Positions 1 through 32,364 of a stretch of 32,364 nt of DNA are shown here, one piece after another. A model generated the notes under the pieces. It was given only the letters and a program-made list of their open reading frames with translations. It had not been told where the DNA came from and did not search any database. Made by a program: the position numbers and the translations under genes. Position 1 is the first letter of the stretch. The number at the start of each line of letters is the position of its first letter. The stretch lies in IMG/VR virus record IMGVR_UViG_3300025407_000077, positions 1 through 32,364 of that record; one strand, 5' to 3'. The DNA is from a virus.

Positions 1-86
1 TTTTCCATGGATTTTTCAGTACATAAAAAGATGCCAAATGCTAACCACATTAGTGTTATTACAAATACTATTAGTTTTTTATTCAT
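1..86 (-). CDS. Partial membrane or secreted protein (N-terminus only)
   Basis: Only the first 28 residues are in the window; the gene runs off the left edge. It starts MNKKLIVFVITLMWLAFGIF, a short basic start followed by about 18 hydrophobic residues, which is either a signal peptide or a membrane anchor. A cysteine follows at residue 22, but the preceding residues (I-F-L) are not a good lipobox. The start codon overlaps the stop of the gene before it by 4 nt (ATGA), which suggests translational coupling and supports this start. Function unknown. Confidence 0.7.
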   Translation of the reverse strand, partial: MNKKLIVFVITLMWLAFGIFLCTEKSME

Positions 87-517
87 TTTCTTATGAGTTT
101 TGTTTCAAGCTTAGGTCTTACTGTTCTTTCAATCGTGTAGGCAAGATTGCCAGAGTAAGCCGATTTTATTTTTGCGACAGTTTCAACTCCAGGTATTCCA
201 TTAACTGTCGTGTCGCTAAGCGACTTGTCAAATATCGTTCCGCCGCGGTCTTCTATTTGGGAAAGAGGTTTTGTATACTCGTAAGTGATCCTGTCAGTGC
301 TCATCACATTAGTTGATGGATTAAACTTATTGAGATTCCATCCCATCATATTGATAAACTCGAAGAGCTCAAGTCCCAGCCTTCCATGAAAAATAAGGGA
401 GTCTGGCCACTTTCCATGCTCCATCTTAAGACGTGCAAGATTCTCAGAAAGAGTCTCAAAGAGCGCTTTTGCAAATTCGGAATCCTTATCCCATGGAACA
501 AATAATCCGTTTGTCAT
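83..517 (-). CDS. Hypothetical phage protein, 144 aa
   Basis: I do not recognise a family. The protein is soluble and mixed in composition, with no membrane segment. The first half has helical stretches around residues 14-35 and 48-60; the C-terminal part is basic. It overlaps its upstream gene and its downstream gene by ATGA junctions of 4 nt, so it sits in a tightly coupled cluster with the small genes around it. The overlaps on both sides support it as a real gene. Confidence 0.75.
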   Translation of the reverse strand: MTNGLFVPWDKDSEFAKALFETLSENLARLKMEHGKWPDSLIFHGRLGLELFEFINMMGWNLNKFNPSTNVMSTDRITYEYTKPLSQIEDRGGTIFDKSLSDTTVNGIPGVETVAKIKSAYSGNLAYTIERTVRPKLETKLIRK

Positions 518-816
518 CTGCTTACCGTAAATTCCTCGAGTTGCTGACTGCGAAGAACGCTTTTACTCACCTGTTTAAGTATGAGGTTTACCTCGTCTGT
601 GCCCGGACCCTCAACCCATAGCTTCTTTTGTGGGCTACAGAAAAAAGTGCGAGCTTGACCGTCTTTGCAGAGTAACCGGTGATCCTTTGGGGCACCTGTG
701 ACTACTCCATAATGGTATATGAATGCCTCACGTTCATAATGATCCCGGCTAACTCCTAGTTTCTTTTCGAGCATTGTATAGATGTTCTCTGCGACTACTG
801 TTGGAAGCTGTTTCAT
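514..816 (-). CDS. Hypothetical phage protein, 100 aa
   Basis: No recognised family. A helical N-terminus (residues 5-35) is followed by a Gly/Pro-containing stretch with two cysteines (about residues 50 and 60). The stop overlaps the next start by 4 nt. It lies 3 nt after the DUF4494-like gene, so it belongs to the same operon. Small accessory phage genes with this spacing are common and usually cannot be assigned by sequence alone. Confidence 0.7.
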   Translation of the reverse strand: MKQLPTVVAENIYTMLEKKLGVSRDHYEREAFIYHYGVVTGAPKDHRLLCKDGQARTFFCSPQKKLWVEGPGTDEVNLILKQVSKSVLRSQQLEEFTVSR

Positions 817-819
817 TGC

Positions 820-1020
820 TTATTTTATTACGCCCATCAATTTAGATTCCTGAACTGAGACTACTGCATGATCTGCGATTGAGTCTTTGAATCTCTCTTT
901 TACCTTTTCTTCTGCTGCAGAAACCGATTCTGCGTCAACAAGGTATTGCTCGTACATTTTCTTGGTACGGCCAGTCTTTTCGTCGTATGTCTCAAACTTT
1001 ACTTTTGCGATGTAGTACAT
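820..1020 (-). CDS. DUF4494-like small protein
   Basis: A 66-residue protein beginning MYYIAKVKFETYDEKTG and continuing with the pattern EQYLVDAESVSAAEEKV. This matches from memory the DUF4494 family, which is common in Bacteroidetes and their phages (consensus around EqYLVdA-S-teAEa). Its biochemical role is not known to me. It is one of the host clues in the window. The start lies 22 nt inside the end of the upstream 64-residue gene; the alignment of the family start with this Met supports the choice. Confidence 0.75.
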   Translation of the reverse strand: MYYIAKVKFETYDEKTGRTKKMYEQYLVDAESVSAAEEKVKERFKDSIADHAVVSVQESKLMGVIK

Positions 1021-1193
1021 TCTCTTTTTTCTTTTTCTTTTTTAAATAAATCGTTTAGGAAGTGGATTGAATCTGCAGGTCCAGTGAAGGCATCGACTTT
1101 TGCAAAAGATGCAATAAAAGCTTCGTGTCCTAGTCTTTCATACTCCTTTTTAAGCTTTTCTACTTCTTCAAGTCTCTGCTGATAGAATCCCAT
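999..1193 (-). CDS. Hypothetical small charged protein, 64 aa
   Basis: A short, highly charged, mostly helical protein rich in Glu and Lys (residues 5-22 and 48-60). No family recognised. It overlaps the DUF4494-like gene by 22 nt and follows the 190-residue gene after 33 nt, so it is part of the same small-gene cluster. The length and overlap are typical of phage accessory genes. Confidence 0.6.
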   Translation of the reverse strand: MGFYQQRLEEVEKLKKEYERLGHEAFIASFAKVDAFTGPADSIHFLNDLFKKEKEKRECTTSQK

Positions 1194-1226
1194 AATTTTT
1201 TATACTTAGCTTGGACAGCTTAGGTT

Positions 1227-1799
1227 TTATGCGTTGATCAGAGATTTATCGAATTGGATCGTTACTCTGGTCTTTTTGTTTTGTGACCTCACGACTCTTA
1301 CTTTAAATCCGCCTGACTCTACTGTTGAGTCGGTGATCCCAGTCTTTTCAATTTCTACGAGAGCTGACTCAAGTAGACCAAACACGCACTCATGTAAGTC
1401 AAGGACAGACGGAGAAGTGTTGTTTCTTGCCCAGTACCACTTGACCTTTCGCATGTAGTCAGCAGTTCCTACCCATGAAAAGTTTGCAAAGGCTTCAAAA
1501 AACGGTTTTATTACGTCAGGATGCTTTGAAAGTTTGCGTAAGTAGTAGGCAAGATGCGCATCGGAATAGTACTTTCGCCAGTAAAGATTCCACGGGTCGT
1601 ATTTAGGATCGAGAGTGTCCATTTCCCGCTTTTTAAATTCAGTAAAGGATATTTCAGCAGTTAATTTAGGGGGCTCAAGTTGGCTTTGCAGTTCATTTTT
1701 ACACTCAGCCAGAGCGTCTTTCATGTCACCCAGTGTCTTTTCATAGACCTGAGTCTCAATTATCGTATAGCCAAAAAGGCTAAATATTTGTCTTATCAT
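1227..1799 (-). CDS. Hypothetical phage protein, 190 aa
   Basis: No family recognised. The N-terminus (residues 1-15) is hydrophobic and may be a short membrane-associated or core helix, followed by a charged helix to about residue 45. The middle is rich in Trp and Tyr (residues 68-125), and the C-terminus looks like beta strands with many Val and Arg residues. It starts 4 nt after the DNA ligase stop, so it is probably co-transcribed with the ligase. Confidence 0.7.
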   Translation of the reverse strand: MIRQIFSLFGYTIIETQVYEKTLGDMKDALAECKNELQSQLEPPKLTAEISFTEFKKREMDTLDPKYDPWNLYWRKYYSDAHLAYYLRKLSKHPDVIKPFFEAFANFSWVGTADYMRKVKWYWARNNTSPSVLDLHECVFGLLESALVEIEKTGITDSTVESGGFKVRVVRSQNKKTRVTIQFDKSLINA

Positions 1800-1803
1800 T
1801 GTT

Positions 1804-3186
1804 TTACTTTAAACCTTTTGCCATTGCCTCTATGTCAAGGATAGTCTCCAAAGAGTCAGCGACCTCTTTGTCGTCACGAATCTCCTTGTATACCGGGTGA
1901 AGCAGTGAGTAATTATTTAGACTGTCTTGTGAGATCCCTGAGCACTTGACCTTAAGGATCTTTCCCATCAGTGCCTCCTGGTTTTCAGTGATCCAGTGCA
2001 TCGTCTTTTCTTTTATACCAGTCGGAGAAGTTCTAAGCTTTCCGTCTGAGCTTTCGCAAGTGACTGAGGAGATGAGCTTTTCATTTTTGCCGGTGCCGTA
2101 ATTGAAACCCACGATCTTGAGATCGAGGTCAATCTCGAGTTTCAGCTTTATTTGGTGGTTTGGCTTTCCGTCTTTCCACGGGCCGTCATACGCTTTCAAG
2201 ATGGTTCCTTCGTGTCCGGCATTAATTAGTTTCTGAAAGTGGGACATTGCTTCAGGGTAAGTAGTCACTTCAACCACTTCAACCAGGGATACCATAGTGG
2301 AGCTGGACGCTGTAATGTATTCTGAGACCTTCTGTAACCTCCTGTAGTACGGTTCATTTGAGCCTTTTGATCCATATTCCTCGATGCTAATAGTGTCCCA
2401 GACAGTATACCTGATCCTTTTAAGCGCTTCGCTGACTGTCATTCCGTTTTCAGCATAAAAGTTTTCTGTTTCTTTTGAGACGTCTTTGTCGTCTTCCACT
2501 TTGCCGATGATTGTGATGAGCGATCCAATAATTCCATTGCTTATGTAGCGATGGATCCCGTCCATTGTAAGCTCACCATTCAGCACGCAGTCGGGAAAGC
2601 CGGTAAGCTCAGAGAGGAAGGTTGCGCCAGTAAGGTGATTGGTTTCTCCCTGTCGGCTTTCCAGATCGACGATTCCCCTACGGATCACTGCATTGCAGTA
2701 ACGACCGTCCATTTTTATTTGGCTTAGTGCCTTGCCTTTGTCGAGTATCTTGAGCACTGCTTCTCTGCTAAATGCTCGAGCTCCCATGTAAGGGGTCTCC
2801 TCGATAAGATCAGGAAATATTTTGTTGATGTTGGTCGTACCCATTCCGATTTTGCAATCTTTGTCGATGATGCGCTCGATGATGTATGCATCCTCTGCTG
2901 TAAGATCGCTCAGTATTTCAGTGAGGTGCTGGATCGCGTCGTTTCCTGTCACGATTCGCTGTGAAAGAACTGAGAGTGCCGGAAGAGCCGATTCTAGGCT
3001 TGCAGGATTCTCAGTGCAAGGTACGTATTTTGGAATTTGCTTGATGTAGAACTTTACTCTACGTGAGTTTGCAAGGTATAGAACCTGCTTGAGTACAGGA
3101 TTGTCTTTGTGAGATTCAAGGATCTCCATCTTTCGGTTTGAGCCAGACTCGCTAGCAATCTCATCGAAAATTTGTTTTATTGACAT
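1804..3186 (-). CDS. ATP-dependent DNA ligase (T4 gp30-like)
   Basis: Seals nicks in DNA using ATP, forming an enzyme-AMP intermediate; in T4-like phages this joins Okazaki fragments and repairs breaks. The adenylation motif is IKMDGRY at residues 157-163, with Lys158 as the expected AMP-carrying residue. Motif III-like LNGELTMDG lies at 202-210, motif IV-like EGTILK at 325-330 and motif V-like IKLKLE at 345-350. The C-terminal part fits an OB fold. Length 460 aa compares with 487 aa for T4 gp30. The N-terminal 120 residues are helical, as in viral ligases. It follows a DUF192 gene and precedes the 190-aa gene with a 4-nt gap. An AT-rich hairpin lies just before its start codon. Confidence 0.93.
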   Translation of the reverse strand: MSIKQIFDEIASESGSNRKMEILESHKDNPVLKQVLYLANSRRVKFYIKQIPKYVPCTENPASLESALPALSVLSQRIVTGNDAIQHLTEILSDLTAEDAYIIERIIDKDCKIGMGTTNINKIFPDLIEETPYMGARAFSREAVLKILDKGKALSQIKMDGRYCNAVIRRGIVDLESRQGETNHLTGATFLSELTGFPDCVLNGELTMDGIHRYISNGIIGSLITIIGKVEDDKDVSKETENFYAENGMTVSEALKRIRYTVWDTISIEEYGSKGSNEPYYRRLQKVSEYITASSSTMVSLVEVVEVTTYPEAMSHFQKLINAGHEGTILKAYDGPWKDGKPNHQIKLKLEIDLDLKIVGFNYGTGKNEKLISSVTCESSDGKLRTSPTGIKEKTMHWITENQEALMGKILKVKCSGISQDSLNNYSLLHPVYKEIRDDKEVADSLETILDIEAMAKGLK

Positions 3187-3192
3187 ATGTAG

Positions 3193-3215
3193 CTTTTAGT
3201 ACAAGATACTAAAAG
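3193..3215 (-). promoter_or_regulatory. Hairpin in the ligase leader
   Basis: A perfect 9-bp inverted repeat (CTTTTAGTA / TACTAAAAG) with a 5-nt loop, ending 6 nt before the ligase start codon on the minus strand. There is no T-run after it, so it is a poor terminator. It could limit ribosome access or be an RNA processing site. The sequence shows the structure only. Confidence 0.4.
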
Positions 3216-3225
3216 TTTTGCAGCT

Positions 3226-3663
3226 TTAAAAAGAAAGAGTGGCGCCCTCTTTAAAGTTCTTGGAGCACCAGCCAGCCATGACTTCGACTGCAAATCTTGC
3301 AGGTTTCTTACTTATGTAGTGTTTTATTGCTGTGTCAGGTTCGCCACGGTATGGATCCATTGTCTCGTAACCGACACACTGCATTTCCGAATCAAAGAAC
3401 ATTATGTCTAGTGGAAAGTTGACGTTTTTCATCCAAAAGGAAAGCGGCATCGGCTCGTCATACACAAACATAATACCTTCATTTTCATTTGGTGACTCTT
3501 TTGCTCCCATGTAACCCTGCGCTTGACTCGCTGGAGTAGTTGCGACTTTTAGCAGTAACGTATTGTCTCCTATCTTGGCTTCGATTGTCTTTCCGTCTAC
3601 TTGAGTCTTACGACAAAATGTCTCAAATAGAGGAAGCGTTAGGTTGTTTATGTAGTGGCTCAT
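3226..3663 (-). CDS. DUF192 family protein
   Basis: DUF192 proteins are small beta-rich proteins, often secreted in bacteria and found in many large phages; their molecular function is unsettled. The family signature is clear: a start of the domain near residue 22 (VDGKTIEAKIGDN), ASQAQGYMGAKES, the motif SFWMKNVNFPLDIMFFD around residues 90-106, and the ending KPARFAVEVMAGW. The N-terminal 20 residues are outside the usual domain and have no clear signal peptide. An AATAAATAA-type motif lies only 4 nt before the annotated start, closer than at other genes, so the transcript leader would be very short or absent if that motif is the promoter. Confidence 0.88.
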   Translation of the reverse strand: MSHYINNLTLPLFETFCRKTQVDGKTIEAKIGDNTLLLKVATTPASQAQGYMGAKESPNENEGIMFVYDEPMPLSFWMKNVNFPLDIMFFDSEMQCVGYETMDPYRGEPDTAIKHYISKKPARFAVEVMAGWCSKNFKEGATLSF

Positions 3664-3667
3664 ATGA

Positions 3668-3674
3668 TTATTTA
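3668..3674 (-). promoter_or_regulatory. Candidate late promoter (atypical spacing)
   Basis: TTAATAAATAATC on the minus strand matches the repeated AATAAATAA element found before other genes here. It lies between the terminator of the upstream gene and the DUF192 start, where a promoter is needed, but it is only 4 nt from the start codon instead of 15-21 nt. Confidence 0.4.
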
Positions 3675-3680
3675 TTAAAC

Positions 3681-3717
3681 AAAAAATGGGCAGTCGTTAA
3701 ACGTCCGCCCATTTTAA
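3681..3717 (-). terminator. Rho-independent terminator after the acidic repeat gene
   Basis: On the minus strand a 9-bp stem (AAAATGGGC / GCCCATTTT) encloses a 15-nt loop that itself contains a short CGTT/AACG pairing, and it is followed by a run of T residues. It starts about 20 nt after the stop of the acidic gene. The flanking A and T tracts on both sides could allow some function in both directions. Confidence 0.75.
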
Positions 3718-3735
3718 AAATCTATGAATTAAGGA

Positions 3736-4152
3736 TTACTTTGCAGGTTTTTCTTCTCCCTCTTTAGGCTCTTCACCTTCTTCTCCCTCTTTAGGCTCTT
3801 CGCCTTCTTCACCTTCTTCTCCCTCTTTAGGTTCTTCACCTTCTTCGCCTTCTTCAAGTTTTTCAACTCTTTCAGTAAGATCCTCGATCATGGCTTTAAG
3901 ATCTTCGAGAGTTACCTCTTTTTCTTCGCCTTCTTCCATATTATCCTGATCTTCTGGATTATCATCCATGTGATCTTCGTCTTTTTCATCTGCCGGATTT
4001 GCACCAAATGCGCCTCCGTCCATGCTATATGTGTTTTGATCGTCTCTCCACTCTTCAGTCTGGTCAGTGCTACCGAAGTTGTTACTTCCGTACATATCGT
4101 CCTCGTTGAGTGTACGAGATTTCATAAAACCTGCAAAATTTTGAACTTTCAT
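3736..4152 (-). CDS. Acidic repeat protein with a capsid-targeting-like N-terminus
   Basis: A 138-residue protein that is extremely acidic after residue 17. It has a short coiled-coil-like helix at about residues 80-100 (VTLEDLKAMIEDLTERVEKL), then tandem GEEPKEGEE repeats up to the C-terminus. The first 17 residues (MKVQNFAGFMKSRTLNE) are different: aromatic, basic and ending in L-N-E, like T4 capsid-targeting peptides cleaved after L/I-x-E. An acidic, low-complexity protein with such a leader would fit a scaffold or an internal head protein. No enzyme domain is visible. It has its own candidate promoter and terminator, so it is probably transcribed alone or as a last gene. Confidence 0.75.
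   Translation of the reverse strand: MKVQNFAGFMKSRTLNEDDMYGSNNFGSTDQTEEWRDDQNTYSMDGGAFGANPADEKDEDHMDDNPEDQDNMEEGEEKEVTLEDLKAMIEDLTERVEKLEEGEEGEEPKEGEEGEEGEEPKEGEEGEEPKEGEEKPAK
3751..3849 (-). repeat. 27-bp tandem repeats encoding GEEPKEGEE
   Basis: Three near-identical 27-bp units (3751-3777, 3778-3804, 3814-3840) are separated or followed by 9-bp units (3805-3813, 3841-3849). Each long unit encodes GEEPKEGEE and each short unit GEE. The units differ by one or two third-position changes, so recent expansion by slippage or recombination is likely and copy number may vary between related phages. Confidence 0.9.
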
Positions 4153-4167
4153 TTCGGTTTAGTTTTT

Positions 4168-4179
4168 TATTATTTATCT
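4168..4179 (-). promoter_or_regulatory. Candidate late promoter for the acidic protein gene
   Basis: AGATAAATAATAA on the minus strand; the TAAATAA core ends 17 nt before the start codon. It matches the shared AATAAATAA element and resembles the T4 late promoter TATAAATA. Confidence 0.6.
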
Positions 4180-4198
4180 AACCTCGTGCTCAGGTTTT

Positions 4199-4699
4199 TT
4201 AGTTTTTTTCAGCAGGAGCGGCATTTAGGCTCTCTATCTGCTTATCGAGTTTAGAGATCGCTTCGGTTGCAGGTCTGAACATCATTGCAATTGAAAATAA
4301 TTTTTGAGCTGAATCAATTCCAGTGCCCTTTACTTTATTGATGAAGTAGTTTAGAGATTCGATAATTGTTGCTGGAAATTGCAAAGGCACTGCAGCAGGA
4401 GTCTTGGGATCCATTCCTTTTATAATATCGCTGATGCTGAGCGTAGCCATTATCAACAAATAAGCCTCGTTTGGACCTTTCCATTCAATCTTTGACTGAA
4501 GGTGATTTTTAAGGTATTTAAGTTCAGCATAGCCGATCTTTACCTCAAAGTTTCCAGTTCTAGCGTTAATTAGCTTGGTTAGAGGATCTTCTACTTCAGG
4601 AATAACTTCCTGAACATGACCTGGTTCTAGGGTTTGATCTTCTTGAGTTGTGACTTGTTCTGTGGCACCTGGTGCTACGTCTGTTGTGTTATCTTCCAT
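4199..4699 (-). CDS. Hypothetical phage protein, 166 aa
   Basis: No family recognised. The first 35 residues are acidic and rich in Thr, Gln and Glu and are probably disordered. Residues 38-160 look like a compact helical domain with hydrophobic positions (LLIMATLSISDIIKGM, IESLNYFINKV). It has neither a signal peptide nor a membrane segment. The upstream region holds a weak variant of the repeated AT element (CAAATAAAC) just before the start and a TATAAG box further upstream. It is separated from the peptidoglycan hydrolase by 61 nt. Confidence 0.7.
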   Translation of the reverse strand: MEDNTTDVAPGATEQVTTQEDQTLEPGHVQEVIPEVEDPLTKLINARTGNFEVKIGYAELKYLKNHLQSKIEWKGPNEAYLLIMATLSISDIIKGMDPKTPAAVPLQFPATIIESLNYFINKVKGTGIDSAQKLFSIAMMFRPATEAISKLDKQIESLNAAPAEKN

Positions 4700-4760
4700 T
4701 TGTTTATTTGTTTAGGTCTCTTATACAATGCAGAGACACTAAGTTTTAAACTTTGGAAAA

Positions 4761-6020
4761 TTATGCAATATTATGAGGCGCAGGAGCATTACCTGCAGCA
4801 TAGCCTTTCACCACATTTGAGAATAAGTTAAGGTAAGTTGGACTGTTTCCTGACCAAGTAACTAGTCCCTTTGATTTAGATAGTGCGTCCAGACCAATAT
4901 CGTTTCTTAGTCCGTTTAGAATATCTGTGTAGTATGGAAGCATTAGCGTTCTGGCAGTCGCTTCAACTCCATATTCAGGAGTAGAATAATTCTTAACTTT
5001 TACGCTGTTGTAATTGGTGCTGTCCTTGTCCTTTGACAGTTGATATGTGGTATTGAATGGATTGTTCTTTGCGGTACCTCCTTCCACTTGTCTCCATGCA
5101 TAAAGAAATTTAAGATTGTCGTCAGTGATTGGTGCGCCTAGTGTAGTAAGTAGAGACTTATAAAAATCGTCGTCCTTCATCTTTACGTCGAGTGAAGTGC
5201 TAGATGCATATTTTTCAACGTCCTTATCTGAGATCTTCTTTTCTTTTAGTAGGGCAGTGATCTTATCTGCTGTCGCTTTATCGATTGTGCCAGTTTCAGG
5301 TAGTGAGTTATCTTTTTGGAATTTATCAACCTGAGCTTTGGTTTCAGGACCAAAGAGTCCGTCTACTCCATGCTGAGCAAGAGGATAACCTAGGAGCTCC
5401 AAGCCCGTCTGTACGGCTTTTACCGCTTTACTAAATGAATAAGTCTTATCATCCTGTTGAGATATCGGCGAAGCTATTTCTCCCAATGCATTGTAAAACT
5501 GATCAACCTTTGCAAGTTTAGTCTCATCTGGTGCAGTAGGGTTCTTTGGAAGTTCAGGTTCAGATTCTTTAGGTTGGCCAGTTGACGTTTCCATTGACCT
5601 TGTGCTTGCGGTGTGTTCCCAGTGCCATGGCTGATCAGGGATAGTTGAAAATCCAAATTTTGAAGCGTTAGCCTTTAACCACTTGTATTCTGGGCCGCCA
5701 GCCTTTATGTCCAAATCAACTGCTCCGCCCCAACCGTGATTTGAGTTTCCTGGAGTAGATGCTTTTCCGCCGGTTTTAAACTGACCGAAGTCAGCTGCCA
5801 TTTTCTGTTGATCTTCAATATCACGATATGCGTCAATTGGTTTCCAGCGAATTCCGTCTGCTTCAGCTGCCGCCTTCATTTTAGCGTAGGCAGCTGCAGC
5901 TGCCTTGTTTAGCTTTAAGTCACCTGTCGAATCTATCGCTACTAACTCGTCATTTGAAAGCTGACCGTTTGCAGATTCCGTTAACATTTTCCAACGACTG
6001 TATGATACGAGATATGACAT
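4761..6020 (-). CDS. Three-domain peptidoglycan hydrolase (M15 peptidase, PG-binding, lysozyme-like)
   Basis: Degrades bacterial cell wall. Residues about 25-140 are an M15 (VanY-like) D,D-peptidase: SNHGWGGAVDLDI carries His95 and Asp102, and PWHWEH at 131-136 carries the remaining metal and catalytic residues. Residues about 180-260 fit a PG_binding_1 domain (GVDGLFGPETKAQVDKFQ). Residues about 275-410 resemble a lysozyme or transglycosylase-like domain, with WRQVEGGTAKNNPFN (a candidate catalytic Glu) and YGVEATARTL. The N-terminus, MSYLVSYSRWKMLTE, is not a signal peptide but ends in L-T-E like a capsid-targeting peptide. It could be the endolysin or a packaged, injected cell-wall enzyme. 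Combining two bond specificities in one phage enzyme is uncommon but known. Confidence 0.88.
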   Translation of the reverse strand: MSYLVSYSRWKMLTESANGQLSNDELVAIDSTGDLKLNKAAAAAYAKMKAAAEADGIRWKPIDAYRDIEDQQKMAADFGQFKTGGKASTPGNSNHGWGGAVDLDIKAGGPEYKWLKANASKFGFSTIPDQPWHWEHTASTRSMETSTGQPKESEPELPKNPTAPDETKLAKVDQFYNALGEIASPISQQDDKTYSFSKAVKAVQTGLELLGYPLAQHGVDGLFGPETKAQVDKFQKDNSLPETGTIDKATADKITALLKEKKISDKDVEKYASSTSLDVKMKDDDFYKSLLTTLGAPITDDNLKFLYAWRQVEGGTAKNNPFNTTYQLSKDKDSTNYNSVKVKNYSTPEYGVEATARTLMLPYYTDILNGLRNDIGLDALSKSKGLVTWSGNSPTYLNLFSNVVKGYAAGNAPAPHNIA

Positions 6021-6035
6021 TTCTACTCTTTATTT

Positions 6036-6046
6036 TTATTTATTTA
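6036..6046 (-). promoter_or_regulatory. Candidate late promoter for the peptidoglycan hydrolase
   Basis: TAAATAAATAA on the minus strand, 15 nt before the start codon and overlapping the stop codon of the upstream Nudix gene. It holds two overlapping copies of the TAAATAA core. Confidence 0.65.
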
Positions 6047-6515
6047 GAGTAAGGTGACGATCTAGGATAATCAACTGGCTCTGTGCCATTATTGGATAGG
6101 CTTCCTCAGCGCTCATAAATTTTGCCCAATCAATCTCTTCGAGCTGTAGTTGATCTTTGGGTACCCTTTCGGACGTGAGTCCGATCTTGGATAGATCCGA
6201 TATTCGGCAGATGTAGTACGTGAGGTGACGTAACTTATTTTTCTTGGGGTGTTGTGATACGACTACTTCAGGCGACTTGTCTAGAGCAGAAGGATCAAGA
6301 GTTATTCCAGTCTCCTCCTTTAGTTCCCTGAGTGCAGCATCTAGTGTGTCTTCATGAGGATCAATACCTCCCTTTGGAATACCGCAAGTCCCCTTTTGCC
6401 ATGAAGCTCCAGTAGGATGAACTAGCAATATCTTGTTATTGTAAATGATGGCAACTCCAGCGGCAGATCTGCTTTCCAGAGACTCCTCATTTATGAATTC
6501 GTTAAAGTTCATCAT
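6036..6515 (-). CDS. Nudix hydrolase with a capsid-targeting-like N-terminus
   Basis: Nudix enzymes hydrolyse nucleoside diphosphate derivatives such as ADP-ribose, NAD, RNA caps or dinucleoside polyphosphates; the substrate here is not evident. A complete Nudix box (G-x5-E-x7-R-E-U-x-E-E-x-G-U) runs from Gly49 to Ile71 (GGIDPHEDTLDAALRELKEE then TGI). The domain begins about residue 18 and fills the rest of the 159 aa. The extra N-terminus, MMNFNEFINE, closely matches the T4 internal-protein leader (MKTYQEFIAE) and ends in I-N-E, the T4 prohead protease site type. It overlaps the bS21 gene by 14 nt, so the two are co-expressed. Two adjacent ATG codons (6515 and 6512) could both serve. Confidence 0.92.
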   Translation of the reverse strand: MMNFNEFINEESLESRSAAGVAIIYNNKILLVHPTGASWQKGTCGIPKGGIDPHEDTLDAALRELKEETGITLDPSALDKSPEVVVSQHPKKNKLRHLTYYICRISDLSKIGLTSERVPKDQLQLEEIDWAKFMSAEEAYPIMAQSQLIILDRHLTLNK

Positions 6516-6693
6516 TTTTTGCTTTTAGGTTACGATATTTTGCAGCAAGAATCTCGGCTCTTCTTTTTTCAGAAGGTTTTGTGTGTTTCTTACGTTTAAC
6601 TAATTCACTAATTGTGCCAGCCTTGTCGCTTCTCTTGCGATACTCCTTGAGACACATTTCAAACTTTTTGTTATTACAATCAATTATGATCAC
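6502..6693 (-). CDS. rpsU: Phage-encoded ribosomal protein bS21
   Basis: bS21 is a small basic protein of the 30S subunit near the 3' end of 16S rRNA, and it influences translation initiation. This 63-residue protein follows the family along its length: FEMCLKEYRKRSDKAGTISE, then LVKRKKHTKPSEKRRAEILA and AKYRNL. The length and the MIII start are like Bacteroidetes bS21. Tyr53 aligns, counting from the KPS motif, with the Tyr54 that in Flavobacterium is reported to help mask the anti-Shine-Dalgarno sequence. It starts with GTG directly after the stop of the upstream gene (TAAGTG), implying coupled translation. bS21 genes are known in large phages and are thought to let the phage replace host bS21. 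Confidence 0.9.
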   Translation of the reverse strand: MIIIDCNNKKFEMCLKEYRKRSDKAGTISELVKRKKHTKPSEKRRAEILAAKYRNLKAKNDEL

Positions 6694-7533
6694 TTATATA
6701 AATTTTTTGAAGTCCATTGAATTTTTTGGCTTTAGTAGCATAGAATCAAAGTACTTAGTTGCCAAATACGGTTTTACATATTTTTCAAATAATTGGTTTT
6801 TAAACCAGCTAGGTAGTCGAGTTTCATAATAGTTCTCATAGACCGATTCGTACATCTTTACCAATTGGGAAGGGGTCAGCTTTGAGTTTGAATCAAACGA
6901 CTCTAGGTAGGCTCGGCCTCCGCCAACATCTATGAAATCAAAATTTTGAAAATCAGTAGGATATTTTGCATGGATCTTTTTTAGAGCGTCAGAGATGCTC
7001 TCCTGATACTTGAATCTTTCCGGATCAATATCAAATCCTGCCTTATTTATTTTTTCCTGTATGTGAATCGGTTCACCTTTAAAGGCAAGCACTGAGAATC
7101 TAGTGAGAGGTACCAACTTTTCCCTAAACTTATCAAAGGTCTTCTCGGACTTTTTAAATTTGCCTAGAGTTTTAAAGTCTTCCCTGTCAGAACCGGATAT
7201 TCCAGTTATTGGAAACGTTAGCCCGCTTACTGCATTTCGAGAGGAGACTGTTTTTGGAATAAATGGTTCTTCTTTAAAAGCATCGGCAACTTCCTCGTAT
7301 TCTGGCATCTGGATCCTATTGAATACTGTATGGCTCTCATTAAGACCCAATTCAAATCCGTTCCATGTGACTACTGGCTTTTCAAAAGGCTTGCCTAACA
7401 ATTTAGCATCGTGTATTGTTTCAAAAAGATCAAGACCCTTATCGCTAGGTGAAGCAAAAATCACCATTTTTTCAAAGTTTCTAGGGTCCTTTTCGTACCT
7501 TTGGGAGTAGGTTTTAAATTTCTCTAATTTCAT
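6694..7533 (-). CDS. Conserved phage protein of unknown function, 279 aa
   Basis: I place the start at the ATG at 7533 (MKLEKFKTYSQRY), one nucleotide after the stop of the upstream gene; an upstream ATG would add 36 residues but overlap that gene by 107 nt. Features seen are NAVSGLTFPITGISG (about residues 100-114), a basic segment FKTLGKFKKSEKTFDKF, TRFSVLAFKGEPIHIQEKI and FDFIDVGGGRAYLESF (about residues 200-215). The layout of strand-rich blocks around a basic segment reminds me weakly of ATP-grasp proteins, but no catalytic set is clear. The C-terminus ends MDFKKFI, a short aromatic tail like those of two other proteins here. It is followed directly by bS21. Confidence 0.75.
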   Translation of the reverse strand: MKLEKFKTYSQRYEKDPRNFEKMVIFASPSDKGLDLFETIHDAKLLGKPFEKPVVTWNGFELGLNESHTVFNRIQMPEYEEVADAFKEEPFIPKTVSSRNAVSGLTFPITGISGSDREDFKTLGKFKKSEKTFDKFREKLVPLTRFSVLAFKGEPIHIQEKINKAGFDIDPERFKYQESISDALKKIHAKYPTDFQNFDFIDVGGGRAYLESFDSNSKLTPSQLVKMYESVYENYYETRLPSWFKNQLFEKYVKPYLATKYFDSMLLKPKNSMDFKKFI

Positions 7534-7534
7534 C

Positions 7535-9391
7535 TTATCGGCTAAATTTACGGTATTCTGAATAAGAAAGTATCTTGTTTCCAGAAAAGGATTCATTGTA
7601 GGGCCTCTCAGAAGGAGCAGGCTCAGCTTCTGAGTCGGCATTTGTTCTTACAACGGCTCCATCCTCTTCTTTCTTTACTTTACCAGCAGCAACGCTATCC
7701 CAAAATTCTTTAAACTCGTTTTCAGTATCGTCGTTTCTAAATTTGTTATAAGCAACATTTATTATGCTTGGCTCGCCTACAAGTTTTGCATACTCGTTTT
7801 GATAACCAGTTACTAATTTCATCGTCGATTCATCTGACGAATCTAGAGTAACTTCAGCTGCATATTTTGCGCCAGTCGCATCCTCCTTTTTCTTCATTTC
7901 ATCTTTTATAATAGAATTCAATGTAGAATTTCCATAATATTGATATTCAGGTTCAGTCAGGGTTAGGCCCTGTTTAGGGTTTCCTGTAGAATATTTAATA
8001 AATTCCTTTCCTAGGAATATCGCAAGCTTTGCAGTATTAAATTTAGCCTTAAATGCAGTAGAAAAGAAATTACCGATCGCTTCTGTAAATTTAGGAGTTG
8101 TTTTGCTTACTGAATTGTAATAGTTAACTAGAGCTTTAGGATCTTTATATAGTCCGGGCATTTTATCGTTTAGCACCTTAGACTTCTTCAAAAACTCTTT
8201 TGAAAAAGAGCCGATTGGTTTTCCCTCTTTATCCAAGACTCTCACTAGGTTTGCGGCCTCATCTAATTCCATCTTGCCGCCCTTTTGAAGCATAGTTGCA
8301 ATATGTGTGCCAGCTTCCTTCATTGAAATTTTAATAGCAGTAGACTCAGCCTCTTTAAATTCCTTAGAAAAGGTAGTTAAACTTGCAGTCCATTTTTCCA
8401 AAGTTGCACCAATCTTTTCAAACACAGTTTTAAGTGGACCACCTATTCCAGGAATCCAGCTTGTAACCTTTGTTAGAAACTCAGTAAAAAACTTGGAAAC
8501 TGCGCTACCTGCCTTTGCCATTACTTCCGTTATGTTGCCCGCAATAAATCGCAGAGCTTTCATAACAATTCCTTGCTCTTTTGCTGGAAGTTTTACTAAC
8601 ATTTCAGCAGCTTCCCTTGACTTTCCACTCTTGGTTAAAGTTATTATGATCTCCTCAGTTTTTGCTGCAGATTTTCCAAACTTAAGCATTTTTAAAGGGC
8701 CTGCGGCTGCGCCAAGAATTGCAGATACAATTGATAATATTCCAAGTAAAGTTTTACCCCTAAGAAAATAGATGATTGCATTTATAGAGTCGGCGGCTGT
8801 GCCCCAACCCGGTCCACCGATAAGTCCAACTACATCTAAAATAAGCTGTAGGATTCCAAAGAAACTTCCACCTTCGGTTAAGGCACTAAGTAATTCTTTA
8901 ATCGTTTCAAATATTCCAGATTTACTTTTATCTGTGTCACCGTCAGTTTTAAACCCTGCCATTGCTTTGGTAATGGAATCAGGATCAATGCCGGCAGCCG
9001 CCATTCCAGGATCAACCGTTGAGGTAAACTGTTCGTTTAGCTGTGATATTTTTGTTTTGACCTCATGCATAAATGAGGTAAATGCCTCGTCAATTTGAGT
9101 GACACTTGCTGAATCTAGAGTTGCCTTGGCTTTCTCTAAAATTACGTTTTTGCCTTTTGCTAATTCGTGGTAGTAGTGAGATATGGCTTTAGATCCTCCA
9201 TCTAGGATCAAGTCTAAGTGTAAATTGAAACTTTCCGGTATGAGATCCTCTACTGAGTTTAGTAGATCTGCTTCCCATGTAATATTCTCAAAAGTTAAGG
9301 CGTGAGTTATTACTTGTTCGTTTTGGGTAAGTATTTGTCGTGCGTAATAATCGTAATTATTCCTGTCTAAGTATTCAGAAAAACTATACAT
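7535..9391 (-). CDS. Large hydrophobic alpha-helical protein, candidate virion internal protein
   Basis: A 618-residue protein with no recognised enzyme domain. Residues 1-150 are helical and soluble. Residues about 172-245 hold Gly/Ala-rich hydrophobic stretches (FFGILQLILDVVGLIGGPGW, LLGILSIVSAILGAAAGPL) that look membrane-active. Further amphipathic helices extend to about 470, and the C-terminal 100 residues are charged. The N-terminus MYSFSEYLD resembles the T4 capsid-targeting leader, though no L/I-x-E site follows at once, and the C-terminus ends ILSYSEYRKFSR, a similar aromatic motif. A packaged protein that helps DNA cross the host envelope is one possibility; a structural or tail-associated role is another. 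It has its own candidate late promoter. Confidence 0.75.
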   Translation of the reverse strand: MYSFSEYLDRNNYDYYARQILTQNEQVITHALTFENITWEADLLNSVEDLIPESFNLHLDLILDGGSKAISHYYHELAKGKNVILEKAKATLDSASVTQIDEAFTSFMHEVKTKISQLNEQFTSTVDPGMAAAGIDPDSITKAMAGFKTDGDTDKSKSGIFETIKELLSALTEGGSFFGILQLILDVVGLIGGPGWGTAADSINAIIYFLRGKTLLGILSIVSAILGAAAGPLKMLKFGKSAAKTEEIIITLTKSGKSREAAEMLVKLPAKEQGIVMKALRFIAGNITEVMAKAGSAVSKFFTEFLTKVTSWIPGIGGPLKTVFEKIGATLEKWTASLTTFSKEFKEAESTAIKISMKEAGTHIATMLQKGGKMELDEAANLVRVLDKEGKPIGSFSKEFLKKSKVLNDKMPGLYKDPKALVNYYNSVSKTTPKFTEAIGNFFSTAFKAKFNTAKLAIFLGKEFIKYSTGNPKQGLTLTEPEYQYYGNSTLNSIIKDEMKKKEDATGAKYAAEVTLDSSDESTMKLVTGYQNEYAKLVGEPSIINVAYNKFRNDDTENEFKEFWDSVAAGKVKKEEDGAVVRTNADSEAEPAPSERPYNESFSGNKILSYSEYRKFSR

Positions 9392-9407
9392 TTAGTAGTC
9401 TTTCTTA

Positions 9408-9418
9408 TTATTTATTTA
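9408..9418 (-). promoter_or_regulatory. Candidate late promoter for the 618-aa protein
   Basis: CTAAATAAATAATAAG on the minus strand, ending 16 nt before the start codon. It contains two overlapping TAAATAA cores and overlaps the stop codon of the upstream glycosyltransferase gene. Confidence 0.65.
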
Positions 9419-10494
9419 GTTGTGATACTTAAAATTCGGCTTGCCTCATATTCCTTGTATTGATTGACGAAATGCAGATAGGCTTTGGTCAAGTCTTCTT
9501 GCGAACACTCCTTTAGGTAACGAATAATCTCATTGAGATCTGCCATTGTGCTGAATGAGAATGTGTTGCTTAGAAATTCAAAGTCATAAGATACTGGGAT
9601 CATGCCAAAGATCAGTGCTTCGTATATCCTGGCCGGAATGAATTTTCTCTCTGCGTATTTTGCCTTGGTGACATTGAGCATGATTGACTTTCTTTCAAGC
9701 TCGTCCCAGATCAAGTGACGATTTCTGCGGTCGATTGTGTGGACTGATTCATCGATGGATTTAATATCTGAACCTTTACTTATTATTGTAAACGGTTCTT
9801 CGACAAATCTAGCGTTATTTTTAAAGTAAGTAAGGACGTCGCCGAGCATTTCACTCTTTGCATTTCCACTCTTGTAGTTCGTAGTATCAATATTTCCATA
9901 GAAAACTGGACCAAACTCTTTGCTTTTTTCAGCCTTACGAATTTCTATGCACTTGTCTAGGAAAGACATCGATATTCCTGGAAAATCAATAGACGGTATT
10001 TTAATGGTCACTCGAGATTCATACTCTTTGACAAAAGAGTCAGAAAGAGAAAGATCGGTGTCCAGTATAATAATGTCTTCTTTTGCGTACCCTGAATGAA
10101 TTGCAGTATCGATAATCTCTTCAAAATAGCTAGCATCTTTCCATTTTTTAGTGAGAGTAGAAAGATTTCTAAATCTAGCCTTAAGAAACAGCTTTTTATA
10201 TTCCTTTTTTGCTATGGCTTTCACCACGGCTTCAAGATCCATTTCTTTTTTTTCAACAATTTGCGCTAGATACTCAGTAAATAGCTTGCCAAGCTGAGTA
10301 TCCGGATAGTTATGGTATTCAGTAGACTTTATTTCATTCTCCGGATAATAGGAAAAGAAATCGAGTCCATTGATCCCAAATTCTTGGCAGATTGAGTCCA
10401 TTAGACCCAATTGATAGAATGAGTGTCCAGGAGAGTCAATTGTGTGCAGGTCAAGCAGACCAAAGTATGCATAAAGTCCTTTCATATAAGACAA
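9412..10494 (-). CDS. Glycosyltransferase-like protein
   Basis: A 360-residue soluble protein. The best signature is ARIYEALIFGMIPVSYD at residues 288-304, which fits the C-terminal nucleotide-sugar binding region of GT-B or exostosin-like glycosyltransferases (R-x-Y-E-A-x-x-x-G-x-I-P-V). The N-terminal half has GLYAYFGLLDLHTIDSPGHS, a Gly-rich acceptor-side loop. It could glycosylate modified bases in phage DNA, as the T4 glucosyltransferases do, or glycans on virion proteins or host surface. The neighbours are an MBD4-like DNA glycosylase and an FkbM methyltransferase, which makes DNA or glycan modification plausible. A leader with three copies of an 8-9 nt element lies just before the start. 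Confidence 0.65.
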   Translation of the reverse strand: MSYMKGLYAYFGLLDLHTIDSPGHSFYQLGLMDSICQEFGINGLDFFSYYPENEIKSTEYHNYPDTQLGKLFTEYLAQIVEKKEMDLEAVVKAIAKKEYKKLFLKARFRNLSTLTKKWKDASYFEEIIDTAIHSGYAKEDIIILDTDLSLSDSFVKEYESRVTIKIPSIDFPGISMSFLDKCIEIRKAEKSKEFGPVFYGNIDTTNYKSGNAKSEMLGDVLTYFKNNARFVEEPFTIISKGSDIKSIDESVHTIDRRNRHLIWDELERKSIMLNVTKAKYAERKFIPARIYEALIFGMIPVSYDFEFLSNTFSFSTMADLNEIIRYLKECSQEDLTKAYLHFVNQYKEYEASRILSITTK

Positions 10495-10503
10495 AATATT
10501 AGA

Positions 10504-10541
10504 AGTGATAAGATGGTTATCACTATAGCAAGAGTGATAAC
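10504..10541 (-). promoter_or_regulatory. Three-arm inverted repeat in the glycosyltransferase leader
   Basis: The element AGTGATAA(C) occurs at 10504-10511 and 10533-10541, with its complement GTTATCACT between them at 10516-10524. The middle arm can pair with either neighbour, giving two mutually exclusive hairpins of about 8 and 9 bp. This could be an RNA switch or attenuator, or an operator with repeated half-sites for a dimeric regulator. It ends 10 nt before the start codon. Confidence 0.5.
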
Positions 10542-10557
10542 GGTTGCTTGCTTAGTG

Positions 10558-11004
10558 CTATTTGTTAGATTCGGAAACATAATTTGTTATACTGGGTTCG
10601 TTGACTTGGGTTTTTGCCCAATCAAGATAAGTATTAAGAACTCCGTCAGTCGGCTCAACGTTTAGATTGCCTTTCTGGAATATCTCCCATGAATCCTGTC
10701 CGTACTTGCCTATTCCATATAACTCACTAGGCTCTTCCCAATCTAAATTGACCCAGTCGTGTGAGAACCTGATTATTGTGCTAGTTCTTCGGTTTTTAAA
10801 TCCAAGCGGGGCAATTAGCTCTGCCATTTCTTCAGGATCTGCCATCTCAGCTTCAAGTGCATCCGGATAGCGCTTAAAAAATTCTTCTCGAACCTGATCC
10901 ACCTGCTTTCTTGAAGTACAGTTAAGCATTATACAGCAGATGAGCATCCTCCAGGGATGCTTACGATAGATTTCTTGTAGTAAATTGTATGGACTATTAT
11001 GCAC
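10558..11004 (-). CDS. MBD4-like mismatch DNA glycosylase (HhH-GPD family)
   Basis: MBD4 removes T or U opposite G and also 5-hydroxymethyluracil opposite G. The phage protein follows the vertebrate MBD4 catalytic domain closely from memory: HPWRMLICCIMLNCTSRKQV, FFKRYPDALEAEMADPEEMA, LIAPLGFKNRRTSTIIRFS, ELYGIGKYGQDSWEIF (helix-hairpin-helix) and EPTDGVLNTYLDW, where the Asp at residue 120 is the catalytic position (MBD4 PEDHKLNKYHDW). There is no iron-sulfur cysteine cluster, also as in MBD4. I chose the GTG at 11004, which overlaps the upstream stop by 8 nt and fits the domain start; an ATG at 11088 would add 28 residues with a 92-nt overlap. The context beside a glycosyltransferase suggests work on modified bases. 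Confidence 0.85.
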   Translation of the reverse strand: MHNSPYNLLQEIYRKHPWRMLICCIMLNCTSRKQVDQVREEFFKRYPDALEAEMADPEEMAELIAPLGFKNRRTSTIIRFSHDWVNLDWEEPSELYGIGKYGQDSWEIFQKGNLNVEPTDGVLNTYLDWAKTQVNEPSITNYVSESNK

Positions 11005-11800
11005 CGGTCTTGATTCCAACAAAGTGAGTAATGAAGTTCTTGCCGTATTCAACGCTTTCGATCTTACGAACGGTATCGAAATTTGCACTGATTATTTCCA
11101 TGATCTCTTGGAACTTCTGTACTCTATTTGCCTTGAGCGGCTTGTACATGAAGTGGTATTCAACAATAACGACTCTTATTTTTGACCAGTCAGTCACTGC
11201 CTTGATTAGGTCGTATTCTGCTCCTTCCACATCCATTTTGATCGCAGTTGCACCATGTTGCTTGATTGCTTCATTGATGTTGATCGCCGGTACGATTATA
11301 GTGTCCCTGCCGTTTATTGGAAGGATAGAGTGTTTGCCTGAATCACTTGAGATAAAGAAGCTAATGTCTTTATCATTTCCGGGAACAATCGCTTTCTGTA
11401 CATATTCGCATGTGCCTTTCACATCATTGATTGCAATATTCTCCAAGGCAAAAGAGACGTTGTGCGGTAGAGCTTCATATGAAACAACTTTTTGGATCTT
11501 AGGAAATTGCTTTGCCATTCTTATTGCAAAACATCCGATGTGTCCGCCAATATCTAACCAGATATCGTCTTGGTTGAATACCTCATTGACGTTCATTGCA
11601 GGTCCGTATGCTGCAGAAGTGAGTGGCTTGATGTATTCTCCGCTATTTGGGCTCTTGGTAACATTCGTTCCGATGTTGTACTTGACTTCCTGTAGGCCCT
11701 TTCTTACGTAGAACTTAAAATCTGCATATCGAGTTTTCCAATCTACTAGTTCGAGCTGGTCAAACTTCTTAGCAGTATTAAAGTCTATTCTTGTATCCAT
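10997..11800 (-). CDS. FkbM family SAM-dependent methyltransferase
   Basis: Transfers a methyl group from S-adenosylmethionine, in this family usually to a hydroxyl of a sugar, lipid or small molecule. The SAM-binding motif I is WLDIGGHIGCF at residues 81-91; acidic motif VVSYEALPHN lies at 105-114, and the FkbM signature IKMDVEGAEYDLI at 187-199. Length 267 aa is normal. The C-terminus (VVIVEYHFMYKP) fits the last strands of the Rossmann fold. Its stop overlaps the glycosylase start by 8 nt, so the two are coupled, and the glycosyltransferase follows. The substrate could be a glycan made or altered by that enzyme; this is inference. Confidence 0.88.
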   Translation of the reverse strand: MDTRIDFNTAKKFDQLELVDWKTRYADFKFYVRKGLQEVKYNIGTNVTKSPNSGEYIKPLTSAAYGPAMNVNEVFNQDDIWLDIGGHIGCFAIRMAKQFPKIQKVVSYEALPHNVSFALENIAINDVKGTCEYVQKAIVPGNDKDISFFISSDSGKHSILPINGRDTIIVPAININEAIKQHGATAIKMDVEGAEYDLIKAVTDWSKIRVVIVEYHFMYKPLKANRVQKFQEIMEIISANFDTVRKIESVEYGKNFITHFVGIKTGA

Positions 11801-11878
11801 TTTATGTGTTTTATAGTTATACTATGGGGAAAGCCGTCAGTTCTCGCTTATACTATACTAAAAGACTTCATAAAATTA

Positions 11879-11904
11879 AAAAGGGAGCATTTGCTCCCTT
11901 TTTC
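11879..11904 (-). terminator. Terminator with A and T tracts on both sides
   Basis: A perfect 7-bp stem (GGGAGCA / TGCTCCC) with a 2-nt loop, flanked by five A residues and five T residues, so it can end transcription on either strand. It lies directly after the stop of the -1 frame extension of the 532-aa gene (11905), not after the stop of the 532-aa frame itself at 12150. Confidence 0.88.
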
Positions 11905-12168
11905 TTATAATTTAGATTCCCTTTCTGCAGGCATCTTATTTCTCTTCATTGCTGTATCTTTCTTCTTTGACTTTGCCGCCGGTTTCTTTAGTTGTGATTC
12001 CTTAAATGGTATGTTTTTTGATCCTATCATCACTAGATAAATTCCAGTTGATCCATTGATCGCAGTCACCGTTCCCAATCTCTCTCCAGCTTCTACTGTC
12101 TCTCCTACTCGATACTTATTCTTTCTAGAGTGGATTTCGATCTCTTCGTTTAGACTAATTCTTTTTTT
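11905..12168 (-). CDS. -1 frame C-terminal extension of the 532-aa protein (SH3/KOW-like)
   Basis: An open frame of 87 codons with no ATG, GTG or TTG near its beginning. It overlaps the end of the 532-aa gene in the -1 frame and opens within the nine-A run. If the ribosome or polymerase slips by one there, residues KKK are followed by RISLNEEIEIHSRKNKYRVG and about 65 more, for a fusion near 614 aa. The region YRVGETVEAGERLGTVTAIN to about ESQLKKP looks like a small SH3 or KOW-type beta barrel, followed by a Lys-rich tail. The terminator follows its stop by 1 nt. It could instead be a separate gene with a rare ATT or ATC start, or one disrupted by a homopolymer error. Confidence 0.7.
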   Translation of the reverse strand, partial: KKRISLNEEIEIHSRKNKYRVGETVEAGERLGTVTAINGSTGIYLVMIGSKNIPFKESQLKKPAAKSKKKDTAMKRNKMPAERESKL

Positions 12169-13748
12169 TTATAAATGTCCAAAGCGATATAGTTCTTCTT
12201 TAGCTCGTTAACTTTATTTTCAAGTTCTTCCTTGATCATTTCAAGTTTGCTTACTTCAGTTGGATCCAATCCAGCTACTTTGCATGCTTCTGATATTTTA
12301 GCGATAGATGGTTCAAGTTTAGAGATGCTAAGTTCAATTGATTTCTTTTGCTCTTCGATTTTCTTGATCTCAGCAAAACCTTCTTCGATCTTAGTTTTAA
12401 ATATATTGCTTATGTCGTAATTAAAATTAGATTTGAATAATTCAAAGAGTTTGAACTCATCAACCTTTGACCACTTTCTGTCTGCTGCGTTTACTTTTTC
12501 ACAAACAAAAAATTCTTCGTTTATGTTAAGAACAAGAGCTTCTTTTAGGAGACGGTCGTTTGTTACTTCTTTGATGAACTCAAGATTACATAGAGTCTCT
12601 ACGTTTTCAAGAATTAGATTAAGTCTCTCTTTTATTGCAACCGATTGAAGGGCTACTGCTTCAGAAACGTTTACTGAATCTAGTGAATCCATCTTAGTGT
12701 CATTAAGGTATAGATCAAAGTCTTTACCTTCATTCATCTTGAATCCTAATTTAAAGTTACGAATTGCTGAAGATTCAACTCCCATTCCGTCACCTGTTTT
12801 TGCGAATCCTAGCGTTGCTAGTGCCTCACAGAATGCGTAAAATTGAGGTTGAGTTGATTTTACAAAGTCTGGTTGCATTTCGGTGATCTTAATAGATTCG
12901 TCCACACATACTTTAGATTCGTTTCCAGTCAATCCTTTGGCTTCACGAATTGCAATAAATCTGTTGTCTGCATAGAGAAGCATTCCTTCTTCGATCTTTA
13001 TAGTTGGAGCAATTAAGTTACTTACTCGAGTGTCACCATTTCCTTCACCTAAAGTAAAACCGTTAGACTCTCTTGATTCAACAATACGAAGTGCATTGAT
13101 CAAATCGTTAACTAGACCAATTGAATTACCGTATTTTATCTTAAGGATGTCTGCAGTATAACTTTCGTTGATCAACATGTCTTTAAGATCAGAAACTACT
13201 CCTGCATATATTGGAGATCCAAATGATTCAAATGTGAATATTGTGTGAAGCATGTTTAATTTAGCTTCGTTAGTGATCATGTAAGCCTTAACTCGATTTA
13301 CTTCCTTCTTTACTGCAGGTTCATATGAATATACTTCAAATGCCTTAACAAAGTTTGGACTCATTCCAAAATCTGGAGCTCCCTTTGCAATTGTAGATTC
13401 AAACATATCAACTTGAGTCTTTATTATTGGGTTTGCATACGCCTTTGATAATTTTATTGCAGAGAGACTAGATCCAATATTTACTTCCTTTGCAAGTGAA
13501 GCAAGTTTTGATTCTGGAGTCACTTCATTCTTTTCAAATTGAGAAATAAGATTCTCAAGTAAAGGATTTTTAAGCGCATGGTTTACTGTAGTAAGTCCAC
13601 TTTTTAGGCTCTTATAAATTTTCTCTGAGCTTTCACCCAAAGATATTGATTTATTAGTTGATTCCACTAGCATCTGCACCAGTGGCTCAGAGTTTAAGCT
13701 AGTATTTTTTGTAAGTTCAGATAGAACTGAATGAACAAAGTTTGTCAT
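12150..13748 (-). CDS. 532-aa phage protein with a frameshift site at its end, candidate internal virion protein
   Basis: No family recognised. The protein is mostly helical with few cysteines; residues 1-110 and 440-532 look like helical bundles or coiled coil (about 470-525, IEEQKKSIELSISKLEPSI), and residues 240-340 contain more beta structure (MLLYADNRFIAIREAKGLTG). The N-terminus MTNFVHSVLSE ends in L-S-E like a capsid-targeting peptide. The reading frame ends KKKELV four codons after a run of nine A residues, while a -1 frame continues for another 85 residues to a terminator. Strong candidate for a minor virion protein made in short and long forms. Confidence 0.8.
   Translation of the reverse strand: MTNFVHSVLSELTKNTSLNSEPLVQMLVESTNKSISLGESSEKIYKSLKSGLTTVNHALKNPLLENLISQFEKNEVTPESKLASLAKEVNIGSSLSAIKLSKAYANPIIKTQVDMFESTIAKGAPDFGMSPNFVKAFEVYSYEPAVKKEVNRVKAYMITNEAKLNMLHTIFTFESFGSPIYAGVVSDLKDMLINESYTADILKIKYGNSIGLVNDLINALRIVESRESNGFTLGEGNGDTRVSNLIAPTIKIEEGMLLYADNRFIAIREAKGLTGNESKVCVDESIKITEMQPDFVKSTQPQFYAFCEALATLGFAKTGDGMGVESSAIRNFKLGFKMNEGKDFDLYLNDTKMDSLDSVNVSEAVALQSVAIKERLNLILENVETLCNLEFIKEVTNDRLLKEALVLNINEEFFVCEKVNAADRKWSKVDEFKLFELFKSNFNYDISNIFKTKIEEGFAEIKKIEEQKKSIELSISKLEPSIAKISEACKVAGLDPTEVSKLEMIKEELENKVNELKKNYIALDIYKKKELV
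12162..12170 (-). other. Run of nine A residues, candidate slippage site
   Basis: On the minus strand the zero frame reads TAT AAA AAA AAA GAA, which contains the -1 slippery heptamer A AAA AAA. Runs of nine A can cause both ribosomal -1 slippage and RNA polymerase slippage. The zero frame stops shortly after, and the -1 frame stays open for 85 codons. Confidence 0.7.
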
Positions 13749-13769
13749 TTTGCAGTGCTTATTTTTATT

Positions 13770-13776
13770 TTATTTA
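13770..13776 (-). promoter_or_regulatory. Candidate late promoter for the 532-aa gene
   Basis: GAGATAAATAAAATAA on the minus strand; the TAAATAA core ends 21 nt before the start codon. It lies in the 41-nt gap between two large genes. Confidence 0.65.
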
Positions 13777-13789
13777 TCTCTATGCCCTA

Positions 13790-15844
13790 TTAAATAGCTG
13801 TTGTAACTCCAACCTTGTTAGAGGTTGTTGTCTCTTGACTAGTGGTAGTACTTCCAGTATCTTTAACGGTTGATGAAGTCGGTTGTATTCCTTTCGCGGC
13901 AGTAACTCCAAACTTATTAACGATTGATGCCGGTGCGATTGGTTTGAGTGTTAATTTATTAGAATCCAATAGCTGTTTAGTGGCCAAAGTTTCTTCGTTT
14001 GCCGTAACCTTTTGAATTATTTGGTTTAGTGCAGTTTGCGTGTTTTGTGCAGTGTTTGCTGCGTCTCTTGCTGCAGTTATCGCAGCATCGACATCAGACT
14101 GTTGACTTGTGTTTCTCCATTCGCCGGTGTACATCAGAGTCTCGGTTCCATCTGGTGCAACCGAGACTAGGTATACTGTTTGACTCATTGATTTTACAAT
14201 AGTCGAACTGTCTGCCTTTGATACTTTAAAGACAATTACACCAGTTGATAGATTCTCCAATTGGGAATCGTTTGCATTTAGGGTAGAGATCTTTCCATTA
14301 TCTGTGTCAAACACAAGTTTAAAGGTTGATGAATTGATGTTTAGATCTAGCGGAGTAAGAGTCGTTGTGCTAGACGATGTGCTTGAAGTAAAAACTTTAA
14401 GCTTTATGACATTGTCAAAAGGTGAAAGCACAAATCTGAGTTGACCAGGACCAAACACTACTTCGTCTGTCTTATCGCTTGTCTTGATTAGAGAACTTGC
14501 GTGTGAAATTGAAATATTATTGTTATTAAAAAAGATTGGCACGTACTTAGTGATAGTCGATTGACCAGTTGTCGTAGTTGAAGTCAGATTAAATGCGCTA
14601 GGTAGTGCAGGCTCAATAAACAACTTGGTTGCTTCATAGCTATTTTGTATAAGCTTATTGTAGATCTTATGTGACTGCGGCTTATCAAGTAAAGGCATTG
14701 TAACGAGGCTTCTTCCGTATTTTTTTGGAGAAGTTAGGGTAAATGATCCTTCACGAATGATTTGCTCGCCATTCTGTCTATTGGTAAGCCTAGCAATATA
14801 GTCAATTGACATGCTGACTGCTTCGTTCGCATACGTAAGAACAGGCCTAAATACATTAGGTGCATCAAACGCGCTCTCTTGAAAAAAGGCAAACCTTGAA
14901 GTATTAATAAAATCTGTTCCTACTTGCTCAAACACGCTAAGCTGATGCACGATTATCCAATCAGCAGAAGGATTTCTTGAATTTAGAATAGAGATTAGGT
15001 CCTCAGGAAAGCCTCCATTAAATGTTAGGTAGAAATCAATATAGTCTCCATCAGATGCTTCATTTATGTAGGCTCCGACTCCATCAAACTCGTTGCTTTG
15101 CGAAACGGATGCTTCAAAATACTCAGTCACTCCATAAGTTTGGTAGGTCTGACCGATATTTGTGTATAGAGTGCTAGACGTTCCGCACTCGGACAAACCA
15201 ATAAGTATTGGACTATTGTTAATGAATCCTGAATATCCAGTATCAGTTGGCGTTATTGCAGCAGCAAAGGTCGTTGACTGGTTTAGAGCTATTTGGTAAT
15301 CTTCGTTTACATTCTTGATTGAAGGAACAAAGATGTCAATGTATCTGTCATATAATGCATTTCCCAAAAACAAAGGCTTGGGATTAAACGTCATCATTAG
15401 CGGCAACGTGATTGGGGAAAGAAGAATATTTGCAAAGATATTTTCTTTTCCGTCGTTTTCTGGATTTTTAACAGTAAGTATTAGGGCTTTGAAGTTATCA
15501 AAACTAAAGCCTGAAACAAAGTGAAAACGGACTTGGTCCATTACAACATCATGACCGTTAATTGGTACTGATACGATATTTGTACTATCGTATTGCAGAT
15601 AATTAGGGATCTTCTCGTAATCTAAATAGACGTATGTATTGTTTCCTAATCCAGTAGCGCTAAGTCCCTGTATATTCTTTGTTGTGTTATACGAAGCCTC
15701 ATCATTAAATATTTGATGTGTATTAGTATAACTATTTTTCAATAACGTAAAGTTATCTGTATAAAAGTCAGTAGAGTTTAACTGGTCAAACATGTATTCG
15801 ACCACACAATACGGAGTAAGGCTTACAAAACGGCTAGTCCTCAT
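13790..15844 (-). CDS. Large phage structural protein, 684 aa
   Basis: No exact family recognised. It is beta-rich, with many Asn, Thr and Ser residues, no signal peptide and no enzymatic motif. Residues 1-400 look like one or more beta domains, 480-590 a second beta domain, 590-630 a short helical coiled-coil-like segment (ITAARDAANTAQNTQTALNQ), and the C-terminus is Thr/Ser-rich with a repeated element (NKFGVTAAKGI and SNKVGVTTAI). This is typical of baseplate, tail-tip or fibre-attachment proteins. Its start overlaps the stop of the 265-aa gene by 4 nt (ATGA). The setting among baseplate genes supports a tail or baseplate role. Confidence 0.7.
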   Translation of the reverse strand: MRTSRFVSLTPYCVVEYMFDQLNSTDFYTDNFTLLKNSYTNTHQIFNDEASYNTTKNIQGLSATGLGNNTYVYLDYEKIPNYLQYDSTNIVSVPINGHDVVMDQVRFHFVSGFSFDNFKALILTVKNPENDGKENIFANILLSPITLPLMMTFNPKPLFLGNALYDRYIDIFVPSIKNVNEDYQIALNQSTTFAAAITPTDTGYSGFINNSPILIGLSECGTSSTLYTNIGQTYQTYGVTEYFEASVSQSNEFDGVGAYINEASDGDYIDFYLTFNGGFPEDLISILNSRNPSADWIIVHQLSVFEQVGTDFINTSRFAFFQESAFDAPNVFRPVLTYANEAVSMSIDYIARLTNRQNGEQIIREGSFTLTSPKKYGRSLVTMPLLDKPQSHKIYNKLIQNSYEATKLFIEPALPSAFNLTSTTTTGQSTITKYVPIFFNNNNISISHASSLIKTSDKTDEVVFGPGQLRFVLSPFDNVIKLKVFTSSTSSSTTTLTPLDLNINSSTFKLVFDTDNGKISTLNANDSQLENLSTGVIVFKVSKADSSTIVKSMSQTVYLVSVAPDGTETLMYTGEWRNTSQQSDVDAAITAARDAANTAQNTQTALNQIIQKVTANEETLATKQLLDSNKLTLKPIAPASIVNKFGVTAAKGIQPTSSTVKDTGSTTTSQETTTSNKVGVTTAI

Positions 15845-16638
15845 TTATTCTTCTTGATTGATTTAAACTTATAGTAGTAAGCAAGTCCAACTTCTTCTCT
15901 AGTATTTAGAGTAAGCATGAGATTGTGCTGACTTAGTATTGAGATTCCACCAGCAATTCCAAGAGTTCCTAGATCCCTAGTGAAAATAGGCTTAGAGTAG
16001 CTTGCTCCCAATATAAATTCAATTTTTTTCTCTACTTCTGGAACATACTTATCTGGAGGTAAACTATTAACTTGTAAAGAATCAATTATTAACCAGTCTG
16101 GCCCAACTATTCGGTTTTTCCAAAGTCCTCTCTTGTCTTCAGTGACCACTATTTGTATAGGCAGCTTACCAAAAGACCAATTGCCTCGATAGCTAGCCGT
16201 GTTTTTATTGATGAATCCGTCCCACTTTATGAATGGGTCCTTTTCTTCTGGATATTTAAGAGCTAATCCGATTTGGCTTGAATCTGCCGGGTTGAATTTA
16301 CCGAATCCATTAGATACTTCTCCCTTTAGAGATATGACAGAAGAAGTTAGGTTGAGTATTCTCTCACCCTGACTCATAATAGTATTGTACAAGTCTCTAT
16401 TTGAATTCTTAAGTTCAAGAGTTAGATCCCTCTCGCTTTTATAATAGTCTTCAAGTTTAGCGTATCGACCGTTTGCTTCTTTGACTAGCGAGTCGGATGC
16501 GATAATTGATCTCTTAAGTTCATCGGCTTGGCTTGCACCAGCAGACTTTACCGCTTCGACCCTCCATGAAAGCCAAAGAAGAATTACTATAAGGATTCCG
16601 ATAAAGGCTAGATAAAATTTATCCTTCGTTTCCATCAT
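15841..16638 (-). CDS. Membrane-anchored protein with coiled coil, possible inner spanin
   Basis: Residues 7-27 (FYLAFIGILIVILLWLSWRV) form one clear N-terminal membrane segment. Residues 30-110 are a charged helical coiled-coil-like stretch, and 110-265 are beta-rich with alternating hydrophobic residues. One N-terminal anchor followed by a periplasmic coiled coil is the layout of an inner spanin, and many Bacteroidetes phages carry such proteins. The C-terminal beta part is larger than in a typical spanin. It overlaps both neighbours (20 nt and 4 nt), so it is in the same operon as the structural genes. Confidence 0.6.
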   Translation of the reverse strand: MMETKDKFYLAFIGILIVILLWLSWRVEAVKSAGASQADELKRSIIASDSLVKEANGRYAKLEDYYKSERDLTLELKNSNRDLYNTIMSQGERILNLTSSVISLKGEVSNGFGKFNPADSSQIGLALKYPEEKDPFIKWDGFINKNTASYRGNWSFGKLPIQIVVTEDKRGLWKNRIVGPDWLIIDSLQVNSLPPDKYVPEVEKKIEFILGASYSKPIFTRDLGTLGIAGGISILSQHNLMLTLNTREEVGLAYYYKFKSIKKNK

Positions 16639-16870
16639 ATTTAATTATTTCAAGAAGTTCAGCTTGGCCTAGCTTTATACCAGACTCTTTCTCTATTTTA
16701 TTTATTAACTCACGTTCACTGTTTCGAATATCCTCAAGTTCCTGACTCAACTTCGTCCGTGCCATTTCAATTGACGCAGCAGCATTTGACAATTCAGTCA
16801 GCTTATCGTGTATTACACCGTATTTTTTGTAAATATTAACGATGTTTTGTTTTTCAGTTGTGGTTATCAT
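16619..16870 (-). CDS. Small coiled-coil protein, 83 aa
   Basis: Almost entirely helical, with a heptad-like pattern over residues 20-62 (LTELSNAAASIEMARTKLSQ onward). It has no membrane segment or known domain. It overlaps the upstream Ser/Thr-rich gene by 4 nt (ATGA) and the downstream membrane protein by 20 nt, so translation is coupled. It may be a chaperone or partner of one of these two proteins. Confidence 0.7.
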   Translation of the reverse strand: MITTTEKQNIVNIYKKYGVIHDKLTELSNAAASIEMARTKLSQELEDIRNSERELINKIEKESGIKLGQAELLEIIKYDGNEG

Positions 16871-18492
16871 GATTCTACTATTTTTACTTCAAGTGTTCCA
16901 GTCAATACATGTTCTAATCTGGCCAATCTATGCGCGACCTCGCTCATATCAATGTTTATAGATTGAGGCGCAGCAGTCGAATTACTGCTTTCTGTTACCT
17001 TATCGGTAACCGTTGATCTGGACTCTGTATTTTTCTCTACCATAGATACTCCAGTATTATTTGATGTTTCTGAAGTATTTAGTGAGGTTGTGCTCTCTTT
17101 TTCTTTAATTTGAGATGCGGGTTTATTTGGAATGCTTGGTGCTGTCTTTACCACTTCAGTCATATCCTTTGATTTAGGTTGAAGGGTCGGTATAGCCTCT
17201 GACTTAACTTCAGTTGACTCTTCTTTGTTCATTTTATCATATTGATTTACATAATTGGTTAGAGCATCAAACTTGGCTTGCGCCAATTCATTAGAATCAA
17301 CTAACTCCTCACTCTCTTTGCTTTCTTCATTGATCGGAGATGTCTCCGTATTTGCTGAGACTTTTTCAACTGACTTTTCTTTTTTGTTTGTTTTTGAGTT
17401 TAATGTGTTATTGGTCGTTGAGGTCTTGGTTATCTTTTCAAGGTAAGCCATAGCGTCTCTAATTTCCCTATATGATTGCTTATCACTTGACTCTGACTTA
17501 GAGTTAATCGAATTATTTGTAGTAGCCGATTCAGTGTTCTCTTTTGTCGTATTGCCTTCTACATTTTTGATTGAGTTCAATGCATTTGAGGTAATCGTAG
17601 AGCTATTGTTTACAACATTTGAAACATTCGATTGACTTGTATTGATTGGAGAGGATATTGCTGGAGTTTCTTTAGATTCAAGGTTTAGATTGACTGTTGT
17701 CCCAGACTCAGGCACAGTCGATTCAGTAGGTAATTTAACTGGCGTAGTTGTTACTGAGCCGGTCAATGTCGAAACTTCAGTTTGATTTGAGGTTTCCCCT
17801 TTTTCAGGATTGACTGCAGAACTTTGAGTTATCGGCTTGGCCACAGGCTCAAATTCATTTATTGGAGCCTTTGTTTTTTCTTTGACCTGTTCAATCGGTT
17901 GATTTACTGGACTTGTAGGTTTAGCTTCCTTTTTACCAACTGGATCTCCATTTTCAAGTAAAGCATCGTAAAACTCAGCAGAGTTTAATATTTTGCCAAG
18001 ATAGTGACCTCCAGACTTTCCAATTGCATCTTCTATAAATTCAGCAAGATCGCCATCCGGTTTGCCCACTTTTACTGACTCAACTAACTTATCAAATTTC
18101 AGGTCTGCTTTGATGAGTTCTGAGCCTATTGATCTCATCACAGAATTAAAGTAGGCTTCTCCACCTAGGTTTTGAATAGCAAGTTCGTTCTTATATTGAA
18201 TCGGAGCGTCCTTAATTTTAAAAAGAGAAGAAACAGCTGACTTGTCTTCTTTGTCTAGCAAAAGACTTGTGTATAAATCGCGGAATAATGAATTATCAAC
18301 ACCGCCGGCTTCAGGAAAAAGATCTTTGATTAGGCTTCCAAGAGTAGGGTAAGTCGCGTTTACTGGAGTAGTAAATTTCAAAGCTTCGGCCTTAGCCTTC
18401 TTGTAGGTTTCAAGATTAGTCGAAGCTATTTCTACTCTATTTGCAGCTTCCTTAGCAAATAGGTCTATGAATTTTTTAAGTTTATCGCCCAC
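16867..18492 (-). CDS. 541-aa protein with a long Ser/Thr/Asn-rich linker
   Basis: Residues 1-190 form a folded helical domain; residues about 195-505 are low-complexity, rich in Ser, Thr, Asn, Glu and Lys and probably disordered; the last 30 residues contain a short helix (MSEVAHRLARLEHVLTG). The start codon is GTG. No family recognised. Such a layout, with two small folded ends joined by a flexible linker, suits a tethering role in the virion or an assembly factor. It is the first gene of a four-gene overlapping operon with a candidate late promoter in front. Confidence 0.7.
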   Translation of the reverse strand: MGDKLKKFIDLFAKEAANRVEIASTNLETYKKAKAEALKFTTPVNATYPTLGSLIKDLFPEAGGVDNSLFRDLYTSLLLDKEDKSAVSSLFKIKDAPIQYKNELAIQNLGGEAYFNSVMRSIGSELIKADLKFDKLVESVKVGKPDGDLAEFIEDAIGKSGGHYLGKILNSAEFYDALLENGDPVGKKEAKPTSPVNQPIEQVKEKTKAPINEFEPVAKPITQSSAVNPEKGETSNQTEVSTLTGSVTTTPVKLPTESTVPESGTTVNLNLESKETPAISSPINTSQSNVSNVVNNSSTITSNALNSIKNVEGNTTKENTESATTNNSINSKSESSDKQSYREIRDAMAYLEKITKTSTTNNTLNSKTNKKEKSVEKVSANTETSPINEESKESEELVDSNELAQAKFDALTNYVNQYDKMNKEESTEVKSEAIPTLQPKSKDMTEVVKTAPSIPNKPASQIKEKESTTSLNTSETSNNTGVSMVEKNTESRSTVTDKVTESSNSTAAPQSINIDMSEVAHRLARLEHVLTGTLEVKIVES

Positions 18493-18510
18493 TAAACACT
18501 AATCTTTTTG

Positions 18511-18517
18511 TTATTTA
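18511..18517 (-). promoter_or_regulatory. Candidate late promoter for the 541-aa gene operon
   Basis: CTAAAATAAATAACAAA on the minus strand, ending 18 nt before the GTG start. It overlaps the stop of the upstream 70-aa gene. Confidence 0.65.
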
Positions 18518-18727
18518 TTTTAGCTTTAGGTGCGGTGGAAGATTCACAGCAATAGGAGAGCTTGGCATAGACTCTATTGAGGGCTTATCCTCTAGCTTCT
18601 CTTCAAGGTCCTTTTTAATAATGTTGAATAGGTAAGAATACTCCATGTATTCAAGATTGTACAGCGTATCGAACGATTGTCCAAGCTTCACCGCCATCCG
18701 AGCATTAAGCTCAAATAAGTTCATCAA
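18515..18727 (-). CDS. Small protein paired with the gp26-like hub gene
   Basis: A 70-residue protein: helical residues 1-45 (LFELNARMAVKLGQSFDTLY) and a Pro-rich tail. No family recognised by sequence. It overlaps the gp26-like gene by 17 nt. In T4-like phages small baseplate hub assembly factors lie next to gene 26, so a hub chaperone is a fair guess from position only. Confidence 0.65.
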   Translation of the reverse strand: MMNLFELNARMAVKLGQSFDTLYNLEYMEYSYLFNIIKKDLEEKLEDKPSIESMPSSPIAVNLPPHLKLK

Positions 18728-19712
18728 GTCCAGCTGAAATAATGAAAATATCTTTGACAGTGAAGCTTCCTCCCAAAAAAATGGCGCTCTCAGTTACGGT
18801 CTTGCACTTTTCGCAAAGACACACCGCTCTATTTAGGCTGGCATCCTCCAATTGCTTTGTAAACTTATGGATGAATACGAACTTATTTTCGTGCCAATTT
18901 AGTGATTTGAACTTGATGTCGGTGAGAGAGTTAAGATCTTCTCTTCTCCAGTCCCTTGTGAGATATGGACCATACTCATAGAATGCCTGATCAATCTCAG
19001 AACCCAGTTTCTCTTCTGATCTCCTCTTAAGTCTAAACTTTGAAGACATTCCCAAATTAGGTAAATAGAGATTGAATGTGTCGTTAAGCTTTTCAGATCT
19101 AATAACAAAGCATCTATCTGCTGGTGAATACCATTTCATCAATTCAGATGGGTACTTAAAGCCTGCCAAATTTTGACTTGTTACCTGGGTCTTATTTGTG
19201 TGATTACAGGTTGGATTTTCACACTTGATGTATGCCCAAAGCTTGTTTTCCTGATTAGGAAATGTGAGTTCGTATATTCTAAAGAGTATGTGATATCGGT
19301 CTACTTCCAAAAAATCATTTATGTTTAGTGGAGTATTGCTTCCTTTTACTCTAAATTTGGTACAAGAATTGAGTATTAGGTTGATCTTTTCTCTAACGTC
19401 TACTGGATCGGATTCATCGATTGTAGACCAGTGTCTAATTTCTTTTACCTTTGCTGATCTAATTAAGAGTTCAGCGTCTTCTGGATAAAACAATCCCTGT
19501 GATGGAAGAAGATTTAGGTTAAGTATCTTCCAAGGAGATTCACCAAACGCTGACTCCTGAACAGGAGAATAGCTAGGGGCTTTGCCTAGACTTGTGACAG
19601 GTTCACTTTCTTTTATAGTTTCGGTTACTGTGTCGTCTTTCCCGTTAATTCCGTGAATTCGATCTTGCTCTTCTAGCATTTCCTTTGCTACAGAGTCGTC
19701 AATTGTTTGCAT
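18711..19712 (-). CDS. Baseplate hub assembly protein, T4 gp26-like
   Basis: T4 gp26 takes part in assembling the central baseplate hub. The signature LLPSQGLFYPEDAELLIRSA (residues 68-87) followed by KVKEIRHWSTIDESDPVDVR and ILNSCTKF is the conserved block of this family (T4_baseplate). At 333 aa it is longer than T4 gp26 (about 208 aa): residues 1-55 are an extra charged, disordered leader, and the C-terminus adds a part with Cys298, Cys300 and Cys303. Together with Cys164 and Cys169 these could bind zinc, as seen in relatives in other phages. A 13-nt palindrome covers the start codon. Confidence 0.8.
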   Translation of the reverse strand: MQTIDDSVAKEMLEEQDRIHGINGKDDTVTETIKESEPVTSLGKAPSYSPVQESAFGESPWKILNLNLLPSQGLFYPEDAELLIRSAKVKEIRHWSTIDESDPVDVREKINLILNSCTKFRVKGSNTPLNINDFLEVDRYHILFRIYELTFPNQENKLWAYIKCENPTCNHTNKTQVTSQNLAGFKYPSELMKWYSPADRCFVIRSEKLNDTFNLYLPNLGMSSKFRLKRRSEEKLGSEIDQAFYEYGPYLTRDWRREDLNSLTDIKFKSLNWHENKFVFIHKFTKQLEDASLNRAVCLCEKCKTVTESAIFLGGSFTVKDIFIISAGLDELI

Positions 19713-19723
19713 GGGTTACCCAT
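19711..19723 (-). promoter_or_regulatory. Palindrome over the gp26-like start codon
   Basis: ATGGGTAACCCAT on the minus strand, with 5-6 bp arms that overlap the A of the start codon. It could fold over the initiation site or be a protein-binding site. Small size keeps confidence low. Confidence 0.3.
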
Positions 19724-19781
19724 TTTTTTAATCTTATAACGAAGATAAGAGTATAGGTTTCAATAAAATTAAGTAAGCGGA

Positions 19782-20252
19782 TTAGGAATTTACGAATTGA
19801 GTGAATGAAAGCGCTCTAAAGCCTTCGTAAACCTTTTCAATCGTTTCAATGTAGATCTCCTGTGACTTAAGAGTCTTGGGATTTTTGATCCAGGCACGGA
19901 TTGCCTGATTTGCATAGTCTGGTTGGATCTTTAGTAATTTACCGACGACCATTGTGCCAGCATCCTCTCCTAATTGAGAATTAATCAGGATGCCCCTTAC
20001 TCTATCTCCAGGCTTAAAATATTTCTTTAGCTTATTGATACTCATATCGAGCTCAGTGAAGCCTGAGTCGCCTCGGACTGACAGATCTTGAAGAGGTACC
20101 TGCTTTATAGAGATTCCTGGAGTGAATTGGCTTCGACCCATCGTAAAATTAAAATCGCCCTTAGTTCCATAAAATGGAATTCCCCTGGTGAAATCACCGC
20201 GGTTTACTAAAGGAGAAATATAATTTTCGTATACGAAGTTCTTCATTACCAA
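19782..20252 (-). CDS. Hypothetical phage protein, 156 aa
   Basis: No family recognised. Residues 1-80 contain Gly-rich loops (RGDFTRGIPFYGTKGDF) and 80-140 a small beta domain (FKPGDRVRGILINSQLGEDA) with a GDxVxG pattern like SH3-type barrels. The C-terminus ends ALSFTQFVNS, an aromatic tail resembling those of two other proteins here and the capsid-targeting leader. It overlaps the upstream gene by 7 nt. Its place among baseplate and tail genes suggests a virion component. Confidence 0.7.
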   Translation of the reverse strand: MVMKNFVYENYISPLVNRGDFTRGIPFYGTKGDFNFTMGRSQFTPGISIKQVPLQDLSVRGDSGFTELDMSINKLKKYFKPGDRVRGILINSQLGEDAGTMVVGKLLKIQPDYANQAIRAWIKNPKTLKSQEIYIETIEKVYEGFRALSFTQFVNS

Positions 20253-20671
20253 ACGGTTTGCATTGATTTTCTCTTATATCCAACGACAGTATAAGCACCA
20301 GAAGGAGTTTGCATTACTCCAGAAGAGTTGCAAAACAAAAACTTTTTAAGGTACACTGGAATTGTGCTGTGTAATCCATTTCCTGAAGTCAAATAAGAAA
20401 CAGGATATAGTGGAGCAAGAGTTGAGTCATCCGGAGTATCGATTCCCCATATTTTTACGTGAGTTGAACCTGCACCGATTCCAGATATGTCAACAAATTC
20501 TATTTTAAAAATAGGTCCCTTTGCCGCTCCATATTGTTGAGTTGCTCCTATTTGGTAGTAGCCTAACGAAGTCGGTTGGCCTTTGGGAAGTCTTTTATCT
20601 GTACTTACAAATGTCGGTGAATAATCCGTGTTGTGGACTAGGGTTATTAGTTCTGTGCCGCTCTCTAGCAT
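20246..20671 (-). CDS. Hypothetical small virion-like protein, 141 aa
   Basis: Beta-rich, with many Gly, Ser and Thr residues and no membrane segment; patterns such as GPIFKIEFVDISGIGAGSTH and VSYLTSGNGLHSTIPVYL suggest a compact beta sandwich. No family recognised. It overlaps the downstream gene by 7 nt and follows the 176-aa gene after 14 nt. Composition and context fit a minor structural protein. Confidence 0.65.
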   Translation of the reverse strand: MLESGTELITLVHNTDYSPTFVSTDKRLPKGQPTSLGYYQIGATQQYGAAKGPIFKIEFVDISGIGAGSTHVKIWGIDTPDDSTLAPLYPVSYLTSGNGLHSTIPVYLKKFLFCNSSGVMQTPSGAYTVVGYKRKSMQTVW

Positions 20672-20685
20672 CGTTTTCTGTTTTT

Positions 20686-21216
20686 TTAGTTAGCTTGTCC
20701 TAATAAGACCAGAGCCACTACTCTAATTTTAAAACTAGAGCTTGGGTTCGAGATCTTTATTTTATTTATTACTTGACTCGTCTGATTAGATTTGGGATTA
20801 GTAAACATCGCAAAGAAATTGTACAAAGGATACTCAACATCAGTCAAAGTTGAACCATTTTGTATGGTCAACACTGAATTCTTTGTAGTTATGTCTATTG
20901 TTTCGCCATTTGCATCAGAGGTAGGATAGATCACTTTTAAAAGTATTCCACGAGCATAAAGTTGTCCACTAGCCAGCGTTGAACTTGGCGAGTGTTGGTC
21001 AAGTCCATTATCGAATATTGTGATCTCTCCACCGTTTGCGTCAACATTTGTTCTGACGCATGTATTTCCGTCTACTGGAAAAGCAAAATCGTTCATGCAA
21101 AAGTCATCAGATGTTGACGAGCCGCTAATTATTTTAAAACATAGGTCATTGAATAGCTGCAGTATGTCTTGTTGAGCACCGCCGCAACAATCACAAATTG
21201 TGGTAAGATCAATCAT
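20686..21216 (-). CDS. Hypothetical virion-like protein with an N-terminal Cys cluster, 176 aa
   Basis: The N-terminus MIDLTTICDCCGGAQ has three cysteines (a C-x-C-C arrangement), with further cysteines at about residues 26, 40 and 53. The rest is beta-rich and Asn/Thr/Ser-rich, as in structural proteins. No family recognised. The Cys cluster could bind metal or form disulfides. It overlaps the membrane protein gene by 8 nt and is in the same operon. Confidence 0.65.
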   Translation of the reverse strand: MIDLTTICDCCGGAQQDILQLFNDLCFKIISGSSTSDDFCMNDFAFPVDGNTCVRTNVDANGGEITIFDNGLDQHSPSSTLASGQLYARGILLKVIYPTSDANGETIDITTKNSVLTIQNGSTLTDVEYPLYNFFAMFTNPKSNQTSQVINKIKISNPSSSFKIRVVALVLLGQAN

Positions 21217-21865
21217 TATTGAATATTTTTTTCATAGTATGGCTCAATCGAGTATAATCCAGTCCTTTCTTGGGCTCAGGGTCAGCAACTTCCTCAACTG
21301 GTTCAGCAAGTTCAGTAATCGGTTCAGATTCTACGACTGGATCCGGCTGACTTTGCGTCTCTTCTGGAATGTATTGTGAATCTGGAGTCGGCTTAACCTC
21401 TTCTCTAGATTCATAACTAATGAAGAAATGTAAGCACGTAAGAGAGATTAACGGAAGTAGTCCGCCTTCGAGGATGGAAAGTAACCTTCTTTGTGCAATA
21501 AGATCACTTATGTCGCTTCCCATCGATTCAATAATCGGAGTAGTCAGATCTGACCAGTCTTTAAAAGAGGTAGACGCAACGTCGATGTGAGAGTAGCTAA
21601 AGTAGATGTTACCTATGAATTGAATTAGGGTAACGATGATAAAAACAAACCACACAGAAAAGCCCTTAACTCTTACTGAGGCTGCTGCAATTGCTGACAT
21701 TGCCGCTATTTCAACGGCAACCGATAAGTAAATTGCCCAGCTTACTGGATTGGCAAGACCGTACCAGCTAACTACGTGAGATATTGATATTGCCGCAACT
21801 GCAAGTATTGGAATTAAAAAGGCCGATCGAATTAACGAGTTCTTATTTTTTTCTATCCAATTCAT
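21209..21865 (-). CDS. Four-pass membrane protein with an acidic tail
   Basis: Hydrophobic segments at about residues 14-34, 42-63, 68-90 and 132-152 indicate four membrane helices. Residues 155-218 are a hydrophilic, Pro/Glu-rich tail that would lie in one compartment. No enzyme motif is visible. It could be a holin-like or host-membrane-remodelling protein; next to it is a single-pass coiled-coil protein of spanin type, so a lysis cluster is possible but unproven. It overlaps both neighbours. Confidence 0.65.
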   Translation of the reverse strand: MNWIEKNKNSLIRSAFLIPILAVAAISISHVVSWYGLANPVSWAIYLSVAVEIAAMSAIAAASVRVKGFSVWFVFIIVTLIQFIGNIYFSYSHIDVASTSFKDWSDLTTPIIESMGSDISDLIAQRRLLSILEGGLLPLISLTCLHFFISYESREEVKPTPDSQYIPEETQSQPDPVVESEPITELAEPVEEVADPEPKKGLDYTRLSHTMKKIFNND

Positions 21866-22196
21866 CCTTTGCCGTCATCTTATTTTTTATCTCAGACAGA
21901 CTCTTTTTTATGTCTGATAGACTTGCCTTCTTTGCATCTGACTTTTCAGAATATACCAAGTAGTCAAACATCACCTTTTCCATTGCATCCTTTACCTGAT
22001 CAGTAGTTGGCATCTTGTCCAATTTGGTCTGCAGTGAGTCAATCTTTCTCTCAAGAACAAGGGTTTTTGAATCGTAATCCTTCTCTAGCTTAGTCACCTT
22101 GTTGCTGGTGCAGCCTTTTGATAGAAACAGCAAAAGGAAAATAACAGTTGTTACTTTCCAAACATGAAGCTTTAATAAGTCAATTATGTTTTTCAT
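21843..22196 (-). CDS. Single-pass membrane coiled-coil protein, spanin-like
   Basis: Residues 13-28 (WKVTTVIFLLLFLSKG) form an N-terminal membrane segment followed by Cys29; the residues before it (L-S-K-G) are a weak lipobox. Residues 32-117 are charged and helical with heptad-like spacing. This is the layout of inner spanins or of a small lipoprotein. It overlaps the four-pass membrane protein by 23 nt and has a candidate late promoter before it. Confidence 0.65.
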   Translation of the reverse strand: MKNIIDLLKLHVWKVTTVIFLLLFLSKGCTSNKVTKLEKDYDSKTLVLERKIDSLQTKLDKMPTTDQVKDAMEKVMFDYLVYSEKSDAKKASLSDIKKSLSEIKNKMTAKDELDRKK

Positions 22197-22211
22197 AAGT
22201 TGCTCTTTTAG

Positions 22212-22218
22212 TTATTTA
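22212..22218 (-). promoter_or_regulatory. Candidate late promoter for the membrane and virion-protein operon
   Basis: CTAAAATAAATAACTAA on the minus strand, ending 15 nt before the start of the coiled-coil membrane protein. It is almost the same as the element before the 541-aa gene. Confidence 0.65.
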
Positions 22219-22234
22219 TTTTAGTAACAGATCG

Positions 22235-22702
22235 TTATCTGTGTATAGCAAATGCAAGTCCAAGGATCACAAGTAAAGTGATCACAGCGAAATAGCCGAT
22301 CGAAAAATTAAACTTTTTCTTTGAGTATTTTTTGTAGTCAAACGTTATTTGCAGAACGTATCCGTAAAAGTCTGCAGTTTGGATTCGGTCGTAATCCATT
22401 TTAATTGAATCAAGTATGCCCTCCTGTGTAAGAAATTCGGTGTACTTTTTCATTTTTTCAGAGATTAGTCTCAGCTCGACTGATTCCTTTGCAGTATCAG
22501 TGTACATAAGCATTTCAGGATTAAGATTGACTCCAATATACATATTGGCATCTTCATCAACGGAAAGACCGACTTCTTCGAGCTTTTTACTCTCCTGTAA
22601 GCCAAAAATAATTTTCTTGTACTTTTGGTGATGTTTGAGTTCAGTTACACAATCAATAAGATCCTGATAGACCTTTTTCGGATTAACGTCTTTGATTTTC
22701 AT
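22235..22702 (-). CDS. Tail-anchored membrane protein, 155 aa
   Basis: Residues 1-130 are soluble and helical with charged patches; residues 133-153 (IGYFAVITLLVILGLAFAIH) are a single C-terminal membrane segment followed by Arg, so the soluble part would face the cytoplasm. No family recognised. It overlaps the sigma factor gene by 4 nt (ATGA), so the two are translationally coupled. Membrane proteins next to ECF-type sigma factors in bacteria are often anti-sigma factors; this one has the topology for a membrane tether but no recognisable anti-sigma domain. Confidence 0.7.
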   Translation of the reverse strand: MKIKDVNPKKVYQDLIDCVTELKHHQKYKKIIFGLQESKKLEEVGLSVDEDANMYIGVNLNPEMLMYTDTAKESVELRLISEKMKKYTEFLTQEGILDSIKMDYDRIQTADFYGYVLQITFDYKKYSKKKFNFSIGYFAVITLLVILGLAFAIHR

Positions 22703-23325
22703 AATAAGTCTTGTATTTTTTGCTCAAGTTGTGGATTTCCCTTGAGTACAGCTAATCGAACATCGTAACGTATCTTACGCAGTTTAGTTTTAACGGTGTT
22801 CTCATTTAGCTCATAATCACTTGCGATCTGCTTTACTTTCTTGTTAAGTAGCATTTTATCAACTGCAATGGATCTTAAGAGGTCATCCTCTATTTGATTG
22901 ATCTCATGGACGACAACATCATAAATGTCATCCAGTAATTTTTTGCTTTCAATAATAGACCCATCATCTGCTATTCTTTCTTGAACAGAATAGTGAGCGT
23001 CTATGTCTTGCACCGAGCTCTTCTTCTTGTAATGTAGGTAATACAAGGTTTCGTTTCTTGCAATCGTGTATATCCAGGTAGTAAACCTGCCTTTACTAAA
23101 ATCGAATTGCGAAGCGTTTTTGAAGATCTTTTTTAGAGTCCACTGAAGAGATTCCTCAGTATCAAATTCATTTCTACAGAATTTCCAGATGAAGTTTTTA
23201 AGCTTTGGAGAGATTAGAGTTGCTAATTCGTTTCTTTCTCTTTCTGTTATTTCGCTGGTTAGTAGTTTTTCTGAAATTTCTTGGATTCTTGCGTTGTTGA
23301 TCAGATTAATTTTCTCATATCCCAT
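22699..23325 (-). CDS. Sigma-70 family (ECF-type) sigma factor, candidate late sigma
   Basis: Directs RNA polymerase to phage promoters. Region 2 is seen at about residues 45-105, with the characteristic FTTWIYTIARNETLYYLHYK (residues 82-101). Region 4 at about 155-195 has a helix-turn-helix, VKQIASDYELNENTVKTKLR. There is no region 1.1 or 3, as in ECF sigma factors; T4 gp55, the late sigma, is also small (185 aa). The repeated AATAAATAA element before most clusters resembles the T4 late promoter and is the natural candidate target. It lies just downstream of the large terminase and a 99-aa gene. Confidence 0.85.
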   Translation of the reverse strand: MGYEKINLINNARIQEISEKLLTSEITERERNELATLISPKLKNFIWKFCRNEFDTEESLQWTLKKIFKNASQFDFSKGRFTTWIYTIARNETLYYLHYKKKSSVQDIDAHYSVQERIADDGSIIESKKLLDDIYDVVVHEINQIEDDLLRSIAVDKMLLNKKVKQIASDYELNENTVKTKLRKIRYDVRLAVLKGNPQLEQKIQDLL

Positions 23326-23328
23326 ATA

Positions 23329-23628
23329 TTAAACTAGCTCTTTTTTTCGTAGGTTATTGCTTATCTCTAAGCACTCTTGACATTTTTCATATTCCTCCAG
23401 TTGCTCATAGAAAGCGATTGCCTGATCAAGGCAACGAAGAAACTTTTCGTGTCCTAAGTTAATTGAATACTCTATTTCATTTATTATGATTTTAATGACT
23501 GGTACTTCAGGCTCGCTTAATTTTAGATTATCACGAATTGCATGTACAACACTTTCATATATAACAGCTTTGTGTTCATTAAAAACTTCTTCAAGAGTTA
23601 TGTCTCCTCTAAATTCCAGTGATTTCAT
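23329..23628 (-). CDS. Small acidic helical protein next to the sigma factor, 99 aa
   Basis: A short soluble protein of helices with the motif YEKCQECLEISNNLRKK near the C-terminus (two Cys). No family recognised. It lies 3 nt before the sigma gene and 40 nt after the terminase stop. In T4 a small protein, gp33, works with the late sigma gp55; position and size make this worth testing, but I see no gp33 signature. The leader contains a TATAAA box on the minus strand (23647-23652), so it may have its own promoter. Confidence 0.7.
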   Translation of the reverse strand: MKSLEFRGDITLEEVFNEHKAVIYESVVHAIRDNLKLSEPEVPVIKIIINEIEYSINLGHEKFLRCLDQAIAFYEQLEEYEKCQECLEISNNLRKKELV

Positions 23629-23668
23629 AATAAGTAGTACGAGTCTTTTATAAGATACTAATAATTAG

Positions 23669-25645
23669 TTAACGATTAAAAAATCGGCTTTGTAATTTTT
23701 TAAATTCGTCAAGCGATTTTAAATCGAAAACATTTTGCTTTACGGGGTTGGCAGATGAGTCTGATGCTCGTGGAGCATTTAGACTTGATAGTTGATTAAA
23801 ATCATACAAACTCTTGGGATTCGTTTCACGAAACACTTTAAATATTTTTTCGTCAATCTCCTTTCTATATTCTGGAGCAGTTGATTCGTATGTGTCAATT
23901 CCCATGTCCCAAAACTGTGGAGAATCAAAGAAAGTCGTCATGGTCACTGAAGTCATTGCAAGGTCGTCATTACCGTTCTGTCCCCTGTATTGTCCTCCTT
24001 TTGATTTACCAAATGCCATTAATTCCATCACAGTCGTGTATTCATTAGGAATTATTTTGTTTGCGGCAACTGTGTACTTAAATCGTTCACAGTATTTGAT
24101 TTTATTGGTCGGTCCAAGTCTTACTCCTAATTTTGGAGCGACTGCCATTTCTGTGTGCTTGGTGTGCACAAACTGTCCCGGCCAATAATCGTTATTTGAT
24201 GACATCATGTTGTGCACAATTTCTCCCTTATGATTCACTTCAAGTACGATTCTGATCCTTTCAGGGTTGAATATTTTATACACTATATGTTCACAATCTG
24301 CTGAAAACTGGTTGATGTCTCGCTCATTCGTTCGATAGGTTGCAACTTGCACGAGAGCTAAGGTATCAAGCTCATTGCGAATCGCCTCCTTCTTTTTCAA
24401 TAGAAGATTTACAGGTAGAGCAACTAATCGATAGATATTCATGACTGAATAGTCGCCGCCGACTCCGTCTGCAGTATCTATCGTCGCTACATAGTTTGAC
24501 CGATCTGCTTTAAGGTCGGATATTGAGTATTTGGAATACTTTGGATGTATTTTAAAATAGTCATTAATGTGTTGAAAGTTATCGTTTACTGCAAACTGTG
24601 TATTAACGTATTCGACTTTCATGTTATAGAGTCTCTTTAGCTCATTTGATCCCAATAACAATTGATCAGACGAGAAGAACTGTAATCCATATTCCTGATT
24701 AAAGTCTTCGATCGAGCCAAGATCCGCAATAGTATCCTCTTTCCACCTTTCATCCCTGCCTGGAACCTGCCACCAGTCGACTCTTAACGGAACGTAGTTA
24801 CTCCTACGCTCAATCGCATCAGTCCATATATCATAGAACTTGTTCTTTCCATTTGGTGTAGATGTTATGATAACCTTTGCATTAGGGTCTGCCGTGACGG
24901 TTGGAAATACTGCACGATAAAATTCATCCAGCTTTGCAGAATCTATATGAGCAAACTCGTCCATATAGAGCAAGTTAACAGTAAGACCGATACCTGACTT
25001 TTTGGTAGTCGTTCTTGCAACAATACGACTGTCGTTGTCAAATTTAATATTTCCGGAATTTATCAATTTTATTCCAGGTTTCATAAAGAAAGGTAGACCC
25101 TCCAGAGTTATCTTCAATTTATCTAATAGCTCCTTGGTCGTGTTGAAGTTATCGGCAACGATTAGGGCAGTCTTTTCAGGATTAAACATGGTAAACCAAA
25201 GGATAAAAATAGCAGAAGTAACCGACTTACCGATCTGACGACTTGCCATTAAAATATTAAGACGGTTTGTGCTAAATGACTCAAGGATCTGTTCCTGAAA
25301 ATCACGAAGGCCCATCGTTTCCTTTATCAGCTTAATTCCCTTAGGTGTTTGTATGCAGCAATAATTGTATGCAAAATAAATAATGTCCTCTTTACACTTT
25401 TTAAGCTCTTCAAATTCTTCAGGAGTGTATTCAAATGGAAGCGCTGCCCGCTTTAGGTTTAGGTCATTGTCTTTGAATGGAGAACTGTGCAGTCCCTTTA
25501 TATCAAGTCCATTATCGATTTCTTCAATTAGCGCATTGATCCTTACCGTAGTCCATAAAGAGGCGTTTGTATCATTGTCCGCTCCTCCCATTGACGACAC
25601 TTTACGAGAGACGAACGCCCCCCTACTTGACATAATATCCTTCAT
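23669..25645 (-). CDS. Terminase large subunit (T4 gp17-like)
   Basis: Packages phage DNA into the head, combining an ATPase motor and a nuclease. Walker A is SRQIGKS at residues 135-141, Walker B is LLYMDEFAH at 225-233, and the coupling motif is TSTPNG at 261-266. The nuclease domain begins near residue 385 with VATIDTADGVGGDYSV, in which Asp390 is an expected metal ligand, and another acidic part is NGNDDLAMT near 570. At 658 aa it is slightly longer than T4 gp17 (610 aa). It follows a candidate small terminase after 4 nt. A full-length and intact gene. Confidence 0.95.
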   Translation of the reverse strand: MKDIMSSRGAFVSRKVSSMGGADNDTNASLWTTVRINALIEEIDNGLDIKGLHSSPFKDNDLNLKRAALPFEYTPEEFEELKKCKEDIIYFAYNYCCIQTPKGIKLIKETMGLRDFQEQILESFSTNRLNILMASRQIGKSVTSAIFILWFTMFNPEKTALIVADNFNTTKELLDKLKITLEGLPFFMKPGIKLINSGNIKFDNDSRIVARTTTKKSGIGLTVNLLYMDEFAHIDSAKLDEFYRAVFPTVTADPNAKVIITSTPNGKNKFYDIWTDAIERRSNYVPLRVDWWQVPGRDERWKEDTIADLGSIEDFNQEYGLQFFSSDQLLLGSNELKRLYNMKVEYVNTQFAVNDNFQHINDYFKIHPKYSKYSISDLKADRSNYVATIDTADGVGGDYSVMNIYRLVALPVNLLLKKKEAIRNELDTLALVQVATYRTNERDINQFSADCEHIVYKIFNPERIRIVLEVNHKGEIVHNMMSSNNDYWPGQFVHTKHTEMAVAPKLGVRLGPTNKIKYCERFKYTVAANKIIPNEYTTVMELMAFGKSKGGQYRGQNGNDDLAMTSVTMTTFFDSPQFWDMGIDTYESTAPEYRKEIDEKIFKVFRETNPKSLYDFNQLSSLNAPRASDSSANPVKQNVFDLKSLDEFKKLQSRFFNR

Positions 25646-25649
25646 ACGA

Positions 25650-26375
25650 TTAGATTATTTCGCTAAGATCGATAAAATCGTCCGAGTCTTCTGCTTGGAT
25701 CTGGATATTACGATCTTTCATGAGGTCGATCTTTTGACTTGGATCAACGAAGTTATTTTTAGCCTCCTTTTTGGTTGGGGCAGATTCAGGAAGACTCTTT
25801 ATCATGTTCTTAGTCCCAACTGTGATGAAGAACTGACCTTCCTGCGGACTAGAATCAACTTTTTCAAAGTCAGAATTGACTGGCTTATCTCTATTTAGTT
25901 TCTGATAGGTCTCTTCCAAAAAGATTATGTAATTTGCCTGCATCTTAGTGATGTCTGCCATCTTATCCTGTAGCTGACCCATCACCTCAATTAGTCGAGG
26001 ATGCGTGTTGCCTGAGGTAATCTCCTCCATCACCTTTATGATTGTGATCTTTAGAGTCTTTAATTGAAAGAAAAGATTGGAGATGTTGATTGTATCAAGC
26101 TCTTTCTTGTGTTTTGCATAGTCATTTTGCTCAAATACTCCAATGTCCACAAAGTTTTTAAAGAGCGAGTCAGTGATCTCTCTTGCCTTCTTAGTAAACT
26201 GTGAGCTCATCGCTTCAAAATCATAAGGACTCTCTTTCTTTAATTCCTGCGAAAGATCGTTGTCCACTATAAGATTGGCGTGAGTCTCTTGCCCTATTGA
26301 ACCTAAAAGAGATTCTATCTCATCTTTTAGATGACCACGGTTTTCGCGGCTCATGCCGCCTTGCTTCTTAGCCAT
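25650..26375 (-). CDS. Possible terminase small subunit, 241 aa
   Basis: A soluble, mostly helical protein without cysteines. Residues 60-150 form long helices with heptad spacing, as expected for the central oligomerisation part of small terminases such as T4 gp16; residues 1-55 and 165-241 are charged and look flexible. It is placed 4 nt before the large terminase, the usual place for the small subunit. There is no clear helix-turn-helix. The assignment rests on position and general shape, so another packaging or neck role is possible. Confidence 0.55.
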   Translation of the reverse strand: MAKKQGGMSRENRGHLKDEIESLLGSIGQETHANLIVDNDLSQELKKESPYDFEAMSSQFTKKAREITDSLFKNFVDIGVFEQNDYAKHKKELDTINISNLFFQLKTLKITIIKVMEEITSGNTHPRLIEVMGQLQDKMADITKMQANYIIFLEETYQKLNRDKPVNSDFEKVDSSPQEGQFFITVGTKNMIKSLPESAPTKKEAKNNFVDPSQKIDLMKDRNIQIQAEDSDDFIDLSEII

Positions 26376-26379
26376 ATGT

Positions 26380-26625
26380 TTAGTTTATCTTGTTTTCGTA
26401 CTTATCTAATGCCGGATTCACATTGATTTTTATCTGTTTTACTGCCTCTATCCATTCATAGACAATCGCATCTATTTTTGAAAGGTATGTATCGAGCGTT
26501 GGATTCACTCCAAACATCTGACCTGACAGAGTTTTCTTAAGTATGTTTCCTTTGTAATCGTATCCCATGTTTAGACGATTCTCGCGTCTACTAAAGATGG
26601 GTCTGAATATGCTGTCTTTTGTCAT
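26380..26625 (-). CDS. Small conserved-looking protein, 81 aa
   Basis: A basic N-terminus (residues 1-30) and a helical C-terminus with Trp at residue 58. No family recognised. It overlaps the gp6-like baseplate gene by 4 nt (ATGA) and lies 4 nt before the candidate small terminase, in an unbroken operon. It may be a baseplate or packaging partner; the sequence does not say which. Confidence 0.65.
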   Translation of the reverse strand: MTKDSIFRPIFSRRENRLNMGYDYKGNILKKTLSGQMFGVNPTLDTYLSKIDAIVYEWIEAVKQIKINVNPALDKYENKIN

Positions 26626-28289
26626 GCTGATCCATTTTTTGGTCTAGGGACAATGTTCTTCACCTGAATATTTACAGGACCTAGTGAAGTGGTAGAGAGA
26701 CCTTCGCTATATGCGTTACCGTAGCGATCGGTGAATCCACCTTTTATTATCGCAAGTTCTCCATTTTCTATTATAATATCGTTGAATTCATCGACTCCAA
26801 CATCTGCAGCAGACGAATTTGCGATCTTGCTAATTTCGTTCTTTTTAGATACTATATAGATTGAAACTGAATCGACTCCGTTTACTCCCTCAAGTAGAGC
26901 AATCAAATCACTCTTTGGAATTCTGTTGCGTCTAGTCGTTTGAATAAAGAAGGTACCTAAAGAGTTAAGTATGTCGTTTTTAATGATGCTAATGTCAACA
27001 TCATCGTATGCAATTATTGAAACGTTCAATACATATAAGCTCGGTACTGGATCTATGATGACTGCATCAGTTGATATTAGCTTTGATCCTGATTTTTCAA
27101 TGTATTTCAAAAGCTCATTTTTTTGATAGTCGGTCAAGGTGAATCGATCGATGGTCGCGCTAAAATAATCCTGACCTGTGTTAAATGTTTGGCGTATGTC
27201 TGGAATAAGAAATAGGTCCAGAACACGACTATCGTTTGGATCAAGATACACTTGGATCACTGAGAAAAGCTTTAACTTTCTTAGTAACACTTCATAGTGA
27301 TCTACATTGACTAGGGCAAAGCTTTTCGATTCTCTAGGAGCAATAAGACGAGTCAAAGTTGAATCTTCTGCATTGGATCCAAAGAACGGAGCATGTGTTG
27401 CAGTTATGCTGATGTATTTATTTAGGTCGATCTCATCTCCCAAAGAGCTAAATCCAGTGTCGATCCATTCAAATCCAACCTTTGCTAGGTCGTTTGTACG
27501 GATATTGCCGTTTGCGCCCTCAGTCACCAGGTATTCAACTGTGATGTCTGCTCCCTTTGGCGGTATTGCACCAAAGTTTCCATTACCAAAATACACATCT
27601 ATTCCGCTAGTGATCCCGGTTCTAACCATGTATGCAGGTTCGCCTCTTGGCATGTCTAGGATAGAGTCGTACCTGTTCCAAAGACTTCCGTTCACATAGA
27701 CATTGACAAAAAAGTTATCAATATAAAAGTTTTGAGGACTGCTAATCGAATAGCTGTCTGTCGGTATGCCTTTAGCCGTTACTGTCTGAGTCTCAACAAT
27801 TCCTTGCTTTATTCCAAGCTTGAGTCCGTTATTGGTTCCATTGAATGGAAACCTTATTTGATCTTGCGAAAGCTCTAAAATATAGGTAAGTCCATTAGCT
27901 AGAGAACGAATTCTCGTGAGATTTGGAATAATCACGCTGTCGTATGGAGCGTTAACCGCACTTGAATTTGTGCTAATGCTGATCTCACCAATTGCGGCAA
28001 CTGCTCGGCTAGGGTTATGTCCCGAAAGGGAAGCTAACGAATAGACAGATGTAAGACGGGTGGCTTCATTTATATTAAGCTCAGTGATAGAGTCCTCTAT
28101 ATAATAGAACACAAGTTGCGTAAGGTTCTCAACAACAAGTAACAATTGGCCGAAAGGTGAGGCTGCCGTAAATATTGATCGGCTTTGACTAAAGCGGTTT
28201 GTCAGATAGTTTATAGTCTGACTCATGATGTCTTCTATGTATATACTTAGTCGATTAAGAACTTTAAAATTGTCAACTGCGCTTGCCAT
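26622..28289 (-). CDS. Baseplate wedge protein, T4 gp6 / baseplate J-like
   Basis: gp6 forms the ring that joins baseplate wedges and controls sheath contraction. The motif DVYFGNGNFGAIPPKGADI (about residues 230-248) followed by TVEYLVTEGANGNI is typical of the baseplate J/gp6 family, as is the C-terminal part with NDILNSLGTFFIQ and RIPKSDLIALLEGVNGVDSV, which matches the late domain of these proteins. At 555 aa it is shorter than T4 gp6 (660 aa). The start is preceded by a candidate late promoter, and four more genes follow in close succession down to the large terminase. Confidence 0.85.
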   Translation of the reverse strand: MASAVDNFKVLNRLSIYIEDIMSQTINYLTNRFSQSRSIFTAASPFGQLLLVVENLTQLVFYYIEDSITELNINEATRLTSVYSLASLSGHNPSRAVAAIGEISISTNSSAVNAPYDSVIIPNLTRIRSLANGLTYILELSQDQIRFPFNGTNNGLKLGIKQGIVETQTVTAKGIPTDSYSISSPQNFYIDNFFVNVYVNGSLWNRYDSILDMPRGEPAYMVRTGITSGIDVYFGNGNFGAIPPKGADITVEYLVTEGANGNIRTNDLAKVGFEWIDTGFSSLGDEIDLNKYISITATHAPFFGSNAEDSTLTRLIAPRESKSFALVNVDHYEVLLRKLKLFSVIQVYLDPNDSRVLDLFLIPDIRQTFNTGQDYFSATIDRFTLTDYQKNELLKYIEKSGSKLISTDAVIIDPVPSLYVLNVSIIAYDDVDISIIKNDILNSLGTFFIQTTRRNRIPKSDLIALLEGVNGVDSVSIYIVSKKNEISKIANSSAADVGVDEFNDIIIENGELAIIKGGFTDRYGNAYSEGLSTTSLGPVNIQVKNIVPRPKNGSA

Positions 28290-28309
28290 TTACCTAAATA
28301 TTGTTTATT

Positions 28310-28316
28310 TTATTTA
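28310..28316 (-). promoter_or_regulatory. Candidate late promoter for the gp6-terminase operon
   Basis: CAGAATAAATAAAATAAAC on the minus strand, ending 20 nt before the gp6-like start codon. It lies in the divergent region between the baseplate operon and the tmRNA gene. Confidence 0.65.
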
Positions 28317-28321
28317 TTCTG

Positions 28322-28369
28322 TTGAAACCGATTTAGTATATTAGATAAAATACTACGGATAGATAAATC
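28322..28369 (+). promoter_or_regulatory. Candidate promoter region of the tmRNA
   Basis: Two possible signals point at the tmRNA. One is a sigma-70-like pair, TTGAAA (28322-28327) and TAAAAT (28346-28351) with an 18-nt spacer. The other is AGATAAATC (28361-28369), close to the late element AGATAAATAA and 15 nt before the mature 5' end. Which one is used cannot be told from sequence. Confidence 0.45.
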
Positions 28370-28384
28370 AGATCTTTCCAATAT

Positions 28385-28799
28385 GGGCCGGCCGGGTATT
28401 GATTGGCGGCGTTAGTTCATTGAGATGATGCAAGCTGAGTTAGCATTGAAACTCGTTAATCCCCAATGCAGAATACAAACGACGCTAAGTCAACATTTAC
28501 CTTCGAAGACGCAATGTCTTTCGTTGGCGCAGAAGTAGCAATAGCTGCCTAAGCACCGGGCGGTGACTGCCTAGGAACAGAAAGTCACAAATTGGAGGTA
28601 CGATCAATAGATCGGAAGCCAGAAGACACTACGGAAAGACGTGTAGGCATGTAGATAGCCGTCATGAGGAAGAGAAGGAAACTCTTCATAAACTACCCCG
28701 AAAACCAAAAAGTTTGTCAGTGTCGTAAACTGAGTAAGCTTGTGAATGAGTCCTTTCTACTAGTCGAGCAAGACGTGGGTTCAACTCCCACCCGGTCCA
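28385..28799 (+). ncRNA. ssrA: tmRNA (transfer-messenger RNA)
   Basis: tmRNA frees stalled ribosomes and tags the unfinished protein. The ends pair as an alanine-type acceptor stem: GGGCCGG (28385-28391) with CCGGTCC (28792-28798), including the G3-U wobble that marks tRNA-Ala for charging. A perfect T arm follows tmRNA consensus (GTGGG, loop TTCAACT, CCCAC; 28775-28791). A long helix pairs TTCATT/AATGAG and CAAGCT/AGCTTG. An H-type pseudoknot (PK1) is formed by GAGTT/AACTC and CATTG/CAATG up to 28468. The tag frame ends AIAA-stop at 28550-28552; its last residues are FEDAMSFVGAEVAIAA. The resume codon is probably GAC or GCT at 28481-28486, giving a tag of 22-23 aa, about twice the usual length. 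The D-like domain departs from the bacterial consensus. CCA is not encoded. Confidence 0.9.
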
Positions 28800-28800
28800 C

Positions 28801-28837
28801 AATAAGCGATATACTTTTAGTGTATCGCTTATTTTTT
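28801..28837 (+). terminator. Rho-independent terminator after the tmRNA
   Basis: A 14-bp stem (AATAAGCGATATAC / GTGTATCGCTTATT, one wobble) with a 5-nt loop, followed by six T. It begins 2 nt after the mature tmRNA end. Its right arm also contains the stop codon of the convergent minus-strand gene. Confidence 0.9.
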
Positions 28838-29293
28838 GTTATCTAATTCATTAAGTTTATTAAAGGCTGCGATAAATCTTTCCACTGGGTTAACTTTAGG
28901 AAAAAGTGAATCCTGAAGAATGTGAGAGTCCCGTGCCACAGTTTTTCCTAAAGCAGGTTTAGTGGATTTCATTGCTGGTATTGTGGCAGGTTTATTTACA
29001 GGCACAATCTTATCTAGTGTGGCTGAGTAGGCAAGCGTTCCCTCTTTAATTAGGTCAGTTGCAGCTGGGCTCTCTCCGTTAACTGTAAGTTTAGCACCAG
29101 TGAGAACTAGACTAGCTAACGTTGATTCAATTTGAGCAATTAGTTCATCTGCAGTAAGTATCTTCTCAGCAGACACATTAAGGATTCGATTATTTCCCTC
29201 GTTCTTCCTAGCAAGATTAACCGCTGGTGAACCTACAGTAGGTGTGTAATTGCCTGATTTATTTAGAATTGTTGCTTCTACTCTGTATTGCAT
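28829..29293 (-). CDS. Hypothetical phage protein, 154 aa
   Basis: The only minus-strand gene to the right of the tmRNA. Residues 1-85 look like a small alpha/beta domain with a beta start (MQYRVEATILNKSGNYTPTV); residues 85-135 are Pro/Ala/Lys-rich and flexible; the last 20 are helical. No family recognised. It converges with the tmRNA, and its stop lies in the tmRNA terminator stem. Its promoter candidate lies at 29328-29338, back to back with the promoter of the plus-strand genes. Confidence 0.7.
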   Translation of the reverse strand: MQYRVEATILNKSGNYTPTVGSPAVNLARKNEGNNRILNVSAEKILTADELIAQIESTLASLVLTGAKLTVNGESPAATDLIKEGTLAYSATLDKIVPVNKPATIPAMKSTKPALGKTVARDSHILQDSLFPKVNPVERFIAAFNKLNELDNKK

Positions 29294-29327
29294 GTGTTTT
29301 ACTTATTTTGAGGAGATCTTCCTACCT

Positions 29328-29338
29328 TTATTTATTTA
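29328..29338 (-). promoter_or_regulatory. Candidate late promoter for the 154-aa gene
   Basis: CTTAAATAAATAAAGG on the minus strand, with a double TAAATAA core. It is 34 nt from the start codon, further than at other genes. An AGATCTCCTC stretch lies between. Confidence 0.5.
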
Positions 29339-29355
29339 AGATGAAGCCAGTTTAG

Positions 29356-29364
29356 AATAAATAG
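29356..29364 (+). promoter_or_regulatory. Candidate late promoter for the amidoligase-like gene
   Basis: AGAATAAATAGAATAAAG on the plus strand; the TAAATAG core ends 16 nt before the start codon. It shows that the same element works in both orientations. Confidence 0.6.
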
Positions 29365-29380
29365 AATAAAGATCAGTTAG

Positions 29381-30706
29381 ATGTTTAAGTCTATTTCAAA
29401 TAAAGAGTTATACGACAATTCCAGTCTTGCGTTTGTCTTTGAGTTCTTTACTCCTCTAAATAAGAGAGAACTTGCTGCAAAATTAGCTAGAGCGCTCGGC
29501 AAAAAGGTCAAGTGGTTCACTGACGTTGACTCCACCTTTGAACCCACATTGGAATCGTTTAAGATCTCTCCAGTATATTCAAACGGATACAAAGAGACGA
29601 GCCTTTCGACAGGTTTTATGCCATACCTAGAAGCAATACACATGATGTTAAAGGTGATGAACGTGATTGAAGCCCTTGGCTATACTACAGATCGTTGTTC
29701 AATGACTACCAGAGTCCGCCTCAACGAAGATGAGCTAGGACTAACTGTAAAGACTGATAAGCTAAACAAGTTTAAGTATTTGCTTGGATTCGATGAGTCT
29801 AAGCTATTTGAAATGTGGCCGCACAAGGTCAATGAAAATACCAAAGTATATCGCAATCAGTTGAGATTTATTAAACCTCGACAGATATACAACACAGTAG
29901 TCACAGAGAGCCGTGTCGAAAGAATGGATCCCAATGAATTTAATTTCCCTGAGTCTGATTTCTTTGCAACTGACTTTTCTGAGATGGATCGAGGCAACCT
30001 TATTTTAAAATACATCTCAGGCAAGGACTATCACAAGAAAAAGAAGGAGTCAGTTGACTCAATTAATTTTATCATAGAGCACCTCTATGCTACTCTATCC
30101 AATAATTATGAGTATACATTAGAGGAAAAGAAGATTATCTCTGAGATAACTTCTGAGCTTAGAGATGCAGTAGATTCTACTCGCAGCTATAGTAACTTTA
30201 AGATGAAATATCCTGGCATATCGATATATGTTGATCTTAAGGACGACCGTCGATTCATTGAAGCAAACTACGACATTATAAAGGAGAGACTCTTTCAGCT
30301 AGTGTTTGGCGGCGAGATCTCAGAGGGGGTCATAAACTGGGACACTAGAAGAAAAGCCTTTCAGGTAAAGGACGCAACTGTTTCTAGAGGAATACTTGTG
30401 GAAAATATCGAATTCTACCAGTGTACGGTTGAAGTTGATGCAAAGGGCTGCTTATTTGAGGGATGTTCGATAAAGAGCTCAAAACTTAGTGAGTGTACTG
30501 TTTTTTCAAATAATTTTATCAAGAGCTCAAAGATAATCGATTGCACTTATATGGGAGAAAACAACGACATTAGTACAAGTTTTCTTGATAACTCAGACCT
30601 AAAGATGATTAATGCTGATCTGCGTGAGTGCCTTGTAAATAGAGGAAGACTCACCATCAATTCAACGATAGACAAGCACACCAAGATAATTGCCAAGTTA
30701 AGATAA
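29381..30706 (+). CDS. Amidoligase-like protein with a C-terminal beta-helix
   Basis: Amidoligases (glutamine-synthetase/COOH-NH2 ligase fold) join amines to carboxyl groups. Residues 16-120 follow the family layout: LAFVFEFFTPLNKRELAAKL, ALGKKVKWF, FKISPVYSNGYKETSLSTGF (the E and S-T-G positions match the usual ELVTG), YLEAIHMMLKVMNVIEALGY and CSMTTRVRLNED. In typical members the last motif has His (SIHINLS); here it is Thr, so activity may be lost. Residues about 340-440 contain short repeated strands (CTVEVDAKGCLFEGCSIKSS, LSECTVFSNN, SFLDNSDLKMINADLRECLV) as in pentapeptide or right-handed beta-helix proteins. Such fusions occur in phages. It precedes the tail fibre gene by 42 nt. Confidence 0.65.
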   Translation: MFKSISNKELYDNSSLAFVFEFFTPLNKRELAAKLARALGKKVKWFTDVDSTFEPTLESFKISPVYSNGYKETSLSTGFMPYLEAIHMMLKVMNVIEALGYTTDRCSMTTRVRLNEDELGLTVKTDKLNKFKYLLGFDESKLFEMWPHKVNENTKVYRNQLRFIKPRQIYNTVVTESRVERMDPNEFNFPESDFFATDFSEMDRGNLILKYISGKDYHKKKKESVDSINFIIEHLYATLSNNYEYTLEEKKIISEITSELRDAVDSTRSYSNFKMKYPGISIYVDLKDDRRFIEANYDIIKERLFQLVFGGEISEGVINWDTRRKAFQVKDATVSRGILVENIEFYQCTVEVDAKGCLFEGCSIKSSKLSECTVFSNNFIKSSKIIDCTYMGENNDISTSFLDNSDLKMINADLRECLVNRGRLTINSTIDKHTKIIAKLR

Positions 30707-30721
30707 GCCCAGTCCCACTAT

Positions 30722-30730
30722 AATAAATAA
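30722..30730 (+). promoter_or_regulatory. Candidate late promoter for the tail fibre gene
   Basis: CTATAATAAATAATAAAAAT on the plus strand, with the TAAATAA core ending 18 nt before the ATG at 30749. Confidence 0.65.
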
Positions 30731-30748
30731 TAAAAATAATGGGTCTTG

Positions 30749-32364
30749 ATGGCTATTTACACAAACCTAAACTCAATTAGGAGACTTACCAATTCTAGCT
30801 TAAATGCGATAATTGATATTACCAATCTAAACTTTAAGAATCTATCCTCCGCAAACCTTGGTTTCCTAACCAATATTGCGTATGATGAAACTCTAAATAC
30901 TGCAGCTCTTAGCGGAATAACAGTTGGCACCGTCATTGTGACGAATACTTTAAGCATGGTCCAGGGATCGACCACTAATCTAACAATAGATGCTCAAGGC
31001 AGAATCGTCGGTCAAAGCATCACGATGCAGATCTCCCAAGCAAAGAGGAGACGATTTACGGACTTTAATGACTGGCCTAGCACAGGAGTACCTGGAGAAA
31101 TAATTTACACCGGTATTTCAAATCAGCAACCCTATTTTGGAGAGGATTTTATCGGCTACTTACAGGGTAGAGGCTGGGTGAGTTTGACTGGAAACGGTGG
31201 AGGTGGAGGCGGTAATGATCCGGTTATTGTATTAGGCGATGGCACTGGATCATCTGTTCGTAAGTTAAACGGTAACTCAGCAACTGGTAACTATTCGACC
31301 ATTTCCGGCGGATCTGGAAATACAGTATCAGGTAATGCATCGACCATCGCTGGAGGTACACAAAATTCTGCTTCTGGAAGCGGAGGAGTCCTTAATTTTT
31401 CAACAGCATACAGCGGTTCGCTTCCTGATACTATGGGCTCAAATATTCAAACTGCAATTGATGCAACTTCCGGTATGGGATCTGGTGCAACTGCAGTGAT
31501 CACAATTTCCGGTGGAGTCCTTACTGCTTTTCCGGCTGATCCAGGCATCGATTACCAGGTAGGCGATACCCTCACTATATATGGAGACTCGCTTGGAGGA
31601 AGTCGTCCTCAAGACAATATTGTATTCACGGTAACACAAATACTTCCAGGAAATTCAGTTATTGGCGGAGGATACGCAAATTCAAGCGAAGCCGCGCTAG
31701 CTACAACAATAGGCGGAGGATATTCAAATTATATCAACAGTTCAGCAGGTTCAGTGATAGGCGGAGGTGTTGGAAGTATTATTTACAATGCGGTCACTGG
31801 CACAATTGCCGGAGGAAATTCAAATGTCGTGTCCGGTGTACTTGGAACCATTTCAGGTGGAGGCGGAAACTTGGCATCTGGTTATGTCTCTACCGTCGGC
31901 GGAGGAGTTTGTAATTCTGCAACTGGAGAAACTAATATAATCGGTGGAGGCTACGGAAACTTTACGAGTCACGAAGCCGCTACTGTTTCTGGAGGAATTA
32001 GCAACTGTGCAAGCTCATGTGTTGCAACAGTCGGAGGAGGATTCTGCAATACATCAGCTGGACCGCACGCAACAATCGGTGGAGGTGCACTAAATCACAT
32101 AATTGGAGCAGACGGTATACTAACACTTAGCGGAACCACATACAGTGGAACCCTTTCGAATAATACATATGCTTTAATTTCTCAGGACTCTACTTCTGGA
32201 AACGGTCATGATGCTCTATTTGAAATAATGATTTCAGGAGGAATTGCATCAATTACCGTTTCTTTTCCAGGACACGGCTATTCCACTGGCGATACTATCA
32301 CATTTTACGGAACCACATTTGGCGGATCTAGTCCTGCTGATGATATTACCATAACGGTAGGTCA
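30749..32364 (+). CDS. Tail fibre or adhesin with YadA-like head repeats (partial)
   Basis: The frame is open from the ATG at 30749 to the right edge (538 codons seen), so the gene is longer than the window. Residues 1-150 form an N-terminal attachment domain (MAIYTNLNSIRRLTNSSLNA) ending in a Gly run (149-155). From about 180 come short repeats of the type STISGGSGNTVSG, the left-handed beta-roll repeats of YadA/Hep_Hag trimeric adhesins. Two related modules of about 85 residues interrupt them: residues about 211-298 and 453 to the end. The pattern suggests a trimeric fibre that binds the host. The start is preceded by a candidate late promoter. Confidence 0.85.
   Translation, partial: MAIYTNLNSIRRLTNSSLNAIIDITNLNFKNLSSANLGFLTNIAYDETLNTAALSGITVGTVIVTNTLSMVQGSTTNLTIDAQGRIVGQSITMQISQAKRRRFTDFNDWPSTGVPGEIIYTGISNQQPYFGEDFIGYLQGRGWVSLTGNGGGGGGNDPVIVLGDGTGSSVRKLNGNSATGNYSTISGGSGNTVSGNASTIAGGTQNSASGSGGVLNFSTAYSGSLPDTMGSNIQTAIDATSGMGSGATAVITISGGVLTAFPADPGIDYQVGDTLTIYGDSLGGSRPQDNIVFTVTQILPGNSVIGGGYANSSEAALATTIGGGYSNYINSSAGSVIGGGVGSIIYNAVTGTIAGGNSNVVSGVLGTISGGGGNLASGYVSTVGGGVCNSATGETNIIGGGYGNFTSHEAATVSGGISNCASSCVATVGGGFCNTSAGPHATIGGGALNHIIGADGILTLSGTTYSGTLSNNTYALISQDSTSGNGHDALFEIMISGGIASITVSFPGHGYSTGDTITFYGTTFGGSSPADDITITVG
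31286..32095 (+). repeat. Hep_Hag/YadA-head repeat array in the fibre gene
   Basis: Encodes 13-16 residue repeats centred on T-I/V-x-G-G-G-x-x-N, for example ASTIAGGTQNSASG, ATTIGGGYSNYINS, STVGGGVCNSATG, ATVGGGFCNTSAG and ATIGGGALNH. About ten copies are visible, interrupted once by an inserted module (31379-31642). The DNA is not identical between units, so these are old repeats kept at protein level. Confidence 0.85.
31472..32362 (+). repeat. Two related inserted modules within the fibre
   Basis: Residues 242-296 (31472-31636) and 484-537 (32198-32359) share the order ISGGxxxxxxxFP-G-xY-xGDTxTxYG-xxxGGSxPxDxI-xTV. They are separated by a run of YadA-like repeats, so the same domain has been inserted or duplicated twice in one fibre. 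The module may carry receptor contact or stabilise the beta-roll. Confidence 0.8.

Follow-up and report, generated by a model that had tools for sequence, protein, structure and literature searches.

tmRNA releases ribosomes that have become stuck and tags their incomplete protein so that it is destroyed. In a collection of 97,179 tmRNA sequences, the commonest tag length is 10 amino acids; the viral part of that collection was drawn from RefSeq viruses, not from viral metagenome contigs (PMC11915505). One survey found a tmRNA gene in about 2% of phage genomes (PMC9004378), and in mycobacteriophage Wildcat no lytic gene is expressed more highly than the tmRNA (PMC7474061). A long natural tag is known from the ssrA of Mesoplasma florum, where it is read by Lon (PMC9382460).

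Herein, a virus fragment of 32,364 bases was analyzed at its full length and is referred to as the window. Taking gene caller, family model and relatives together, it is identified as carrying a genuine virus-encoded one-piece tmRNA (Table 1). ARAGORN called the gene at 28385-28800 on the plus strand with the 23-amino-acid tag DAKSTFTFEDAMSFVGAEVAIAA. RF00023, when the region was searched alone, matched over its full length (1-374 of 374) with 44.8 bits and an E value of 1.4e-16. A sequence-only reading of this DNA had proposed a real tmRNA rather than a tRNA fragment, with a tag of 22-23 residues ending in AEVAIAA, and both proposals are borne out by these calls; the ARAGORN coordinates agree with those given there. 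The covariance-model search suggested in the same reading gives a full-length alignment that lies 2 bits under the Rfam gathering score of 47 bits; therefore, a default Rfam scan of the whole window reported nothing. The tmRNAs of the relatives scored from 51.8 (L002) to 115 bits. A circularly permuted, two-piece tmRNA was rejected, as the 5' and 3' acceptor strands stand in the standard order and the corresponding model RF04321 reached only 16.9 bits. A relaxed ARAGORN run (-ps50) returned noise only.

As had also been pointed out from the sequence, the D-like region departs from consensus, with GGGTATTGAT where GGNTTTGAC is usual; other members vary there too. The DNA shows no terminal CCA, with ACAATAA running from 28799 onward. 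Maturation of a tmRNA from such a CCA-less gene needs a CCA-adding nucleotidyltransferase.

Table 1 Features of the tmRNA locus in the window, with the basis of each assignment.
Feature	Position	Strand	Basis
tmRNA gene, one-piece; processed RNA of about 415 nt, with CCA added after transcription	28385..28799	+	ARAGORN, RF00023, kept in relatives
Acceptor stem, 5' strand GGGCCGG, with G3-U	28385..28391	+	pairs with 28792-28798
Acceptor stem, 3' strand CCGGTCC, not followed by an encoded CCA	28792..28798	+	sequence, alignment of relatives
Helix P2, inner part, 5' strand	28430..28435	+	pairs with 28738-28743; 99% of cells paired
Pseudoknot PK1, GAGT/ACTC and GCATTG/CAATGC	28437..28469	+	91% and 75% of cells paired
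Tag reading frame GAC...GCC TAA, DAKSTFTFEDAMSFVGAEVAIAA, 23 aa	28481..28552, including UAA	+	ARAGORN; frame-specific codon constraint
Conserved tag core TTCGAAGACGCAATGTCTTTCGTT, read as FEDAMSFV	28502..28525	+	viral contig matches
In-frame hairpin CGAAGAC-GCAAT-GTCTTTCG, 7 pairs, one bulged T	28504..28523	+	pairing in 34 relatives
Pseudoknot PK2 candidate, GGC/GCC and GTGAC/GTCAC	28559..28588	+	visible in sequence
T arm GTGGG-TTCAACT-CCCAC	28775..28791	+	100% of cells paired
Baseplate wedge (gp6-like) gene, divergent neighbor and synteny anchor	26622..28289	-	PHROG 219, E 1.5e-27
Terminator-like hairpin, 15 pairs, T run	28801..28833	+	scan: 1 versus 0.7 in shuffles
Weak sigma-70-like promoter candidate TTGAAA-18-TAAAAT	28322..28351	+	not above chance

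The large terminase of the window is of the T4 type. Since the named phage relatives by gp6 are mostly Bacteroidota phages (Prevotella Lak, Tenacibaculum, Flavobacterium and Chryseobacterium), the host is probably a member of Bacteroidota. A possible late-type promoter had been offered as an argument for late expression. This argument is not supported, as promoter-like sites were at shuffle level (3 versus 1.9 +/- 1.3 in shuffles); late expression of the tmRNA is neither supported nor excluded. Near the terminase, a gene (22699-23325, minus strand) encodes a protein with sigma-70 region 2, which is a candidate sigma factor by which the phage would read its own promoters. Elsewhere in the window are an acidic low-complexity protein with EEGEEPKEGEE repeats (3736-4152, minus strand) and a fiber-like protein with many GGG-N-S/A-TIGGG repeats (30746-32362, plus strand), which runs off the record.

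The structure was held fixed and counted in two alignments, A2 with 34 distinct tmRNAs of the FEDAMSFV tag class and A1 with 19 gp6-linked tmRNAs of the FWSLVN class. In A2, 83.8% of cells were paired versus 38-53% when the partners were slid, and double-change cells over the whole structure numbered 221 versus 82.7 in shuffles; the corresponding values in A1 were 91.7% versus 37-44% and 85 versus 27.9, under slide and shuffle controls that leave some effect of relatedness in both alignments. The G3-U pair was invariant (34 of 34 in A2; 18 of 18 in A1). Within A2, one pair of the inner P2 helix occurs as AU, GC, CG and UA, 9 of the 10 pairs of PK1 changed on both sides with both stems covarying, and all five pairs of the T arm showed double changes. 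PK2 is clear in A1 and 47-57% paired in A2, where the region is unaligned. Column identity in the FEDAMSFV class was 96% in the tag core versus 39% in PK2-PK4, the core figure being partly by construction because the search pattern fixes the core. Despite numerous substitutions in the relatives, the acceptor stem, P2, PK1 and the T arm persist there because the changes compensate each other. Conservation of PK1 and of the tag frame had been named in the sequence-only reading as a check, and both are kept.

A protein search with gp6 recovered 80 viral loci. In many of these relatives a tmRNA lies in the same divergent spacer beside the gp6-like gene, and in others none is found there. This spacer, upstream of the gp6-like gene, appears to be a variable cassette site. 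In three close relatives without a tmRNA (L003, L007 and L008), the spacer is occupied by a small lipoprotein-like gene, and L003 retains a similar AATACT-containing upstream element. Several tag classes occur. FEDAMSFV tags are found in the window, L005 and L080, and also in L070, L072, L073 and L078 at about 50% gp6 identity. The gp6 proteins of the FWSLVN and IWDVIN/IWNLIN classes are likewise about 50% identical, and L009 has the short tag GNTKLAMAA. A protein-anchored sample, which was not chosen by tag, contributed two further tags, DNKSTFTFENAMSFVGADLAVAA and the short DNNLSVVGEVEYAIAA.

L002, whose gp6 is 77% identical to that of the window and whose tmRNA is 81% identical over aligned positions, is without about 30 nt of the module, in frame, so that its tag reads GNSFVGAEMAIAA (13 amino acids); the tags of close relatives without the module have 13 and 16 amino acids. 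L100 carries a quite different 31-amino-acid tag, GKVYNSEDMMSIPTSITRTAVAEEVECLMAA, in spite of a terminase that is 81% identical over the matched part. This indicates that the module can change fast.

The degenerate core pattern TTYGARGAYGCNATGTCNTTYGT matched 73 viral contigs, of which 60 close as tmRNAs under a strict acceptor and T-arm test. Three that failed this test (L201, L222 and L245) passed RF00023 on whole records, some of the remaining contigs are cut by contig ends, and L205 was rejected because its match falls in a protein gene. Only 19 of the viral loci adjoin gp6. Where a terminase was found at the others, it was mostly 30-33% identical over the matched part, and 43% in one case, which indicates that the tag core is common to distant T4-type phages. 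The FWSLVN pattern matched 54 contigs, nearly all beside gp6. A nucleotide search of phage records gave short matches only. When bacterial and archaeal genomes (257 Gb) were searched, the TTYGARGAYGCNATGTCNTTYGT pattern had three matches, each of which fell in an unrelated protein gene lacking tmRNA features; no FEDAMSFV core was found in a tmRNA of these genomes, and a host origin of the tag was rejected. The extra tag length is a discrete in-frame module, which some close relatives have and others lack, which recurs in distant phages and which was seen in none of the bacterial tmRNAs examined. Dozens of uncultivated phages carry this tag family. The finding that the added length is a module with a peptide core and a hairpin came from the relatives and was not part of the sequence-only reading.

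The same comparisons bear on the possibility that the gene is a decayed or passenger host tmRNA whose tag was lengthened by drift. The low RF00023 score of the window (44.8 bits) and the patchy presence, with several close relatives lacking the gene, would fit such an origin. Set against them are the intact covarying stems, the invariant G3-U pair, the intact frame under purifying selection, the terminator and the synteny, and we consider this origin very improbable.

ARAGORN tags were wrong or truncated in nine long-tag tmRNAs (L070, L072, L073, L078, L192, L203, L209, L227 and L257), with mis-tags including APVPLMGL and VKADLEH...; the correct tags were read from the sequence. Tag surveys based on ARAGORN therefore miss this class. 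Standard tools either under-call such tmRNAs, through the Rfam cut-off, or misread their tags, through ARAGORN.

The module carries an in-frame, conserved peptide core, which is FEDAMSFV in the window and FWSLVN or IWDVIN in others. The six-codon core of the FWSLVN class in A1, which was sampled mostly through gp6 with a few rows through the tag pattern, had a pN/pS of 0.18 in frame versus 0.92 and 0.96 in the shifted frames. The substitutions in this core are F/I, S/D/N, L/V/I and V/I, and the W is invariant. The FEDAMSFV sample was fetched by a pattern that fixes much of the core, and perfect conservation there is partly by construction; pN/pS in this class was counted only for codons outside the search pattern. 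It was 0.42 before the core (1.3 and 11.5 in the shifted frames), 0.43 after it (2.0 and 0.75) and 0.30 in the last four tag codons (1.1 and 1.9). Of these controls, 0.75 stands least clearly apart, which makes the codons directly following the core the weakest part of the peptide evidence. The AxAA end of the tag, which is like that of host tags, is kept across lineages.

The module is also a folded RNA. The hairpin of the FEDAMSFV class, CGAAGAY-GCNAU-GUCUUUYG, lies wholly within the frame, and 99.2% of its cells were paired in 34 relatives. At third positions in its stem, only changes that preserve pairing occur (GAA and TCT are invariant in real tmRNAs; C or T stands opposite G), while the loop and the unpaired positions are free to differ. 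In L100, a double change has replaced a C-G pair by G-C. At the same place, the FWSLVN class has a hairpin unrelated in sequence, GUUAAC/GUUAAC with an outer GGAG/CUCC stem, which becomes CUCA/UGAG in L318, L269 and L271. When compared with 1000 synonymous recodings, the tags were stabler than the mean in 15 of 17 long-tag members and not in two. The z values of the 15 ranged from -0.4 to -2.3, eight of them from -1.7 to -2.3; no pooled p-value is given, because the 17 members are mutually related.

These RNA features would be expected if the module had been selected mainly as RNA, the hairpin being a structural element for nuclease protection or ribosome pacing and the longer peptide a tolerated by-product. 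The pair-compatible third positions, the double change, the fold stability and the unrelated hairpins at one place all favor this view. However, an RNA-only element need neither be in frame nor keep residues, whereas the constraint observed is frame-specific with conservative hydrophobic swaps, and the W stays invariant also where its TGG lies outside the stem (L318, L269 and L271). Selection mainly as RNA is possible but rather doubtful to us; the tag is constrained both as a peptide and as an RNA hairpin.

The loop of canonical helix 5 normally holds the tmRNA stop codon (Burks 2005, PMC1168896). The RF00023 alignment places the mid-tag hairpin as helix 5, with the stop codon outside its loop. 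This placement is disfavored by the FWSLVN class, in which the end of the tag and the stop codon lie inside another helix (GUUAC/GUGAC with variants), with 75.6% of cells paired and double changes in 3 of 5 pairs; this helix is weak in the window class. Because this second helix surrounds the stop codon, the evidence favors the mid-tag hairpin as an element added upstream of helix 5.

The interpretation that we prefer, and hold to be probable, is a working phage tmRNA with a two-part tag, in which a degron end is combined with a module peptide as a recognition site and the hairpin keeps the fold. The tmRNA would be charged with alanine, as predicted from the G3-U pair, and bound by SmpB, probably that of the host. 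It would enter ribosomes stalled on truncated messages, add the alanine and the 23-residue tag, and allow release of the ribosome at UAA. The AxAA end would mimic the host degron and lead the tagged product to ClpXP-type proteolysis. The preceding phage-specific module encodes a conserved hydrophobic/acidic peptide (FEDAMSFV; FWSLVN/IWDVIN in sisters) and an RNA hairpin at once. The peptide would most likely add a protease or adaptor recognition site, so that tagged products are disposed of more quickly than with the host tag or are targeted in another way, and the hairpin may hold the mRNA-like domain in its fold up to the moment of reading. The anatomy of the tmRNA, its conservation, the coding constraint and the hairpin are observed; that the RNA is charged, uses SmpB and leads to degradation, and that the module has a role, is inferred. 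The role given to the peptide draws on no homologous function.

The 271-kb FWSLVN phages (G041-G044, L340-L343) encode SmpB (PF01668), as do 6 of the 7 huge-phage records searched (Lak / huge-phage records L133-L136); none was found in the other large long-tag records searched, which may be incomplete. Since SmpB is absent from most of the large relatives searched, a host partner must be assumed. A phage genome does not require SmpB if the host supplies it, and the window is only a 32-kb fragment.

The long tag might alter the fate of proteins instead of speeding their destruction, either by protecting them from a host protease or by routing them to a compartment or factor of the phage. In favor of this, the core is phage-specific in the searches made and unlike the sampled host tags, and some long-tag phages have a ClpP-family protein of their own. 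However, all lineages keep a hydrophobic AxAA-like end that resembles host degrons and whose last four codons are under purifying constraint, and both points suggest degradation. Moreover, ClpP-family proteins are inconsistently present, in 6 of 12 records searched, including a short-tag phage, and Lon_C in 0 of the 12, records that may be incomplete; phage-encoded Lon as the tag reader was rejected on this result. A changed fate without faster destruction is improbable in our view. In a bolder reading, phages linked to Bacteroidota have evolved a two-part tag whose phage-specific core peptide serves specially for targeting, with either a phage factor or a protease adaptor as its reader. This proposal is offered tentatively and is less likely than not. 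If true, the phage tmRNA would redirect the fate of the products of stalled ribosomes during infection, beyond backing up the host system. The core is kept among phages with about 30%-identical terminases, is absent from sampled host tags and is doubly constrained, which suggests trans-translation tailored by phages.

In comparison with known systems, the locus shares with bacterial ssrA (RF00023, Bacteroidota type) the acceptor stem with G3-U, the T arm, P2, PK1, the frame, PK2 and the AxAA end, and its resume codon is Gly or Asp, as in some bacteria. It differs from Bacteroidota ssrA in the 23-amino-acid tag, the extra in-frame hairpin and the low family-model score. Among 31 Bacteroidota tmRNAs sampled, 30 had tags of 9-10 amino acids, in agreement with the earlier estimate that the window tag is about twice the usual bacterial length; the 31st, of 14 amino acids, was set aside as an apparent ARAGORN mis-call. 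The Mesoplasma florum tag is likewise longer than that of E. coli and tied to a different protease (PMC9382460), but it is bacterial, ends in NYAFA, is unrelated in sequence and belongs to the Mollicutes, which lack active ClpXP.

Huge phages (Al-Shayeb 2020, PMC7162821) also encode tmRNAs, at least one with a long tag (LR756504), whereas the LR756500 and Lak tags have 10 amino acids and SmpB is encoded in 6 of 7 records searched. The long-tag case is a 636-kb uncultured phage (L114, LR756504.1 280507-280863, minus strand) with a tmRNA of 65 bits and the 24-amino-acid tag DNVNSFEQSILNELFAPVEMAVAA, uncalled by ARAGORN. The short tags are GNNAEMRMAA, DDEIDFRMAA and DDEIEFRMAA (L113, L115 and L116; huge phages LR756500 and Lak). 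The long tag of Bxz1, which the sequence-only reading had mentioned, is borne out by the Bxz1-type phage Momo (KR080196), whose tag ATDTDATVTDAEIEAFFAEEAAALV has 25 amino acids; 23 amino acids is therefore not a record. Momo too has a phage-encoded one-piece tmRNA with a long tag, but its tag is unrelated in sequence, its host is of another phylum and its gene lies in a tRNA array. No description of the FEDAMSFV/FWSLVN tag class was found in the literature, which is weak evidence of novelty as subscription papers were mostly outside the search. Phage tmRNAs and long tags are already known, and the unusual part of this locus is the two-part tag.
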